Source of the DNA: Candidatus Borrarchaeum yapensis
GTDB lineage: Archaea; Asgardarchaeota; Sifarchaeia; Borrarchaeales; Borrarchaeaceae
Reading direction: 5' to 3'
Length of the DNA: 64,000 nt
Assembly: GCA_016840515.1 (NCBI GenBank)
Contig: JAEOSF010000010.1
Span: 1 to 64,000, forward strand
The notes under the pieces are model-generated. The model saw only the letters and a list, made by a program, of their open reading frames with translations, was not told the DNA's origin and ran no database searches. A program made the position numbers and the translations under genes. The first letter of the stretch is position 1. Each line of letters opens with the position of its first letter. This document shows, in pieces, positions 1 to 64,000 of this stretch.

Positions 1-1
1 T

Positions 2-1045
2 AGCCCGGATACCGAGAATAAATGGATCAAAAGTTTTGTGTTCCCAGATCCAAAAGAAGAACCGATTATGAAACTGCCCAGTTTTGGTCAAAAAGTTGAC
101 TTCTCGGTCAAAAGCATGTTTCTGAGGGAACTCACTGGCTCTGTAGTAATGCCTGGTAGTGAAGTGACAGTTGCCGCAATGGACTTAGAAAAATCATTTG
201 ACAGGAATGAAATCAGCGCTGCCGAAACAAAACCGATTATGACTACTTTGGCTGTAAGCAATACTGGTTCTGCTCGATTTAATGACTTGATTTTTGAGGA
301 AACGATTCCTCCAGGATTTGATGTGGTCGACCAAGATAAAATTGATTTAAATTTAATTCGACCAGTAGAAGGAACAACAGAATTGCAAAAAATACAGGTA
401 TTAAGAGCGGCAAAAGTAGACATGCCTGATGAAAAAGACCTGAAAAAAGAAAGAAAACTAATTGTATCACTTCGTGATATCAGAAAACAGGGTAATATCG
501 GCGCAATCTTACCAGGGGATCGTGTCGAGGTAGAGTACCCTCTTCAACCAGTGACTCCAGAACCCGGAACTGAACATACGCCACCCTTTACAGCAACGGC
601 TGATGTTTTGCCACCATTTACTGAAGCAGCTAAATTTGATGTCTCTGTAGAAGACGAAAAATTGACCATAAAGCCATATGTCTGGCGTAAAGTACGTGTT
701 GGAAAATCAATTCAAGAAGGTGCGACTAAGAGCGAATATGCGATAAGTATCTACTACTACAACAAATTGAAATCTGGAGAAATTGCACTTGTTACTGATG
801 AAGAAGCGAGTCTGCCCGACATTACCATTAATGATATCCTGCCTGAAGGCTTCACCTTAGTCTCAAGTGATCCAAATGTCAGCGATCAAAGACCGCGACT
901 GGTAGAAGGTAAAAGTTTTACCGTTGTAGAATGGTTCATCAAGGATGTCCCACCTGATCAAATGGTAGAGATTAAATATTCTATAAAAGGCGAGCCTGGA
1001 GTTGTATATAAAGCCAGAGAGGCTCAAGCGCTTCTTGCAGCATAA
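2..1045 (+). CDS. Beta-rich DUF11-like repeat protein, 5' partial
   Basis: The frame is open from base 2 through the left edge, so the N-terminus probably lies outside the window; GTG 38 and ATG 68 are possible but unsupported internal starts. The visible part is about 347 residues. Two segments carry the pattern of Ig-like DUF11-type domains, with FEETIPPGF early and NDILPEGF late, each preceding a run of short polar beta strands. This domain is common in archaeal surface and envelope proteins. No membrane segment or anchor is visible at the C-terminus (ends ALLAA), so attachment, if any, would be elsewhere. A T-rich stretch at 1067-1079 follows the stop and could end transcription. The function is not known; the fold call is from pattern only. 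Confidence 0.55.
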   Translation, partial: SPDTENKWIKSFVFPDPKEEPIMKLPSFGQKVDFSVKSMFLRELTGSVVMPGSEVTVAAMDLEKSFDRNEISAAETKPIMTTLAVSNTGSARFNDLIFEETIPPGFDVVDQDKIDLNLIRPVEGTTELQKIQVLRAAKVDMPDEKDLKKERKLIVSLRDIRKQGNIGAILPGDRVEVEYPLQPVTPEPGTEHTPPFTATADVLPPFTEAAKFDVSVEDEKLTIKPYVWRKVRVGKSIQEGATKSEYAISIYYYNKLKSGEIALVTDEEASLPDITINDILPEGFTLVSSDPNVSDQRPRLVEGKSFTVVEWFIKDVPPDQMVEIKYSIKGEPGVVYKAREAQALLAA

Positions 1046-1200
1046 ACTCCCTGAATCAATCCCCTTTCTTTTTTCTTTTGTGCATATCGGTGTCTTGTGG
1101 AAACTTATCCGCTTATAGAATTCTTCTATTTTTTAGAATGGCTAATTTTTTAAATAAACAGATTATTTACCGTTTTTATATACCGAAGGTGGTGAATTTA

Positions 1201-1527
1201 GTGGTTAAAGTTACTTTTAAGGAGTTTCAAAAGCTGGATCTTCGTATTGGTAAAATTTTAAATTGTAAAAAGATTCCTGGTGCAAAAAAACTCTTAAAAT
1301 GCACGTTAGATATTGGTACTGAGACTAGAGAAACTATAGCTGGCATGGCAGAATTTTTTTCCCCTAACGAGCTAATTGGAAAGACAGTTATTGTCTTAGT
1401 TAATTTAGAGCCTAAAAAACTCATGGGCGTTGAGTCACAGGGAATGATTCTGGCGGCAGATTTAGATGGAAAGCCTTTCTTACTTACAGTTGAGGGAGAA
1501 GTCCCTACAGGTACAAAGATACGGTGA
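1201..1527 (+). CDS. tRNA-binding domain protein (MetRS-C / Trbp111-like)
   Basis: A 108-residue protein with the OB-fold of the EMAPII/Arc1/MetRS beta C-terminal family: KLDLRIGKI near the N-terminus, then KLLKCTLDIG, TIAGMAEFF and SQGMILAAD in family order. Family members bind tRNA non-specifically as dimers, either as a free protein or as the C-terminal part of methionyl-tRNA synthetase, so this may be the detached C-terminal subunit. GTG 1201 is chosen because AAGGTGGTGA (1186-1195) lies at the right distance; the open frame extends back to 1078 but that part (MCISVSCG...) looks non-coding and lacks a ribosome site. Confidence 0.85.
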   Translation: MVKVTFKEFQKLDLRIGKILNCKKIPGAKKLLKCTLDIGTETRETIAGMAEFFSPNELIGKTVIVLVNLEPKKLMGVESQGMILAADLDGKPFLLTVEGEVPTGTKIR

Positions 1528-1660
1528 TAAATGGGATCAGAAAGCAATGAGTAAGACTTTTTAGTAAATTGAACGTTTTCTAAAAACATTAGTTATAAAT
1601 ATAGCTATATATATATATACACAATTTCAGTTTCTTAAATACTTTTATTGGGGGAAATAC

Positions 1661-2851
1661 ATGGGGAAAACATATCGCAAAATCTGCTGTCTCATATTGA
1701 TCTTTATTCTTCTTTTAGGCGTTTCTCAAGTAAGGGCTACAACACTTGAAGATGAAGGAACGGAAGGTAATGCAAGTGAATACACTTCCTGGCAAGGAGC
1801 TTCTTGCGATGATGAGCCAAGTGAGTCAGGGACACAAGTATCTGCGAAAGACGGTTCATCTTATCTCAAGTACAAATGTCCGACTTCTGACATTCACGGA
1901 CAAGCCTATAGGGAACTTTCTTATAGTTTTGACTGGGGAGATTTCGATTCTGTGTCATTATGGACATATCGACCCGACGGTGAATTTAACGATGATGGTG
2001 ATGCCATTAGACTTGTATTTAGGATATATAGTAGTGTATTAGAGGATGGCATGAAAGTGACAATTGAGGTTTCAGAAGATCCTGCCGACAAATGGGTTCA
2101 ACATACCTTCCAAAAAAACGATTTTACTGATTATTATGGGGGACTCACCAGTTCTGACGAAGTAAATTATATGGGCTGGCATAATCTCATATATACAAGT
2201 GATACTGGAGATCACATATTTCTGGATGGTTTAGAAATAAAAGCAGGATCTCTTACTTTAGATGATGAAGGAACGGAGGATGACGCAAATGATTATTCCA
2301 CATGGCAGGGAGCAGCTGTTTCTGATATTTCAGGGATATCAATATATCCGAGAGTAGGTTCTTATGTACTTAAATATCAATGTCCAACTTCTAATGTTCA
2401 CGGACAACTTTATAGGACTTTGTCATCGAGTTTCCAGTGGAGTGCTTTTCAATCTTTGACCATATGGACTTATCGCCCTTCGAATAATTTTGACAATGAA
2501 GGCGACTGTATTAGAATCGTATTCAGAACAAACGCAGGTGTATTAGAGGATGGCATGAAAGCGACAATTTTAGTATCAAGTAACACACCAGATACGTGGG
2601 TTCAACATACAATTCAGAAGAGTGATTTTACAGACTATTATGACGGTTTCACAGGCTTCCAAAATGAAGTAAACTATATGGCATGGCACAACCTCATATA
2701 CACAAGCGATCCTGGTGATATCATATTCTTGGATGGGCTAAACATAGAAATCTCAGGAGGAATGTGCTTAGGAACCTTAACTGTAAGCGCATTCACCGTA
2801 ATTGCGTTAATTCTCATTGGAACGAGGTTAAGAACACCTAAGAAACTTTAA
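1661..2851 (+). CDS. Secreted two-repeat protein with C-terminal membrane anchor
   Basis: 396 residues. Residues 1-27 are a signal peptide (positively charged start, hydrophobic LILIFILLLG, RATT at the likely cleavage region). Two tandem repeats of about 170 residues follow, starting near residues 29 and 198 with LEDEGTE and LDDEGTE; each contains TSWQGA or STWQGA, a WTYRP core, VLEDGMK and NLIYTSD. This looks like a jelly-roll carbohydrate-binding type domain, but I cannot name the family. A C-terminal hydrophobic stretch (about 371-391) followed by RLRTPKK anchors it facing outwards. Stretches of near-identical DNA in both repeats indicate a recent internal duplication. The start ATG follows a TATA-rich 1608-1640 region. 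Confidence 0.7.
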   Translation: MGKTYRKICCLILIFILLLGVSQVRATTLEDEGTEGNASEYTSWQGASCDDEPSESGTQVSAKDGSSYLKYKCPTSDIHGQAYRELSYSFDWGDFDSVSLWTYRPDGEFNDDGDAIRLVFRIYSSVLEDGMKVTIEVSEDPADKWVQHTFQKNDFTDYYGGLTSSDEVNYMGWHNLIYTSDTGDHIFLDGLEIKAGSLTLDDEGTEDDANDYSTWQGAAVSDISGISIYPRVGSYVLKYQCPTSNVHGQLYRTLSSSFQWSAFQSLTIWTYRPSNNFDNEGDCIRIVFRTNAGVLEDGMKATILVSSNTPDTWVQHTIQKSDFTDYYDGFTGFQNEVNYMAWHNLIYTSDPGDIIFLDGLNIEISGGMCLGTLTVSAFTVIALILIGTRLRTPKKL

Positions 2852-3030
2852 AATTCTCTTTTTTTTTAGATGGTTAAGAAATTCGCTTTTGAAAGTCAAT
2901 TCTTGCATATCATATCTGATGTCACATAGAGATCTATTGGATATTCAAATTGCTATATTATCAAATCCAAGTTTCCAATATAAATAAACTAAAATAAGAT
3001 ATGTTGCATTTATTATGCTTTTAAAGCAGT

Positions 3031-5007
3031 TTAATCTTTAAAAAATTCTTTTAAATGCCTCTCAAGTATATCAGGATCGTCTGGAATAATATATGCGTTT
3101 TCTCTTATCCATGTAGGAAGAAATTGCCGGAGATAAGTTCCAGCGAACCTATAATCCAGAAAAATAATGGCTCCTCTATCTGTAAGGGAACGAATTGGTC
3201 TTCCAGCAGCTTGAGACGCTCTTCGCATTGCAGGAATATTATAGCCATAAATTCGTCCCTTTCCTGCAAATTTGGTATCATAATACCTGATCTGGGCTTG
3301 TATCATAGGTGTGGGGCTAGCATAAGGGACTCCTACAATGATCACAGCGTTCATTTCGTTGCCTGGATAATCTGCTCCTTCCGCTGAACGTCCGCCCATG
3401 ACCCCTAGCAAAATAGCCCCGTCAAAATTTGCAAAGTCCTTAAATTGTTGTATAAGTTTATCATTTTCATAAGAACTCATATGGCGTTTCTCTGTTAACA
3501 AAGGTTTACGTAGGACATCTTCTAATCCTTCAGTTAACAGTCCATCAAGTACATTATAGCTTGCACAGAATATGCCAATATTATGAGGCGTATTCTTACA
3601 AACTTGGCTAATCAAATCGACCATTTTAGAATATGTCTCAGGAGTTCGCTGCTTTAGTGCTGTAGAAACTCCTTCACAAATATAAGCACAGATATTGTCA
3701 TTCGAATAAGGCGAAGGAAGTACCTCATTCTTCGTATCGCTTGGAAGCCCAATCTTATCAATAAATGCGTTAATAGGCTGTAACGTTCCAGATGCGCAAA
3801 TAGTAGCAAAAGCGGATTTTATAACAGTTTCTGTGCAATAACGTGGGTCAAGAGCAGAGATTATTAATTGTACATTGACTTTTCCTGATGATTTGTATTT
3901 TTTTAATAAATGCACAAAATCGATTCTTTCACTAGTTTCCATCCATTTTATCATAAACTCTGCAGTTCTTTTAATAAACGAACGCGGATGTTTTCCTAAC
4001 TTTAACAATTGTTTTTGGATTACTTCTCCTGCTTTATTCATCCTATTGAAAAACATTTCATCTAAAGTAAGTCCAAGTTTGCTTTCTATTTGCTTTAGGA
4101 ACTCTAAAGGCTCAATAAATACTTCATCTTCATCTTTCTGAATGTTTTTGAGATTTTGCTCAAGAACACTTGATAGTGCTTTTCCAAACCTTTCGATAAC
4201 TTTTGAATTCCAGTTTTTTGATTCCTTAATCACTGCCCTGATGCTGTATTTAGAAAGTGAATCACTCGCAATTTCGGTAGCGATATCAGGGAGATTATGA
4301 GCCTCATCTAGTATTAGGATACATTCGTGAAGTGGCCTTTCAATATATCTTAGAAAATTATCTCGAATGCTTGGATCGAAAATGTACAAATAACTTAATG
4401 CTATAATGTCTACCTTTTGTATGAGCCGCCTCGCTAGTTCATAGGCGCAAATCTCTTCATTTTGGCAAATTTCAAGAAATTCTGCTCCAGTAGTTGGTTT
4501 TTCCAAAAAATAGTGCTCTAGTTCTGAAATGTACCAAGGCTCATTATGTAATTTCTCAAAAGAATCGCATCTCTTTCTTTTTTTCAATTCCTTGCATAAA
4601 AGAAGAGCCGATTTTGCGTCAAGCGCATATTTTTTCACAAGGTCATTTGAACAGGTTTCGTTTCTACCTCTTATTGCGAGGCCAGTAACTTCACAACCTT
4701 TTTCTCGAATTTTCTGAATTTCCTCTAGGACACGATCTGCCTGTCTATGCGTACGGCAACAGTAAATTATGGTTTTACTCTCGCGTTTTGCTGAAAATAA
4801 TACTCCAGCTAGCATGCTAATAGTTTTTCCAAGCCCATTGGCACCCTCTACAACGAGATGTCCTCCCTCGTGTGCCACTTCATTGACGAGATTAATTAAT
4901 TTGGCTTGAGAGGGTCTAAGATTCTTGTAAGGGAAGATTTCCTGCGCTTCTATTGGAATCTGATCTTTCATAATGTATCTGCAATCCATCTCAGTGTTTA
5001 TTGTCAC
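3031..5007 (-). CDS. xpd: XPD/Rad3-family iron-sulfur DNA helicase
   Basis: 658 residues of superfamily 2 helicase. Walker A is GANGLGKT (55-62), the Walker B/DEAH box is LDEAHNLPD (234-237), and motif VI is QAAGRPIR. Cysteines 119, 138, 147 and 181 or 187 fall between motifs Ia and II, where XPD carries its 4Fe-4S cluster. The family unwinds DNA 5' to 3' in repair and, in eukaryotes, in TFIIH. A GTG start at 5007 is given; ATG 4971 (MKDQIP) is an equally possible start because neither has a clear ribosome site. The HAD gene upstream (ends 5047) is on the same strand 39 bases away, so the two may be cotranscribed. Confidence 0.9.
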   Translation of the reverse strand: MTINTEMDCRYIMKDQIPIEAQEIFPYKNLRPSQAKLINLVNEVAHEGGHLVVEGANGLGKTISMLAGVLFSAKRESKTIIYCCRTHRQADRVLEEIQKIREKGCEVTGLAIRGRNETCSNDLVKKYALDAKSALLLCKELKKRKRCDSFEKLHNEPWYISELEHYFLEKPTTGAEFLEICQNEEICAYELARRLIQKVDIIALSYLYIFDPSIRDNFLRYIERPLHECILILDEAHNLPDIATEIASDSLSKYSIRAVIKESKNWNSKVIERFGKALSSVLEQNLKNIQKDEDEVFIEPLEFLKQIESKLGLTLDEMFFNRMNKAGEVIQKQLLKLGKHPRSFIKRTAEFMIKWMETSERIDFVHLLKKYKSSGKVNVQLIISALDPRYCTETVIKSAFATICASGTLQPINAFIDKIGLPSDTKNEVLPSPYSNDNICAYICEGVSTALKQRTPETYSKMVDLISQVCKNTPHNIGIFCASYNVLDGLLTEGLEDVLRKPLLTEKRHMSSYENDKLIQQFKDFANFDGAILLGVMGGRSAEGADYPGNEMNAVIIVGVPYASPTPMIQAQIRYYDTKFAGKGRIYGYNIPAMRRASQAAGRPIRSLTDRGAIIFLDYRFAGTYLRQFLPTWIRENAYIIPDDPDILERHLKEFFKD

Positions 5008-5046
5008 GAGAGTGTTAAGAATAAAACACTTTACTAGTTACAGGTT

Positions 5047-5772
5047 TTAAGTACAATTAATCAAACTATCTAAATTAACTACCAATAGCTCTGATAGTTG
5101 ATGAATGGTGAGGTCTGGTTGATATTCACCTTCACTGTGATGCTCATCATTTCTGTTGAACCATATGGCTTTAAGTCCAGTTTTCTTAGCACCAATTACG
5201 TCACATATCAAACTATCTCCAATATGAATGACTTTATTTGGCTTCATCTTCATAAGATCAAGAGTATGATTAAAGATTCTCGGAAAAGGCTTAGTAAATC
5301 CATGGTCTCCCGAAACAGTTATTACTTCAAAGAAATCACACAATTTATTTTGTTCTAATTGCGTACGAATAAAGGGTGGATAAGTGAAATTACTGATTAA
5401 TCCAAGTTTATATTTTTCTGAGAGGTTTGCTAAAACCTCCAAGGCTCCGTCAACAAGCTGAACACTTGAATTAAGAACCCTAAAATATGTGTCAGTAGTT
5501 TCTCTAACAACTTCACTTGTTTCAGATGATTGGATTCCTAACTCTGTAAATATTTCTATGAGATTGCTACTATAGCTTGTTTCTGTTCCTTCATCTATTC
5601 TTTTTTTCAGTACTTTCTCCCAATGGGATGAAACTTTGTTGAGGAATTCGGTAAAGTCAATAGTTAGTCCATGTTTCACTCCAACATCGTAAACAGCTTT
5701 CATAGCTCTCTTGGAAACATTTTTATCTTTAGGCTCAATAATTGTGTTGAAAAAATCGAATGTTAATCCCAT
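5047..5772 (-). CDS. HAD-superfamily hydrolase lacking the second motif I Asp
   Basis: 241 residues. The HAD core is seen as motif I TFDFFNT (nucleophile Asp6), motif II LISNFT, motif III Lys in FTKPFPR and motif IV HIGDSLICDVIGA. A helical cap lies between motifs I and II. The usual general acid at Asp+2 is Phe8 (D-F-F-N-T). Phosphatases of the family need that Asp, whereas haloacid dehalogenases have an aromatic or other residue there, so the reaction may not be phosphate hydrolysis. It is more likely a dehalogenase-type or HAD-2/3 subfamily protein of unknown substrate. It is upstream of and in the same direction as the XPD gene. Confidence 0.75.
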   Translation of the reverse strand: MGLTFDFFNTIIEPKDKNVSKRAMKAVYDVGVKHGLTIDFTEFLNKVSSHWEKVLKKRIDEGTETSYSSNLIEIFTELGIQSSETSEVVRETTDTYFRVLNSSVQLVDGALEVLANLSEKYKLGLISNFTYPPFIRTQLEQNKLCDFFEVITVSGDHGFTKPFPRIFNHTLDLMKMKPNKVIHIGDSLICDVIGAKKTGLKAIWFNRNDEHHSEGEYQPDLTIHQLSELLVVNLDSLINCT

Positions 5773-5853
5773 GAAAGTCTTGTTGTCCCTGAAGCCTAAT
5801 AAAAATTGTCTTTATTATAGAGGATAACAAAAAAATTGTAGGATTGCAGATTC

Positions 5854-6834
5854 TTGAATCATCAAAAAATTTCCAAATCAATGCTCCAAGAATATTATTC
5901 TGATTATTTTGATGTTACTCCCCTTATCAATATCATAGGATTAACAACTTTTAGACGCAGAGAATTTGGATTTGATCTAGGCGATGTTTTTGTCAGAAAT
6001 CTCTCCTTCGATACACCCCGAAAACTAGTAAACTATATGAGTCGTCAAGGTGTCTTTCAAGCATATGTTGGAGCGGTATATACTAAAAGCCCATCAAAAC
6101 AACAAACAATTCAAAAACTACAATGGGAGTCAAGAGAATTAGTTTTTGATATTGATCTTGATGAATATGACCTAGTGAGACACTGCAACTGTAAAGGGGA
6201 AAAAACCTTTTGTGATGAATGCTGGACGCTTGCGCAAGACGCTATGCTTTTTTTAGATTCCACTTTGAGGGAAGACTTTGGTTTCAAAGATCTAGTCTGG
6301 ATTTTTTCAGGGAGAAGAGGAGTTCACTGCTGGGTTTGTGATGAAATTGCAGAAAAGTTGGATCAAATACAACGAAGTAGTATAATTAATTATCTAACAT
6401 TAATCCGAGAAGGAGGCACGACACCACATATAGATGCTCTTCCAAAGTACTCTAAGTCGTTGAAAGAACGAATATTCACATTATTATCAAGATCCTATTT
6501 TCAGAACACCACAGTACCTGATTTAATTCAGTTGGGATTCAAAAAAGGTGATGCAGAGAAAATACTGAAACAAGTGAGAAGTAAATCTAAGTTTAATTAC
6601 CAATTATCGATTCCTACGTATCCCTCTATTGACCCGCTAAGACTGGCTAAAGCGATTGTTATAAACAGATATCCACGAATAGATCGAAAGGTAACAATGG
6701 ATACAAGAAGACTTCTGAAAATTCCAAACTCAATTCACGGAAAAACTGGGAATGTATGTGTCATCATCAAAAATATTTCAAATTTTGATCCTTTCAATGT
6801 TCCTTCTATCTTTGATAAGGAATTGAGTAATTAA
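5854..6834 (+). CDS. priS: DNA primase small (catalytic) subunit PriS
   Basis: 326 residues, usual length for the archaeo-eukaryotic primase catalytic subunit that makes primers together with PriL. The metal-binding pair Asp99/Asp101 sits in VFDIDLDEYD, the family signature SGRRGVHCWV is at 152-161, a zinc-knuckle cluster is formed by Cys111, 113, 120 and 123, and the nucleotide-binding SIHGKTGNV lies near the C-terminus. The start is TTG 5854, with TAGGA at 5838-5842; ATG 5881 is an alternative that would lose nine residues. It is divergent from the HAD/XPD pair, and no PriL or GINS gene is nearby. Confidence 0.93.
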   Translation: MNHQKISKSMLQEYYSDYFDVTPLINIIGLTTFRRREFGFDLGDVFVRNLSFDTPRKLVNYMSRQGVFQAYVGAVYTKSPSKQQTIQKLQWESRELVFDIDLDEYDLVRHCNCKGEKTFCDECWTLAQDAMLFLDSTLREDFGFKDLVWIFSGRRGVHCWVCDEIAEKLDQIQRSSIINYLTLIREGGTTPHIDALPKYSKSLKERIFTLLSRSYFQNTTVPDLIQLGFKKGDAEKILKQVRSKSKFNYQLSIPTYPSIDPLRLAKAIVINRYPRIDRKVTMDTRRLLKIPNSIHGKTGNVCVIIKNISNFDPFNVPSIFDKELSN

Positions 6835-6970
6835 TTTACTATCGAACCAAATTAACTTATTATTTCAATAATTAGCTTACCGTCAAGAAAGTAATTCGCT
6901 TGGAAAACAAAGCGGTACTAAAATCAGAAGTATAATCTCTTGAATAATATAATTACTTTTCAGGAAATTC

Positions 6971-7684
6971 TTAACCCAATTTATATCCGTCTGTTTCCCA
7001 AGCTTCTTTCATTACAGGATTATTTTCAAGGTAGGCGTCAACTATTTCCTTTGGTACTTTGTTTAGAGGACAGGAGAAGTTAACACATTTCGGACAAACA
7101 TTCCTTCTTACAGCTATAAAAAAATAGACACCTGCAATAGAACTAAGCAATGCTAACCCCGTTAATGTCGTAATTGTTATATCGACTGTTTTATATTGAT
7201 TCCATAATATATAAAGACCGTAAAGATCTGTTACGATAGGAAATAGTACAAAAAATACTGCTCCTCCTAAAAACCCTAATTTTTCGAAGATATTCATGGG
7301 TTCGGGGTGATATGCCCATAGTTTTGGAAGCCCATGATTTGCTAGACAGTGCAGAACCTTCCCTTCTTTAGCATAGTAAGGACAATGACTACAAATGATA
7401 CGAATTTCAATAATGAAAAAAAACAAGATCCAAAAAATAATATTAATGAATAACGGAATCCAGCTAACGTTTAATCCAACAACAATAAAACCAAGAAATC
7501 CTAATAGTATAGGAGGTAACAGTATTTTATAGACCTTTAGAAGTAACTTAACTTCCCATTTACAGTTTAATTTTCCATTTATCTTGCAATTAAGGCAATC
7601 TGATTCTTCGTCCCAAGTACATGTTATATATTTATTATTCTGGACACTTTTTTCTTTAATAGTCATTTTCAGCGCCTGGCACAT
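6971..7684 (-). CDS. Cysteine-rich four-helix membrane protein, unrecognised
   Basis: 237 residues. A cytosolic or exposed N-terminal Cys cluster (CTWDEESDCLNCKINGKLNC, four Cys) precedes two membrane helices (about 45-85), a Cys-His loop (CSHCPYYAKEGKVLHC), two more helices (about 135-195) and a last cluster CPKCVNFSC. The regular spacing suggests three metal or Fe-S sites bracketing two helical hairpins. I do not recognise the family. ATG 7684 is given; the Met at 7666 is the other option. It has no same-strand neighbour close enough to suggest an operon. Confidence 0.6.
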   Translation of the reverse strand: MCQALKMTIKEKSVQNNKYITCTWDEESDCLNCKINGKLNCKWEVKLLLKVYKILLPPILLGFLGFIVVGLNVSWIPLFINIIFWILFFFIIEIRIICSHCPYYAKEGKVLHCLANHGLPKLWAYHPEPMNIFEKLGFLGGAVFFVLFPIVTDLYGLYILWNQYKTVDITITTLTGLALLSSIAGVYFFIAVRRNVCPKCVNFSCPLNKVPKEIVDAYLENNPVMKEAWETDGYKLG

Positions 7685-8068
7685 ATAGATATATTATTCG
7701 CAAAAACCTATTTTAAACAACATCTTTTTTGGGTGCGTACTACGTCAAAAAGCTCTATATAAGGAAAGTGATGCATGTGAATATGAGCTCCCGCAAATCA
7801 TTCCACCACTAAAGAAGTAGGCTTTCTTCCTTAGCAAATGTAAGTGACTGGTAAACAACTGCATCACAGTAGTAGTCATATGATTTTGCCATCGTTTTAC
7901 GCCGAATTAGTCCTTAGTCCTTCTACGACCCACCGGTAGAGTGTCGAACGGGAACTTCTCAGTAGTTTAAGCACTTCTGCAGTTTTCATTATTTGATACT
8001 ATCATTTGATTATAACAAAACCTTTTGGTTTAAATCTACGAACTATATTTCTTAACGAAAACTGATCC
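7685..8068. other. Intergenic region with a transposase relic
   Basis: 384 bases without an intact gene. Bases 7700-7890 hold no convincing frame. Bases 7897-7989 on the minus strand encode a truncated MerR/excisionase-type helix-turn-helix (separate entry). Nothing else is supported. Confidence 0.5.
7897..7989 (-). pseudogene. Truncated IS607-type HTH (TnpA N-terminus) relic
   Basis: A 30-codon frame reads MKTAEVLKLLRSSRSTLYRW and then VVEGLRTNSA before a TAA. This matches the start of MerR-like DNA-binding domains at the N-terminus of IS607-family serine recombinases (typically MK-x-x-E/D-V-L-K-L-L-G-V-S-R-x-T-L-Y-R-W-V-x-E-G), with the usual Gly-Val replaced by Arg-Ser and the frame ending where the recombinase domain should follow. 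No recombinase catalytic domain is found downstream. It is most simply a decayed insertion sequence; a stand-alone excisionase-like peptide is less likely. Confidence 0.5.
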
Positions 8069-8374
8069 TTATTCTGAGACGACGCAAGAATAGTCTTTAC
8101 ATCGTTTCGGTTTAGTATTATGAATCAAACAGAAATAATAAGATTTGTCTTTTTTGTAAAGAAAAGGACACTGTGATAAACGTGTCTTATTTTGTGGATT
8201 TACCCAACCAATTGCAGTATCATAATCTAAGAATTCAACATATTGAAGTATGTCATGTCTATTTTCATTCATCCATCTATCAATATCCTCTGCAGTTAAG
8301 AGAACGAAGTAGGTCCCCCATTTCAAACAACATTTTCCACATTGTTCACAAGACAAATTCATCAGGATATTCAT
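8069..8374 (-). CDS. YkgJ-type CxxCxxCC cluster protein
   Basis: 101 residues. The N-terminal CEQCGKCCLKWG gives the C-x2-C-x2-CC signature of the YkgJ/PF03692 family, and the second half adds CPFLY, YFCLIH and RCKDYSC, completing the set of Cys ligands for a zinc or Fe-S centre. The VLLTAEDIDRW segment after the first cluster is also typical. The biochemical role of the family is unknown. Start ATG 8374 or the second Met (8362); neither changes the domain. It is divergent from tfb. Confidence 0.8.
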   Translation of the reverse strand: MNILMNLSCEQCGKCCLKWGTYFVLLTAEDIDRWMNENRHDILQYVEFLDYDTAIGWVNPQNKTRLSQCPFLYKKDKSYYFCLIHNTKPKRCKDYSCVVSE

Positions 8375-8497
8375 TTAAAGTAAGTACATAAAATCTTTCT
8401 TCTGAAAAAGAAATTATCATTTTCTTGTCTATATATTCAATTTAGAAAAATAGATTTTGACTTTCTCTTGATTAAATCTTATAGCTAAAACAGTAAA

Positions 8498-8527
8498 CTT
8501 TAAATAGGATGTTTCCAAATGGAAACA
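8498..8527 (+). promoter_or_regulatory. TATA box and overlapping palindrome upstream of tfb
   Basis: CTTTAAATAG at 8498-8507 fits an archaeal TATA box. It is followed directly by TGTTTCCAAATGGAAACA (8510-8527), a near-perfect inverted repeat placed between TATA and the expected start of transcription (about 8530), a position where bound repressors block initiation. The implied leader to ATG 8690 is about 160 bases and contains GCGGATT (8540-8546) and AATCCGC (8641-8647), which could pair over a distance. Inference from sequence only. Confidence 0.45.
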
Positions 8528-8689
8528 TTGGAACACCGGGAGCGGATTAAATAATTTCCATAAAAGGATATTATTTACTAATGATCTTATTTTGAGAAGT
8601 TAATATTCCTCATCTAAGATATGATGCTCTATTCGTAAACCAATCCGCGCTATTTGAGTTTACTGAAAAGTAGAGGAGTGTAATCTACA

Positions 8690-9655
8690 ATGGATGAAAC
8701 TTTAGGGATTAAGAAGAAACGCCCATCTAATTACGACAAGAACTCCTGTACTAGAGCTTATTGTATTGAATGCGGTTCAACTGATGTGATTTGTGATGAG
8801 ACTCGTGGTGAGATCATCTGTAACAAATGTGGATTGGTTATTGAAGAACATATGATGGATCTGGGGCCTGAATGGCGCAGTTACACGGCAGAAGAACGAA
8901 AGAAACGAAGTCGTGTAGGAAGCCCTGTTAATTATTCCATTCATGATAAAGGCTTATCAACTATGATTGGTCCTGAGGACAAAGACGTCTATGGCAAAAA
9001 ACTTGCACCCAGTCGACGTGCTGAAATTTATCGCCTACGAAAGTGGCAACGACGTACTCGGACGCACAGTTCTCGTGAGAGAAACCTCATTCAAGCATTG
9101 AGTGAATTAGATCGCTTAGCGAGTCAAATGGGTATTCCACGATCAATTAAAGAAGAAGCGGCGATTATCTATCGAAAAGCATTGGAAAAACGAATGAGTC
9201 GCGGTACTACTATTGAAGTTATGGTTGCCGCTACCTTGTATGCGGCCTGTCGCATCAGAAAAATTCCTCGGACCTTAGATGAAGTTGCAGAAAACTCACG
9301 CATTAATAAAAAACAACTAGGACAGTGTTTCAGACAACTCGTGAGAACTATTGATGTGGCAATTCCTATCAGTACACCAATTGATTTCATATCCCGTTTT
9401 TCTAACGAACTTGCACTTACTGGAAAAGTGTCGGGGCGGGCTATTAAAATTCTTGAAACAGCTAAAAAAGCAGGGATCACTGCTGGAAAAGACCCAACTG
9501 GACTAGCTGCAGCAGCTCTCTATATCTCTGGAATATTGGAAGATGAACGCAGAACCCAACGTGAAATCGCACGTGTTGCACGAGTCACAGAAGTTACAGT
9601 ACGAAACCGCTACAAAGAGTTAGTTAAAAATCTTCAAATCGCAGTTGCCATATAA
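8690..9655 (+). CDS. tfb: Transcription initiation factor TFB (TFIIB homologue)
   Basis: 321 residues. N-terminal zinc ribbon C-x2-C...C-x2-C (YCIECGSTDVICDETRGE, then CNKCGLV) binds RNA polymerase; DLGPEWRSY is the B-reader start; two cyclin folds (about 120-210 and 215-315) bind TBP-DNA, the last helix-turn-helix (QREIARVARVTEVTVRNRY) reading the BRE element. Full length. Ribosome site GAGGAG at 8672-8677. A long leader with a palindromic operator candidate precedes it (8498-8527), so the gene may be autoregulated or stress-regulated. Confidence 0.96.
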   Translation: MDETLGIKKKRPSNYDKNSCTRAYCIECGSTDVICDETRGEIICNKCGLVIEEHMMDLGPEWRSYTAEERKKRSRVGSPVNYSIHDKGLSTMIGPEDKDVYGKKLAPSRRAEIYRLRKWQRRTRTHSSRERNLIQALSELDRLASQMGIPRSIKEEAAIIYRKALEKRMSRGTTIEVMVAATLYAACRIRKIPRTLDEVAENSRINKKQLGQCFRQLVRTIDVAIPISTPIDFISRFSNELALTGKVSGRAIKILETAKKAGITAGKDPTGLAAAALYISGILEDERRTQREIARVARVTEVTVRNRYKELVKNLQIAVAI

Positions 9656-9728
9656 ACTCTATAACACAATTCTTTTTTTTATTATTTCTTAGGAAAAACG
9701 GCGGTGGATCTGTTTTAAGATGATTCAA

Positions 9729-9764
9729 CGGGAAGTCCCCATCCGTCAGGGTGGGGTAGTTCAC
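9729..9764 (+). mobile_element. IS200/IS605-type end hairpin relic
   Basis: GGGAAGTCCCCATCC, a four-base loop, GGGTGGGG and GTAGTTCAC form a stem-loop followed by the TTCAC ending typical of IS200/IS605 right ends (and the 3' end of TnpB omega RNA). No transposase gene is attached. It abuts the convergent 3' ends of tfb and the HTH-GNAT gene; the TGA stop of the latter (9763-9761) is part of the TTCAC terminus. Confidence 0.6.
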
Positions 9765-10462
9765 GATTCTAGAACATCCATCTCATTGAATGATTTTCCT
9801 AAAGAAATATGCTCCATACGTTCTCGTTTCAGGATTTCTGTTGGATTATCATCTCGTTCTGAATGTCCAACTGTCCTAAATCCTAAAGATTCGAAAAATA
9901 GATAGGCGGCTCTATTTCTTAAAAAGACCTCTGCAAGCAATGGTTTACTTGTAATTAGGCTTTTAACTAATTGTGTCCCAATTTTTTTTCCTCGAAATTG
10001 TTTTTCAACAAAGATCCTTAAAACCTCTACGTGATCTGGAGATTCAAAAGCTAACATCGCACCCTTAATCTCATTTGAGTGTTCAGCGACATATACCCAG
10101 TATAAATTATCAGGGACGTTCAATGCACCTTTTAAATAAGTTACATCAATATCTGAAAAAAAATCTCTTAGAACTTCAAGATCTGACTTTATAATAGTTC
10201 TTACGCGTAATTTATCATCTTTAGGTTCATCGTGTTCCCATATACCAAAAATATACCCATCGGAATGCTTCTCTCTTGGGCAATATAAAGCACGTCTTCT
10301 GCCATCCCAGAATGTATATCGCCTTAATACTAATGCACGCCTGTCAAGGCTTCTTAAATCTTTCCATATTGTACTATGTGATTTACCAATAAGCGTTTGC
10401 AATTGTTTTGGCGTTAAAGGTCCTTCACTGCGCAGTACATCGAGAATGGCATATCGAGCCAA
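9761..10462 (-). CDS. HTH-GNAT N-acetyltransferase fusion
   Basis: 233 residues. Residues 1-55 form a winged helix-turn-helix (LTPKQLQTLIGKSHSTIWKD, then LRSLDRRALVLRRYTF), and residues about 85-215 a GNAT acetyltransferase fold with acetyl-CoA loop RGKKIGTQLVKSL and a C-terminal NRAAYLFFESLGFRTVG. Such fusions couple DNA binding to acetyl transfer; the substrate is unknown. TTG 10462 is given; a TATA box (CTTTATATATTTT on the minus strand near 10490-10505) places transcription start close to the coding start, so the message is nearly leaderless. Its last codons and stop overlap an IS605-like end, suggesting the original C-terminus was altered. Confidence 0.75.
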   Translation of the reverse strand: MARYAILDVLRSEGPLTPKQLQTLIGKSHSTIWKDLRSLDRRALVLRRYTFWDGRRRALYCPREKHSDGYIFGIWEHDEPKDDKLRVRTIIKSDLEVLRDFFSDIDVTYLKGALNVPDNLYWVYVAEHSNEIKGAMLAFESPDHVEVLRIFVEKQFRGKKIGTQLVKSLITSKPLLAEVFLRNRAAYLFFESLGFRTVGHSERDDNPTEILKRERMEHISLGKSFNEMDVLES

Positions 10463-10624
10463 AGCATCACCTGTTATGATTACAAATTCAAAAAAAATAT
10501 ATAAAGGCTTTGGATCGACTGATAACTTTTACCATTCTCTGGCTCAAGATCAGCCGATCGGTAACCCAGAAATTCAGTTGCGTAGATGATAAAAAAACTG
10601 TCGTATTCTTTAGGGTTTTTCCCC

Positions 10625-11764
10625 TTAGAAGCATCGATGGATAGCAGCGGCGCCCATATCTTGGTATTCTTTTTTAGTCACCCACATTTTCTGGAAGGTC
10701 TTAAGTGACGATAGAATACTACCTCCGATCCAGACACTGTAGCGTCTTTCTGGTGGGGCGATGATTTTAATCTCCACGCCTTCGGGTACCAGTTCGGTGA
10801 GTTCCTTGTGCATCCGTTCCTTGAGACCGGGGAACATAGTGGAACCGCCTGACAGTACGATGTTACCGTAGAGTTCGCGGCGCAAGTCGACGTCACATTT
10901 CATGATGGCTTGGTAGATGGCTTCGTCAATTGGTGAAGCTTCTAAGCCGATCACACCTGGGTTGAAGAATACTTCGGGGGCTAAGAAACGTTCAGGACCG
11001 ACCACTAAGGCCTGGCCATCTGGTAAGGTGTAGGTCTTTTCCATACCGGAGACTTTCTCCGCTAATTTCATTTCCTTTTCTGGGTCCAAGGCCACGTAAC
11101 ACAGTTTTTCTTTGATGTCACGTACGATCTCACGTTCGGCAGATGAGGTCAGTGAATAGCCTCGCTGTCTTAACAGTCGTCGCAGATACTCGGTGAGGTC
11201 TCGACCGGCTAAATCGACACGAGAGATGGCATGAGTGATGGCGAACCCTTCGTAGATGGGCACGATGTGTGTCACTCCGTCACCGCTGTCGACTACGATA
11301 CCGGTGGTTCTTCCGCTGGCATACAGACTTAATACTGCCTGCATGCTGACATACATGGCGGGTACGTTAAAGGTCTCAAACATGACTTCGGTCATTTTCT
11401 CCCGGTTGACTTTCGGATTCAGGGGGGCTTCGGTCAGCAGTACTGGATGTTCGTTAGGGTTAACGCGCAGGTCGTTATAGAAAGTGTAGTGCCAGATTTT
11501 TTCCATGGCATCCCAGTCGTTAATTACCCCATGTTCAACTGGGTAGATGAGTTTTAATACACCTCGCAAGTTGAGGGCTTCTTCGCCGATATAGTACTCC
11601 CGTACGTAATGTTCGACATCGGTCATGATGGATTTATATTTTGGGTAGCCAATGAGCGTTGGGAAGACACTCCTGGGCTGATCTTCGCCAGCGTAGCCGT
11701 TTTTAGACAGACCAGTCCCGTTATCAATCACCAACGGCTTTCCAGTAATTCCTTCTTCTTCCAA
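10625..11764 (-). CDS. Asgard actin (lokiactin-type)
   Basis: 379 residues, the length of eukaryotic actin. Phosphate-1 loop is [20 protein letters not shown], phosphate-2 [12 protein letters not shown], adenosine motif [11 protein letters not shown], and the C-terminus [16 protein letters not shown] parallels actin's KQEYDESGPSIVHRKCF. Polymerising cytoskeletal ATPase of the cytoplasm. A ribosome site AAGGAGG lies just before the ATG. The coding DNA is clearly richer in G+C than its neighbours (by eye about half), which fits codon selection in an abundant protein or a different history. No profilin or gelsolin gene is in the window. Confidence 0.95.
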
Positions 11765-12130
11765 TGGTTTTCCTCCTTATACTATTTTAATCTAGCTAAT
11801 AAATTCTTTTATTAATTGATCGATTGAGAGATAATAGAGATTTTGCCTACATTCTTGCGATTTCATTTATAAGGGAATTATGATTGTAAATAAAGGATGG
11901 CAAATGTCTTTGCTTTTTGTGAATTACAAAGACTTTGTTGTGAATAATTATGAATAATTATGAAAAAAATGATAGTTTTTTTAATAGGCGATGTTAAAAA
12001 ATCATAGCGCTTCTACTTGGATTTCAATAAGACATAAGCAAGAACATTCTTAATTCTCTTTCATTTTCTAAGTTGATTATTGTGAAGAGCAAACAGAAAA
12101 GGAAAAAATTGATTTAAATAGACATACTAC
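11765..12130. other. Intergenic region upstream of actin
   Basis: 366 bases with no coding frame. It holds the actin promoter and leader (minus strand) and an exact direct repeat GAATAATTAT at 11942-11951 and 11952-11961. Nothing else is recognised. Confidence 0.4.
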
Positions 12131-13738
12131 TCATAGATAGTCTGTTCTTCTAAGAATTCTACCTGGAAGTGTCCTTGTATGTTTACCCTCTTCAACAACA
12201 AGCTCTCCATTAACAATCACGAACTTTATCCCTTTTGGAAACTGAAGGGGATTGTTATAAGTTGCAATATCATTAATCTCTGTAGCATCAAAGATTGTTA
12301 GATCTGCAGCGAATCCTGACAGCAGAAGTCCACGATCTTGCAATCCAATTTTTTGTGCTGGTAAAGAGGTCATCTTCCTGATTGCTTCAGGGAGTGTTAA
12401 AACAGCGTTTTCGCGAACATACTGCTTTAAAATTTTAGGGTATGAGGCAATAGCCCTGGGATGATATTTTCCAATAATAATGCTATCTGTTCCAACCATT
12501 TGAACCTGGTGTTTCATAACAGTTTTTACATCGTCTTCGTCCATAAAAAAGAGCACCATAGATACTGCTGCGTCCTCTTCAATTAATAAATTAAAAGCAG
12601 TCTCAGCAGGATCATTTGTTCCCTGCATTTCTGCAATTTCTGAGAGCGTTTTTCCTTCTAAATCCTTATTCTGGTCAGTCTTTACTGAAGTAATTAGTAT
12701 TCCATCCCATCCAGATGCCTTAGCATAATTGTCCCAATCGTTTCCTTCTTTTATTTCTTTTTTTATCTGTTCTCTAGTTTCTTGATCCTTTAATCTTTGA
12801 ATTAATTTCTCTTTGCCACCTACGTGAACCCAAGGAGGAAGAATAGCGGTTAATGTTGTGCTTCCCGCTGTGTATGGGTATTGATCCACCGTTATATCGA
12901 TGTCTATTGCTCTGGCATCTTCCACCAGTTTTAGCGTTTGTGTAACTTTTCCCCAGTTTTGTTTCCCTGCTGCTTTGAAATGCGATATTTCTATTGGAAT
13001 TCCTGTTTCTTTTCCAATTTTAATAACTTCATGGATTGATTCTATCACTTTATCGCTTTCATTTCGCATATGGATGCTTAAAAAGCCATTATAACTCTTT
13101 ACAACTTTGCAGAGTTCAATAATTTCTTCTGTAGAAGCAAAAGTAAGAGGAGGATAAATTAAACCTGTTGAAAAAGCAAATGCGCCATCAATGAAGCATT
13201 TAGCAACACTTTGTTTCATTTCCTCTATTTCTGAATTTGTTGGAGGTCTATTATCCATACCCATAGTGCAGAATCGGATGACTCCATGTCCAACTGAACT
13301 TGCAATGTTCACAGCTATGCCTTGAAGTTCAAACACTGCTAAATATTCAGCTAATGTATTCCAATTCCATTCTACATCTGTATTTCCTAAAACTCCCATG
13401 ACTAATTGTCTGTACTCTTCCTTACATTTTTCCTTAATAGGTGCCACAGAAAAACCACATTGCCCAATCAATTCAGTAGTGACACCTTGAAGTACTTTTT
13501 CATCAGCAGTTGGGCGTTCTAACCACACAATATCTGAGTGTGAATGGATGTCGATAAAACCTGGTGCCACGATAAGCCTTTCAACATCAATTATTCTTTT
13601 AGCATCCGAGGTCGAAATATGACCGACCTTCATTATCTTACCATCTTTAATTGCAATATTGCCTTTAAACCATGGATTTCCGGTACCATTGATAATTCTG
13701 CCATTTTTGATAAGTATATCAATCACGATCATCACCAA
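12131..13738 (-). CDS. N-acyl-D-amino-acid deacylase / D-aminoacylase family amidohydrolase
   Basis: 535 residues, the usual length. Order of motifs fits the family: IIDVERLIVAPGFIDIHSHSD (metal ligands in HSH), TGLIYPPLTFAS, LSIHMRNESD, EISHFKAAGKQNWG, VDQYPYTAGSTTL, a GTDS motif (VQMVGTDSI) and a C-terminal LPAQKIGLQDRGLLLSGF. The family hydrolyses N-acyl-D-amino acids, releasing a fatty or acetyl group, and acts in the cytoplasm. Several close starts exist (GTG and ATG within the first five codons). It stands alone between divergent and convergent genes, so no operon helps to fix the substrate. Confidence 0.88.
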   Translation of the reverse strand: MVMIVIDILIKNGRIINGTGNPWFKGNIAIKDGKIMKVGHISTSDAKRIIDVERLIVAPGFIDIHSHSDIVWLERPTADEKVLQGVTTELIGQCGFSVAPIKEKCKEEYRQLVMGVLGNTDVEWNWNTLAEYLAVFELQGIAVNIASSVGHGVIRFCTMGMDNRPPTNSEIEEMKQSVAKCFIDGAFAFSTGLIYPPLTFASTEEIIELCKVVKSYNGFLSIHMRNESDKVIESIHEVIKIGKETGIPIEISHFKAAGKQNWGKVTQTLKLVEDARAIDIDITVDQYPYTAGSTTLTAILPPWVHVGGKEKLIQRLKDQETREQIKKEIKEGNDWDNYAKASGWDGILITSVKTDQNKDLEGKTLSEIAEMQGTNDPAETAFNLLIEEDAAVSMVLFFMDEDDVKTVMKHQVQMVGTDSIIIGKYHPRAIASYPKILKQYVRENAVLTLPEAIRKMTSLPAQKIGLQDRGLLLSGFAADLTIFDATEINDIATYNNPLQFPKGIKFVIVNGELVVEEGKHTRTLPGRILRRTDYL

Positions 13739-13823
13739 GTACTAATTGTCTTAAAAATGAACTATAAAAGAACTAAATGATGAAAATCGATTCTATATTG
13801 CACTTCTTCTTTTATATTCATCT

Positions 13824-13866
13824 CGCAAGAACATCCCCCAACGTGTTGGGGGGATGAATTGCGTTA
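13824..13866 (-). mobile_element. IS200/IS605-type end hairpin relic
   Basis: On the minus strand the sequence reads GCAATTCATCC, then CCCCAAC-AC-GTTGGGGG and ATGTTCTTGCG: a perfect long stem with a two-base loop, flanked by GCAATTCATC and TTCTTGC as in IS200/IS605 right ends. It lies 34 bases beyond the premature stop of the TPR fragment at 13900, so the insertion or its decay may have cut that gene. Confidence 0.6.
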
Positions 13867-13899
13867 CTTTTTTCACTTTCACACAGGTCTCTATAACTT

Positions 13900-14091
13900 T
13901 TAAATAGATTTACGTGCATCACCTAAATTTGCATAAGCGACTCCCATGTCATTCCACGCATAAAAAAAGTCCGGATCAGCATTTAAAGCATTTTCATATT
14001 CTTTTATAGCTTTTTCATACTCTCCTTGATTGAGATATTCTTCACCTTTTTCAAGGTAATCTTCTGGTGACTCATTCGTGAACATAATCAT
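13900..14091 (-). CDS. TPR protein, apparently truncated
   Basis: 63 residues from ATG 14091, which is preceded by GAGGAGTG at a good distance (the open frame continues to GTG 14103). One complete tetratricopeptide repeat (AEEYLNQGEYEKAIKEYENAL-like, residues about 11-44) and the first helix and a half of a second (AWNDMGVAYANLGDARKSI) are present, then a stop where EYYEKAL would be expected. Downstream codons hold several stops and the hairpin at 13824-13866. Either a short scaffold peptide or the 5' fragment of a longer TPR gene broken by an insertion; the second is preferred. Confidence 0.6.
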   Translation of the reverse strand: MIMFTNESPEDYLEKGEEYLNQGEYEKAIKEYENALNADPDFFYAWNDMGVAYANLGDARKSI

Positions 14092-14297
14092 GTCACTCCT
14101 CACATGACTCTAAAACAATATGTCTAAACTAATTAAAAAACAATTTGCAATATATGTTTGCATAATGGCCATCTAATTCTGATAGCATCTATTTTTAATG
14201 AAATTATATTAAAGTACGTGTACAAGAAAAAAAATTGATTTAAATCTACGTTAGTTTTAAATTTAATGAAGGTAGCGTTAGCGTGAGGGGATGATTA

Positions 14298-14828
14298 ATG
14301 CATCTTTTATTCAAAGTGATTATTGTTGGTGATGGTGCTGTAGGAAAAACAACTTTGGCAACTCACTTCGCATATGGTAAATTCATCGAGTATTACAAAA
14401 TGACTATAGGTGTAGATTTCTTTGTTAAAGATGTTTTAATCGGAAATAATGTGATTAAACTGCAAATCTGGGACACCGCTGGCCAAGAACGTTTCGCATT
14501 CATTCGTCCAACTTATTATTCTGGGACAAGTGGAGGACTCATGGTATTTGATGTAAATCGGAGCGAATCCTTTAAAAGTCTTGATAAGTGGTTGAAAGAG
14601 GTCCACACGAATTGTGGAAAGATTCCACTTATTTTATTAGGCAATAAAATTGACTTAGATATACGACAAGTAAAAAAATCACAAGCTGAAAAATATGCCA
14701 AGAAAAATGATCTCCTATATTACGAAATATCCGCAAAAACAGGTGAAAAAGTCTTTGACGTATTTTCTGAATTAGCTAACATTTTATACACCAGATACAA
14801 AGAAAAAATTAAGGAAAAGTCAAGTTAA
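14298..14828 (+). CDS. Rab/Ras-like small GTPase
   Basis: 176 residues, a single G domain. G1 GDGAVGKT (11-18), G2 Thr36 in KMTIGVDFF, G3 WDTAGQERF with catalytic Gln63, G4 NKID (116-119), G5 SAK (145-147). This is the canonical Ras-superfamily set, closest in appearance to Rab. The C-terminus (KEKIKEKSS) has no cysteine, so it is not prenylated in the eukaryotic manner. Ribosome site GAGGGGATG just upstream of ATG 14298. It differs from the two DFGGE GTPases at 33-35 kb, having normal catalytic residues. No obvious GAP or GEF next to it; KaiC-like ATPases follow downstream. Confidence 0.93.
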   Translation: MHLLFKVIIVGDGAVGKTTLATHFAYGKFIEYYKMTIGVDFFVKDVLIGNNVIKLQIWDTAGQERFAFIRPTYYSGTSGGLMVFDVNRSESFKSLDKWLKEVHTNCGKIPLILLGNKIDLDIRQVKKSQAEKYAKKNDLLYYEISAKTGEKVFDVFSELANILYTRYKEKIKEKSS

Positions 14829-15201
14829 ATTCAATTTCATAAACAGAAAACCAATATTTACTTTTGTATTATTTTCAATTTAAAAAACAAGTACATTTTG
14901 ACAAGTCACTTTTTCAATTATACTTATAATTGAGTATTCTGAAAAAATATTAGACAAAAATTGGCAACAGAAAAGAGATATTGACTGTATAATTGACCAC
15001 TTCAGTCTAGTATCTTATCTTAATATCTTGGATGGTGTTAAAAAAAAGAAAACGAGGCACTAATTATTATGTTTGCTTCTTGCGGCTTAAAAGATGTGAT
15101 TATTGATAATGTGAGGTGCAAACACAATAAGTCTCTCTGAAAGTCAAGTTTTGTTAGTAAACAAACCATAAAAAATACAAAAAAGGAATGGAAAGATTAT
15201 T
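14829..15201. other. Intergenic region
   Basis: 373 A+T-rich bases. A 23-codon frame (15070-15141, MFASCGLKDVIID...) is seen but lacks a ribosome site and is not called. The region should hold the promoter of the KaiC-like gene; no clear TATA box is assigned. Confidence 0.4.
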
Positions 15202-15957
15202 TTGAAGAGAATACACACTGGAATTAAAGGGCTCGATAATTTAATTGAAGGAGGCATTCCAGAAGGCTGGAGTGTTCTTTTGACAGGTCCTACCGGAACA
15301 GGGAAGACAACTCTCGCTATACAGTATTTGTATAATGGTTATAGAGGCTATAATGAACCAGGAGTATATATCAGTCTAGAAGAAGATGTTCAGGATATCC
15401 TAAAAGTGATGTCTACATTCAATTGGGATTTAAACACTCTGCAAAAGGAAAAAAAACTAGTAATGATTAATGCTATCCCAAAAAAATCTCCCGATGCGAC
15501 AGAGTATGTGATTAAAGCTCCTCTATTCTCTCAAACTTTCAGTTTTGAATCAATTTGTTCGTTATTAGAAGAAAAAATCAATGAAATAAACGCAACCCGC
15601 GTCGTTGTTGATGGTTTAAGCGCGCTAGCGCTTCTATATCAAGATGACTTTAAAATTCGGCAAGGTCTTTTGGATATGACAAATACAATTCGCTCCTCAG
15701 GTTGCACGACGATTTATACAACAGAGATCCCTGAGGGATCGGTTGGAATCAGCAGATTTGGAATCGAAGAATTCATTGCACACGGTGTAATAATCCTCTA
15801 CTATGTTCGGGAAGGAGGGAAAAGAACCCGCGCCATAGAGATTCGGAAGATGCGTGGTACCAGACATGATCAATCATTACATCCCTATGAAATTACAGAC
15901 AAAGGAATTGATGTATTTTCAGAAGAAATAGCATTTTTAAGAGACAATTTATTATAA
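15202..15957 (+). CDS. KaiC-like RecA-fold ATPase, single domain
   Basis: 251 residues. N-terminal TGIKGLDNLIEGGIPEG is the classic KaiC-family start, Walker A is GPTGTGKT (29-36), SLEED follows, Walker B RVVVDGLSAL, and the C-terminal EIRKMRGTRHD with HPYEIT closes the domain. Archaeal single-domain KaiC proteins are ATPases in signalling and gene regulation rather than clocks. TTG start at 15202. The next gene, 50 bases downstream on the same strand, is a second divergent KaiC-like protein fused to a receiver domain, so the two probably act together. Confidence 0.88.
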   Translation: MKRIHTGIKGLDNLIEGGIPEGWSVLLTGPTGTGKTTLAIQYLYNGYRGYNEPGVYISLEEDVQDILKVMSTFNWDLNTLQKEKKLVMINAIPKKSPDATEYVIKAPLFSQTFSFESICSLLEEKINEINATRVVVDGLSALALLYQDDFKIRQGLLDMTNTIRSSGCTTIYTTEIPEGSVGISRFGIEEFIAHGVIILYYVREGGKRTRAIEIRKMRGTRHDQSLHPYEITDKGIDVFSEEIAFLRDNLL

Positions 15958-16007
15958 AAAACAATATACTATAAGAAGATAGACTCTACAATGTCTTGGT
16001 GGGATTA

Positions 16008-17306
16008 ATGAAAGAAATATTCCCAGATTATTACAGTGTTTTACTATATGGTCCTCCTGGCGTTGGCAAATCGGAGTATATCTTTGATTTAGTAGAATAT
16101 TACCTAAAACATAACAAGAAAGTAATTTATATCACCACATCAAAAAGCCCAGAGCAGATTATCGAATACGCTAAAAAACGTAATCTTGATATCACGAAAT
16201 ATGAAAATAAAACACTTGTTTTTATTGACTGTTACTCATGGTCTGTTAGTAAAGAAGAGAAAAGACTCTCAGTTGATCATCCAGCAGATCTAAATAAAAT
16301 AAGCATTAATTTAGTAAAAGCTGTAAATATATTGGGGATGCCAGTTCGGATAATTTTTGATTCTTTATCTACACTTTTTCTTCATAGCCAAGCAGATGTC
16401 ATTCTGAAGTTTGTTCAAACCATCACATCCCGAATTAAATCAGAATATGGCTTCATCCTTCTTTCAATGCAAAAGGGGATGCATAATCAAGAACATGTCA
16501 CCACAGTGTATTCTATCATGGATGGCGTCATTGAAATGGATTTCGAGGAAGAAACACTCGGAAAACATTTAAGAATTCATCATCTAGACGGTTTTCCGCA
16601 TGAATCCATTTGGATACCATACAAAGTAACACCTCATGGGACTGAGATTAATCCTGAAAATCTTCAAAAGATAGTCTCTTATAACGCCAAAACAGCACAA
16701 CAATCAGCACGATTCATTAAAAAAGTTGAAAAGTTGCTTTCAGATATTTTTGCGAAGGCCATGGTTGACAATCTTATTAAATCATATCTTACTAAGTTAG
16801 AAATAACACGTGACACTATTGAACACAATCATGCAAAAAAAATTACGGAAATGATCCACGATGATATAATAAAGTTTACTGAAAAAAATCCCGGCAACTT
16901 GGAGAAAGTGTTATTAGGAGATTTTATTAAACGTAAAAAGATTCTTGTTGTAGAAGATAATGAAGATTTTCGAGTTGCCATCAAGGAAATCCTAAAACTT
17001 AAGAATTATCAAGTTGTTACAGCAGTAAATGGTATAGAAGCGATAGAATCCGCCGAAAGAGAGCATCCAGATCTGATTTTAATGGATATTGGTCTCCCAG
17101 TGCTTGATGGCTATGAAGCTACACGCCGCTTGAAATCTAAGGAAACAACTAAAGATATCCCAATTGTGGCATTAACCTCATTTGTTCTCAAAGGAGACGA
17201 TGAAAAAGCATTAGCTGCTGGATGTGATGGCTACATTCCTAAACCAATCGATATGGGCGGATTTCCACAAAAGGTAGAGCGTTTTTTCGAAACAGGCGTC
17301 TTGTAA
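16008..17306 (+). CDS. KaiC-like ATPase fused to a response-regulator receiver domain
   Basis: 432 residues from ATG 16008, chosen because GGTGGGA (15998-16004) precedes it (the frame opens at TTG 15996). Walker A GPPGVGKS at residues 14-21 and a Walker B IIFDSLSTLF identify a KaiC/GvpD-like ATPase in roughly the first 240 residues; a helical linker follows; the last 120 residues are a REC domain with acidic pair in LVVEDNEDF, phospho-acceptor Asp in LMDIGLP, Thr/Ser in ALTS and Lys in PKP. It would receive a phosphate from a histidine kinase; no kinase is in the window. Its TAA stop lies inside an IS605-like hairpin end (17300-17332). Confidence 0.85.
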   Translation: MKEIFPDYYSVLLYGPPGVGKSEYIFDLVEYYLKHNKKVIYITTSKSPEQIIEYAKKRNLDITKYENKTLVFIDCYSWSVSKEEKRLSVDHPADLNKISINLVKAVNILGMPVRIIFDSLSTLFLHSQADVILKFVQTITSRIKSEYGFILLSMQKGMHNQEHVTTVYSIMDGVIEMDFEEETLGKHLRIHHLDGFPHESIWIPYKVTPHGTEINPENLQKIVSYNAKTAQQSARFIKKVEKLLSDIFAKAMVDNLIKSYLTKLEITRDTIEHNHAKKITEMIHDDIIKFTEKNPGNLEKVLLGDFIKRKKILVVEDNEDFRVAIKEILKLKNYQVVTAVNGIEAIESAEREHPDLILMDIGLPVLDGYEATRRLKSKETTKDIPIVALTSFVLKGDDEKALAAGCDGYIPKPIDMGGFPQKVERFFETGVL

Positions 17307-17338
17307 ACTGCCTCACGCTAAAACTGTGAGTTTTTATT
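17300..17338 (-). mobile_element. IS605-like end hairpin, now a shared terminator
   Basis: Read on the minus strand: AACTCACAGTTTTAGCGTGA, then GGCAGTTTAC, resembling the end at 33806-33845 (AGCGTGAGGTAGTTCAC). On the plus strand CTCAC (17312-17316) pairs with GTGAG (17326-17330) and is followed by TTTTTATTTT, so it can terminate transcription for the KaiC-REC gene ending at 17306 and possibly for the convergent GIY-YIG gene. The KaiC-REC stop codon is part of the terminus. Confidence 0.5.
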
Positions 17339-17629
17339 TTACGAAAGTCCACAAAATTTGTTAACATTATCGACAAATTCTTGATCAAAGGGTTTCTCAA
17401 TTAATTTCTTCTTATCTTGATGCGTAAGTTTTTTTATTTCGCGTTCTCTTTGAATCGCCTGACGTTGCGATCGGAATTTTTCAACATAATACAATTTTTT
17501 GACTTTGTTGCCTCGAAGATATCTGGCGCCTTTCCCATCTAAATGTTGCTTGAGGCGCTCGAAGATATCTTTGGTATATCCGGTGTAAAACGTTTTATTT
17601 CTGCAGAGAACTACGTAGACGTAAAACAC
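17339..17629 (-). CDS. GIY-YIG nuclease-domain protein (UPF0213-like)
   Basis: 96 residues from GTG 17629, selected because AAAGGTGAT lies seven bases upstream; the open frame runs back to 17890 but that stretch has no family match. VFYVYVVLC and FYTGYT give the GIY-YIG motif pair, followed by RLKQHLDGKGARYLRG and REREIKKLTHQDKKKLI, exactly the layout of the small UPF0213/YhbQ-type proteins. These are single-domain nucleases possibly acting in DNA repair. It is convergent with the KaiC-REC gene and shares its terminator. Confidence 0.85.
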   Translation of the reverse strand: MFYVYVVLCRNKTFYTGYTKDIFERLKQHLDGKGARYLRGNKVKKLYYVEKFRSQRQAIQREREIKKLTHQDKKKLIEKPFDQEFVDNVNKFCGLS

Positions 17630-18036
17630 TTGTTTATCACCTTTTTCGTCCTGTTGCCTGTCATCCTTAGCCCTCATCTGAGGCGTGGGACCTCTCAGGT
17701 TTAGTCTCATGCACAAGAACGTGTACTCCGCGTGGTGCGAAGAACAGTCCGACTTGTTACTTGTATTAAATTCAGTGGTTATAAAACCTGATATCATAAC
17801 CCTTTGCATTTTTTTGACCTCTGTTTTAAAAACTCTAAATGCCCGCTTCAGTCGTTCCCATTCAGAATGCCAATCCATGATGCGTGGCATACACCATCAA
17901 TATTAAAACTCAGAAATTTGCTTATAAAGAAGGTAAGAGGAGCCGAAATCAACCCTTTTTCCGCTTAAAGGTTTATGTAATTAGAAATCCATGTAGATGG
18001 TAAGAATTATTCTTGATATATAGGTAAGTGGGGCGG

Positions 18037-18360
18037 ATGGGACAGGAGTTTGTAACGGTTAAAGGCAAAAAAATTTGTGTTGAGAAAGGTAGATTACTTT
18101 TCCTTGAAACCGAAATTGCGAATATTACCAAAATTGAAGGTTTGGAGAACCTCACCAGCCTTGAACATCTTGACTTTGAGTTTCAGCAGATTGATGAACT
18201 CAAGGGCTTGGAACACCTTACCAGCCTCCAAAGAATTGATCTTGCTGGGAATCCGATAAGGGATGACGAGAAGCACTTTATAAGTATCGGGTTGAAAGAC
18301 GCACAAGAAATGGTAAAATACTGCCAAGAAAAGGTTAAGAAATCAAAGGAAGGCGGTTAA
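18037..18360 (+). CDS. Short leucine-rich-repeat protein
   Basis: 107 residues. After a beta-rich start (FVTVKGKKICVEKGRLLFLE) come leucine-rich repeats of about 22 residues: ITKIEGLENLTSLEHLDFEF, then IDELKGLEHLTSLQRIDLAG and an NPI end-cap, followed by a charged helix (KDAQEMVKYCQEKVKKSKEG). This is the SDS22-like LRR type used for protein binding. ATG 18037 is preferred; GTG 18028 in the same frame is possible. The partner is unknown; the gene is isolated between two intergenic stretches. Confidence 0.75.
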   Translation: MGQEFVTVKGKKICVEKGRLLFLETEIANITKIEGLENLTSLEHLDFEFQQIDELKGLEHLTSLQRIDLAGNPIRDDEKHFISIGLKDAQEMVKYCQEKVKKSKEGG

Positions 18361-18701
18361 AGGCAATAAAGGAGTGGGGCATTTTCCTCTTATTTTCCCA
18401 TCTTATTCAAAGTAATAAAGTTAATACTTGATGTAAGCCCTGATTAGAAATAAGTATGAAAGTTTTTTTTGATTATCAATGATGTTAAGACAGCTTATGG
18501 AATAAATACATATCTATTTTGTTTTTCAAAACATATAGCTCTAAATATAATCTTAAAATGCAGACACATTGAATAAAACCGAGTATGAATGAATGATAAT
18601 GAACAATTATTACGTAAGAATTCTTATATTTACGAAATCCCTTTTTAGTCCAATTTATTTAAAAAAAAGAATAAAAAAATCTATAGGTGGATGTTAAAAA
18701 A
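18361..18701. other. Intergenic region upstream of AOR
   Basis: 341 strongly A+T-rich bases. It should contain the promoter of the aldehyde oxidoreductase gene, but A/T runs prevent naming one TATA box. No open frame of interest. Confidence 0.4.
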
Positions 18702-20606
18702 ATGACATTTGGTGGTTATTGGGGTAAGATACTCCGTGTGAATTTAACCACAAAGGAAGTTTCAGTTCAAGAGTTTAATGAGGCATTTGCCCGAAAATGG
18801 CTTGGTGGTGTAGGTTTGGCTGTAAAGATCTGTTATGATGAGATCCCAGCAGAAGCTGACCCCTTAGGCCCTGAAAATCTATTTGTCTATGCATGTGGAC
18901 CTTTTCAAGGATATACTGCCATCCAAGGTTCAGGACGTTTTGCTGTCTGTGGGAAGTCACCATTGACAGGTATTTGGGGTCAATCAACAGGTGGTGGTCA
19001 TTCTGCAGAAGAACTCAAGCGTGCAGGGTTTGATGCAGTAGTAGTAAGCGGTGCCTCTGATAAACCAGTTTATATTTATGTAAATGACGGAAATGTCGAA
19101 ATAAAAGATGCCAGTCACCTTTGGGGTAAAGATGCAGGTGAGACAGAGGACCTTCTGAAAAAGGAACTTAGTGACAAAGTTCGTGTAGTGCCAATTGGCC
19201 CCGCAGGCGAAAACCTTGTTAAATATGCTGGGGTTATTACTGAGAAAGGTCATGGTTGTGCAGGTCGTATGGGCATGGGTGCTATCATGGGTAGTAAAAA
19301 ACTCAAAGCGTTAGTTTTTCGAGGCACAATGAAACAGCCAATCGCAAATCCGGAAGAACTCAAGAAACTGAACAAGGAACTCCTTCCAGTAATTCAAGAA
19401 AACGATTTTGCAAAAATGAACAGATCAGATGGACAGGCAATGGCTGTTATTCCAAGAGAAGAAAACAGTCTTTTGCCAATGGGCAATTTCAAAGTTGGAG
19501 TATGGAAAGAAGGCGCCCGTAAAATTGGTGCCGCAGGCGGAGAGTTCAATGAAGTGCTTAAACCACAACCAGATTCCTGTTCATACTGCATAGTGGGTTG
19601 TCATAGAAGAGTTATTATTAATGAGGGCGGACCTTATGATATGGACGGCTATGGGCCTGAATATGAGACTTTAGGTATGATGGGCTCTGATTGTCTTGTT
19701 GATAATCTTAAAGCAATCAATTATGCAGCACATTTGTGCAATTTATACGGCTTAGATACTATTGATTTCGGTGGTGTTTGTGCTTTTGCTATGGATGCCT
19801 ATGAAAACGGTATTATCAAGAACGAAGATTTAGGCTTTGAATTACCGTTTGGTGATGGCGATGCTATGATTAAACTTGTAGATCTCATTGCTTTCCGAAA
19901 AAACGAAATGGGTAAGCTATTAGGCGAGGGACTTAAAGTAGCTAGCGAAAAATTGGGCTGTCCAGAACTAGCAGTACAAGTCAACAACGCTGTAATCCCC
20001 GCACATGACCCCAGATCATTCTTCTCAATGTCAGTAACTTACGCTGTTGGTTCACGCGGTCCCTGTCATGTAACTGGTTTCTCTGAAGCGGCTGAACTTG
20101 GTGTACCCTTACCAGAATTCAATCTAACAGATGTTCCACTTGATCGTTTCTCAGACAAACAGAAAGGTCTTGCAGCCTTAGCGTGGATGGACTTCTCTAT
20201 GTTCGATGACGCTCTAATAGTATGTCTCTTCTATGACTTCTCAGGATATACAACTCAAATTAAGGTTGATTTCCTTAAAGCAGTAACTGGCTGGGAAGAC
20301 TATACTACAACAGAAGCGTTAGTTGAGCTTGGTGGAAGAATCAATCAAATGTGTAGAATGTTCAATCTCAAACAGGGTCTCATCCCAGAGAAAGATGATA
20401 TTCTTCCACCAAGAATGTTTGAACCTCTTGAAGAAGGTGGCGCAGCAGGAGCAGATCTCAAACCAGTCTTTGAAAAAATGAGGGCAGAGTACTATAGTGA
20501 ACGTGGATGGACTGCACAAGGCATACCTTCTCCAGAGACTCTGAAACGATTTGGATTAGACTTTGCAGTAGCCGATATCGACAAATTACCAGCAAACAAG
20601 GCGTAA
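18702..20606 (+). CDS. aor: Tungsten aldehyde:ferredoxin oxidoreductase family
   Basis: 634 residues from ATG 18702, preceded by AGGTGGATG (GTG 18687 is in frame but lies in that ribosome site). MTFGGYWGKILRVNLT is the standard AOR start. The 4Fe-4S ligands are Cys293, 296 and 300 (CSYCIVGC) and Cys508 (DALIVCLF), at the positions of Pyrococcus AOR; LYGLDTIDFGG contributes to tungstopterin binding. The enzyme oxidises aldehydes to acids with ferredoxin as acceptor. Two small genes follow 45 bases downstream, one ending in Gly-Gly, which may serve pterin sulfur transfer. Confidence 0.94.
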   Translation: MTFGGYWGKILRVNLTTKEVSVQEFNEAFARKWLGGVGLAVKICYDEIPAEADPLGPENLFVYACGPFQGYTAIQGSGRFAVCGKSPLTGIWGQSTGGGHSAEELKRAGFDAVVVSGASDKPVYIYVNDGNVEIKDASHLWGKDAGETEDLLKKELSDKVRVVPIGPAGENLVKYAGVITEKGHGCAGRMGMGAIMGSKKLKALVFRGTMKQPIANPEELKKLNKELLPVIQENDFAKMNRSDGQAMAVIPREENSLLPMGNFKVGVWKEGARKIGAAGGEFNEVLKPQPDSCSYCIVGCHRRVIINEGGPYDMDGYGPEYETLGMMGSDCLVDNLKAINYAAHLCNLYGLDTIDFGGVCAFAMDAYENGIIKNEDLGFELPFGDGDAMIKLVDLIAFRKNEMGKLLGEGLKVASEKLGCPELAVQVNNAVIPAHDPRSFFSMSVTYAVGSRGPCHVTGFSEAAELGVPLPEFNLTDVPLDRFSDKQKGLAALAWMDFSMFDDALIVCLFYDFSGYTTQIKVDFLKAVTGWEDYTTTEALVELGGRINQMCRMFNLKQGLIPEKDDILPPRMFEPLEEGGAAGADLKPVFEKMRAEYYSERGWTAQGIPSPETLKRFGLDFAVADIDKLPANKA

Positions 20607-20650
20607 AGCCTTCCTTTTTTCTTTATTTTCAAATGGAGGGGTATTTTGCA

Positions 20651-20818
20651 ATGGTAAAAATAACTGTCAAGGAATGGAAAGAAAAACATGGTTATACCTC
20701 AAGAAATTATTTAATAGATCTAAAAAACAAGACTACTCTTAGAGAAAACGATATGATCAACGAAGATGCAAAAGAAGACGTAGATATAAAAGTCTATACA
20801 CTTTACCCTGGCGGTTAA
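20651..20818 (+). CDS. 55-residue protein ending Gly-Gly, possible minimal MoaD-like protein
   Basis: MVKITVKEWKEKHGY starts a 55-residue protein that ends TLYPGG. The pattern of a beta hairpin (YLIDLKNKTTL), acidic turn and final strand DIKVYTLYPGG resembles the C-terminal half of MoaD/ThiS beta-grasp proteins, whose Gly-Gly end is adenylated and thiolated. It is much shorter than MoaD (about 80). A good ribosome site GGAGGGG precedes it, 45 bases after the AOR stop, so cotranscription with AOR is likely. The beta-grasp call is inference. Confidence 0.6.
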   Translation: MVKITVKEWKEKHGYTSRNYLIDLKNKTTLRENDMINEDAKEDVDIKVYTLYPGG

Positions 20819-20911
20819 TTTCTTACTTATTTCTTATTTTATAAGAAAGTTCTCAAAAGGTCTTATTTCTTAAGTATAAGTAATACTGTAAACTAAAAAG
20901 GGATATAAGCC

Positions 20912-21079
20912 ATGGTAAAGATAGCTGTCAAGGAATGGAAAGAAAGACATGGCTATAATCCATTAATGTATTATTTATTGGATCTTAACAACAACACTGC
21001 TCTTAGAAATGATGATTTAATAGATGAAGATGCAAGAGAAGGTGTTGATGTAAAGGTTATAAGGCTTCATCTAAGTTAA
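20912..21079 (+). CDS. 55-residue paralogue of the AOR-linked small protein, without Gly-Gly
   Basis: MVKIAVKEWKERHGYNPLMY opens a 55-residue protein that aligns end to end with the 20651-20818 product (ALRNDDLIDEDAREGVDVKV against TLRENDMINEDAKEDVDIKV) but ends RLHLS instead of YPGG. AAGGGA precedes the ATG. A tandem duplicate in which the terminal Gly-Gly has been lost, so it cannot be activated in the MoaD/ThiS way; it may be a structural partner or a diverging copy. It lies convergent with the amrS gene. Confidence 0.6.
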   Translation: MVKIAVKEWKERHGYNPLMYYLLDLNNNTALRNDDLIDEDAREGVDVKVIRLHLS

Positions 21080-21116
21080 ATAAGTCTTAAGAACAGAGAT
21101 CAGTTTCATAAGTTAG

Positions 21117-22124
21117 TCATAATCCAATTCCATCAATTTTTGCATTACAATTGTAACAGATGCCGTTTTTAATCTCGTTTTTTGCCACATGGAAACCCCA
21201 TCTTTGAATGAGCAGTTCGCCACAATTATAACAATGCGTGTTCTCACCTCGTCCAATATTTCCTAGGTATACATATCTTAACCCTCCCTCTAAACCAATC
21301 TTTTGTGCTTTTTCTAGAGTGCTTACAGGAGTTGACGGTTTGTCGGTGAGTTTATATGTTGGACGAAATGCGGAGACGTGCCAAGGCGTTTTTTCCCCGA
21401 TCTCCTCACGAATAAATTGAACTATCTCTCTCAATTCCTCTTCAGAATCATTGAGTTCTGGGATTACTAATGTTGTAATTTCAATCCATATTCCTAGTTC
21501 TTTGTGAAGTCTAATTGAATCTAATACAGGCTGAAGTTTTGCACCACAAATTTCTTTGTAAAAAAATTCGGTCATCGCTTTTAAATCAATATTTGCAGCG
21601 TCCAAATATGGCGCAATTTCATGCAAGGCTTCTTTTGAAATATATCCGTTTGTTACGAAGATATTTTTTATTCCTTCTTTCGTAGCCAACTTTGCAATGT
21701 CATAGGCGTATTCAAAAAATATTGTTGGTTCAGTGTAGGTGTATGCAATAGACTTGCATCTATTTCGTTTGGCATCTGCAACAATTTTCTCTGGAGATAT
21801 ATCCATCCCTTCAATGCGCTTCTGATCTTTTGGCTTTTGAGAAATGTCATAATTTTGACAATGTTTACACCGAAAATTACACCCTACTGTAGCGATCGAA
21901 TATGCAGTAGAGCCAGGGTAAAAATGGAATAACGGTTTTTTCTCGATGGGGTCTACGCTGCGGGAAATAAGTTGACCATAAACAAGCGAATATAATGTTC
22001 CTTGCTTATTTTCTCTAACTCCACATACTCCTCGTTTAGTGTCCTTAATTATGCAATAATGATTACATAGTATGCAACGCACAGTTTCATTTTCTAACTT
22101 CTCATACATCATGGCTTCTTTCAT
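21117..22124 (-). CDS. amrS: AmmeMemoRadiSam system radical SAM enzyme (AmrS)
   Basis: 335 residues. N-terminal zinc-like cluster CILCNHYCIIKDTKRGVCGV, then LYSLVYGQLISRSVDPIEKK and the radical SAM motif GCNFRCKHCQNYDIS (C-x3-C-x2-C). A C-terminal zinc ribbon (HCYNCGELL ... GICYNCNAKI) ends the protein. The family is widespread in archaea, encoded with Memo and AMMECR1 proteins elsewhere; none of those are here. The substrate is not established. Start at 22124 or the nearby Met residues (MKEAMMYEKL). Confidence 0.88.
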   Translation of the reverse strand: MKEAMMYEKLENETVRCILCNHYCIIKDTKRGVCGVRENKQGTLYSLVYGQLISRSVDPIEKKPLFHFYPGSTAYSIATVGCNFRCKHCQNYDISQKPKDQKRIEGMDISPEKIVADAKRNRCKSIAYTYTEPTIFFEYAYDIAKLATKEGIKNIFVTNGYISKEALHEIAPYLDAANIDLKAMTEFFYKEICGAKLQPVLDSIRLHKELGIWIEITTLVIPELNDSEEELREIVQFIREEIGEKTPWHVSAFRPTYKLTDKPSTPVSTLEKAQKIGLEGGLRYVYLGNIGRGENTHCYNCGELLIQRWGFHVAKNEIKNGICYNCNAKIDGIGL

Positions 22125-22269
22125 TTTTTCCGCCTGTTTCGAAGTTTACTTGATTCAATATTATATACATCATTAGATTTATAACTCAACTTGGCATTAA
22201 GACTCCTCTATGCTTTGTGTAGTATAGCTCAGCTGAATATATGTGCACACATTTGGGGTGAATTACATC

Positions 22270-23034
22270 GTGGATACACAGCTTGTGGACACCCATGCTC
22301 ATTTACAAAGTACTCGTTATAACAATGATCTCGAATCAGTTATTTCTAGAATTCAACAAGCAAATATGAAGGTCATTGTTATTGGATGGGATTTAGAGTC
22401 TAGTCAGAGAGCAATAGAACTCGCCTCTCAATATGAGTTCTTTTATGCAACGGTGGGACTCTCTCATTATAGTGCAAACGATATGAATGATGATCTGTTA
22501 AATAATCTTTCTCAATTGGCACAAAAAGAAGGAGTGGTAGCTATAGGTGAAACTGGACTCGATTATTATCGCATGGCAGCACCGATTCCTTCTCAACAAA
22601 GTCTTTTTCGTGCACAAATTCAATTGGCATTATCATTATCATTACCAATAGTTATTCACGATCGAGATGCCCATAAAGATATAGTAAATATTTTGAAGGA
22701 AGAAGAAGCCCACAAAGGAGTAATTCACTGTTTTAGTGGAGACGAAGATATGCTTAAGGAAGTACTTGAAATTGACTTTTATATATCTCTATCTGGCATA
22801 ATCACCTTTTCCAAACCTCTTGCTCAACTTATAAAACAAATACCACTTGACCGGCTTCTTGTTGAGACAGATAGTCCTTATCTAGCACCAGTACCCAAGC
22901 GTGGCAAAAGAAATGAACCTAGTTATCTTAAATTTATTGTTCAAAAGATTTCAGAGATTTTAAACTTAACTTACGAAGAAGTCGTTCAAATAAATGAAAC
23001 GAATGCTAACAATTTATTCAAGCTTAAAGACTAA
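22270..23034 (+). CDS. tatD: TatD-family metal-dependent deoxyribonuclease
   Basis: 254 residues from GTG 22270, preceded by GGGGTGAA; the open frame reaches 22243. Metal ligands are visible in order: LVDTHAHL, AIGETGLDYYR, VIHDRDAH, GVIHCFSGD and LVETDSPYLAP. The family has 3'-5' DNase activity and roles in DNA repair or D-aminoacyl-tRNA turnover. It is divergent from amrS; AlaX lies convergent on the other side. Confidence 0.9.
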   Translation: MDTQLVDTHAHLQSTRYNNDLESVISRIQQANMKVIVIGWDLESSQRAIELASQYEFFYATVGLSHYSANDMNDDLLNNLSQLAQKEGVVAIGETGLDYYRMAAPIPSQQSLFRAQIQLALSLSLPIVIHDRDAHKDIVNILKEEEAHKGVIHCFSGDEDMLKEVLEIDFYISLSGIITFSKPLAQLIKQIPLDRLLVETDSPYLAPVPKRGKRNEPSYLKFIVQKISEILNLTYEEVVQINETNANNLFKLKD

Positions 23035-23080
23035 TACAGTATTTTATTTCATTGTCTAAGATTAAATCATAGAAATAATA

Positions 23081-23803
23081 TTAGTCGATCAGGCGGAAAT
23101 AAACTCTACGATTATTTTTTCCTTTATTTTCTGCTTTTATGAATTCTATTTGACCAACTTCTTTTAGATTGTGCACATGTGTGCCGCCATCCGCTTGTTT
23201 ATCGATGCCTTCTATTTCAACTATTCGTAGTTTTGGAAGGTTTGGTGGAAAAGCACCTGCCATCCGTGAGACAGTAGGAATTTTCATTGCTTCATCGTAG
23301 GTCAAATCATACCATTTAACAGGAATATCTTGTAAGAAAAGTTTGTTTGCCCTATCAATATAGCTTAAGAAGACTTCTTTGTTAAATTCTTTAAGATTGA
23401 AATCAAATCTTGTTTTCTCCAGAGTAATCTGATTGCCTGTAATGAGTGTCCCCGTGTCTTCACAGAGAATTGCAGCTAACGTGTGTGCTGCTGTGTGGCT
23501 TCGCATGAACTTAAAGCGTCTATCCCAATCGATTTGACATTTTATTTTATCCCCAGGTTGTAATCCTGACTCACTTACTTCATGAGAAATTTCACCTGAG
23601 AATTTGCCAGTATAAATCACTGGAAATACTTCTTCATTTCGGATCATTTTACCTGTGTCATGTAATTGTCCACCGCCTTTAGGATAGAATATTGTTTGGT
23701 CAAGAACCACGTATTTATCTTCTTTGACACTTACAACGGCAGCGTTGCATTCTTGAAGGTAACTGTCCTCTAAATATAATGCTTTGGTCATGTTATTCAC
23801 CAC
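23081..23803 (-). CDS. alaX: Alanyl-tRNA editing protein AlaX
   Basis: 240 residues, medium-length AlaX. Zinc-binding HxxxH is in RSHTAAHTL, and the second motif is ADGGTHVHNLKEVGQI, where the Cys of AlaRS is replaced by Asp as in many AlaX proteins. The N-terminal segment FYPKGGGQLHDTG matches the glycine-rich OB part of the AlaRS editing domain. It hydrolyses mischarged Ser-tRNA(Ala) or Gly-tRNA(Ala) in trans. Confidence 0.92.
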   Translation of the reverse strand: MVNNMTKALYLEDSYLQECNAAVVSVKEDKYVVLDQTIFYPKGGGQLHDTGKMIRNEEVFPVIYTGKFSGEISHEVSESGLQPGDKIKCQIDWDRRFKFMRSHTAAHTLAAILCEDTGTLITGNQITLEKTRFDFNLKEFNKEVFLSYIDRANKLFLQDIPVKWYDLTYDEAMKIPTVSRMAGAFPPNLPKLRIVEIEGIDKQADGGTHVHNLKEVGQIEFIKAENKGKNNRRVYFRLID

Positions 23804-23975
23804 TTTAGACGATTAAAACAGACTTTGTCTAAATTCAAAGAACTAAAATGTATTTGTGATCTTCAAGGAAACTCGACTTAATTATGTTTTCGATCTTAGT
23901 TATGTTTTTTTCGGTCTTCAATAATTTTGTTCCAATCTGTAAGTATTAACTCTAAAAAATCTTTCACTTCTCCAA

Positions 23976-24013
23976 GCCAAGGAAGCTCCTACCCTTAGGG
24001 TAGGGAGGAATTG
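23976..24013 (+). mobile_element. IS605-like end hairpin relic
   Basis: GGAAGCTCCTACCC-TTA-GGGTAGGGAGGAATTGA: a nine-pair stem preceded by GGAAGC, as in the 3' end of TnpB omega RNA and IS605 right ends. It sits in the noncoding interval upstream of alaX (minus strand), with no transposase frame beside it. Confidence 0.5.
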
Positions 24014-24099
24014 AGGGAGGGTTTCACTTTTATCAATGTCTCTCCTCCTTTAAATTCCTTGTTTCTATTAAATCAAAAATCGATTAATTAAAAGAAGGT

Positions 24100-24335
24100 A
24101 TGATAGCACGGTTAAAAGAAACGAAAAAAACGATTGTGAACGTTGCCTCATATATCCTGTGAAAATTAATGCCATTTCTCGCGAAGAAAATATTGTTATT
24201 ATTGAAGTTGATTCGCTAGAGGAACTAACAATGATTGCAGAAGGCTTTAAAAAACCACTTCTTCATGATGAAACTCATTATCTCGTTATTTTTGACAAAG
24301 AAATTTATTATAGAACTAAAAATGTTGATTTGTGA
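24100..24335 (+). pseudogene. Small CxxC protein gene with a frameshift at an A7 run
   Basis: ATG 24100 follows AAGAAGG and opens MIARLKETKK; the frame then hits a stop (24162-24164). In the next frame, directly after the seven-A run at 24124-24130, DCERCLIYPVKINAISREEN continues without stop to DKEIYYRTKNVDL and TGA 24335. One extra A would give a single protein of 78 residues with a CxxC motif. The downstream part has good coding character (alternating hydrophobic strands). Either a sequencing or assembly error, a real frameshift mutation, or programmed frameshifting. The family is not recognised. Confidence 0.55.
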
Positions 24336-24369
24336 AAGAAAGCCTATCAAGTTTTTAATGACATTTAAA

Positions 24370-24501
24370 TTATTCTTCTTTCTTGGATTCGCAAGCTTTT
24401 ACTAGGCGAGCATATTCAGCGGCATTTAATTCTTTTCTCGCCAATTTAAGGCATTCCTTGATCATATCTTCTTTTTCGCCATCCTGAGATTTGTTCGTCA
24501 T
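24370..24501 (-). CDS. Small acidic-basic helical protein, 43 residues
   Basis: MTNKSQDGEKEDMIKECLKL followed by ARKELNAAEYARLVKACESK and KEE: an amphipathic helical protein with two cysteines at residues 17 and 38. GAGG lies nine bases before the ATG. It has no stop-rich alternative frames and codon use like its neighbours. I do not recognise it; it could be a small regulator or modifier. It is convergent with the frameshifted gene at 24100-24335. Confidence 0.45.
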   Translation of the reverse strand: MTNKSQDGEKEDMIKECLKLARKELNAAEYARLVKACESKKEE

Positions 24502-24650
24502 AACTAACCCTCAGTTCTTTAAAGATATTTGATTACAAAAGATTTTCGCTTGAGGTGAATAGCAAAGGTCTTTAAATGATCAAAAATCGGTAAAGCACTA
24601 AATCTATCCTATTAAATTTTGATAGGTGATTCCTTAATGACCAGGAGTAG

Positions 24651-25043
24651 TCATTCCACATGATAAACCATACCCTGACATGATGCAATCAGTTTATCAT
24701 TTTCTTGATTCTTAACATTAATTTGATAAACTGCAATTCTTTTGCCAAAATGTATTTGTTTTGCTTCTGCTTCGAGCAAATCTCCTAGTTTGGAAGGTCT
24801 ATGATAATTTATATTCATCTGGATTGCCACTGCAGTTATTCCATGAGAATTCGAAGCAAGTGCGAAGGCTTGGTCCGCTAAAGAAAAAATCGCACCTCCA
24901 TGGGCAACTCCATGAAAATTCAAATGATTTTCAGCTATCTGCATTTGAATTTTTGCATATCCTTCCGCAAGTTGATTAATTTGAACATCTAAAAATTTTG
25001 AAAACGGATCTGACTTATTTCTTAAATTGTCAATATGAGACAC
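24651..25043 (-). CDS. Hotdog-fold thioesterase, PaaI-like
   Basis: 130 residues, usual length. The hotdog core shows LNFHGVAHGGAIFSLADQAF, the active-site motif of PaaI-type acyl-CoA thioesterases (His in HGGAIFSLAD region), followed by ITAVAIQMNINYHRPSKLGD and the last strands. It hydrolyses CoA thioesters, likely aromatic or short-chain. It is monocistronic as far as can be seen. Confidence 0.88.
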   Translation of the reverse strand: MSHIDNLRNKSDPFSKFLDVQINQLAEGYAKIQMQIAENHLNFHGVAHGGAIFSLADQAFALASNSHGITAVAIQMNINYHRPSKLGDLLEAEAKQIHFGKRIAVYQINVKNQENDKLIASCQGMVYHVE

Positions 25044-25220
25044 AAAACCACCCTTTCAATCAAAGATATTTTTTATCTCTTCGCAGCAATTCATCCTCTC
25101 AACAATTTGGGGGATCTTCTTGCGACTTGGTAATAAAACAATAAAAAAGGGAAAAAGAAAGCCTGTATAAAAAAAATCAGGCAACATTAATTTTCGAAAT
25201 TATTCACGGCTTGTTATATA

Positions 25221-25763
25221 TTAATATCTTCGTCGTCGGTTGTATCCGCCGCCACCGCGATCGCCGCCGCCACCGCCGCCACCGCCGTATCGGCTGTAGC
25301 CACCGCCGCCACCGCGTGGTCGACCGCCGCCACCGCCGCGTCTAAATCTAGGAGGCTGCTCAAAAAACCTTTCTGAAAGATTATTCTCTGTATTTGCTGT
25401 GATATCTTCTTCTGTTTCTTCAATAGAACCATATCTACCGATATTAAGCCGTAAACTGTTTTTAAACACATTACAGTAACCATTTGAAATCTTGAGTGCG
25501 CTATCAACGCTTACTCGGTCAATATCATCGTTCCAAAGTGTTAAGAAAATGACTCCTGTGTCGTCACCGACTAAAGCTTCAGTTACTCTATTGACTGACC
25601 CATCTTTTCTACTTGTTACTTCTCGTGCTTCGTTCAATTCAACTACTTTTACTTTGACGTTGACCTTGCGACTTCGCGGGCCAAGGTCTGAAACAGACAT
25701 CATAATTTCTTCTGATGATTCTTCTGTTTCTTCTCGTTCTTCATCCATGGACATTTTATTCAC
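25221..25763 (-). CDS. OB-fold ssDNA/RNA-binding protein with RGG tail
   Basis: 180 residues in three parts: an acidic start (1-24, EEREETEESSEE), an OB fold (about 30-115; VSDLGPRSRKVNVKVKVVEL and the typical VGDDTGVIFLTLWNDDID) like archaeal RPA/SSB and human SOSS-B1, and a Gly/Arg tail (139-180) made of RGGGGG, GGYSRYGG and RRRRY blocks. The tail resembles eukaryotic RGG boxes that bind RNA or drive condensation. Probably a nucleic-acid chaperone or single-strand binding protein. Confidence 0.85.
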   Translation of the reverse strand: MNKMSMDEEREETEESSEEIMMSVSDLGPRSRKVNVKVKVVELNEAREVTSRKDGSVNRVTEALVGDDTGVIFLTLWNDDIDRVSVDSALKISNGYCNVFKNSLRLNIGRYGSIEETEEDITANTENNLSERFFEQPPRFRRGGGGGRPRGGGGGYSRYGGGGGGGGDRGGGGYNRRRRY

Positions 25764-26005
25764 CTAAACTATTAAAACTTACAAAAAAAGACAAACTTAC
25801 TTAAAACTCACCAATTAGTCCTGTAAATTCCTTTTTCTGTATTCTTTTCATGGCATCGAATTTTTTCTTTTGTAAAAAAAAAGAGTTTCCGATGTACATG
25901 GTTTTGTAAAATGACGAGCTGAGGCTTTTAAGTTTTTCTATTTTAAACACAATCTATTTAGACATTTGAAGAATTGTTTTACTTCAATATTTTTGAACTC
26001 TTAAT

Positions 26006-26863
26006 TCAGTGCTCAGTGGAATGATGTTCCCATATCAAATCAAAGAAAAGTTTTAATGCCTGTACCAGATTCGTATTTTCCGAAATAGCAGCCTCGCGCA
26101 TAAAAAGAGGAATTCCAATCTCTTCAGCTAGAAAGATTGTAGTACCTTCATTGTTTGGATCGATTAAGGTTCCTCGCAGGGGAACCGAATAGGCGAATCT
26201 GATAGTAATATTATCCTCAAACCTCGAGAGGAGCAGTGCTATAATGCTTTGTTGGATTGCTTGAGATTCATCATTCAGTTTATTCGGATCTAATAATAAG
26301 ATTTTTACTTGAACTCCTTTTTCGATCTTCTTTGCCAAATCATCAATAATTTTAGGTAGATATTCTAGCACTTTAGAGATGATATAGATTTCTTTTTTTG
26401 CCCTTCTAATAGCAGACACAGTTTCCGTTTCTGATGCCCGCCCAATTTTGACTATTCGCAACAGTTTCTGACGTTTTTCAATTAATCCCTTTTCATAAAT
26501 GGGTGTCAAGGTTTTTGTGAAATCTTTTACTATCTTTCTTAGTTCTTTCATGTCTTTGTCAAATGTTTTCTGCCTGTATTCAAGCAGATTATCCATTATG
26601 CGCTTAGGTGACAATGCAGTATATGCAACAGGACGACCTGTTCGTTCTTGGATGATACCAATAGTAGCAAGCTCGTTGAGAGTTTCATAGATTTTTGTGC
26701 TTGGAATTCCGGTGATCTCTTTTAGTTGACTAGCTGTCCCCTCTCCCATCAAAATAAGATAACTTAGAAGGTTTGCCTGATATTCTGTAAAGCCTAAACC
26801 TAATAGCCATTTTTTAGCTTTTTCTGTCTCTGCTTCATATTCTTCAAGAGACATCAACTTCAC
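26006..26863 (-). CDS. TrmB-family transcriptional regulator
   Basis: 285 residues. N-terminal winged HTH (GLTEYQANLLSYLILMGEGT-like, residues 25-95) with SQLKEITGIPSTKIYETLNE, then a coiled linker (FDKDMKELRKIVKDFTKTL) and a C-terminal PLD-like effector domain (LRIVKIGRASETETVSAIRR). TrmB proteins repress or activate sugar and membrane-lipid genes in response to small ligands. It is divergent from the phosphodiesterase/SQD1 operon across 124 bases, which is its most likely target and its own promoter. Confidence 0.88.
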   Translation of the reverse strand: MKLMSLEEYEAETEKAKKWLLGLGFTEYQANLLSYLILMGEGTASQLKEITGIPSTKIYETLNELATIGIIQERTGRPVAYTALSPKRIMDNLLEYRQKTFDKDMKELRKIVKDFTKTLTPIYEKGLIEKRQKLLRIVKIGRASETETVSAIRRAKKEIYIISKVLEYLPKIIDDLAKKIEKGVQVKILLLDPNKLNDESQAIQQSIIALLLSRFEDNITIRFAYSVPLRGTLIDPNNEGTTIFLAEEIGIPLFMREAAISENTNLVQALKLFFDLIWEHHSTEH

Positions 26864-26987
26864 CTTAACTTTACCTTTGTTGTTTATGTTGTTTATTTAC
26901 TTTATTATAGAGTAACTTTTATATTTCAATTGAACTTTAATGAAAAGTAATATTATGATTATTTGATTATTTTATGGTGACAACTTC

Positions 26988-28244
26988 ATGGAGAAAAAGC
27001 GAACAGCTATAATCGGCATTGATGGAGTTCCTTTCAGGTTGATGGAAGATCTATCGGATAGAGGCATAATGCCGAATTTTAAAGATCTTCGAAAGAACGG
27101 AACTTTCCGTAAAATGCAGAGTTCTATTCCAGAACTCTCATCAGTGTCTTGGAGTTCTATCATAACTGGAAATAATCCTGGAACACATGGGATTTTCGGG
27201 TTTACTGATTTCATCAAAGGAACATATTCTCTGCGTTTTCCTAATTTTAAGAACCTAAAATCCAAAGCTTTTTGGCAAAGAGATTCTAGAAAATACATTA
27301 TCATTAATGTTCCAAGTACATATCCTGCACAGGAAATAAATGGTTTTTTAGTATCTGGATTTGTCGCATTAGATTTGGAGAAGGCTGTTTATCCGTCAAA
27401 ATTTGTTAGTATCTTAAAGAAATTGGGTTATAGAATAGATGTTGATGCGCAAAAGGGTCATGAATCCAAGCAACTGTTTCTTAAGGATTTATTTGAGACA
27501 CATAAAAACCGTATGAAGACATATCGCTATTTTTGGGATAAAGCAGGGATTGATTGGGATGTATTCATGTTTGTATTCACAGGAAGTGATCGACTTGGTC
27601 ATTTCCTATGGGATGCATATGAAGATCCAAATCATGAATGTCACTCAGAATTCTTGAGGTATTTTGAACTCATTGATGAGGAAATTGGTTACATAAAAAG
27701 CAAATTAAGAGAAGATGACGCTCTAATCATGCTATCTGATCATGGAATGGAATCTGTTACAACAAATGTAAATATCAACAGATATCTTGCAGAAGAGGGA
27801 TTTTGCTCATTAGACAAAGATCCGAAAAAAAATTATAACAATGTTAGAGAAGGTACAAAGGCATTTGCTTTGGATCCTGCAAGAATCTATTTACACAAAA
27901 AAGGCAAATTTCCTAGGGGCCATATTAAGACGGATGAGGAAGTTAAGTTAAAAGAGGAACTGATTGATTCGTTTTCAAGGCTAAAAATGAATGGGACGCC
28001 TGTTATAAAGAAAATATTTGACAAAGAAGAGATTTATCATGGTTCCTATATAGAAAAAGCCCCTGATCTCATTTTATTGCCGAATTCTGGCTTTAATCTT
28101 AAGGGTAGTGTGTTAAAGGAAGAGATATTTGACAAGGATATTTTCACTGGAAAACACACCCAAGAAGATGCATTTCTTTATGTTAGAGGCGATGCAGATC
28201 TACCAGATGATCTAAATGTAGAATATGTTATGAACTTATTGTAG
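26988..28244 (+). CDS. Type I phosphodiesterase/nucleotide pyrophosphatase family protein
   Basis: 418 residues of the alkaline phosphatase superfamily. Metal-binding Asp in IIGIDGVPF, nucleophile Ser/Thr region SSVSWSSIITG with NPGTHGIFGF, LGHFLWDA and LSDHGMES supply the ligands. Archaeal members act on sugar-nucleotides or glycans. The ATG at 26988 is near-leaderless or weakly preceded. It is three bases upstream of the SQD1-like gene, so the two are translated together and presumably share a sugar-nucleotide pathway. Confidence 0.88.
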   Translation: MEKKRTAIIGIDGVPFRLMEDLSDRGIMPNFKDLRKNGTFRKMQSSIPELSSVSWSSIITGNNPGTHGIFGFTDFIKGTYSLRFPNFKNLKSKAFWQRDSRKYIIINVPSTYPAQEINGFLVSGFVALDLEKAVYPSKFVSILKKLGYRIDVDAQKGHESKQLFLKDLFETHKNRMKTYRYFWDKAGIDWDVFMFVFTGSDRLGHFLWDAYEDPNHECHSEFLRYFELIDEEIGYIKSKLREDDALIMLSDHGMESVTTNVNINRYLAEEGFCSLDKDPKKNYNNVREGTKAFALDPARIYLHKKGKFPRGHIKTDEEVKLKEELIDSFSRLKMNGTPVIKKIFDKEEIYHGSYIEKAPDLILLPNSGFNLKGSVLKEEIFDKDIFTGKHTQEDAFLYVRGDADLPDDLNVEYVMNLL

Positions 28245-28247
28245 GAT

Positions 28248-29825
28248 GTGTTGAAAATTAAAGCGTATAATGACAATAAAACATGCTGGAACTGCCCAGC
28301 AGCAATGTTCAAAGGTAACGTTGATTTTAGAGCATGTGGACAATCTATGGAGAAAATAAAAGAATTAAAGGACCCCGATTACGTTATTGTGGTCGAATGT
28401 TCTCGAAGACCTGAATTGGGACACTTTGAACCGACAATTACTTTCGAGCAATGTCCAGAATGGTCTTATCGAGAAGAACTAAATTGTCATCTTTTAAAAA
28501 ACATGCGTGTTATGATTTTAGGAATCGATGGGTATTTAGGATGGACATTAGCACTTAGGCTGGGAAGATTAGGATGCAAAGTAAGTGGTATTGATAATTA
28601 TTTCCGAAGAGACTGTGTAGAAGAGAAAGGTGCACTTTCGATTGTTCCTATTGCGCCAATAGATGAACGCCTCCAGACTGCCCAAGAAGTACTTGGGATT
28701 GAAATCACGTTTCGGGAGATTGATATCTTAGATCGTCAAAAACTGGGTGAATTCCTAGAAGAAATGAAACCAGAAGCGATCGTTCACTATGCAGAATGTC
28801 CAAGTGCACCATATAGTATGGTAGATTGTGATCATGCTATTAAGGTTCAATATAATAATGTTATTGGTACGCTTGGTCTGCTTTTTTTGATGAAGGAGAT
28901 AGTTCCGGAAACGTCTTTAATCAAACTTGGTACCCTTGGCGAATATGGTTCACCTTTGACTGGAAGACCGCTCTTTGAAGGTATCTTCCCTGCTGATGCT
29001 GTATTGAAATACGGAAACCGAGAATGGAGTCTTGGCGGCGAATTAACTCCTCGAGATCCGGTTTCGCTTTACCACGTATCAAAAGTCCAAGACACTTTCA
29101 ATGTTTATGAAGCATGCAAATATTGGTGGCTACGATCTTATGATGTGATGCAGGGAGTTATATATGGAGTCCATACGGACGAAGTGGCTGCAAATCCTCG
29201 ACTTCGAACTCGCTTAGACGCTGATGAATGGTTTGGGACCGTGACGAATAGATTTGTGATTCAGGCGATACTCGGACTTCCATTAACGGTATATGGACAA
29301 GGCGAACAAATTCGAGGATTTATTGCGCTTGATGATGCAATGCAATGTATGGTTCGGTTGATTGCTAGTCCACCTGAACCAGGACAATATGATGTAGTTA
29401 ATCAAGTATCTGGACTCTTTAAAATCAGGAAATTGGCAGACACTGTTGCAAAAGTTGGAAATGAAAAATTTGGATTGAATGTTAAAATTCAGAGAGTAGA
29501 AAACCCACGTGTCGAAGCAGATTTTCATCCCTTTGAAGTCATTTCTAAAAAACTTCCCAAGACATTTGGCTTTGAACCAAAATTGAGCCTCGAAGAAGAG
29601 ATTACAAATATGTTTGCTCTTTTAACTCAACCTCACATCAAAAAACGAATTGAAGAGACAGCTCACGTGTTTTGGCCAGTAACTCGGTGGGATGGTGAGA
29701 AACGAGAGTCAGAAGTAATTGAAGTCTATGCGCCAGGCACGAAGCAAAATGGGGGTTTCCAACCACAACTTGACACAGGGAAAGAACTCGTGGTAAAAGA
29801 GACTCAAAAAAGAGTCAAACAGTGA
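28248..29825 (+). CDS. SQD1-like UDP-sulfoquinovose synthase with N-terminal Cys domain
   Basis: 525 residues. From residue 86 it is a short-chain epimerase: Rossmann GIDGYLGW, TLGEYGSP and YHVSKVQDTFN (catalytic Tyr-x3-Lys), with the long SQD1-type body. Plant SQD1 and archaeal Agl3 convert UDP-glucose and sulfite to UDP-sulfoquinovose, used in glycans and lipids. Residues 1-85 are an unusual extension with six cysteines (13, 16, 30, 51, 69, 80; CWNC start), possibly an iron or zinc site or a sulfite-handling domain. Starts GTG 28248 or TTG 28251. Thioredoxin follows 31 bases downstream. Confidence 0.82.
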   Translation: MLKIKAYNDNKTCWNCPAAMFKGNVDFRACGQSMEKIKELKDPDYVIVVECSRRPELGHFEPTITFEQCPEWSYREELNCHLLKNMRVMILGIDGYLGWTLALRLGRLGCKVSGIDNYFRRDCVEEKGALSIVPIAPIDERLQTAQEVLGIEITFREIDILDRQKLGEFLEEMKPEAIVHYAECPSAPYSMVDCDHAIKVQYNNVIGTLGLLFLMKEIVPETSLIKLGTLGEYGSPLTGRPLFEGIFPADAVLKYGNREWSLGGELTPRDPVSLYHVSKVQDTFNVYEACKYWWLRSYDVMQGVIYGVHTDEVAANPRLRTRLDADEWFGTVTNRFVIQAILGLPLTVYGQGEQIRGFIALDDAMQCMVRLIASPPEPGQYDVVNQVSGLFKIRKLADTVAKVGNEKFGLNVKIQRVENPRVEADFHPFEVISKKLPKTFGFEPKLSLEEEITNMFALLTQPHIKKRIEETAHVFWPVTRWDGEKRESEVIEVYAPGTKQNGGFQPQLDTGKELVVKETQKRVKQ

Positions 29826-29856
29826 GATGCGAGTCTAACGGTGGTGCAGAGAATAT

Positions 29857-30168
29857 ATGGAATTTACTGCGAAGAATTTTGAAAAAGAAGTTCTTAAGTC
29901 TGATATTCTCGTTTTAGTGGATTTTTGGGCTAGTTGGTGTCCTCCCTGCAAAGTTGTCGAGCCAATCATAGAAGAATTAGCTCAGGAATATCTGGGTAAA
30001 GCAAAAATCGGTAAACTCAATGTGGACAGAAATCCTGGCCTAGGTGCAAAATATGAGATTACAGGGGTACCTACTTTTATTATTTTTAAAGATGGTAAGA
30101 TAAAAGACCGGGCTATTGCTGCAAAATCCAAAAGTGAATTAATAAAGATGATTGAAAAGTTTTTATAA
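29857..30168 (+). CDS. trxA: Thioredoxin
   Basis: 103 residues, classic size. Active site WASWCPPCK, cis-Pro in GVPTFIIFKDGK. Disulfide reductase of the cytoplasm. It follows the SQD1-like gene after 31 bases with GGTGG before the ATG, so it may be in the same message; reduction of the cysteine-rich SQD1 extension is a possible link but is inference only. Confidence 0.95.
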   Translation: MEFTAKNFEKEVLKSDILVLVDFWASWCPPCKVVEPIIEELAQEYLGKAKIGKLNVDRNPGLGAKYEITGVPTFIIFKDGKIKDRAIAAKSKSELIKMIEKFL

Positions 30169-30300
30169 AAACTCACGTAAAGTTCTTTTTTGAAATTCGG
30201 GATCTGTACGCTCAAATTGCAACCATAAAAAAAGTAATATTTGTATTATTCTAATGAATAATAGAGTCAATGTTCTTCAGATTAGATAAAGGCGAGTTAT

Positions 30301-32274
30301 TTGAGAGAATTTAAGTTAACTACAGATCTTGAACCGAAAGGCGACCAACCAAAAGCTATTCAACAACTTTTAGATGGCATAAAGAAGGAGGGACTAAAGC
30401 ATCAAACATTGCTTGGAGTTACTGGAAGCGGAAAAACATTCGCTATGGCTCAGCTTATCGAAAAAACACAGAAACCCACACTCGTTATTAGTCACAATAA
30501 GACATTAGCTGCACAGTTGTATTCTGAATTCAAGGCATTTTTTCCAGAAAATGCAGTGGAATATTTTGTTAGTTATTACGATTATTATCAGCCAGAAGCC
30601 TATATGCCTCAAACTGACACTTACGTAGCAAAAGATGCGTCAATAAACGAACGCATAGAAATGATGCGCTTATCTACAACTAGTAATTTACTCGAACGAC
30701 AAGATGTTATAGTTGTAGCTAGTGTTTCATGCATCTATTCTATTGGTGCCCCGAAGGACACCACAGGCCTTATGATCTATATCAAAAAAGGTGAGCAAAG
30801 AGACCGAGATAGTATATTAAAATCCTTTGTTGATAATCAATATGAGAGAAATGATCTGGATTTTACGAGAGGTAGATTCAGGGTACGAGGGGATGTTGTT
30901 GAAATTTTTCCCGCATATTCAGAGGATACTGCATTAAGATTAGAATGGTTTGGAGATGAAATCGAAAAGATTAGCGAGATTGATCCATTGACAGGAAAGG
31001 TAATTACAGAGAAATCAGCAGCTGTAATTTATCCAGCAAAACATTTTGTTTTCACGGAATCTAGAATCAGTCAAGCAATAAGACTTATAGAAGAAGAATT
31101 GGAAGAACGTCTCACCAAACTTAGACACGAAAATCAATTATATGCTCAGAGGCTTGAACAAAGAACACGCTATGATTTGGAAATGATAGAAGAATTGGGA
31201 TACTGTTCAGGAATTGAGAATTATTCTAGATATTTTGACGGGCGAAAACCTGGCGATAGACCATATGTCCTGTTGGATTATTTCCCTAAAGATTTTCTGA
31301 TGTTTATCGACGAAAGTCATGTAACCATTCCCCAGATAAGAGGAATGTATGGTGGGGATAAATCACGAAAAGATAACTTAATTAAGTATGGTTTTAGGCT
31401 TGAATCTGCTTATGACAATCGTCCCCTTTTCTTTAGTGAATTTGAGCAATTTCTCAATAAGAATCGAGTAATTTACGTGTCTGCAACTCCGGGTTCTTAT
31501 GAACTAAGTCACAGCGAACAAATCACCGAAATGATAGTCCGGCCTACTGGATTGATCGACCCAGAAGTGATTGTAAAACCAACCGAAAATCAAATAGATG
31601 ATCTAATTTCCCTGATAAGACAACAGGCAGAACATGGAGAACGTACATTAGTAACAACATTAACAAAGCGAATGGCTGAAGATCTAACTGATTATCTATT
31701 GAACGTTGGGCTCAGGGTACGGTATCTTCACAGTGATATTGAAACGTTAGAACGCGTGGAAATTTTAAGAGATCTGCGTCTAGGAAAGTTTGACACGCTT
31801 ATTGGCATCAACTTACTGCGAGAAGGGTTAGATCTTCCCGAAGTCTCCCTCGTCACTATTCTCGACGCTGATAAAGAGGGTTTCTTACGTTCTGAAACAA
31901 GCCTAATTCAAACAATTGGGCGAGCCTCTAGAAACGTTAGTGGGCGAGTTATTCTTTATGCAGACGAGATTACTGAATCAATGAGAAGAGCGCTCGATGA
32001 AACCGAAAGAAGACGTTTTCTACAGCTAAAATATAATGAAGAACATGGAATTACACCTAAAACAATCTCTAAAAGAATTAGGGCTCCAATATCTGAAATG
32101 ACTAAAACAGAGATTGAATTAGATTCTATAATGCTTGAATCTCCTGAAGATATCAAATTCCAACTCTCACAACTCGAAACTGAAATGAAAAACGCTGCAG
32201 ATAACCTCGATTTTGAGAAGGCTGCAGTTATTCGTGACAAAATTTTCGAATTGAGAAAGCTGTTAATTCCGTGA
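30301..32274 (+). CDS. uvrB: Excinuclease ABC subunit UvrB
   Basis: 657 residues, full length. Walker A GVTGSGKT, the damage-probing beta hairpin [20 protein letters not shown], motif [11 protein letters not shown], helicase motifs V-VI ([24 protein letters not shown]) and a C-terminal UVR coiled coil ([20 protein letters not shown]) are all present. Nucleotide-excision repair with UvrA and UvrC, neither of which is in the window. TTG start. A bacterial-type enzyme that archaea acquired by transfer. Its stop is one base from the stop of the convergent cassette gene. Confidence 0.97.
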
Positions 32275-32275
32275 T

Positions 32276-33010
32276 CTAACTCTCAACCTCTATTATCTGG
32301 AACATATCTTCTGGGAGTTCTAATCTTGCAATTTCCCCCCATCGATTAACCATTTCAATGCCTAGTTTTCGTGATGTTTCGAGAGCTTCGATCTTGTTAA
32401 CTCGGTAAAAACCAGTTTTGATGTGATCAAAGAATGTCTGATATATCTTTTTCAAATCATTTTCCTTGATCTCTTGAAGGTCTTCATCTTGAAAAGTCGT
32501 TGCAATTAGACTGTTTGTCTTATCTAAAAATACAAATTTTTCATATAGAGGATCCACGTTTCTTAAGTTATGCAAAATCTTGCTCAAGATTGGATTAACT
32601 CTTTTGCTAGCTAGAAACGTAATTAATGTTGAATTCACTCTTTTATTTGCTGGAATGTTTCTCGTTTTAAATTGGAAGATATATTCGTTAATGAGCCACT
32701 CGTAGAATGATTTAATTTCTTTCTTCAACTTTAACTCTTCCGCAAAACCTGACATTTTCCCCTTTTTCATAAATTCTATAGAAATACCATCCGTAAAAAT
32801 TACTTTTGAGCCTTCCGTTCCTCTGTGGGCGAGATCCTCATCAAAATAAGAAAGTACTGCGTGAATTTCTTTATTATCAGCACTCTTATGAAGGAATATC
32901 CCGGAATATAGATCGCTACTCTTGCGTAGAAGTTGTTCTTTTGTAAAGCAATATGAAATGTTTTTCTTGCATATTTCACAATAATCAATAAATGCATGTT
33001 CCTTAGACAT
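32276..33010 (-). CDS. GTPase-cassette partner protein A (CxxC N-terminus), unrecognised
   Basis: 244 residues. N-terminal IDYCEICKKNISYCF (Cys11, Cys14) suggests half of a zinc site, followed by LYSGIFLHKS, HAVLSYFDEDLAHRGTEGSK and a helical C-terminal half (YEWLINEYIFQFKTRN and TSRKLGIEMVNRWGEIARLE). It is paralogous to the gene at 33856-34536. Its ATG overlaps the last eight bases of the upstream GTPase gene, so the two are made in a coupled way. No family is recognised; it is probably the effector, GAP or GEF of the GTPase. Confidence 0.7.
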   Translation of the reverse strand: MSKEHAFIDYCEICKKNISYCFTKEQLLRKSSDLYSGIFLHKSADNKEIHAVLSYFDEDLAHRGTEGSKVIFTDGISIEFMKKGKMSGFAEELKLKKEIKSFYEWLINEYIFQFKTRNIPANKRVNSTLITFLASKRVNPILSKILHNLRNVDPLYEKFVFLDKTNSLIATTFQDEDLQEIKENDLKKIYQTFFDHIKTGFYRVNKIEALETSRKLGIEMVNRWGEIARLELPEDMFQIIEVES

Positions 33011-33566
33011 TTAGTTGTATCACCCTAGCGTAAAGTAAATCAGAAAGAGCAGCAAATACGATTTCTATATTTTCACCGGTTTTAGAACTTGTTTTAAAAA
33101 AAATCTCAGGCGGTAATTCGTTTTTTTTCAAAAAGTCTTCGATCTTTACATCAGTCACCGCCTCTCTGCCAGCTTCCCTAAGTTTATCCGCCTTTGTGCC
33201 AATCACTAAAACTATTGGATTCCCATTGGTGTTCTTATAGACCAAATCAAACCAATCACTCAGATTCACTAATGTTGAATTTCGTGTAAGATCAAAGGCA
33301 AATATGACTGCATGAGCCCCGTGGCAATAACTGGGTAAGATGAATCGAAATCGTGATTCCCCCCCGAAATCCCATATCTGAAGTTTAATGATAATATCTG
33401 CTTCTACTTTATTATGGAAAGAATAAAATCCTGCACCAATCGTGATTTTTGTATCTTTGTCATATTTGTTTGTTGCATATCTATTTATGAACGTCGTTTT
33501 CCCGACGCCACCTTCCCCCACCACGATCACTTTGAAGATATAGCTTGATTTTGACGAATCCATCAC
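33003..33566 (-). CDS. Divergent small GTPase A (DFGGE/TKAD type)
   Basis: 187 residues. G1 GEGGVGKT (17-24), G2 Thr42 in KITIGAGFY, G3 WDFGGE (Asp66-Glu70), G4 TKAD (124-127), G5 SSKTG. Relative to Ras, the DxxGQ Gln61 is Glu70 and the NKxD Asn is Thr, as in some Arf/Rag-like proteins, so hydrolysis chemistry and nucleotide specificity may differ. No lipidation Cys at the C-terminus (ends VIQLNV). First gene of the cassette, followed with an eight-base overlap by its partner. An upstream element near 33659 resembles that of the second cassette. Confidence 0.85.
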   Translation of the reverse strand: MMDSSKSSYIFKVIVVGEGGVGKTTFINRYATNKYDKDTKITIGAGFYSFHNKVEADIIIKLQIWDFGGESRFRFILPSYCHGAHAVIFAFDLTRNSTLVNLSDWFDLVYKNTNGNPIVLVIGTKADKLREAGREAVTDVKIEDFLKKNELPPEIFFKTSSKTGENIEIVFAALSDLLYARVIQLNV

Positions 33567-33658
33567 AAATCGACCATTTTGATACTTAGTACAATCACTT
33601 CATTCTAATACTAAAATATTTGGTTAATTTCAAATCGCGTTTTCAACCTTTTTATTAA

Positions 33659-33682
33659 TTCAGGTAAATCTCCACTAGGTAT
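33659..33682 (+). promoter_or_regulatory. Repeated upstream motif, copy 1
   Basis: TTCAGGTAAATCTCCACTAG begins 93 bases before the start of GTPase A. It matches the two copies before GTPase B in the TTCAGGTAAA part and in CTCC. Copies only near these cassettes suggest an operator or a remnant of the duplicated promoter. Confidence 0.4.
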
Positions 33683-33805
33683 TAAAATGATAAAATTAGA
33701 GACATTTCTATTTGTGGAAAGCATTTAAGGGCATTAACTAAAAAATATGAATATCAAAAAAATGGGATCTCTAGAAGCTTTTAGTTGCAAAACTTACAGA
33801 CAACT

Positions 33806-33845
33806 AAGCAAGAAAGCACCACAGCTTCAGCGTGAGGTAGTTCAC
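33806..33845 (+). mobile_element. IS605-like end hairpin relic
   Basis: AAGAAAGCACCACAGCTTCA, GCGTGAGG and TAGTTCAC: a stem (CACCACAGCT with AGCGTGAGG, imperfect) between a GCAAGAAAGC lead and a TTCAC end, matching the TnpB omega RNA 3' end at 46943-46980 (GAAGCAGGAAGCCTC...CACGAGGAACTCAC). It lies 11 bases beyond the stop of partner B (33856). Confidence 0.55.
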
Positions 33846-33855
33846 AATACCGCAG

Positions 33856-34536
33856 CTAATGAGTTTCTAAGATTTGGAGTACATCTTCAGAGAGCCCTAA
33901 TTTTACAATTTCTCTCCATTGTGTAATGACTTTGAGCCCAATTTTCCTTGATGCATCAAGAGCATCATTCTCGTTCTCATCCTTAAAATATTCGATAATC
34001 TGCTCAAAGATAGTCTGAAAGGCTTCTTTGAGTTCGTCATAAGAGATTTTACTGACGTCCCTTTTTTGCGAATCGAACGTAATCTTGTCAGAAACTATCA
34101 TAAACGGTTCGTATAATTCAGATTGAGTTTTTAAATCGGCTAAAATCTTATTTATTGTAGGCTCAACTCTTCTTCTTGCTAATAACCTCATATTTTTAAA
34201 ACTGGTAATGTATTCGTTGATTAACCATTCGTAGAAGAGTTTGCTTTCTAGCTTATTTACTTCGTCATCTAGATGTTTTTTATCGTTCTTTTTCAGAGGT
34301 TCTAGTGAAACACCGTTTGTTAGAATTACTTTTGACCCCTCTCCTCCTCTATTGGCAAGATTAGTGTCGAAGTAAGCAAGCATAGCATGAACTTCTTGGT
34401 TATTTTTACTCTTATGTAAAAATATTCCTGAATATAGACCGCCGCCTTTTTTTTCTAGCATATCTTTTTTAAAATGATGTGTAACTGAAATACCACATTT
34501 CTCACAGTATTCTATAAAAGAATGATCGTCAGCCAT
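33856..34536 (-). CDS. GTPase-cassette partner protein B (CxxC N-terminus), unrecognised
   Basis: 226 residues, paralogue of the 32276-33010 product. Shared landmarks: FIEYCEKCG (Cys11, Cys14), LYSGIFLHKS, HAMLAYFDTNLANRGGEGSK, FYEWLINEYITSFK and SRKIGLKVITQWREIVKLGL. Its ATG overlaps the GTPase B stop by one base (TAATG). The conserved LYSGIFLHKS-HAxLxYFD block is probably the core of a new domain. Function unknown; coupled expression argues for a complex with the GTPase. Confidence 0.7.
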   Translation of the reverse strand: MADDHSFIEYCEKCGISVTHHFKKDMLEKKGGGLYSGIFLHKSKNNQEVHAMLAYFDTNLANRGGEGSKVILTNGVSLEPLKKNDKKHLDDEVNKLESKLFYEWLINEYITSFKNMRLLARRRVEPTINKILADLKTQSELYEPFMIVSDKITFDSQKRDVSKISYDELKEAFQTIFEQIIEYFKDENENDALDASRKIGLKVITQWREIVKLGLSEDVLQILETH

Positions 34537-35099
34537 TATTTTTTCACCTTTTTGTAGAGTAAATTGGACATTTCGGAAAATACGTCTTTGACATTTTGAC
34601 CTGTTTTTGAACTCGTCTTAAAAAACAAATTTGACAAAAAATTGTGTGTTTTCATGAATTCTTCAATCTGTTCTTCTTTGATTGCCTCAATACCATTGTC
34701 TTCGATTTGATCTGCTTTTGTACCGATGAGTATAAATATTGGGCTATTTTCAGTATTTTCTTTAATTAAATCAAGCCATTCTGAGAGATTCCATAATGTT
34801 GAAGCTCTTGAAAGGTCAAAAGCAAATATGACCCCATGAGCACCGTGGCAATAACTAGGCAAAATAAATCGGAAACGCTTTTCTCCGCCAAAATCCCATA
34901 CCTGAAGCTTTACGGAAGTATCTCCGCCATTTACGTTATTTTCAAAGGAATGAAAAGAGGCTCCGATTGTAATTCTCGTATCTTCAGAAAAACTGTTTGT
35001 AGCAAATCGGTTAATGAATGTTGTTTTCCCGATGCCACCTTCTCCAACAACAACCACTTTAAATAAATAATTATAACTCACCTGATTATGAGCTACCAA
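34536..35099 (-). CDS. Divergent small GTPase B (DFGGE/TKAD type)
   Basis: 187 residues, closely similar to GTPase A: G1 GEGGIGKT (19-26), G2 in RITIGASFH, G3 WDFGGE (Asp69-Glu73), G4 TKAD (127-130), SSKTG. Gln61 is again Glu. A conserved RFILPSYCHGAHGVIFAFDL segment after switch II is shared by both GTPases and could be the partner-binding face. C-terminus KKVKK is basic and could contact membrane. Divergent from an eight-helix membrane protein gene across 277 bases that carry two copies of a repeated motif. Confidence 0.87.
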   Translation of the reverse strand: MVAHNQVSYNYLFKVVVVGEGGIGKTTFINRFATNSFSEDTRITIGASFHSFENNVNGGDTSVKLQVWDFGGEKRFRFILPSYCHGAHGVIFAFDLSRASTLWNLSEWLDLIKENTENSPIFILIGTKADQIEDNGIEAIKEEQIEEFMKTHNFLSNLFFKTSSKTGQNVKDVFSEMSNLLYKKVKK

Positions 35100-35174
35100 T
35101 GTAAATCACCCCAATATGCGCAGTAAACTCGATAGTTTAACTTAGAAGAAAATGTTTTCTGTTCTTTTTAATAC

Positions 35175-35251
35175 TTCAGGTAAAACTTTCCGCAGTATTT
35201 TCGGTTAGATAAAACATTTGTTTAAGTTTCAGGTAAAATTCTCCGCAATAA
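35175..35251 (+). promoter_or_regulatory. Repeated upstream motif, copies 2 and 3
   Basis: TTCAGGTAAAACTTTCCGCA (35175) and TTCAGGTAAAATTCTCCGCA (35228) are near-identical 24-base direct repeats 53 bases apart in the divergent promoter between GTPase B and the membrane protein. A weaker copy lies before GTPase A at 33659. Likely binding sites for one regulator. Confidence 0.5.
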
Positions 35252-35376
35252 TTCCTTTTTAAAAGCATTCGAAGTTGTTCATGTCTCTATTTGTTGTGGA
35301 AGAAGTTTTCCACAAAATATATAAAATATTTTTGAATGGATTCTTTAAAAAAAGTTTAATTAGGGGCAAGAAAACG

Positions 35377-36162
35377 ATGTCTGAAGCAATTAAATTCGTC
35401 AGAAATAATCTAACGTATACCATTAGCATGATAGGCTTATTTGCCTTATGTGCGTATGTGTTAGCGTATAAGCCACATTTAGGTGGTTTAGATGTTTTGA
35501 AATCAACATTTTTCTTATTTGGGTTGTCGTTAGATACAGTGATACTATTGTGGGCAATCAGCTTCTTTCTCTTGTACAGATGGTACTATACTGGTAGGCA
35601 AAGTATTTCTACATTAGCTTGGGGACTCTCCTTTCTGGTATATAGCATTGTATTCATTGGATTATGTCTACAAGCGCTGGGTATTGGATGGGCCAATTCA
35701 AATGATCCGGTAATATTCTTCATTTTTCGGAATGTAATGATCTTGTGGGCCGCTGGAATGTGGTTTGGAATTTCTAACATATTAACTGGAAATAAAGTGA
35801 TCAGATACGGACTAACAGGTCTTATAGTTATAGCTTCCTATATTTGGTTTGCATATGGGCTTCTTGTTTTGGCAGACATTGAATATACAATGTATGGCTT
35901 TCTCTTTGCTGTCTGGATTCCAATTAGTGTAACTCTAGGTTATGCTTTCTATCTCTATGGAACTAATACAGGTTTGAGTTCACCAAAATTCCTGACGGTT
36001 GGTTTCGTCCTTCTAGCGATTACTTATATGGCTTGGGCTCCTTGGCATTTTCCTGACGTAAGTTATATCTACTTTATCTGGTTCTTTCTCTTTGAAATTT
36101 CACTAGTACCCATATTAATCGGATTCATCTTGATTCCAGTTGAAAGAGAAATTCGAAGATGA
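35377..36162 (+). CDS. Eight-helix integral membrane protein
   Basis: 261 residues from ATG 35377, preceded by AGGGGC; the open frame continues upstream but that part is not membrane-like. About eight hydrophobic helices (roughly 12-30, 48-68, 82-104, 112-130, 138-160, 166-188, 203-221, 230-253), short loops, charged ends (MSEAIKFVRNN and PVEREIRR). The aromatic-rich helices resemble seven/eight-helix sensor or transporter families, but no family is certain. Divergent from GTPase B and followed by a longin-like protein on the same strand, so it may be the membrane part of the same signalling island. Confidence 0.65.
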   Translation: MSEAIKFVRNNLTYTISMIGLFALCAYVLAYKPHLGGLDVLKSTFFLFGLSLDTVILLWAISFFLLYRWYYTGRQSISTLAWGLSFLVYSIVFIGLCLQALGIGWANSNDPVIFFIFRNVMILWAAGMWFGISNILTGNKVIRYGLTGLIVIASYIWFAYGLLVLADIEYTMYGFLFAVWIPISVTLGYAFYLYGTNTGLSSPKFLTVGFVLLAITYMAWAPWHFPDVSYIYFIWFFLFEISLVPILIGFILIPVEREIRR

Positions 36163-36237
36163 AAACTTTAAAAACCAGTTTTTTTTAATTATATTATTTA
36201 CACTTTAATGGAGGAAAAAATCGCGAGAGGCTCTTAG

Positions 36238-36672
36238 ATGATCCAAAATTTCTTCTTACTCAACAAAAGCGGAATGTGTTATCTCTCAAGAAATTATTCT
36301 GCTTTAGAATTCGATGAGGCGCTGATTGGAGGCTTTTTGGCAGCTATAGAGTCTTTTGGCACGAAAGTATTCAAGGAAGGTACAATTAGTGAAATAGATT
36401 ATGGTAATTTTAAGTTCGTGTACACTTATGAGAAGGAATTAATTGCAGTAGCTATTGTTGATGACAATATAGACACAGAACCAGTCAGGAAAGGTTTATC
36501 CGAACTCATCCATGAATTTATAAGGGCATATAACATAGAGCGGCTTGCAGAGGGGAATCTGTCGGGTTTAGAAGACTTTATTCCTTATATTGATATGAAA
36601 CTCCAAAGTCCAAAAAAGAAGGAAAAAGAAGATTTGGTCAGCAAAATGGATAAATGGGTAGATTCTTTCTAG
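36238..36672 (+). CDS. Longin-like domain protein
   Basis: 144 residues. The start MIQNFFLLNKSGMCYLSRNY followed by a helix (LIGGFLAAIESFGTKVF), three strands (ISEIDYGNFKFVYTYEKELI and VAIVDDN) and a long helix (VRKGLSELIHEFIRAYNIER) fits the longin/roadblock-like fold seen in SNAREs, AP sigma subunits and Mon1-Ccz1-type GTPase regulators. The C-terminus is a charged coiled helix. Asgard genomes encode such proteins as candidate GTPase regulators. Fold call by eye; start ATG 36238. Confidence 0.6.
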   Translation: MIQNFFLLNKSGMCYLSRNYSALEFDEALIGGFLAAIESFGTKVFKEGTISEIDYGNFKFVYTYEKELIAVAIVDDNIDTEPVRKGLSELIHEFIRAYNIERLAEGNLSGLEDFIPYIDMKLQSPKKKEKEDLVSKMDKWVDSF

Positions 36673-36779
36673 ATTCATCTTTTTTGGAATCTAATCATTC
36701 ATCCAAGGGATAATTGGTGGGTTATTAATAGCATTAGCAATTCTATTAATCGATTAAAAACAATTTTTCACAGAGCTAG

Positions 36780-37721
36780 TTATTGATCTAAATTAATTTG
36801 ATCAGCTTCTTGTAAAAATTCTTTGGCCTTTTCTTCATCGCCTTGTGCCATATACAGATCACTAAGTTTTTTTAAGGTTTCTTTTTTTCCAGCAGAATCT
36901 TTGTTCTCGTCACTTAAACTAAGAGATTCATTATAATGTTTCAGTGATTGCTCCCAGTTCTCTTTCTTATGATAAACAAGTCCTATGTATCGAAGCCTAG
37001 AAGCTTTTCCTCTCATATCATTGAACTTCATATCCATTTCAAGCGCTTGTTGATAATATTCAAGTGCTTCATCGTATCTTTCATTCTTGTAATGAATAAC
37101 AGCCAAATTATTAATCATGTTTCTCGCGTCACGTCTACGTCCCATGATATTAAGAAGTTCAACTGATTTTTCAAAAAATTTAACTGTTCTTGGGTCATCT
37201 TTTGCTAAATGCTCATAACATACGCTTGTTAATTTATCTAAAAGTTTTGCAGTATCATCAAAGGGCGCACTTGCCCGTACCATCAAATAGTAGAGTTCTT
37301 CAAAAGTATTCACAGCGTCATTATATTTTTCTTGTTCATAATAAATATCGCCGATCATTTTCATAATTAAGACTCTAATGCGCATGTCCCCTGTCTTTCC
37401 TTTCTCATTATCTAACTTTAGTGCTTCATTCAAATATTCCAGTGCTTTATCTGTCTCGTTAAGTGCATGATGAATATTTCCTAAATGTAGTAATGTAACT
37501 ATTTTCCCCTCTCTAGTATCTGCATATTTGCTCTCGATGAAGTCATCTGAAGTCAAAATGCCCTGAATTATTTCATATGCGTTTTGAAAGTGATTTAACG
37601 CTTCTTCCAAATCTTGAGATTTCTGTGCATTCATACCTTTCTTTAAAAGTTTTTTAGACTCATGTAACTGTTTTTCTATTCTTCTTACGATTTTCTTTTC
37701 TGGTTTCTTGTCCTTAGTCAT
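36780..37721 (-). CDS. Tetratricopeptide repeat protein
   Basis: 313 residues with at least six TPR units: the repeats include LHLGNIHHALNETDKALEYL, MIGDIYYEQEKYNDAVNTFE, NNLAVIHYKNERYDEALEYY and RYIGLVYHKKENWEQSLKHY. The N-terminal 25 residues are basic. A scaffold for protein-protein contact, similar to LGN/kinesin light-chain-type TPR arrays. Convergent with the longin-like gene, and 17 bases downstream of the FAH gene on the same strand, so it may be transcribed with it. Confidence 0.85.
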   Translation of the reverse strand: MTKDKKPEKKIVRRIEKQLHESKKLLKKGMNAQKSQDLEEALNHFQNAYEIIQGILTSDDFIESKYADTREGKIVTLLHLGNIHHALNETDKALEYLNEALKLDNEKGKTGDMRIRVLIMKMIGDIYYEQEKYNDAVNTFEELYYLMVRASAPFDDTAKLLDKLTSVCYEHLAKDDPRTVKFFEKSVELLNIMGRRRDARNMINNLAVIHYKNERYDEALEYYQQALEMDMKFNDMRGKASRLRYIGLVYHKKENWEQSLKHYNESLSLSDENKDSAGKKETLKKLSDLYMAQGDEEKAKEFLQEADQINLDQ

Positions 37722-37738
37722 GCTTTCAATAACTCCTG

Positions 37739-38521
37739 TTAATCTTCTATTGAAACCTCCAGAATCCCAATGCCATCAATTTGAGCAACTAGCCTATCTC
37801 CGCTTTTTACAGTATCAATTCCAGCAGGTGTTCCAGTAGCAATTATATCTCCTGGATAAAGCGTCACGATTTTTGTGATAAAGGATATTAATTTGGGTAT
37901 TTTAAAAACCATTGATCTTGTATTGTCACTCTGCTTTAATTCGCCATTATGCCATAGTTTGATATCAAGTGAGTGAGGATCAGATATTTCATCAGTAGTA
38001 ACGATATATGGACCAAGTGGACCAAATGTATCGAATCCCTTTACTTTAAATAATGCTCTATCAGTTTCTACGAAATCTCGGGCAGTCATGTCAAGGATAA
38101 TAGTGTAGCCAAATACCTTAGATAATGCTTCACTTTCATTAACATCTTTTGCAGTTTTACCAATTATAACAGCTAATTCTGTCTCATAATCAACTCTATT
38201 GCTCATTTTTGGAATCTTGACCGCCTGATTTGGTCCAATAATCGATGAAGGTGGTTTTAACCAGCAAAACGGTTCGGAAGGCGTTTCTACGTCCATTTCT
38301 GCTATATGTGATGTGTAATTAAATCCGATTCCTATAATTTTCGAAGGATTTCTTATTGGTGCATCAAATTTTGCACCGCTTAGTGAAATAGTGTCACCCG
38401 AAAAAGATATCCGATCAGGAGGATTTTTAATGAACTCTTCGACTGATTGGAAACCTTTCAAAAACCTGATTTGATATCCTTCGATAATGCCGACTTTCCC
38501 TTCAACAAAACAAATCTTCAT
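37739..38521 (-). CDS. Fumarylacetoacetate hydrolase (FAH) family protein
   Basis: 260 residues. Family core: KIIGIGFNYTSHIAEM, WLKPPSSIIGPNQAV, RVDYETELAVIIGK (metal-binding Glu residues), ILDMTARDFV and GDIIATGTPAGI. The FAH fold catalyses hydrolysis or decarboxylation of 3-oxo acids such as acylpyruvates or 2-oxo-hept-3-ene dioate. It is upstream (same strand) of the TPR gene and downstream of an Asp/Glu racemase-family gene, 58 bases apart. Confidence 0.9.
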   Translation of the reverse strand: MKICFVEGKVGIIEGYQIRFLKGFQSVEEFIKNPPDRISFSGDTISLSGAKFDAPIRNPSKIIGIGFNYTSHIAEMDVETPSEPFCWLKPPSSIIGPNQAVKIPKMSNRVDYETELAVIIGKTAKDVNESEALSKVFGYTIILDMTARDFVETDRALFKVKGFDTFGPLGPYIVTTDEISDPHSLDIKLWHNGELKQSDNTRSMVFKIPKLISFITKIVTLYPGDIIATGTPAGIDTVKSGDRLVAQIDGIGILEVSIED

Positions 38522-38579
38522 GTTTTTACGACCTTTTACGTAGAATAGAAACTCTAATTGTATGTAAATGTGATTTTTA

Positions 38580-39272
38580 TTATTTTTCGATTGCTTTTCT
38601 TAGAGCAGATCTTGCAAGTAATCTTGTGGAATCTAATGTGGGAAGAGGTGATGCTTCTGGGATAACTATTATTGGAATTTCAGTGCATCCAAGTACTACT
38701 GCATCGCAGTTTTCATTTTTTAATTTGCCGATTACCTCTTCAAAATACGCACGAGATTTTTCATAGAACTTTCCGTTAACAAGTTCATCAAAAATAATGG
38801 CATTTATTCGTTCTCTATCCACTTTTTCAGGAATATTGAAGTTAATTCCCATTTTAGTAAGCGTATCTGAATATACAGGTCCTTCCATGAGATAACGGGT
38901 TCCCAAAATTCCGAGACATTTATATTCCCGCCTTTTGGCCTCTTTTGCAACCTCTTCTGCTATGTGAAGCCATGGAATTGGGGATTTTTCGATAACGATG
39001 TTAAAAACCTCGTGTATTGTGTTATCAGGACATATGGCAAAGTCTGCTCCAACATCTGCTAATTTATTAACTGATGCTAACATCAAACTTGCCACACCTT
39101 CCCATTTATCTGCATCGATGTATTTCATATATTCGCTTAACGGATAGGTGTGCATAGTAACCTCAGGATGGGCAAATTTTCCCATAAAATCCGCACCTTC
39201 TGAGCAAATTGTCCTATAACAGAGGGCGGCTCCTTCTGCGCTACATGCAACTATACCGATGTGTTTTACCAT
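38580..39272 (-). CDS. Aspartate/glutamate racemase family protein
   Basis: 230 residues. Catalytic cysteines Cys81 in AICPDNTIHE and Cys196 in LGCTEIPI are both present. The N-terminus HIGIVACSAEGAALCYRTI is typical of the broad-specificity amino acid racemase (YgeA/RacX) branch. Likely interconverts D- and L-amino acids. With the nitrilase and D-aminoacylase genes elsewhere it suggests D-amino-acid or amide turnover. Start ATG 39272 with GGAGAG upstream. Confidence 0.85.
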   Translation of the reverse strand: MVKHIGIVACSAEGAALCYRTICSEGADFMGKFAHPEVTMHTYPLSEYMKYIDADKWEGVASLMLASVNKLADVGADFAICPDNTIHEVFNIVIEKSPIPWLHIAEEVAKEAKRREYKCLGILGTRYLMEGPVYSDTLTKMGINFNIPEKVDRERINAIIFDELVNGKFYEKSRAYFEEVIGKLKNENCDAVVLGCTEIPIIVIPEASPLPTLDSTRLLARSALRKAIEK

Positions 39273-39419
39273 ATTTTTCTCTCCTCTGTTAACTCATTAG
39301 CATGAGTATTTCAAGTAAAATCTACTTGTCTTTATAAAAAGATCCTTTAATATGCTAAAGTTAAGACGGAATTAGTGTTTTTTAAATCAAAAGTAGAAAA
39401 TATGGAGACGTCCCAACAT

Positions 39420-40283
39420 ATGAGAACAATCAAGATTTCTGCTGCACAGTTCTCTTTAAAACCTATCAAAAGTTTTTCAGAGTTCGAGGAGCAAGTTATC
39501 TCCAGCTTAAGACAAGCTGTAGGATCAGATTTCGTAGTATTTCCTGAATTATTCACATTTGAATTGTTGACAACTTTTCCAGATGCAAAGAATTTTACAA
39601 TTATAGATAAACAAAAGACGTCAGAGTTTACCGATCAGTATCTAGATCTTTTCTCAAGACTTGCAATGCAAAATAATCAAAATATAGTTGCAGGGTCGCA
39701 CTTAAAGAAAGAAGGAATCAATTATTATAATTCATGTTATCTGTTTGGTCCAGATGGAACAGTATTCGAGCATAAAAAGACCCACATCTTTCCAGCGGAG
39801 GGAGAATGGGATACTGCTGAAGGAAATACTTTAGAGATCTTAGAGTTAGAAAAAGCAAAGGTGGGTTTATTAATCTGTTATGAGGCAGAAATTCCTGAAT
39901 GTGCAAGAATTCTCGCTTTAAAGGGTGCCGAAATAATATTTTGTCCCTCATTCACATCCAGCGAAGCTGGGTTTTGGAGAGTACGACATTCCTGTCAAGC
40001 AAGATGTATTGAAAATCAGGTTTATATGGTTCATTGTTGTACAGTGGGCGATGCAGTGATATTAGATCTTGCTGGGTGGGGTAAAACGTCAATACTAAGT
40101 CCTTGTGATACTCCTTGGCCATCAAACGGCATAATTGCAGAAGCGGAACCAAACAAGGAGATGGTAATAACAGCTGAAGCTGATCTCGATGAACTCCACA
40201 TCAACAGAGTAAAAGGCGCAGCAACTACCTTCAAGGATCGCACCCGAAGATCGGAACTCTACAAGTGGCTGTATGGACGTTAG
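39420..40283 (+). CDS. Carbon-nitrogen hydrolase (nitrilase superfamily)
   Basis: 287 residues from ATG 39420 (frame open to GTG 39375; ATG 39402 also possible). Catalytic triad visible: Glu in VVFPELFTFE, Lys in HKKTHIFPAE, Cys in LLICYEAEIPE. Members cleave nitriles, amides or ureido compounds; the substrate cannot be told from motifs. Next is a membrane transporter, whose frame overlaps the end of this gene, so the two may be cotranscribed. Confidence 0.85.
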   Translation: MRTIKISAAQFSLKPIKSFSEFEEQVISSLRQAVGSDFVVFPELFTFELLTTFPDAKNFTIIDKQKTSEFTDQYLDLFSRLAMQNNQNIVAGSHLKKEGINYYNSCYLFGPDGTVFEHKKTHIFPAEGEWDTAEGNTLEILELEKAKVGLLICYEAEIPECARILALKGAEIIFCPSFTSSEAGFWRVRHSCQARCIENQVYMVHCCTVGDAVILDLAGWGKTSILSPCDTPWPSNGIIAEAEPNKEMVITAEADLDELHINRVKGAATTFKDRTRRSELYKWLYGR

Positions 40284-40354
40284 TTTTTTACCTTTGCCAA
40301 AAAACTAATGAGGTTTTTGTTAATCCCTTTTTAACAAAATTCGATGTGAAAATA

Positions 40355-41521
40355 GTGGCTTTAAATAAGAAAATCGGCATTGTCTTCGGAATCTCCCTAT
40401 GCGGAATCGTTGGCCTCAGTGCAATAATACCAGCGCTTCCAAAAATTGCGAACGAATTAAACGTCTCATTATTATCAATTGGGCTCTTAATAACTGCTTT
40501 TACACTGCCAGGTATTTTTTTGTCGCCTGTTATGGGTGTTCTAAGTGACAAGTTCGGCAGAAAACAAATTGTAATCCCCTGCCTATTGCTGTTTGGCACC
40601 GCAGGGGGTCTTAGCTTTTTTGCGATAGATTTCACACAGTTGCTAGTTTTGAGATTTCTACAGGGCATTGGTGGATCAGGCTTAACTATCTTAGGGGTAA
40701 TCCTGATCGGAGACTTCTACGATGGCAATGCCCGTGTAAAGGCTATGGGTATCAATACAAGTGTAATAAATATTGGAACAGGAAGTTTTCCACTTGTGGG
40801 CGGTGCCCTCGCACTCATTGGCTGGAATTATCCGTTTTTGCTATTGCTTGTAGGAGTGGTTGTAGGCGTGTTAGCTCTGTTTCTCCTAGAAAATGCAGAA
40901 GGTTCTCAAATATCCGCAACTTTTAGCTATCTCCATGAATTTCTAAAATACCTAAAGAAACCTCAAAGCATAATTTTATTTGTAACAGCAGTAATTGCGT
41001 TTATCGTAATATATGGTGCAATCCATACATATTTCACTCTTTTCCTCGACCTGAAATTTGGATTGAACTCATTCCAGATAGGTATTTTTTCATCTCTTTT
41101 ATCGTTCACAATAGCAGCAGCTTCTAGTCAGGCTGATAAAATCGAGAATCGTCTGTCAGTGCGTATTATTTTAACTCTAGCATTTATTTTGGAAGGTATT
41201 AGCCTAGTTTTGATCCCTCTTATTGATCGAGTACTGCTCCTGATTATCCCTGTAATTATTTTTGGCTTTGGTTTTGGCTTAGCCTTACCTTTGCTTCTAA
41301 CTTTAGCGACAAGACTTGGTCCAATGGAACTTCGAGGGGTTCTATCATCTTTGATCTACTCAGGAATCCGTATAGGACAAACTACAGGCCCAATATTGAT
41401 GGGACTTGTTGTGCTATATTCTTCAATAGAAATCGTGTTTTTGTTGAGTGCCATCATTGCATTTAGCATTTCGTTTTTGGGATTCTTTGCATGGAAAATT
41501 TTTGAAAAGGGACTATATTAG
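40355..41521 (+). CDS. MFS transporter, 12 membrane helices
   Basis: 388 residues from GTG 40355, taken because residues before it are charged and overlap the preceding gene; the open frame reaches 40265 and GTG 40346 is an alternative. MFS signature GVLSDKFGRKQIV lies between helices 2 and 3, with LRFLQGIGGSGLTILGVILI after it. Likely drug or small-metabolite exporter. Twelve hydrophobic segments. Directly follows the nitrilase gene, suggesting transport of its substrate or product. Confidence 0.85.
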   Translation: MALNKKIGIVFGISLCGIVGLSAIIPALPKIANELNVSLLSIGLLITAFTLPGIFLSPVMGVLSDKFGRKQIVIPCLLLFGTAGGLSFFAIDFTQLLVLRFLQGIGGSGLTILGVILIGDFYDGNARVKAMGINTSVINIGTGSFPLVGGALALIGWNYPFLLLLVGVVVGVLALFLLENAEGSQISATFSYLHEFLKYLKKPQSIILFVTAVIAFIVIYGAIHTYFTLFLDLKFGLNSFQIGIFSSLLSFTIAAASSQADKIENRLSVRIILTLAFILEGISLVLIPLIDRVLLLIIPVIIFGFGFGLALPLLLTLATRLGPMELRGVLSSLIYSGIRIGQTTGPILMGLVVLYSSIEIVFLLSAIIAFSISFLGFFAWKIFEKGLY

Positions 41522-41796
41522 TGTTATAAGACTCTATATCCAAACGGGAAAAGGGGTGAAAAAGAGTTTTGAAGGAAAGCGCGCCCACCTGCAGACGTCC
41601 CTTTTCCCTTGCGATATCTTAGTATCAACTATTCTTTTTCCATCCGCTATATAAGAACCACGTATTTTTGATCGAAAAGGGTACTATAGGTATTTCATAT
41701 TGATGTTTTTTTCAACTGCTTGAAAAAATAATTTTAAATATTCCACAAATTTAAAGATAATAAGGAAATAAAAAATATGGGCAAAGGAAAGATCAA
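41522..41796. other. Intergenic region before the radical SAM gene
   Basis: 275 bases. A 32-codon frame from GTG 41556 with AAAGG upstream (VKKSFEGKRAHLQTSLFPCD, then ILVSTILFPSAI) lies here and is listed among findings as a weak precursor-peptide candidate. A TATA-like TTTTAAATATT occurs near 41733-41743, ahead of ATG 41797. Confidence 0.35.
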
Positions 41797-43026
41797 ATGT
41801 ATCCTAAACTTGCAAATCATGTAGTCCTTCGAGTACTAGAACATCCTGTACTTTATGATTTTGTTAATGATGAACTTTATGAATTAGAAAACGATGAATA
41901 TCAATGGATAAGGTATTTTACGGGCTATTCTTCACTTCACCAACTTTTTAGTCAAAATGCTGACTCCAAAGAAGAGTTCTTAGGATTTCTTGAGGAATTA
42001 AAAAAGGAAGGACTGATCGAGTTTAAGGAAGAAAAAGCGTCAGAAGTCCCTTTTTACTACATAGAGCAGTCTTCTCTCCCAAGTTTACGAACAATACTGC
42101 TGCATGTAACCACGAAATGTAACTTAGCCTGTCTTCATTGTTATCTTGATAAAAGTGCTCCAATTGAGCTAGATCTGCAGATTCTACTTGAAATAGTTCG
42201 ACAATTCGATCAAATGCAAGGATTGAAACTTCTCATATCTGGTGGAGAACCACTTTTTCATTCAAAGATCTTTGAATTCTTAGAAAAGATTAGAGACTAT
42301 AAAATACGAAAGATTCTGCTGTCGAATGGGTTGCTTATTGACAAAGAGATTGCAGAACGCCTAAAAGATCTTGTATATGAGGTCCAGATAAGCATTGATG
42401 GAATTAAAAGCCATGATCGTTTTCGAGATATGAAAGGCGCGTTTGAAAGATCTATTGCTGCAATTAAAACGTTACAGTCATTTGATATTCGGGTAAGCGT
42501 TGCCACAATGGTTCATAAAGACAATATTGACGAACTACCAGAGCTTGAACAAATTCTCAAAGAAATGAAGATAGAAAGCTGGATGTTGGATGCTCCATCG
42601 CCCTCAGGAGACTTTCTAGATAATTTAGATCTTCAAGCGTCAGTAGAAGACGCTGCAAAGGCTTTAAAGGAATATGGTTGGGGCTATACATTCGAGGATA
42701 GCTCAAATATTTATGCTTGTGGTGCGCATCTGGCTGCCATTATGAGTAACGGCGATGTTGCAAAATGCGGTTTTTTTGCAGATCAACCAGTTGGTAACAT
42801 CTATACAGATCCTCTTGCTTCCTGTTGGGAAAAAATCAAGGATAGTTGGATCTGGGGACTCGATGCTCTAAATTGCAGTGAGTTAGATTGTCCACATCTC
42901 GCTGATTGCAGAGGTGGATGTCGATTTAGAGCCTTTCAGTATAGTAAAAATCTTATGGGGGAAGACCCTGTCAAATGCGGAATATACGGCTTTAAATCGA
43001 GTCGATTTTTTCAGGAAACTGATTGA
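41797..43026 (+). CDS. SPASM-type radical SAM protein with PqqD-like N-terminus
   Basis: 409 residues. Residues 1-80 resemble a PqqD/RRE peptide-binding domain (YPKLANHVVLRVLEHPVLYD). Radical SAM motif CNLACLHCYLD (C-x3-C-x2-C) follows at about 105-115, GGEPL after it, and a C-terminal SPASM cluster: CGAHLAAIMSNGDVAKCG, ASCWEKI, LNCSELDCPHLADCRGGCRF. This architecture is used by peptide-modifying maturases (PqqE, anSME-like) and heme d1/AhbC/D enzymes. Start ATG 41797 with AAAGGAAAG upstream. Confidence 0.85.
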   Translation: MYPKLANHVVLRVLEHPVLYDFVNDELYELENDEYQWIRYFTGYSSLHQLFSQNADSKEEFLGFLEELKKEGLIEFKEEKASEVPFYYIEQSSLPSLRTILLHVTTKCNLACLHCYLDKSAPIELDLQILLEIVRQFDQMQGLKLLISGGEPLFHSKIFEFLEKIRDYKIRKILLSNGLLIDKEIAERLKDLVYEVQISIDGIKSHDRFRDMKGAFERSIAAIKTLQSFDIRVSVATMVHKDNIDELPELEQILKEMKIESWMLDAPSPSGDFLDNLDLQASVEDAAKALKEYGWGYTFEDSSNIYACGAHLAAIMSNGDVAKCGFFADQPVGNIYTDPLASCWEKIKDSWIWGLDALNCSELDCPHLADCRGGCRFRAFQYSKNLMGEDPVKCGIYGFKSSRFFQETD

Positions 43027-43137
43027 ATTAAGATAATTTCTTTATGGCGTTACTTTTTATATGGCATAGTCATATATGAATTTTTATTCACTCGATAAGA
43101 AATTCATTATGTTATAAGAGAATAGGTGATTAAAAAC

Positions 43138-44307
43138 ATGAGCAGTTCAACTGAAAGATGGTATTGGCTTGATTGGTTAAGAGTTATTGCGATGGGCACG
43201 ATTTTTTTCTATCATAGCGGAAGACCTTTCATCATTATTCCATGGCACATCATGAATCCTACCCCGGATTTACTATTTACTTTGGTTAATATCTTCGTGT
43301 CAGGATGGATTATGCCGCTCTTTTTCACGGTCAGTGGGATAGCGACTTACTTCTCTCTATCACGGAGGAGTCCTGGGCAATATGCTAAGTCGAGGTTTTT
43401 GCGATTGATGGTTCCCTTTATCTTTGCTTTGTTTGTAGTAATCCTCCCAGTGCACGTTTACTTTGATGTGGTATTCAATGGCTACTATACAGGATCCTTT
43501 ATTGACTTCTATTTCTGGACTTATTTCATTAGCTTTTTTCCTTTAGATTTAGTCCCCAGGTTGACCTATTTTGCTGGAGCAAATCAGGGTATATATCTCT
43601 GGTATCTCTTCTGGCTTTTCGTGTTTTCGTTGATAACAGCACATTTCTTTAAGTATCTGCGAGAAAAAGATGACAAAATCTCAAAATTAGCAACAATTTG
43701 TAATAGACGAGGAGGAATCTTCCTGCTTGCAGTCCCTTTGATTATTGTGGATTTAGCTGCGATCCCGCCCTTTTTTGTGTTTCCAAGCGGCTATGGAGGA
43801 TGGAAGCTGCCCACGTATCTGACTTTTTTCATACTAGCTTACGTGGTAGCTTCTGATTCACAATTCATGCAGTCTATAGACAAGAATGGCTTAATGGCGC
43901 TTATAATAGGCATTATTACCAGCGTACTTATTATTGTACTCTTCATAATGTTTGGTACAGAAGTTGCTGGTACAATTGATGGTTATCTTCTATTCACACC
44001 ACTTTGGGCGTTCAATGGCTGGTCTTGGATCATAGCTGTACTCTTTCTGGGGCGGAAATTCCTAAGTTTCAATCACAAATTTCTGGGCTTCTCAAACGAA
44101 CTCGTCTTACCGTTCTATATTCTCCACCAGACGGTGATCGTTGCAGTAGCCTTCTTTGTAGTCGGTATGACCACTATAGTGATGGTAAAATATCTCATCA
44201 TCGCCTTTGCAGCATTCGCGATAATAAGCCTGCTACTAATACCTATCAGACAAATCAACGTGCTTCGGTTCTTATTCGGTATGAGCTTAAAGAAAAAAAG
44301 CGCATAA
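43138..44307 (+). CDS. Acyltransferase 3 family membrane protein, copy 1
   Basis: 389 residues from ATG 43138, with AGGTGAT nine bases upstream (GTG 43126 in the same frame). RWYWLDWLRVIAMGTIFFYH has the family's conserved His after the first helix (FYHSGRPF); about ten membrane helices follow, and a conserved cytoplasmic FKYLREKDDKISKLATICNR loop. PF01757 enzymes transfer acyl groups to sugars, lipids or membrane glycans. Tandem duplicate of the next gene; a third copy persists only as a fragment at 49263. Confidence 0.85.
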   Translation: MSSSTERWYWLDWLRVIAMGTIFFYHSGRPFIIIPWHIMNPTPDLLFTLVNIFVSGWIMPLFFTVSGIATYFSLSRRSPGQYAKSRFLRLMVPFIFALFVVILPVHVYFDVVFNGYYTGSFIDFYFWTYFISFFPLDLVPRLTYFAGANQGIYLWYLFWLFVFSLITAHFFKYLREKDDKISKLATICNRRGGIFLLAVPLIIVDLAAIPPFFVFPSGYGGWKLPTYLTFFILAYVVASDSQFMQSIDKNGLMALIIGIITSVLIIVLFIMFGTEVAGTIDGYLLFTPLWAFNGWSWIIAVLFLGRKFLSFNHKFLGFSNELVLPFYILHQTVIVAVAFFVVGMTTIVMVKYLIIAFAAFAIISLLLIPIRQINVLRFLFGMSLKKKSA

Positions 44308-44546
44308 TTACAAAACTCTTCTGAAACTATCTTCCCCTCCTTTTTTTGATATGTTCTATATTTCTTAGTCCACGCTCGAATTGGTAGTCTCTTTCAGGGA
44401 AACGCGCCATTTTGCTACCAAAACTGATCTTTTCAAAAATATTCATTTTTCCAGCGTATTAACTTTTTATATGACCTCGTATAATACGACGTTTTATTCA
44501 CTCGATAAAAAATTCATTATCTTCTAGAGAATGGGTGATTCAAAAA

Positions 44547-45716
44547 ATGAGCAGCACTATCGAAAGATGGTATTGGCTTGATTGGCTGAGAGTCATTGCG
44601 ATGGGCACGATTTTTTTCTACCATAGCGGAAGACCTTTCATCATTACTCCATGGCACATCATGAATCCCGGACCACCAGATCCAGTATTTACTTTGGTTA
44701 ATGTCTTCGTGACAGGATGGATTATGCCGTTGTTTTTTGTAGTTTCGGGAATGGCGACTTATTTTTCTCTGGGTAAACGGAGTGTTGTACAATTCACAAA
44801 GACGAGATTCCTGCGACTCATGGTTCCTTTCATTTTTGCTTTGTTTACAATCCTCTATGTGCATGTTTACTTTACTTCAGTTTTTAATGGCTCCTATACA
44901 GGATCCTTTTTTGAAGGCTACTTTTGGGACTACTTCCTTTACGGTTTTCCTTTAGATTTAGTCCCCAGGTTGACCTATTTTGCTGGAGCAAATCAGGGAA
45001 TATATCTATGGTATCTTTTCTGGCTTTTCGTGTTTTCATTAATAACAGTACATTTTTTCAAGTATCTGCGAGAAAAAGATGACACAATCTCAAAACTAGC
45101 AACAATTTGCAATAGACGAGGAGGAATCTTCTTACTTGCGATCCCCTTGATTATTGTGGATTTAGCTGCGATTCCGCCCTTTTTTGTGTTCCCATCTGGC
45201 TACGGAGGCTGGAAATTGCCCACGTATCTCATTTTTTTCATACTAGCATATGTGGTAGCTTCTAATTCACAATTCATGCAGTCCATAGACAAGAATGGCT
45301 TAATGGCGCTTATAATAGGTATTATTACCAGCGTACTTATTCTTGTTGTTTTTATAACACTTGGTGTAGAATATGTTGGTACAATGAGCGGCTATATTTT
45401 ATTTACGCCACTTTGGTCTTTTAATGGCTGGTGTTGGGTAATTGCCTTAATTGGATTAGGGCGCAGATTCCTGAGTTTCAATCATAGATATTTGCAGTTC
45501 TCAAATGAACTTGTCTTGCCATTCTATGTCCTTCATGAGTCTATAATCGTTGCAGTAGCCTTCTTTGTAGTCGGTATGACCACAATTGTGATGGTAAAAT
45601 ATTTCATCATCTTCTCAGTATCATTCGCGATTATCGCTATTTTACTAGTGCCAATTAGACAAATCAACGTTCTTCGGTTCTTATTCGGCATGAGTCTAAA
45701 GAAAAAAAGCGCATAA
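44547..45716 (+). CDS. Acyltransferase 3 family membrane protein, copy 2
   Basis: 389 residues from ATG 44547, with GGGTGAT upstream. It is near-identical to copy 1 over the first 50 and last 150 residues and diverged between about 55 and 115, including FFEGYFWDYFLYGFPLD and the YVGTMSGYILFTPLW segment against VAGTIDGYLLFTPLW. Each copy has its own promoter, so they can be expressed separately. Function as for copy 1. Confidence 0.85.
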   Translation: MSSTIERWYWLDWLRVIAMGTIFFYHSGRPFIITPWHIMNPGPPDPVFTLVNVFVTGWIMPLFFVVSGMATYFSLGKRSVVQFTKTRFLRLMVPFIFALFTILYVHVYFTSVFNGSYTGSFFEGYFWDYFLYGFPLDLVPRLTYFAGANQGIYLWYLFWLFVFSLITVHFFKYLREKDDTISKLATICNRRGGIFLLAIPLIIVDLAAIPPFFVFPSGYGGWKLPTYLIFFILAYVVASNSQFMQSIDKNGLMALIIGIITSVLILVVFITLGVEYVGTMSGYILFTPLWSFNGWCWVIALIGLGRRFLSFNHRYLQFSNELVLPFYVLHESIIVAVAFFVVGMTTIVMVKYFIIFSVSFAIIAILLVPIRQINVLRFLFGMSLKKKSA

Positions 45717-45914
45717 TTGTAAAACTCTTCTGAAGCTATCTTCCCCTCTTTTTTTTGTTTGTTCTATATTCCTTATATATGCTCGAATTGGCAGTTCCTT
45801 TCAGGAAAAAACTCTATTTCGCCACCATGACAAGATAATTCTCAGGTAAAAAAATAAAAAAAGGAAAATTGATAAAACCGACGCTTCCTACTCCTCTTTT
45901 CCTACTAACCTCTC

Positions 45915-46739
45915 TTATAACTTGTAAAGGTCAATGTTGCCGTTTGTAGTCGTAATGGTGAGGTCATAGCCACCGTCTCCCATAGTGCCTTCAACGCTGG
46001 TCGCTGAGGAAGATTCTAAGTCTAATTGAACATCGTGAATTGTTATCACCCCATTTGTTGTCGACATCGAAAGGTCAGCGTCTAGTTCAACGGACACATA
46101 GACAGTAATTGCTCCATTTGTAGTTTTGAGTTCCACATTGCTACGAAGAGACGGGATTTCTACCGTAATTCTGCCATTGGTTGTTTCTGCCCCACGAACA
46201 TTTGTGGTATCTTTGATTGTAATGCCGCCGTTGGTGGTCTCGGCATCCACAGAGCCGTCAACGTCATTCACGTTTATGTTGCCATTGGTGCTGATCAAAG
46301 TTGCGTCTCCAGTGGTTCCCTCCAGTGAGATACCCCCGTTCGTAGTTTCTAGGCGCTCGACAAATACATCCACTGGGACCTTTATCCTGTAATTCACAGT
46401 CACTCTAGGATGACTAAAAAACCAAAACAGGTTCGTATATGTCGTCTTGACGGTCATTTCATTTCCAGTGGTCACTTCGATACTGACTTTGTCCAGTTCA
46501 CTTTGCCCAAATTGAGTCACTTTTTCGGCATACACTTCAACGTCATCATTATTCCATGCTTCAACGATAATGTTTCCGTTTTGATTATCAACTGTCAGTA
46601 CTGTTCCAGCATCAACATCGTAGCTTTGTTGAAATTCCTCAGAGGTGTATTGAGCAAAGGTTGGCTGTACAAATCCTGTTAGGCTCATGGCAAAAAGAAT
46701 AGAGATCATTACCAGTGCGATTCGATAATTGCGCGTCAT
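45915..46739 (-). CDS. Secreted DUF4097-type beta-helix protein
   Basis: 274 residues. Signal peptide residues 1-29 (IALVMISILFAMSLTGFV, cleavage near TFAQ). The rest is a chain of short strands with the repeated motif ETTNG/STNG: LETTNGGISLEG, LISTNGNINVNDV, AETTNGGITIKD, AETTNGRITVEI, KTTNGAITVYV, STTNGVITIHD and TTTNGNIDLYKL. This is the DUF4097/head-domain trimeric adhesin-like pattern of right-handed beta helices. Exported, with no anchor visible. Location between the acyltransferases and the RING-like proteins suggests an envelope role. Confidence 0.82.
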   Translation of the reverse strand: MTRNYRIALVMISILFAMSLTGFVQPTFAQYTSEEFQQSYDVDAGTVLTVDNQNGNIIVEAWNNDDVEVYAEKVTQFGQSELDKVSIEVTTGNEMTVKTTYTNLFWFFSHPRVTVNYRIKVPVDVFVERLETTNGGISLEGTTGDATLISTNGNINVNDVDGSVDAETTNGGITIKDTTNVRGAETTNGRITVEIPSLRSNVELKTTNGAITVYVSVELDADLSMSTTNGVITIHDVQLDLESSSATSVEGTMGDGGYDLTITTTNGNIDLYKL

Positions 46740-46814
46740 TCACATTCCTCGAATAATTCTTTTTAAAGTAGTTGAAACAGCATATAGATTAATCAAAATT
46801 ATATACTTTCATAG

Positions 46815-46913
46815 GAAGCACAATTAGAAGGACGATATAGTTTGTTGATGGGAGACTCTATGAGTCCTACGGAGCGTAGGGATTTTAAGCCTATGAAGAT
46901 ACGACCTCCGTAA
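46815..46913 (+). pseudogene. TnpB C-terminal tail relic (IS605/IS1341-type)
   Basis: An open frame of 32 codons reads EAQLEGRYSLLMGDSMSPTE and then RRDFKPMKIRPP before TAA 46911. GDSMSPTERR-x-x-K-P-M-K is a tail typical of archaeal TnpB transposon proteins. All of the catalytic RuvC and zinc-finger parts are missing; a stop at 46812 and non-coding sequence precede it. Confidence 0.6.
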
Positions 46914-46980
46914 CTCGTCACGGGGATTGAATCCGTCGTAGAAGCAGGAAGCCTCAAAGCTTTAGCACGAGGAACTCACT
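46840..46980 (+). ncRNA. Omega-RNA (reRNA)-like tail of a lost TnpB element
   Basis: GTCACGGGGATTGAATCC, then CGTCGTAGAAGCAGGAAGCC and TCAAAGCTTTAGCACGAGG-AACTCAC: the conserved 3' end of TnpB genes, where the omega guide RNA is processed and ends at the transposon right end (hairpin plus TTCAC-like terminus). The stem GCCTC/GAGG with AGCTTTAGC between is retained. Whether it is still transcribed cannot be told. Confidence 0.5.
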
Positions 46981-47019
46981 AAACTGGAAATAAACAAAGA
47001 TTGAAGTATCAACCAGTGA
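46968..47019 (+). repeat. Repeat shared with 49361-49412
   Basis: The segment from the IS-like end through AACTCACTAAACTGGAAATA and on to GATTGAAGTATCAA is about 80 percent similar by eye to the one at 49361-49412 (AACTCACTAACCTAGAAATA ... GATTAAAATTTCAA). Both follow an element end, so a duplicated junction, not only the element, is present. Confidence 0.5.
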
Positions 47020-47051
47020 ATGTTATTATGTTAGAAAATATTGACTGAAAT

Positions 47052-47687
47052 TCATGTTGAACTGTCAAGCCCTGTGAGTTGTTTCCCACAATACGGACAA
47101 TAACGCACATTTTCCGTTATGAGTCGCCCACAAGAAGTACATCGCTGTTCCTCATCCGAGGGTGATACCGTTTCTTTTTCTTTAGAGATAATCGTTCTTG
47201 TCTCTTCAAGGAGTTCCGCTGGAAAGTCCTTAATCTCTTCCACGTCCACTCCGCATACCGGGCAATAGCCTTTTACTTTTATCCATTCAATTAAATGTGT
47301 CTTGTGAGCATACGCTTTACAATGAGGACATTGAAGAATTTTGTCACCGTAAACAATCGGGGAACCGCAGATTCTACAGTAGGGGATTATCTGACCGCAA
47401 TATCGACAGTACTGCACGTCCTCGGTCATTTTGAGTAGTTTTCCACAATAGGCGCATTGAATTTTCTTATCCGCCGCCCCTGCTGTTGTTCTTTTTACAT
47501 CCGTTCTCAAAATACTCTCCGATCGTCGTCTCGCGCGATTTTTTTCTCCAGTCAAATAAAGAGCAAAAACAAGTATAATCATAACGATTATTCCTATTAA
47601 GCACTGCTGAGTAATCAGAGTATAGATTATGATGTAAATAAAGAAGATTGTAAGTAGGGTTAACTTCCAACCTGACTTTTCCGTCAC
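47052..47687 (-). CDS. Membrane protein with cytosolic zinc ribbons and RING-like finger
   Basis: 211 residues from GTG 47687, chosen because AGGAG lies eight bases upstream (the frame stays open to 47771). Two membrane helices (about 8-27 and 29-46), a basic stretch (RARRRSESI), a zinc ribbon CAYC...CRYC, then a RING-like finger Cys104-x2-Cys107-x12-Cys120-x2-Cys123-x4-His128-x2-His131-x10-Cys142-x2-Cys145 (sequence AHKTHLIEWIKVKGYCPVC), and a last ribbon CTSC...CPYC. The finger resembles prokaryotic RING (Prok-RING) and RING-H2 folds. Ends LDSST like its neighbour. Could recruit partners or act as an E3-like protein; function unknown. Confidence 0.75.
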   Translation of the reverse strand: MTEKSGWKLTLLTIFFIYIIIYTLITQQCLIGIIVMIILVFALYLTGEKNRARRRSESILRTDVKRTTAGAADKKIQCAYCGKLLKMTEDVQYCRYCGQIIPYCRICGSPIVYGDKILQCPHCKAYAHKTHLIEWIKVKGYCPVCGVDVEEIKDFPAELLEETRTIISKEKETVSPSDEEQRCTSCGRLITENVRYCPYCGKQLTGLDSST

Positions 47688-47754
47688 CGTAAACTCTCCT
47701 ATTAAAATAAACAAAGAATATTTGACGTTAGAAAGTATAAATATTGATCGAAAT

Positions 47755-48984
47755 TCATGTTGAACTGTCAAATTCGGTTAGCCGTTCTTTACAGTAAGGA
47801 CAGCTGCCTTTTATCTTAACCCATTCGACCAGATGACTTCTGTGGGCAAATGATCCGCAATAGGGACACTTAACAAAGTCATCGCCTTGGATAATTGGTA
47901 AGAGGCAAGTTATACATTGTGGTATTCCTGTGCCGCACCATGGACAATACTTTGTAGTATCAATTTTTTGGAGTTTTTCGCCACAAAAAGCACATCGTTT
48001 TTCCTCCACAGTCTTCACTACTGCTACTTCTTCTTTTCTTATTTCTGTTGAGATTTTTTCAGATTGTCGCTTGATACGAATATTTGACAGCAGATCAGCT
48101 TCTGAATTTACTGCAAGTCTTGTAGAGTTAATCTTCTTCTCCTCGTGAGATATTAATAAACGACTTATTTTTTCCTTTATGAGTGCCACAATCCCAACTT
48201 CTCTTTTAATAACGAATAATACAATGGCAACCGCAACGCCTGTGCCACTAAGAGCAACTATAAAGAGTGGAACTCCAATATTTGTCATTGTTATTTCAGC
48301 ATATTCCGAGGGAGTAGATCCCATTGAAATCTCACCACTCCACTTGCCTGGGTCAGAACTGTAAAGTTGACCATCTACGAAAGTCTTCGAAGAGATTCTA
48401 AAGTGAAGTAAATATTGATCGACACGGACTTTAATTGAAGCACTGCCAAAAAATGCTGGTTTAGTTATTATCTGAGCAGTTTCCGTATGATTATATTCCC
48501 AAGTAAGAGTTTCAGGGCTTACTGATGCAATGTTTTCCGAATGTACAATCGAACCAATTGCTTTTCCCTTAAATTCGATGTAATAGTTTTTTACCCATCT
48601 TTGAGTTATCCAACTACCTTCTTCCTCAAAAAGACCTGGTGGCTGATATACCAATTTTGTCCATTTTACCTGTTTATAAACAAATTTTCCGGTTTCGCCG
48701 ATACAGTTATTGAAATTGCATGTCTTTCCTCTTACTTCTAATTTATAATCGTTTAGTTCTAGTTTTGCAGTAAGTGTATCTGACGTTACTCCAGGAAAGT
48801 ATAGCCAATTATCTGAACATGTAATAAAAAGATTGAAGTTAATTGTTACTTTGAAGTTTTCTCCCGAATGGGATATTGTACGAGAATATTTTATGGGTGC
48901 GGTTGTTGCCATACCCGCTGGGGTTATTAGCATCAAAGAAAAGACTAACAATAATGAAATTGCTAGTCCCTTTTTGCATTTCAA
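47755..48984 (-). CDS. Receptor-like membrane protein with cytosolic RING-like finger
   Basis: 409 residues. Signal peptide 1-28 (ISLLLVFSLMLITPAGM), an exported region of about 210 residues with three Cys (C56, C89, C94) and no known domain, one membrane helix 238-259, a basic cytosolic linker, zinc ribbon C331/C334/C347/C350 and the RING-like finger C357, C360, C373, C376, H381, H384, C395, C398 (AHRSHLVEWVKIKGSCPYC). Same finger and C-terminal DSST as the downstream gene. Topology mirrors eukaryotic transmembrane RING ligases. Promoter of the pair lies upstream of 48984. Confidence 0.8.
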   Translation of the reverse strand: MKCKKGLAISLLLVFSLMLITPAGMATTAPIKYSRTISHSGENFKVTINFNLFITCSDNWLYFPGVTSDTLTAKLELNDYKLEVRGKTCNFNNCIGETGKFVYKQVKWTKLVYQPPGLFEEEGSWITQRWVKNYYIEFKGKAIGSIVHSENIASVSPETLTWEYNHTETAQIITKPAFFGSASIKVRVDQYLLHFRISSKTFVDGQLYSSDPGKWSGEISMGSTPSEYAEITMTNIGVPLFIVALSGTGVAVAIVLFVIKREVGIVALIKEKISRLLISHEEKKINSTRLAVNSEADLLSNIRIKRQSEKISTEIRKEEVAVVKTVEEKRCAFCGEKLQKIDTTKYCPWCGTGIPQCITCLLPIIQGDDFVKCPYCGSFAHRSHLVEWVKIKGSCPYCKERLTEFDSST

Positions 48985-49109
48985 AATTAAATCCTCCCGC
49001 CTTATGAAGTACTTTCAACACTTTTATATTTAAAATTTAGAGTTCTTCTTGAAGAACTCTGCAAAAATTAAAAAGGAGGAATTTTAGACTTCCTAATCAA
49101 TCAAAACCA

Positions 49110-49139
49110 TTTAATTAAAAAATTAATTTTTTAATTAAA
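49110..49139. repeat. Perfect 30-base A+T palindrome
   Basis: TTTAATTAAAAAATT and its exact inverse complement AATTTTTTAATTAAA join without a spacer. It could form a cruciform or a protein-binding site; as RNA it would be a short A/U hairpin. It lies in a decayed stretch, about 120 bases beyond the start of the RING-like gene (minus strand). Confidence 0.6.
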
Positions 49140-49262
49140 CGACTGTTAGCAAGTCCTTTCTTACTAATCAACAGATTATTTAATTTTAAATCAACTGCGA
49201 GATGAAAAAATAGCTGAAATCGAGGAAAAAACAGAAAGATTTGTCTCAAAAGTCACAGAGCT

Positions 49263-49345
49263 ATAGTCTATGGACAAGAATGGTTTAATTGCGCTTGTAA
49301 TAGGTATTGTTAATAGTGCACTTATTATTGGTATTTTTGGAGCGC
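49263..49345 (+). pseudogene. Fragment of a third acyltransferase copy
   Basis: Aligned with the acyltransferase genes at 43870-43950 and 45278-45360, this stretch reads SMDKNGLIALVIGIVNSALI in the same frame where the intact copies have SIDKNGLMALIIGIITSVLI. The codon before (TAG in place of CAG) is a stop, and flanks do not match. A decayed part of a third gene copy, about 3.5 kb from the second. Confidence 0.7.
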
Positions 49346-49360
49346 TTGACTTTGACTTTC

Positions 49361-49412
49361 TGCATGAGGTAACTCACTAACCTAGAAATAAACAACGATT
49401 AAAATTTCAAGA
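49361..49412 (+). mobile_element. IS605-like terminus with duplicated flank
   Basis: GCATGAGGTAACTCAC resembles the element end at 46968-46980 (GCACGAGGAACTCAC) and is followed by the same flank. No hairpin partner is kept on its left; acyltransferase-derived sequence abuts it 16 bases away. It indicates recombination between copies. Confidence 0.4.
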
Positions 49413-49423
49413 GACTAAATTCT

Positions 49424-50077
49424 CTATTTCCTCTTTTCTTTGATCCATTGGGCTGCAATTTTTGCCGCTCCGGCAGCCGTTTCTGCCCAACCATCTGCAC
49501 CGATCTCCTCTTGCCAGGCAGGCGTCGTTGGAGCGCCCCCAATTAATACTATATAGTCATCTCGTTTTCCTAAGGCTTCTAACAGCTCAAGAACTTCTTT
49601 TTGAGATCCCATCGTGGTCGCCATAAGTGCGGAAAGAGCAATTATGTCAGCATTTACTTCCTCAGCTTTCTCTATAAACTGCATACTTGGCACTTTATTC
49701 CCTAAGTCAAATACTTCAAAACCAGAGACTTCCATCATCACTTTAACAATATTTTTTCCGATGTCATGAACGTCCCCAAACACTGTTCCTAATACAACCT
49801 TGCCTTTTGTCTTAGGGAGTTCAGTGGATTTCTTAAGTGGCTCCATCAGAATAGAAGTAGCAGCTTGCATCGCTTCAGCAGCAACTACAAGCTCAGGGAG
49901 AAATATTTCCATTTTGTCGAATTTCTCACCTATTTGCTCCATTGTAGGGACTAAAACTTCATCGATCGCTTTTAATGGATCAATCTGGGCGTTTACAATT
50001 TCTTTGGCGACTTGTTTTGCCTTTTCAGGTTCATATTTCTCCACAGCATTCTTTAATGCTTCGAAAAGATTCTCCAT
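49424..50077 (-). CDS. Corrinoid protein (MtmC/MttC-type)
   Basis: 217 residues from ATG 50077 (AAGGATG seven bases upstream; frame open to 50155). N-terminal helical cap (MENLFEALKNAVEKYEPEKA) and a cobalamin-binding Rossmann part with Asp102-x-His104-x2-Gly107 (DVHDIGKN), the lower axial His of cobalamin, SALMATTMGS and IVLIGGAPTT. It accepts a methyl group from the partner methyltransferase encoded 25 bases upstream. Cytosolic. No MtbA-type CoM methyltransferase or activating ATPase is in the window. Confidence 0.92.
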   Translation of the reverse strand: MENLFEALKNAVEKYEPEKAKQVAKEIVNAQIDPLKAIDEVLVPTMEQIGEKFDKMEIFLPELVVAAEAMQAATSILMEPLKKSTELPKTKGKVVLGTVFGDVHDIGKNIVKVMMEVSGFEVFDLGNKVPSMQFIEKAEEVNADIIALSALMATTMGSQKEVLELLEALGKRDDYIVLIGGAPTTPAWQEEIGADGWAETAAGAAKIAAQWIKEKRK

Positions 50078-50102
50078 TTTAAAACACATCCTTAAACTTA
50101 AA

Positions 50103-51479
50103 CTAAAATTTGAGTCCAAGATCTGCAAGTTCTTTTTTAACTCGTGTAAAAACATTAACGTGTTCTTCAGAGGGCTTAATTGTGTTCAAATCATAGCATT
50201 CTTGAAATGTAAGCCCTAGGGGTGGGTTCTTTAAATTTTCTTCATATTTAGAGACAATTTTGGTCACTAGGTCGTTGGCATCGGTTCTTTTCAATCCCGT
50301 TGCTGCATGGCCAACTTCGCAGCCCAATTTAGTTTCCATTCCAGTATTTCTATCTGGATACTGGCTTTTTGCTGCCGATGCATTATTGATATGACAACCA
50401 GAAACAGCACCAGCTATACTCATCGCCGCAACCTCAAGGAAACACATATCTGTACATGGACCGGCTGCAGTTATAGCCTCTGAAGCAGTAAGCAGATGAG
50501 TATTTCGACTAAGAGCTTGACATACAATGCTAGCAATCCAAATGGTTTCAGGTGCCGTACTACACGAATATTTAAGATGCAGAGGCGGAAAGTCCGAATA
50601 AGCGACATTATAAGTAAGGACTCCCTGTAAATGATGTGCTAGGGTAACTATGGCGGTTCCTTCAGGTCCTCCTGCATATCCTCCCATTAACGGCACATAC
50701 ACGCCTCCTATTAAGACATCATTGTGTTCAGAGTAGTACAAAGCCTTGGCGAGTTGACTGTAATCTGTTTTAAGCTCAGCAAGGGTAGCGATGAGCATTC
50801 CATCCACAGGTCTCACACCAAGTTCTGGTTGATTCATACTGATATACGAGGCCTCTGACAGGGCACTCCCTATCAGGTTATGAAATCCAATTAATGGGCG
50901 ACCTGCTCTCTTCGTTCCTTCTTTTGCATAGATGAGATTATAAGTAGAAGCTAAAATCTCAATAGGGGTGCCTGCTCGTGGTACCATTCCAAATATAGTC
51001 TTTAACGGATATCCTCCACTAACTGTGTCAGCTAGAGGTTCTTGTGCAAGACTCTGAACTACTTTTGCATAAATGTCCTCAGAGATTTCGCAGCCACCTG
51101 AAGTTAAACATAGAGGAGGTTTTTGATCTTCTATCCGTCTATTGGTCATTATTCTTTCATCAGTTCCAGCGCCGAAAGTAATTTGACTTGGTGCATTATG
51201 CAATGCTTCCGTTATCTCATCTTCCTCAAACTTGATTTGTCGATGTGTACTTAAACAATAGGTGCCTGTTTCTAAATAAAGTTCCAAAGCGGCTTTAAAC
51301 ACAGCGTCCGCTAAACTATCGTCGGAAGGAACTAAAACATCTGGATCATATCTAATATCATAATCTGCAATTAGTTCTTTGAGTTTTAATCTCATTATAC
51401 TAAAATCAAAGTCTTTTTCCATACAAATAGGACCTTCTTCAGCCCTCTTGATGACGTCTAGCAGTTTTGATGCATGCAT
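50103..51479 (-). CDS. MtmB-like methyltransferase without pyrrolysine
   Basis: 458 residues, the exact length of Methanosarcina MtmB. The C-terminal half matches the monomethylamine methyltransferase family (AGPCTDMCFLEVAAMSIAGA, TGMETKLGCEVGHAATG, GLTFQECYDL, ELADLGL). In MtmB residue 202 is pyrrolysine, encoded by TAG, in AGRPGMGV-Pyl-G; here AGRPLIGFH has His200 and the frame contains no internal TAG, so the substrate is probably not monomethylamine. Substrate unknown; other quaternary or methylated amines are candidates. Precedes the corrinoid protein gene by 25 bases. Confidence 0.88.
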   Translation of the reverse strand: MHASKLLDVIKRAEEGPICMEKDFDFSIMRLKLKELIADYDIRYDPDVLVPSDDSLADAVFKAALELYLETGTYCLSTHRQIKFEEDEITEALHNAPSQITFGAGTDERIMTNRRIEDQKPPLCLTSGGCEISEDIYAKVVQSLAQEPLADTVSGGYPLKTIFGMVPRAGTPIEILASTYNLIYAKEGTKRAGRPLIGFHNLIGSALSEASYISMNQPELGVRPVDGMLIATLAELKTDYSQLAKALYYSEHNDVLIGGVYVPLMGGYAGGPEGTAIVTLAHHLQGVLTYNVAYSDFPPLHLKYSCSTAPETIWIASIVCQALSRNTHLLTASEAITAAGPCTDMCFLEVAAMSIAGAVSGCHINNASAAKSQYPDRNTGMETKLGCEVGHAATGLKRTDANDLVTKIVSKYEENLKNPPLGLTFQECYDLNTIKPSEEHVNVFTRVKKELADLGLKF

Positions 51480-51832
51480 GTACCATATCTTCCAGCATTT
51501 CTTTTCTTATAAGTAGCCTTTCGACTTCTCTTATTCTCAACTTAATATTCTTTTCGATTTTTTTGAAAGCAAATAGAAGTTATACCCTCTGAAAATGTAA
51601 TTTTGGCTTCAGTTTCAACTTAGCTAATTGATACTTTCAAAATATTTTGACATAAAATAACTGAAATATAGCTTCCTCTGGATAGGGGAAGATTAGTACA
51701 GATTCTCTTTTTAACAGATACAGTTTTGTGATGATCTACGCGTATATTAACAAACTATTTATCTCAGGAATACACTAAGTTTTGGAATATTAAATCATGG
51801 AGCTTAGAAGGCAAATTTTGGAGGAGGAGACT
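51480..51832. other. Divergent promoter region
   Basis: 353 A+T-rich bases between the mtmB-like gene and the next gene. The strong GGAGGAGGAG (51820-51829) before ATG 51833 is the only clear signal; promoter elements of both genes must lie here. Confidence 0.4.
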
Positions 51833-52309
51833 ATGGCTAAGAAAATAGGTATTCCTTGTGAATTCAAATTCCAACTTATTTTTACTGCATATTCAACCAT
51901 GCTCAAAGGATTCATGTACGAGATCCGCGAGAGATTTGATGCCGCAACAGCACTTGAACTTCTTCAGAGTTTCTTTAATCGCGATGATAGAGTAAAGAAT
52001 CTAACCAATTTCATTAAGAAGGTCTTTAAAATTGAAGGAAATGATGTAGAATCAATATACAAGTGGCTTGATATCTGGCTTGAGATCTGTGGGTTTGAAT
52101 ATGATAGACTTGAGCAGTCCAAAACCTTTGGTAGGAATAGAATCACTAAATGCCCATTTAAAATGGGGTACAAAGATCTCAGTGATTGGTGTGTAAACTG
52201 GAACGCTATTATTTATGAAACTTTAAATCCAAAAGCTACCATCGAGGCTGTTAAACAAATGTGTGCCGGAGATCCTTATTGTGAATTCGTAACAAAAATA
52301 GAAGAATAA
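51833..52309 (+). CDS. ATC-hydrolase/V4R-like cysteine protein
   Basis: 158 residues from ATG 51833, preceded by GGAGGAGGAG at a good distance (frame open to 51797). Helical N-terminal part (FQLIFTAYSTMLKGFMYEIR), then RITKCPFKMGYKD, DWCVNWNAI and MCAGDPYCEFVTKI near the end. The pattern of C-P-F, a middle Cys and C-x5-C-E-F resembles PF14196 (aminothiazoline hydrolase-like) and V4R small-ligand domains. It is divergent from the mtmB-like gene. Function uncertain. Confidence 0.55.
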   Translation: MAKKIGIPCEFKFQLIFTAYSTMLKGFMYEIRERFDAATALELLQSFFNRDDRVKNLTNFIKKVFKIEGNDVESIYKWLDIWLEICGFEYDRLEQSKTFGRNRITKCPFKMGYKDLSDWCVNWNAIIYETLNPKATIEAVKQMCAGDPYCEFVTKIEE

Positions 52310-52344
52310 GAAATGTATAAACTTGATTTTTGAATCTGATTTTC

Positions 52345-53223
52345 TCATTTTGGTTTTCTAAAAGCCAGTATAAAGTCGTGAACCCTGGAAATTACCATAG
52401 TTGTCGGATATCCTAAAGGACGTGTTGTATAATGAGGATGCTCCCATATAATCATGTCTTGATATTCAAAGCCTATCTCTTTGCAGATGTGGATCATATC
52501 AATATGTATTGTGATTACTTCTGAACCTCTTCGAGAATCCTGAACTATGACCACAAAGTACTTTCCTTTTTTTAAAACCTCAAAAACAAGTCTATAGATT
52601 TTCTCAAGTTCAGAAATAAATTTATCGTAGGTCTGAATATTGCCCAAGTCTCTGGAATCTTCACTATAAATTTTCCATTCTTTTTCAGTTTGTCCTGTAT
52701 ATTTACCGTTTATTCCATGAAGTCCGATCCAATAGGGCGGTGATGTCAAACAAAAATCTACAGATTCTTTTTCAACATGAGAAAGAAGGTTTCTTGCATC
52801 ATCGTAAATTATTTTATGATCATTAGAGATTCTCGTTTTTTCATCAGAGTCGAACCAAGTCTCTATAGGTTTAGGGATTTCTTCCAGTCTTCCCTTTGCA
52901 ATATTTGACCATTTTTCTGATAATTCTATTCCTAAGGCATCTCTATCTAAGTTCCTACTTACAACAACGGTTGTTCCAATTCCAACCATAGGATCAAAAA
53001 CAAAATCTCCTCTCTTAGTAAACATCCTTATCAAACGTTTTGCAACAAAATCAGGAAAGATTGCTGGATGTCCATAATTATTTCTTACTGGTTGTTTAAA
53101 TCTCCACACAGATTTTGAGAATTGTACCCATTCTGCTCCAGTAAGGTCATTTAGTCTATTTTTTCTCTTCTTAGATTTTTTAACATCGCTTTCGCTAATA
53201 TCGTTCAATTTAATCCTCAGCAT
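52345..53223 (-). CDS. DNA methyltransferase, N4-cytosine/N6-adenine beta class
   Basis: 292 residues. Motif IV TSPPYW (typical of N4-cytosine enzymes) is near residue 160-170, and motif I DPMVGIGTTVV with LGIELSEKW near residue 80-105 is in the permuted order of the beta class. No restriction endonuclease or specificity gene is adjacent, so it is an orphan methylase, possibly epigenetic. Target sequence cannot be read from the protein. Confidence 0.88.
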   Translation of the reverse strand: MLRIKLNDISESDVKKSKKRKNRLNDLTGAEWVQFSKSVWRFKQPVRNNYGHPAIFPDFVAKRLIRMFTKRGDFVFDPMVGIGTTVVVSRNLDRDALGIELSEKWSNIAKGRLEEIPKPIETWFDSDEKTRISNDHKIIYDDARNLLSHVEKESVDFCLTSPPYWIGLHGINGKYTGQTEKEWKIYSEDSRDLGNIQTYDKFISELEKIYRLVFEVLKKGKYFVVIVQDSRRGSEVITIHIDMIHICKEIGFEYQDMIIWEHPHYTTRPLGYPTTMVISRVHDFILAFRKPK

Positions 53224-53362
53224 TTATTCAAGATTAACTTTTTTCTTCTTGAATTTTATAGAGACCATTTTTCATACATTTACTATTGCGTGAAAGACAG
53301 TTTTCACGTAACTATCGCAATATTAATTATACATTTATTAAACCAAATTTCGAGGGAGAATT

Positions 53363-53935
53363 ATGATCAATTTTGGTATATTAATTTTCAATGGCGCAGA
53401 AGAACTGGATTTTGTTGGACCTTACGAAGTTTTTTCAATCTTAAACACTTATGATTTGAAAGAGAAAAGAGTTAATGTGTTCACAATTGCGGAAAAAAAA
53501 GAACTAGTGAAATGTGCAAACAATCTAAAAGTAATGCCTGATTTTTCATTAGAAAACGCCCCGAAAATTGATGTGTTACTCGTTCCTGGAGGCGACGGAA
53601 GAAGAAAGGAGATGCACAACGAAATCCTAAGAGATTTCATATTAAAAACTGCTGAAACAGCAAAATATACCACTTCAGTGTGTACAGGAGCGTTTATTTT
53701 AGCAGAAGCAGGGATTCTTGATGGAAAAAAGGCTACGACATGGAAAGGTGTCCTTAGTGAACTCGATAACTATGAAAAAATAGAAATGGTCAAAGAACGA
53801 TTTGTGGTCGAGGGAAATGTTATCACATCTGCAGGAGTTACTGCTGGCATGGATATGGCACTTTATTTGGTGGAGGTCTTATTTGGGGGCGATGCCAAGA
53901 AATTTGTTGCCGAAGAAATTGAATATATATACTGA
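53363..53935 (+). CDS. DJ-1/PfpI-family protein
   Basis: 190 residues, family length. Start MINFGILIFNGAEELDFVGP, nucleophile elbow SVCTGAFILAEAGIL with the catalytic Cys, and the ATTWKG-type segment after it. Members act as glyoxalase III, chaperones or peptidases; a triad His at the usual site is not obvious, so the activity is open. ATG follows CGAGGGAGAA. Confidence 0.88.
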   Translation: MINFGILIFNGAEELDFVGPYEVFSILNTYDLKEKRVNVFTIAEKKELVKCANNLKVMPDFSLENAPKIDVLLVPGGDGRRKEMHNEILRDFILKTAETAKYTTSVCTGAFILAEAGILDGKKATTWKGVLSELDNYEKIEMVKERFVVEGNVITSAGVTAGMDMALYLVEVLFGGDAKKFVAEEIEYIY

Positions 53936-54020
53936 ATACACTTTTGATCAACAAGAACATTATATAAAGAGATCATAAACGTCCTAGAGGCGCTTTTTCG
54001 AAGGATGTGAGGGAATCTCG

Positions 54021-54446
54021 ATGAAAAGTAATGAACTAAATTCTGGAGAAATGAATCTTAAGAAATTACTTTATGATATTGCATGCCGACCTCTTTGCAG
54101 GTTTTATAAAGAAGGACAAGAAGACGATCCAGAGGAAACAGAATGTGGTGCTTGGGAAATTTTAAGTAAGCACATTATAGACGGGTCATTAACTGTCGGT
54201 GAACTAAGAAAATTTTCCGAATCTATTAAAGATGAAGTTGATATGACTGGAGAAACAAAGCCACCCTTTACCTCGCTTGATCAATCACTTATTGATAAGA
54301 TATGCAAACCACAGTGTGAATTTTATGCAGAGGATCAGGAGAACTGGGAGAAAGACTATCAATGCGGGGCCTATAAACTTATAAAGACTATCATGGCATC
54401 AGAAAAATTAAGACTTGAAGACCTTAAGATTAAAAAAGACGATTAA
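54021..54446 (+). CDS. Protein with two Cys repeats, upstream of a ZIP transporter
   Basis: 141 residues with a twofold repeat: ACRPLCRFYKEGQ...ECGAW (Cys22, 26, 42) and ICKPQCEFYAEDQ...QCGAY (Cys95, 99, 115), each C-x3-C-x15-C and followed by a helical stretch. This looks like a metal- or Fe-S-binding module that duplicated. No family recognised. The ZIP-family transporter starts 29 bases downstream on the same strand, so a role in metal handling is a reasonable inference. Start ATG 54021. Confidence 0.7.
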   Translation: MKSNELNSGEMNLKKLLYDIACRPLCRFYKEGQEDDPEETECGAWEILSKHIIDGSLTVGELRKFSESIKDEVDMTGETKPPFTSLDQSLIDKICKPQCEFYAEDQENWEKDYQCGAYKLIKTIMASEKLRLEDLKIKKDD

Positions 54447-54475
54447 GAAATAATCGATGACGCAGGAAGATTGTA

Positions 54476-55246
54476 ATGGATCCAATTCTGTATGCAATTG
54501 CAATAAGCACATTAGCAGGATCAGCAACGGGTTTGGGTGCTTTAATAGTTCTCGTTTTAGGGAAACGTAGTGATAACATTCTTGGAATGATGCTTGGATT
54601 TGCAAGTGGAACAATGATTGCTGTTGCCTCGCTGATTCTTATAATAGAAAGCGAAGCACTTACTAACGTAATATGGGCGGCACTTGGCTTTGCACTCGGA
54701 GCATTTGTAATGTTAATTGTAGATGCACGTTTACCTCATTTTCATGTAACATGCGAATATGAGGGTGGTCAAAAAGAATCAAAAACACGAGACTTAGCGT
54801 CACTCAAATGTGGAATGTTAATTGCAATTGGTATCACAATACATAATTTTCCTGAAGGACTATCGGTGGCTACTGGGTTTGCGATCACACCAAGTCTTGG
54901 TCTTGTAATTGCAGTATCGATTGGATTTCATAATATTCCTGAAGGCATAGCTGTAGCTATACCCTTGTATAAAGCTGGCATGAGAAAAGACCAATTGTTT
55001 TTAGTTACTCTTCTTTCAGGACTATCGGAACCACTTGCCGCAACAATTTCCCTGTTGCTCTTATTACAGGTTTCTATTTTTATTCAGGCTATATTTCTAG
55101 CCTTTGCAGGAGGAGCTATGATCTATTTGGTTTGCGACGAGTTAGCACCGCAGGCACATAGCGAAAAAACACACGAACATATACCAATAATAGGATTAGT
55201 TGCAGGTTTTTTGATTATTCTTCTTTTGAAGAGTCTTATTGCATGA
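54476..55246 (+). CDS. ZIP-family metal transporter
   Basis: 256 residues, about eight membrane helices. Helix IV HNFPEGLSVATGF and helix V HNIPEGIAVAIPL carry the HNxPEG metal-binding signatures; HFHVTCEY lies in the cytoplasmic variable loop, which has His and Cys. Usual substrates are zinc, iron or manganese. It follows the Cys-repeat protein gene by 29 bases, probably one operon. Confidence 0.92.
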   Translation: MDPILYAIAISTLAGSATGLGALIVLVLGKRSDNILGMMLGFASGTMIAVASLILIIESEALTNVIWAALGFALGAFVMLIVDARLPHFHVTCEYEGGQKESKTRDLASLKCGMLIAIGITIHNFPEGLSVATGFAITPSLGLVIAVSIGFHNIPEGIAVAIPLYKAGMRKDQLFLVTLLSGLSEPLAATISLLLLLQVSIFIQAIFLAFAGGAMIYLVCDELAPQAHSEKTHEHIPIIGLVAGFLIILLLKSLIA

Positions 55247-55411
55247 AGTTCGCTAAAATTCAACGCAAAGTAATATTTACTTTAAAGTACAATTATTAAA
55301 AACTGGCATTTAAATTAGAGCGACATATACGACTAGAAAAGTAGTACATAAGTTTTTATGATAAAATAACAAATTTCCTAATTTATCAATTCTAAGGAGT
55401 GATAATTTTAG

Positions 55412-56158
55412 ATGTTTTCTAATCATGATATCGAACTTGTAGCAGAAATTCTTGTCAATTCAAAATACTTAGTTGCTTTTACGGGAGCAGGTGTTTCAAC
55501 AGAATCTGGACTGCCTGATTATAGAGGTCCTGAGGGAGTTTGGACACTTCGAGATAAAGGACTCAAACCGAATTTACCAAGGAAGCCAATTTCCGAAATT
55601 GAGCCAAATATAGGTCATTACGCATTTGTAGATCTCTATAAGCGTGGCATCTTGAAATATTTGATCTCTCAAAATGTGGATAATCTTCATCTAAAATCTG
55701 GAATCCCGTCTGAAATTCTTGCTGAACTTCATGGCAATCATGCACTAATGAAGTGCTTGAATTGTGATGCCCGTTTTTCTAAACAGGAAATTGGTTGGGA
55801 TGATGTGATTCATGGAAAGGGTTATCGGACTCAAAGACCTAGCTCAAACCAACCTAAATGTTCTCATTGTAATGGAAGAATAATTTCGTCCGTTGTTAAT
55901 TTTAATGATCCCATGCCTGAAAAAGAAATTATAGAGTCAGAGAAACAGTCAAGAAAATGCGATGTAATGTTAGTAGTGGGTTCTTCTTTAAGTGTATATC
56001 CTGCAGCCGAACTTCCTGTCATAGCTAAACGATTAGGAGCAACACTCATCATAGTAAATATGGGTGAAACCCAATTAGATGGTTTAGCAGATGTTCGAAT
56101 TGAAGCAAAATCAGGTGAATTTTTACCTAAAGTTGTGGCGCAAATAAAGGAACTATAG
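55412..56158 (+). CDS. Sir2-family NAD-dependent deacylase
   Basis: 248 residues. NAD-binding FTGAGVSTESGLPDYRGP, catalytic SQNVDNLH and ELHGNHA, zinc site CLNCDARF...CSHCNGRI and the Rossmann end VVGSSLSVYPAAELP are all present. It deacetylates Lys residues, in archaea probably chromatin proteins such as Alba. ATG with AAGGAGTG upstream. The Cys-rich neighbour 56191 is convergent. Confidence 0.95.
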   Translation: MFSNHDIELVAEILVNSKYLVAFTGAGVSTESGLPDYRGPEGVWTLRDKGLKPNLPRKPISEIEPNIGHYAFVDLYKRGILKYLISQNVDNLHLKSGIPSEILAELHGNHALMKCLNCDARFSKQEIGWDDVIHGKGYRTQRPSSNQPKCSHCNGRIISSVVNFNDPMPEKEIIESEKQSRKCDVMLVVGSSLSVYPAAELPVIAKRLGATLIIVNMGETQLDGLADVRIEAKSGEFLPKVVAQIKEL

Positions 56159-56190
56159 AGCAGCTGAAGAGTTAAACACTTCTCTGTCCT

Positions 56191-56427
56191 TCAGGGTTTA
56201 TTATCATTAAGCCTTTTCTTCTCGGTTAAGTTCAACAAAAAGGAGCGGGCCAATTTTGGTGAATTAAATGATGCAATTGCCCGTTCTAAATGAATTGTGA
56301 AATTCTTTCCACAAAAAGGACAGGTCTTTTTTCGTGATTTGACATTTCTTTTCTTTGATAGATAAACCTGCGGCTTGTTACATGATGTACAACGAACGAT
56401 GTAATAATTGTTAAAGGGACTTTGCAC
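56191..56427 (-). CDS. Small zinc-ribbon protein (DUF1922-like)
   Basis: 78 residues. Zinc ribbon RCTSCNKPQVY and TCPFCGKNFT (C-x2-C, 16 residues apart, C-x2-C) in the first half, then a helical tail with LERAIASFNSPKLARSFLLN. Similar to archaeal DUF1922 proteins. It starts with little space after the HD gene (20 bases), same strand, so it may be translated from the same message. Confidence 0.7.
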   Translation of the reverse strand: MQSPFNNYYIVRCTSCNKPQVYLSKKRNVKSRKKTCPFCGKNFTIHLERAIASFNSPKLARSFLLNLTEKKRLNDNKP

Positions 56428-56446
56428 TTTTCAAGAACTCCTATTA

Positions 56447-56995
56447 TTATCGGTACTTGCCTTTCAAATATGCTAAAATCTCGACAAGAGTTTTATCAGT
56501 TATTAGTTCTTTAGTACTCCAAAACTCATTTAAATTTTCTTTCGGGTATCCCGCTTTTTGATATTCAACGGCTTGGAGCAGCATTTCTAATTTGTCTATC
56601 TGATGCAATAACTTTGCTTCATCTGTTTCATTACTAATATATTGCTCATAGACTTCTAACAATTCTTCTCGTTTCTTCTCGTCTAATAACTTAAACAATT
56701 TCTTAATAGCTTCTTTTTCTAATTCCTTTTTATTTTCTTCTCCTCCGAGTAATTCAATTGAAGAAGGAGTTAAATCACCTAAATAACTTTCACCTAAATC
56801 GTGAATTATCGCCATTATCAGTAATTTTCGAAGATCGATGTTATCTCTGTCAAGACCTATGATAAGAGCCAAAAGTGTACTTGAAAATGAATGCGCTGCT
56901 ATAGATTCTGGGTCTTTAATACCTTTTACCACCCATCCTGTTCGTGGAAGTCTTTTCAAAACATTCGTAACTTCAAAAAATTTTATTAAGTCCAT
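56447..56995 (-). CDS. HD-domain hydrolase, HDDC2/YfbR-like
   Basis: 182 residues. Metal-binding His in EVTNVLKRLPRTGW...ESIAAHSFS, the HD pair in AIIHDLGESYLGDLTP and later Asp in LLHQIDKLEMLLQA. HDDC2/YfbR proteins are 5'-deoxynucleotidases acting on dNMPs. Length fits. It precedes the zinc-ribbon gene at 56191 by 19 bases. Confidence 0.88.
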   Translation of the reverse strand: MDLIKFFEVTNVLKRLPRTGWVVKGIKDPESIAAHSFSSTLLALIIGLDRDNIDLRKLLIMAIIHDLGESYLGDLTPSSIELLGGEENKKELEKEAIKKLFKLLDEKKREELLEVYEQYISNETDEAKLLHQIDKLEMLLQAVEYQKAGYPKENLNEFWSTKELITDKTLVEILAYLKGKYR

Positions 56996-57089
56996 AGACT
57001 CACCATAATCGTTTTTCTTTACTTCATTATATTGAAAAAACCATTACAAAGATATCGTTTTTAATTACAATCTTATATTATAGAAATTC

Positions 57090-57902
57090 GTGAAAGAAAT
57101 GAGTTCACGAAGTTCATGGTTTGAAGTAAAAGAAATTTTGGATAAGATATTCTTAATTTCAGAGCCAGGACATACGGAATGGATCAATTCTTATTTGCTT
57201 AAAACAGAACCTCCTGTTTTAATTGATACCGGCATGGGAATTGGCGATATTAGCCGTGTAGTGCATCCGTTGCTTGGAAAAGAAGATTTGGGCGATATCC
57301 TAGTCATAAATACGCATTCTCATTACGATCACATCGGAGGGAATCACCTATTTCGCAAAATAGCTATTTATGACAATGAAAAAGAACTTCTCTATGCACC
57401 ACAAAAAAAAGAAATTATGGACTATATTATTGACGAAAAGAACTTCACTCGACAACCTCCGGCAGAATTCGACCCAACAAATTTTAAGATTTTCCCATCC
57501 CAAGCCACACGACTCCTTAAAGATGGAGATATTATTGAGCTTAATGATCGGTCTATAGAGATAATTCACGCACCTGGACATTCACCAGGGAGTATATGTT
57601 TGTTTGATGATGAAAATAAAGTATTGTTTTCAGGGGATGTAATCTATGAAGGTCCCCTGTACGCTCATCTAGAAGGAAGCAACTTAAAAACGTATTACAA
57701 GACAATGAAAAAACTTAGACAAAATTGGCAATCAAAGATCACCAAAATTCTCCCTGCTCATAATGAGGTTCCGCTCGTTCCGATGGTTATAGAGCGGATG
57801 GAGAAGGCATTTGAACAAATCCTTAACGGTACTGCAGAATTCGCGCTAGAAAATGATATTAAAAGATATTCCTTCAAGCGGTTCTCAGTATTGACAAAAT
57901 AG
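57090..57902 (+). CDS. Metallo-beta-lactamase fold hydrolase
   Basis: 270 residues. Zinc ligands in NTHSHYDHIGGN (HxHxDH), a later His in HAPGHSPGSI, Asp in LFSGDVIYEG and final His in LPAHNEVP. Start GTG 57090 or ATG 57099. Glyoxalase II/ flavin-less type; substrate not assignable. Confidence 0.9.
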   Translation: MKEMSSRSSWFEVKEILDKIFLISEPGHTEWINSYLLKTEPPVLIDTGMGIGDISRVVHPLLGKEDLGDILVINTHSHYDHIGGNHLFRKIAIYDNEKELLYAPQKKEIMDYIIDEKNFTRQPPAEFDPTNFKIFPSQATRLLKDGDIIELNDRSIEIIHAPGHSPGSICLFDDENKVLFSGDVIYEGPLYAHLEGSNLKTYYKTMKKLRQNWQSKITKILPAHNEVPLVPMVIERMEKAFEQILNGTAEFALENDIKRYSFKRFSVLTK

Positions 57903-57954
57903 AACTCCTTTGTAAAAAAATATGTAAAGGATGGAAAACCGTTCTCTTAGCTTA

Positions 57955-58815
57955 TTATTTTTCATCTTCTAGCGTTGCTACAATCTTTCTTACAGCTTCT
58001 TTGAAGGCTATTGCTGCAGGGCTATCTGGATGTTCTGCAACGAATGGGTTTCCTTTATCAGAATCGACTGGTATTTTCACATCCAGCGGAATCCGTCCTA
58101 GGAAGGGAAGGCCTAGTTCATTTGCCACTTTCTCACCGCCACCTTTACCGAAAAGGTCAATTTCTGTTACTTTTCCACAATCTGGGCACGTGAATATTAA
58201 CCCGCTCATATTTTCGAGAATACCGAGAACTGGAACATTCATCTTTCCTGCCATGCCTATGCTCTTCCGTACATCTAGTAGTGCTACGTCTTGTGGAGTC
58301 GTTACGATCACAACACCATCAAGATCTGGAATAAGTTGACCAACGGACATTGGCTCATCTGCAGTTCCTGGAGGTAAATCGATAATCAAGAAGTCTAGTT
58401 GATCCCAATAAACTTCTGCCAGAAATTGACGTATTACAGTAGTTTTGAGTGGGCCTCTCCAAATCACAGGAGTGTCAGGGGTTTGGAGAAGAAATGCGAG
58501 AGACATAACTCGAATACCTGAAGGATGCATCACGGGCATCATACCGAATGGACCAGTTTGCTCTATACGGCGTCCTTCTAATCCTAACATCAAGGCTACA
58601 TCGGGTCCAGTAACATCTGCATCAAGGATACCTGTACTGTATCCCATCATCTCGAATCCCATAGCAAGATTTACAGCAGTCGTCGTTTTCCCAACGCCTC
58701 CTTTACCACTCATTACGGCAATCTTGTATTTTATTAGCTTCATGTTATGCTCAAGCATTTTCATTTGTTTTTCCATTTCTGCGCTTCTTTTTTGATAATC
58801 TTCCATTTTGTTCAT
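57955..58815 (-). CDS. Mrp/NBP35-type iron-sulfur carrier ATPase
   Basis: 286 residues. P-loop [10 protein letters not shown] at about 36, switch I/II (DLPPGTAD) and the C-terminal half motif [11 protein letters not shown], which supplies the C-x2-C cluster ligand. ApbC/Mrp proteins assemble and transfer 4Fe-4S clusters as dimers. N-terminal coiled region ([20 protein letters not shown]) is longer than in bacterial Mrp. Good match. Confidence 0.92.
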
Positions 58816-59313
58816 CTTCCTTTTATTTAAATAAATTATAATCCACTTCTAAATGTAATAACTCACCTATTACCAAATCTTCCAATTAGTTAACAAAAGC
58901 AACAAGTAATATTTTTGTGCATCTGAACAAAAATATTCAAACGAACTTTTGACTTGAAACGTATTTAAACTTTCTTCCAGAGACAAAAATCATCCACAAT
59001 CTATCATACTAAATGCTCATCTAGGGAAAGAATTAAAGAAATACTACGGTTAAGACCTAGCAGGGGAACTCATCCTAAAGGAAAATTTAATAAAGATGTA
59101 TTAAATCTCTCTACTAAACTCGCAACATCAACTAGCCTAGGAGGTTATATGAAATCTTCTGCTGATATTGAATCATAATAAACAAATACCGCGCGTTTGC
59201 CTCTATCACCATCTACTTAAAAGTTAATGATAGATAATTATACATGCTCGTATAGCTAAATTAGTATAGCTATATCGGGTAGATGAAAAATCAACAATAA
59301 AAAGGTGAAAAAA
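58816..59313. other. Intergenic region before the C2H2 genes
   Basis: 498 bases. An open frame of about 70 codons with no ATG until its end (58968-59178; ERIKEILRLRPSRGTHPKGK ...) may be a gene relic. Near its end AGGAGG precedes ATG AAATCTTCTGCTGATATTGA, a nine-codon peptide ending in TAA 59178. Neither is called. Confidence 0.35.
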
Positions 59314-59661
59314 ATGGGTGCATACGATTGTCCATCATGTGGACTAAAATTTAAAACACGAAAAGAATTCGAAATGCATGCTGAGGAAAAACACGGACTT
59401 TCTGGTTTAGTAGACACAGCTATAGAAAAAATGGATGAGGCTGGGGAATGTCCGACATGTGGATTGAAGTACAAGAGCAAAAAGCAACTTTCAGCGCATA
59501 TTGAGGAAAAACACGGGATGCCGGGCTATGTTGACGTCATAATCTCTAAAATGGACGAATCTGGTGAATGTGAGCATTGCGGAATAAAATATAAGAGCAA
59601 AGATGATCTAAAAGATCACTATGATGAACACCACGGCATGCCAGGGACAGGGGCAGTTTAA
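59314..59661 (+). CDS. Three-finger C2H2 protein A
   Basis: 115 residues from ATG 59314 with AAAGGTGA upstream. Three C2H2 zinc fingers with exactly 40-residue period: Cys6/Cys9/His22/His27, Cys46/Cys49/His62/His67 and Cys86/Cys89/His102/His107, each C-x2-C-x12-H-x4-H. Between fingers there are conserved helices (AIEKMDEAGE and ISKMDESGE). The finger matches the TFIIIA type, but the longer linkers differ from the 28-residue period of eukaryotic arrays. Nucleic-acid or protein binding is expected. Paralogue of the 60007 gene. Confidence 0.85.
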   Translation: MGAYDCPSCGLKFKTRKEFEMHAEEKHGLSGLVDTAIEKMDEAGECPTCGLKYKSKKQLSAHIEEKHGMPGYVDVIISKMDESGECEHCGIKYKSKDDLKDHYDEHHGMPGTGAV

Positions 59662-60006
59662 CTCTAGAAAAAAAACATACAGGCTATTTTGACCTAAATG
59701 AAAATAAATTTAAAAAATCCTTAGCCGGAATACTCTTTTCTGGCGCCTTTTTTTTAGTTAGATTTAATAATTGCTAATTCATTGTCTGTAAGAATACAAC
59801 ATTTTTCGTTCTCAGAACATCTCTCATCTTTATAAATAGTATTATCATCACAATTTTTATCATATCTTTATTGCGTAAGTACAGATTCTCTGAAAAATCT
59901 ATTGCCTTTATCCCCTATTAATATTCATTACTGCCTATATACGTATATTTATATATAACCATTAGATAATAATTAATGATGACAGATAAAAATGAAGGTG
60001 ATATAA
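59662..60006. other. Intergenic region between C2H2 paralogues
   Basis: 345 bases. GCCGGAA (59724-59730) and TTCTGGC (59738-59744) form a short stem ahead of a T-run (59748-59755), a likely terminator for gene A. The rest should contain the promoter of gene B; TATATAACC-like signals are near 59950. Confidence 0.4.
59724..59755 (+). terminator. Hairpin and T-run after the first C2H2 gene
   Basis: GCCGGAA and TTCTGGC (one G-U pair) with a seven-base loop, then GCGCC and eight T residues. Typical shape of an intrinsic terminator in U-rich archaeal 3' ends. Confidence 0.5.
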
Positions 60007-60351
60007 ATGGCTTATGATTGTCAAAGTTGTGGTTTAAAATTTAAAACACGAGAAGAATTTGAAAAACACGCTGAGGAAAAACATGGGATGCCTGACTTCA
60101 CTGATGTTGCTATTGAGAAGTTGGATGAGGCTGGGGAATGTCCAACATGTGGGATCAAGTATAAGAGCAAAAATGAACTAAAAAAGCATATAGAGGAACA
60201 TCATGGAATGCCTGGCTATATTGATGTAATGATCTCAAAAATGGACGAAACTGGTAAATGTTCTCATTGTGGGCTTAAGTACAAAAGCAAAGATGAATTG
60301 AAAGAGCATTATGATGAACATCACGGTCTCCCAGGCGAAGGGACAGTTTAA
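60007..60351 (+). CDS. Three-finger C2H2 protein B
   Basis: 114 residues from ATG 60007 with GAAGGTGAT upstream. Near-identical layout to protein A with C-x2-C-x12-H-x4-H fingers at Cys5/8-His21/26, Cys45/48-His61/66 and Cys85/88-His101/106, 40 residues apart. Linker AIEKLDEAGECPTCG is the same as in A. A tandem pair with separate promoters, so probably expressed under different conditions or dosage amplified. Confidence 0.85.
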   Translation: MAYDCQSCGLKFKTREEFEKHAEEKHGMPDFTDVAIEKLDEAGECPTCGIKYKSKNELKKHIEEHHGMPGYIDVMISKMDETGKCSHCGLKYKSKDELKEHYDEHHGLPGEGTV

Positions 60352-60475
60352 ACGAGATCCAATTGCAGCTCTTTGCTTTTCTTTTTTATTTTTCTTTTTA
60401 GTTTCTAATCTTTTTTTGATTGTAATCATAAAGATTGTATAATTTTGTGTTTTTTCTTAGATTTTGCGTTAATTT

Positions 60476-61411
60476 CTAACTACGCAAAAGAGGCAATGAA
60501 AGACAAGTTGGTCCTCCACTTCGATTGTGGCAAATATCGTCTCCATCAAATTCCAGGATTTCCACACCATAATCTTCTAGTTTTGGTTTAGACTTATTTC
60601 CTTTTACCATGATTCCCTTTCTGGGTTTTAGCATCAATACATTATTACCGTGTGCCTTTAACTCGTTGTAAGTTAATTCAATAAGTTCAATACCTCTTTC
60701 TTTTAGAAACTCGAACATATTTAAAGGCATGAGTTCCAAGTATGCGACAGCTAGATCTTTATCTAGAGGATGTATTATAGAGAGTAAATGGATAAGATCT
60801 TCTGGTCCCTTCCAGTAAGGTAAAGGAAATTGATATACCTTTACTGATAACTCTTCTAAGGCCATTTTTAATTGCAGAAATCCTAATTCATTAGTTCGAT
60901 GCGTTTTTCCAACGATAACAGTCTGCTCGTCAAGCCATAATACATCTCCCCCCTCCAAGCGTGCATCACCATGAATCTTAAAATAAATTGGAATACCTAT
61001 CCGCAGGAGCTCTCGTTCAATGACGGGAACTTCTGCTTCTCTTAGTTTTTTCCCCATCTTACAAAGGATGGCACCGATGTTGGTCATTATCGCGTTATCA
61101 AATACAAAAATAGAATCAAGTAGCGTGTTTGAACCCTTTTCATCATCTTGCGCTAGGATAACTTCTACGCCCTCTCCTCTTAATAAATCAACGAGTTCTT
61201 CATGTTCACGAATGGCTTGTTTAAGATTGGATTTGTGAAAATATCCAAAGTCTTTCCATAAATCTGTTTCTTTAGGTTGGTCTCGGGGCGATTTTAAGAG
61301 GATTTTTTTCAGGGGCCTAATCATCGAATGCCCGCCAAACTTAATAGTATTCTGCATATCCTTCACATCCTTTTGCGAGAACGATATGATTTCTTTAAAA
61401 AGGTTTTTCAT
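60476..61411 (-). CDS. DDAH/arginine deiminase family amidinohydrolase
   Basis: 311 residues. Guanidino-modifying fold: DARLEGGDVLWL (active-site Glu-Gly-Gly-Asp), FKIHGDARLEG with catalytic His, and the nucleophile Cys in RSGGPTCLSLPLLRS at the C-terminus. Dimethylarginine dimethylaminohydrolase/citrulline-forming deiminase types match. The true start could be MKNLF (61411) or MQNTIKFGGH (61357); first 30 residues are not conserved. Confidence 0.8.
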   Translation of the reverse strand: MKNLFKEIISFSQKDVKDMQNTIKFGGHSMIRPLKKILLKSPRDQPKETDLWKDFGYFHKSNLKQAIREHEELVDLLRGEGVEVILAQDDEKGSNTLLDSIFVFDNAIMTNIGAILCKMGKKLREAEVPVIERELLRIGIPIYFKIHGDARLEGGDVLWLDEQTVIVGKTHRTNELGFLQLKMALEELSVKVYQFPLPYWKGPEDLIHLLSIIHPLDKDLAVAYLELMPLNMFEFLKERGIELIELTYNELKAHGNNVLMLKPRKGIMVKGNKSKPKLEDYGVEILEFDGDDICHNRSGGPTCLSLPLLRS

Positions 61412-61761
61412 ATAAACAATACAAACGCTTCTTATTCACTCTGTTTAATTCATTCCAGATACATAATTCATGAATAAGAAATTTTTGAAAAAAGAACTGA
61501 TTTTAGAACTGGTTGCTTATCCTCTGTTCTTCTCTTAGATCATTAAGAATAAAGAATACGAAAAAATAATAATAAATTGAGCAACGAACTAAAAACATAT
61601 TCTATGGTAATTAGATATCAAACAAGCTTTATATATGCGTTGCAGTTTAAAGCATGAATATTCAGATAAACAAAGTCAAATTTACGCTAAAGAAAAAAGG
61701 TAACAGGTTTTGGCTAAAACTATAATCTAAATCTGTTCTCGTAAAAAGGAGGGGTTATTCA
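61412..61761. other. Intergenic region with a TATA box
   Basis: 350 bases. TTTATATATG at 61629-61638 is a good TATA box for the plus strand; transcription would start near 61655, where ATG 61654 opens a 23-codon frame (MNIQINKVKFTLKKKGNRFW, ending LKL) that would be leaderless. The next gene ATG (61762) has its own ribosome site GGAGGGG. Confidence 0.4.
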
Positions 61762-62244
61762 ATGCCAATAAAGCTAGGGTGGGAAGTCTCACCTGATAGT
61801 AACAGAATCTTGCGAAAACTTCTGGAGATTTTTCCTATAGGCGATCCGATTATTACCTCGAAATGCAAATTTGATGGGGATAAAGGCTTTTTAGTTGTGA
61901 GTGATAATGGTTTAGCTTGGACAATCAAAATAGGTATTAAGAGTACAGTTTTTGACCTAGGCAAAAAAAAGTGGGTAAGATGGTATGACGTAGTTAATGT
62001 AGCTTGGTCAAAGGATGGTTTCGTACTCGTACAGGCACTCCAAAGAAAGAAGGATGGCGAAATAAAGAGGAAAAAAGAAAAAGAATATAAAACAAATGAT
62101 CTGCGCCTTAATTTAGAAAGAAACAAGGACGAACCGAAAGATCAATTTAAAGAACGGAAAGCACGATTCGGAGACATTATGTGGGAAATATTCCAAAAGA
62201 ATCAGGCAAGAATTCCACCTGCTAAAACAGATTCACAATACTAA
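61762..62244 (+). CDS. Conserved-looking PH-like protein, unrecognised
   Basis: 160 residues from ATG 61762 preceded by AAAAAGGAGGGG. Beta-rich first 90 residues (IITSKCKFDGDKGFLVVSD, WTIKIGIKSTVFDLGKKKW, VRWYDVVNVAWSKDGFVLVQ) resemble a PH/GRAM-type barrel; charged C-terminal helix (KDGEIKRKKEKEYKTNDLRL and KARFGDIMWEIFQKN). No family match claimed. Possibly a lipid- or protein-binding module. Confidence 0.55.
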   Translation: MPIKLGWEVSPDSNRILRKLLEIFPIGDPIITSKCKFDGDKGFLVVSDNGLAWTIKIGIKSTVFDLGKKKWVRWYDVVNVAWSKDGFVLVQALQRKKDGEIKRKKEKEYKTNDLRLNLERNKDEPKDQFKERKARFGDIMWEIFQKNQARIPPAKTDSQY

Positions 62245-62266
62245 AATGAAGGGTTAATAAATTTCT

Positions 62267-62497
62267 CTAAAAGGAGATTTCCTTACCTATGTTCTTCTCT
62301 TTTGCAGTAAGGTATGCATGTTTTGCGGCACTCGCATCTTGAATCGCCATTCCAACTGACTTGAAGAAAGTGATTTCCTCTTCTGAAGTTCTGCCTTTTT
62401 TTTGCCCAATAACCAAATCTCCCAATTCTGCGTATATGTGCTCCTTTGTAATCGCCCTATTATTTAATGGTATATCTTTTACATCCTTCAAGAGCAA
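62267..62497 (-). pseudogene. C-terminal fragment of ornithine cyclodeaminase family
   Basis: 76 codons of the OCD/mu-crystallin family: DIPLNNRAITKEHIYAELGD, then LVIGQKKGRTSEEEITFFKS and VGMAIQDASAAKHAYLTAKE match the final part of that fold (usual length about 320-330). The reading frame starts after a TGA at 62511 with no N-terminal NAD domain present. No other piece of the gene is found nearby. A broken gene. Confidence 0.75.
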
Positions 62498-62642
62498 TGA
62501 GGATGTTCATCATATCAAAAGTTGTACATGACATTGAGAACCAATATCCATATTCTTTTATTTATTACCTATGAACTCCATGTTGCCATACAAAATATTC
62601 ATTGGCAGTTCATTTTAACAGCATAATTAAGGCGATGCAACG

Positions 62643-64000
62643 ATGAAAAGCGAATTTCGTCAACTTTTAAAGATTGTGAATCCAGAGAATATTATTTCTA
62701 ATGAAACAGACCTCTTAGCGTATTCACGTGACTTAACACCATATCTCCTTAAGCCAGACATAGTTATTTTTCCTGAATCGACCAAAGATGTTTCAGAAGT
62801 GCTAAAGTTTGCTAACAAAAAAAAGATTCCAGTCACAATGCGGGGCTCTGGTGCAAGTTTTACTGGATCTTCTCTTCCCAGAAAGGGCGGCATTGTTCTC
62901 GATATGAGCCAAATGAATCAAATCATTAAGATAACTCCCGAGGATTTTATTTGCGTAGCACAACCGGGAGTGAGCCTAGGGGAACTTAATAACGAACTAA
63001 TAAAATATGATTGTACTTTTCCGCATGATATCGGCTCGAAGGATGTTAGTTCGCTTGGAGGAGTAGTTGCATCCGATTCTCATGGACATCACGGATTGAA
63101 ATATGGAAAGGTTGGCAATTGGATTATTGGTCTTGAAATTGTATTCGCCAATGGAAAGATCGTAAAACTTGGAACAAATACGTTACGAAACAATTGCGGC
63201 TTTAATTTAATACGGCTATTTGCTGGATCTCAAGGCACTCTGTGTGCTATTACTGAAATTACGATTTGTATAGCGCCTCTTCCGAAAACTTCAGCAACAA
63301 TAGGCATATTCTTTGATGAGATGAAGAACGTTATGTCTGCTGTAAGAGCAATTATACATGCAGGTGTCGAGCCAAGCGCAATCGAACTTGTAGATCAGTT
63401 TTCTCTGAATGTTGTGAATGACACACTTCAATTGGGTTTTCCAAAAGCCGAAGCAATGATGATTACTGATATAGAAGCACCTGACGATGATTCACTTGAG
63501 AAAAAGGTAAATGTAGTTAAAGAAATGTGTACAGCACATGGTGGGCGCGATATACAATGGTCTAAAGACCCAAAAGAAATGGATATCTTGTGGTTGCCTA
63601 GGACGGCAATAGATATCGCAGTTGCAAAAACTCGAGCGGGCTATCGAGAAGTGGGATTTGCCATCGCAGATCCTTGTGTGTCTTTGTCTACAATGATTGA
63701 CGTGATGAAGAAGATGCGACAAATTTTCGATGAACATGATGTTTTAGCAGCCGTGTTTGGGCATGTTGGACTCGGAATAATTCACCCTGCAGTTTTTGTA
63801 AAGGTAGGTGATTCCAATGAGTGGACGGCTGCAAAAAGGGCTGAAAAAGAAATAGTAGACCTCATAGCACAGGTTGGAGGGACAATTACAGGAGAACATG
63901 GGATAGGTTTGATCAAAAGCCGATTTGTTCCTGCAGAATTGGGAAACAGTTTGGACATAATGAGGGCTATTAAGCAATTATTCGATCCCAATGAGATATT
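62643..64000 (+). CDS. GlcD-type FAD-linked oxidase, 3' end outside window
   Basis: 452 residues are seen from ATG 62643 to the right edge, with no stop. The FAD-binding part includes PVTMRGSGASFTGSS, FAGSQGTLCAITEITI and the C-terminal cap with GTITGEHGIGLIK and LFDPNEI, typical of D-lactate dehydrogenase/GlcD. In vivo it oxidises D-2-hydroxy acids and passes electrons to an Fe-S partner (often fused or next). The Fe-S subunit would lie beyond the window. Confidence 0.9.
   Translation, partial: MKSEFRQLLKIVNPENIISNETDLLAYSRDLTPYLLKPDIVIFPESTKDVSEVLKFANKKKIPVTMRGSGASFTGSSLPRKGGIVLDMSQMNQIIKITPEDFICVAQPGVSLGELNNELIKYDCTFPHDIGSKDVSSLGGVVASDSHGHHGLKYGKVGNWIIGLEIVFANGKIVKLGTNTLRNNCGFNLIRLFAGSQGTLCAITEITICIAPLPKTSATIGIFFDEMKNVMSAVRAIIHAGVEPSAIELVDQFSLNVVNDTLQLGFPKAEAMMITDIEAPDDDSLEKKVNVVKEMCTAHGGRDIQWSKDPKEMDILWLPRTAIDIAVAKTRAGYREVGFAIADPCVSLSTMIDVMKKMRQIFDEHDVLAAVFGHVGLGIIHPAVFVKVGDSNEWTAAKRAEKEIVDLIAQVGGTITGEHGIGLIKSRFVPAELGNSLDIMRAIKQLFDPNEI

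What the first reader, a model, noticed from the sequence alone, without database searches (positions are those of the whole stretch)
32276..35099. Duplicated cassette: DFGGE-type small GTPase plus coupled unknown partner
Two adjacent copies of the same two-gene unit occur: GTPase (33003-33566 and 34536-35099) and an unrecognised CxxC protein (32276-33010 and 33856-34536). Each pair overlaps (8 bases and 1 base), so translation is coupled. Both partners share LYSGIFLHKS, HAxLxYFDxxLAxRGxEGSK and FYEWLINEYI blocks, pointing to a conserved new domain. A GTPase with an obligate partner, duplicated and kept, is a candidate new regulatory system in Asgard archaea.
Basis: partly seen in the sequence, partly recalled or inferred. 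Interest (0 to 1): 0.85.

Follow-up and report, generated by a model that had tools for sequence, protein, structure and literature searches.

The report
Asgard GTPase with dedicated zinc-type partner
In a little-known group of Asgard archaea (the microbes closest to eukaryotes), an undescribed, probably zinc-binding protein is always encoded directly behind a Ras/Rab-like molecular switch, and the pair has been duplicated and kept as a unit, giving a rare, directly testable switch-plus-partner pair.

Summary
Confirmed. Two tandem cassettes on the minus strand, each a Ras/Rab-like GTPase with Glu at the Ras Gln61 position (DFGGE) overlapping an unannotated partner gene by 1 or 8 bp. Order: GTPase (34536-35099), partner (33856-34536), GTPase (33003-33566), partner (32276-33010). 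The genome belongs to the Borrarchaeum/Sifarchaeum genus (Sifarchaeia). It has a third full pair and a fourth GTPase followed by a partner of only the N-terminal domain. All nine full-length partners found (5 of 228 Asgard genomes: Sifarchaeia, Jordarchaeia/Freyarchaeota) directly follow a DFGGE GTPase; junction types are conserved, and GTPase and partner trees give the same clades. Partner = N-terminal beta domain (CxxC...H...HA or HxC, predicted Zn site) plus a helical C-terminus found nowhere else. The N-domain is Asgard-wide (141/228 genomes). In three Thorarchaeia loci it directly follows a Gln61-type GTPase with other C-termini, so it is the likeliest GTPase-facing module. No Pfam, NCBIfam, PHROGs, PADLOC, PDB or Foldseek assignment. 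Best reading: an old, modular GTPase plus dedicated regulator/effector; binding and role are inferred. 'Obligate' holds for the partner only: five of nine DFGGE GTPases lack it directly downstream.

The parts
34536..35099 (-). GTPase 1 (Ras/Rab-like, DFGGE at G3; TTG start with GGGGTGAT just upstream)
   Evidence: PF00071 E=2.2e-34, TIGR00231 above cut-off; orthologue in B. weybense L021 87% identical
33856..34536 (-). Partner 1, 226 aa: N-terminal CxxC/H/H beta domain (res. 5-79) + helical C-terminus (83-225); start overlaps GTPase 1 stop as TAATG
   Evidence: Homologues; AF2 model pLDDT 70, pTM 0.52; no family
34300..34518 (-). N-terminal predicted Zn domain of partner 1 (C11, C14, H41, H50)
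   Evidence: Profile A3 E=1.1e-37 at this place, 141/228 Asgard genomes; ligand alternation H...H versus HxC
33859..34278 (-). Helical C-terminal domain of partner 1 (FYEWLINEYI helix)
   Evidence: Profile A6: nine proteins in 5 genomes at E<=1.1e-59, nothing else below 4e-4
33003..33566 (-). GTPase 2 (DFGGE); likely start ATG 33563
   Evidence: PF00071 E=5.9e-31; nearest solved structures are Rab14/Rab11
32276..33010 (-). Partner 2, 244 aa, overlaps GTPase 2 by 8 bp (ATGTCTAA)
   Evidence: 45% identical to partner 1; AF2 pLDDT 69, pTM 0.57 with the same strand/helix pattern
33567..33855 (-). 289-bp intergenic stretch between the cassettes (upstream region of GTPase 2), with a degenerate copy of the GGAGATTTACCTGA motif at 33659-33675
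   Evidence: corresponding 271-bp gap in L021
35179..35246 (-). Upstream region of GTPase 1 with two copies of GCGGARARTTTTACC (35232-35246, 35179-35193)
   Evidence: 8 matches genome-wide with <=1 mismatch against 0 for the reversed control; two more upstream of another DFGGE GTPase at C69

Best explanation
Each cassette encodes a small GTPase of a distinct Asgard Rab-like subclade (Glu in place of the catalytic Gln) and a dedicated protein partner encoded in the same overlapping gene pair. The partner's N-terminal predicted zinc-binding beta domain is the conserved GTPase-facing module and is predicted to bind the GTPase, most likely through the near-invariant switch II region (DFGGExRFRFILPxYCxGAH). 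The helical C-terminus is the specific output or oligomerisation part in the Sifarchaeia/Jordarchaeia version. The pair was duplicated as a unit before the sampled Sifarchaeia diverged, so the cell carries several separate GTPase/partner channels, like paralogous Rab/regulator pairs. Shown: gene architecture, conservation, co-inheritance, purifying selection, modularity. Inferred: co-translation, physical binding, zinc binding, which domain binds, and whether the partner is a GAP, a GEF or an effector.
For: All nine full-length partners and both short partners lie directly after a DFGGE GTPase (gaps -8, -1 or +10 bp; the GGTGA/GGCGA...TAATG junction is kept between Sifarchaeia and Jordarchaeia). 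In the own genome 4 of 4 strong N-domain genes follow one of 26 GTPases; random expectation about 4e-9 (assuming about 3,300 genes). GTPase and partner trees give the same clades. The short partner (C63, N-domain only) and three Thorarchaeia loci (L052, L053, L055: N-domain with other C-termini, GTPase directly upstream) share only the N-domain. 5 of 25 other N-domain loci follow a GTPase, p about 3e-6 uncorrected for relatedness, 9e-5 if counted as 3 of 10 groups. Zn site: two Cys and first His conserved, fourth ligand either a second His (26 sequences) or HxC (9), one with both (one row re-read by eye). dN/dS 0.13-0.20.
Against: No complex prediction was possible, and no fold match was found for either model, so binding is not shown. 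Many N-domain proteins are not next to a GTPase (20 of the 25 other loci), so the domain may have a general role. The DFGGE GTPases at C69, C40 and C56 (two) have no partner directly downstream. Models are of medium confidence (pLDDT 69-70).
Confidence: 0.68

Rival explanations
1. The partner is specifically a GAP/GEF-type regulator: the N-domain supplies or positions a catalytic residue (the invariant Arg of DxxLxxRG) for a GTPase lacking Gln61.
For: Asp and Arg are invariant in all 16 diverse N-domains; the DFGGE GTPases lack the catalytic Gln; the minimal partner is the N-domain alone.
Against: Thorarchaeia GTPases linked to the same domain keep GGQ, so the Arg is not tied to loss of Gln; the Asp/Arg pair could be a structural salt bridge; published reports on H-Ras Q61E conflict (reduced hydrolysis as reviewed in PMC6813200, increased intrinsic activity cited in PMC2987813).
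Confidence: 0.22
2. The partner is a downstream effector/adaptor that reads the GTP state and passes it on through its C-terminal module.
For: Same N-domain with different C-termini: helical (Sifarchaeia/Jordarchaeia), a short tail of about 90 residues (L052, L055), longer 270-290 aa forms (L053), a repeat-containing protein at C10.
Against: The short C63 partner has no output module; many N-domain proteins are unlinked to GTPases.
Confidence: 0.33
3. Ordinary operon neighbours: co-transcribed and co-duplicated genes without direct interaction; the N-domain is a generic small zinc domain.
For: The N-domain occurs widely without GTPases; single-domain relatives of 64-78 aa are scattered in the own genome.
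Against: The association recurs in separate loci, contexts and classes, with short-form and Thorarchaeia variants; neighbours otherwise differ between Sifarchaeia and Jordarchaeia.
Confidence: 0.2

Closest known systems
Asgard Rab-like small GTPases (e.g. Thorarchaeota Rab, PDB 7EZB; Tran et al. 2024, PMC10933270)
   Same: Single-domain Ras-superfamily GTPase, nearest solved relatives Rab14/Rab11; 7EZB also matches
   Different: Glu at the Gln61 position, GTKxD G4 motif, overlapping partner gene; that paper states that MK-D1 small GTPase genes generally do not lie in operons with roadblock, longin or TRAPPC3 genes
MglA-MglB (Ras-like GTPase with a roadblock GAP/GEF)
   Same: Prokaryotic GTPase with a dedicated regulator-like partner
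   Different: Partner here is predicted as a Zn beta domain plus helices; no roadblock pattern and no Pfam match
TRAPP core / longin and V4R-type (TRAPPC3-like) regulators
   Same: The third copy (C113) is followed by a longin-like protein and a Cys-rich V4R-like protein (both by eye), and an N-domain protein is followed by the same Cys-rich protein in Thorarchaeia (L052, L055)
   Different: The partner itself is neither longin nor V4R by any search; the V4R-like protein had no Pfam or PDB sequence match

Membership tests
Ras-superfamily small GTPase | P-loop GxGGxGKT, switch I Thr, G3 DxxG, G4 (N/T)KxD, G5 SxK | tested here: met
   Motifs in alignment A2 (GEGGVGKTT, DFGGE, GTKAD, TSSKTG) and PF00071/TIGR00231 above cut-offs
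Ras-superfamily small GTPase | Catalytic Gln at position 61 (usual, not universal in the superfamily) | tested here: not met
   Glu in all nine DFGGE GTPases of the genome; the other GTPases of the genome have Gln at this place in the listing
Eukaryotic Rab | C-terminal prenylated Cys | tested here: not met
   No Cys in the last 20 residues of any of 11 linked GTPases
Roadblock/longin regulators (MglB, TRAPP longins) | alpha/beta roadblock/longin fold | tested here: inconclusive
   Partner models show N-terminal strands then helices and Foldseek gives no roadblock/longin match, but the models are only pLDDT 69-70
Cas4 / defence nuclease | Curated Pfam/PADLOC match | tested here: not met
   Partner 2 only: Pfam E=0.0056, 17.2 bits against cut-off 22.7; PADLOC Cas4b E=0.0039; partner 1 has none
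Asgard N-domain superfamily (CxxC...H...H/C, YxDxxLxxRG) | C, C, H, Asp, Arg invariant; fourth ligand His or Cys | tested here: met
Direct GTPase-partner complex | Nucleotide-dependent or constitutive binding | not testable with these tools
   Only single-chain prediction on offer

The most novel reading that the evidence does not exclude
The CxxC/H/H domain is an Asgard-wide small-GTPase-binding domain that forms, with varied C-terminal modules, an undescribed class of GTPase regulators or effectors parallel to roadblock/longin proteins.
Probability: 0.35. Interest if true: 0.85.

Novelty: new variant of a known kind. Interest (0 to 1): 0.62.

Why it matters
Asgard genomes are full of Rab-like GTPases, but which regulator belongs to which GTPase is open; the structural study of Tran et al. 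(PMC10933270) says genome layout rarely helps. Here the layout does help: several candidate cognate pairs with built-in specificity controls (paralogous cassettes, a minimal N-domain-only partner, Thorarchaeia relatives). Binding, exchange and hydrolysis can be tested directly, and a positive result would add a partner class to the picture of GTPase control before eukaryotes arose.

Tried and rejected
Family searches of the partner (Pfam, NCBIfam, PADLOC, PHROGs) gave only sub-threshold noise (Cas4, rad18, PRMT5). PDB profile searches with full partner and N-domain: nothing significant. Foldseek of two models against PDB, and of one against viral models: no match at E<=0.001. Viral contigs: none. 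Comparison of partner-linked against unlinked DFGGE GTPases for interface residues: only Val18 and Ala139 separate the full-partner GTPases, not convincing. The upstream motif was first suspected to be a TnpB/IS605 end; genome-wide it is rare and mostly in intergenic stretches, sometimes doubled, so a regulatory element is at least as likely; not settled. A DENN-like reading of the middle part of the 565-580 aa N-domain proteins came from eye only, has no Pfam support, and is not claimed. Q61E literature is conflicting, so no rate is predicted.

Full report
What is there. On the minus strand, in transcription order: GTPase 1 (35099-34536), partner 1 (34536-33856), a 289-bp gap, GTPase 2 (33566-33003), partner 2 (33010-32276). 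The junctions are TAATG (1-bp overlap) and ATGTCTAA (8-bp overlap). A convergent UvrB-like gene (by sequence, not searched) follows; a TPR gene and, between it and the cassettes in this genome but not in B. weybense, a membrane protein and a small longin-like protein lie upstream. In Borrarchaeum weybense (L021) both cassettes sit in the same place between the TPR and UvrB-like genes. The duplicates are old: GTPases 59%, partners 45% identical. dN/dS between the two species is 0.13-0.20 for the four genes. The window's genome shares its genus label with the Borrarchaeum and Sifarchaeum genomes. It is 10% contaminated by the tool's figure, but the synteny in L021 speaks against a contaminant.

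The GTPase. It is Ras-superfamily by PF00071 and TIGR00231, nearest to Rab14/Rab11 among solved structures. All nine DFGGE GTPases of the genome have Glu where Ras has Gln61; the others listed have Gln. None of the linked GTPases has a C-terminal Cys, so no Rab-type prenylation. Switch II is nearly invariant across the DFGGE group, linked or not.

The partner. Nine full-length homologues in five of 228 Asgard genomes: three of the Sifarchaeia genus and two Jordarchaeum/Freyarchaeota. Every one starts within 8 bp of the end of a DFGGE GTPase gene. Gene trees of the two components give the same groups (upstream cassette, downstream cassette plus Sifarchaeum, C113, Freyarchaeota/Jordarchaeum, short form); deeper nodes are mostly unresolved, and I saw no strongly supported conflict. 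So the pair has been inherited and duplicated as a unit. Two AF2 models (pLDDT 70 and 69; pTM 0.52 and 0.57) agree on N-terminal strands (about 5-71) followed by helices. Neither has a fold match and no family library knows the protein.

Two parts of the partner. The helical half exists only in the nine proteins (next hit E=4.7e-4 in a frame with stops). The N-domain is widespread: a narrow profile finds it in 141 of 228 Asgard genomes, in open frames of 75 to 617 residues. Its Cys-Cys-His are invariant in the 16-row alignment. The fourth ligand is either a second His (25 rows, plus L053 which the script misparsed and I read by eye) or a Cys two after the first His (9 rows); one row has both. 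Such swapping is typical of a metal site; zinc itself is inferred.

Link to GTPases beyond the nine pairs. In the own genome all four strong N-domain genes follow a DFGGE GTPase, including a minimal partner of about 90 residues at C63. At C10 a 268-aa N-domain protein lies 295 bp upstream of another DFGGE GTPase on the same strand. Among 25 N-domain loci in other families, five directly follow a GTPase: L052, L053, L055 (family f4, Thorarchaeia by a 262-bit match of one of its GTPases to the Thorarchaeota Rab structure) and L049, L054 (150-220 bp away). Chance expectation is near 1% per gene. The Thorarchaeia linked GTPases fall on the DFGGE side of the GTPase tree, but with modest support (92/85) and a long-branch row among them; L049/L054 GTPases fall elsewhere. 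Since only the N-domain is common to all these partners, it is the best candidate for contacting the GTPase.

Mechanism. Most likely a dedicated regulatory or effector subunit made together with its GTPase, N-domain binding and C-terminal output, with paralogous pairs forming separate channels. Shown: architecture, conservation, co-inheritance, selection, modularity. Inferred: binding, zinc, role. An effector/adaptor role fits the variable C-termini; a GAP role fits the missing Gln and the invariant Arg; I cannot separate them.

Third copy. After the C113 pair (L013, L024) come a protein with a longin-like start and a C-terminal stretch YQALY.Y.E..EREK..FILDKTILR, and a Cys-rich protein (CLICPRRVGGYDLEGHTACPVGG) that looks V4R-like by eye. 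In Thorarchaeia L052 the same C-terminal stretch is fused to the N-domain after a GTPase, and in L052 and L055 the same Cys-rich protein follows (65-66% identity). Pfam and PDB profiles did not confirm V4R/TRAPP, so this is a lead only.

Verdict. Observation confirmed; interpretation partly supported. Not an artefact, and no described partner family fits; the literature searches found no description, but they cover open-licence papers only.

Noticed in passing
L013/L024 (C113) and L052/L055: Conserved gene string: GTPase, N-domain protein and/or longin-like protein ending in a shared C-terminal stretch, then a Cys-rich V4R-like protein; present in Sifarchaeia and Thorarchaeia. Possible TRAPP-like GTPase operon; fold not confirmed.
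   Followed up: partly
window 35179-35246 and 33659-33675; own genome C69, C84, C35, C45, C91: Rare motif GCGGARARTTTTACC (8 genome-wide with <=1 mismatch, 0 reversed), sometimes in pairs upstream of genes, including two DFGGE GTPase loci; possible operator or mobile-element end.
   Followed up: partly
window 33820-33853; L025 upstream of the GTPase: Sequence CTTCAGCGTGAGGTAGTTCAC between the cassettes resembles the stretch next to a TnpB-like gene in Sifarchaeum L025 (GCTTTAGCGTGAGGTAGTTCAC): possible leftover insertion-sequence end.
   Followed up: no
window 35275-36672: A membrane protein without Pfam match and a 144-aa longin-like protein (Pfam Longin E=0.03, below cut-off) lie between the TPR gene and cassette 1 here but not in B. 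weybense.
   Followed up: no
L031-L038 (family f20): Long (about 565-580 aa where complete) proteins with the N-domain near the N-terminus and a long uncharacterised remainder, several next to Mrp/MinD-like ATPase genes with ferredoxin motifs.
   Followed up: no
L057:2806-3033, L058:2533-2901, L059:2645-2839, L060:1324-1560: Small N-domain relatives of the form GGLF.K.VDHGDH...IDxxGxVRRE scattered in the own genome, apparently a further branch of the same zinc-domain superfamily.
   Followed up: partly
window 10625-11764 and 14298-14828: Actin-like gene and a further, DTAGQ-type Rab-like GTPase in the same window, typical Asgard eukaryotic-signature genes.
   Followed up: no
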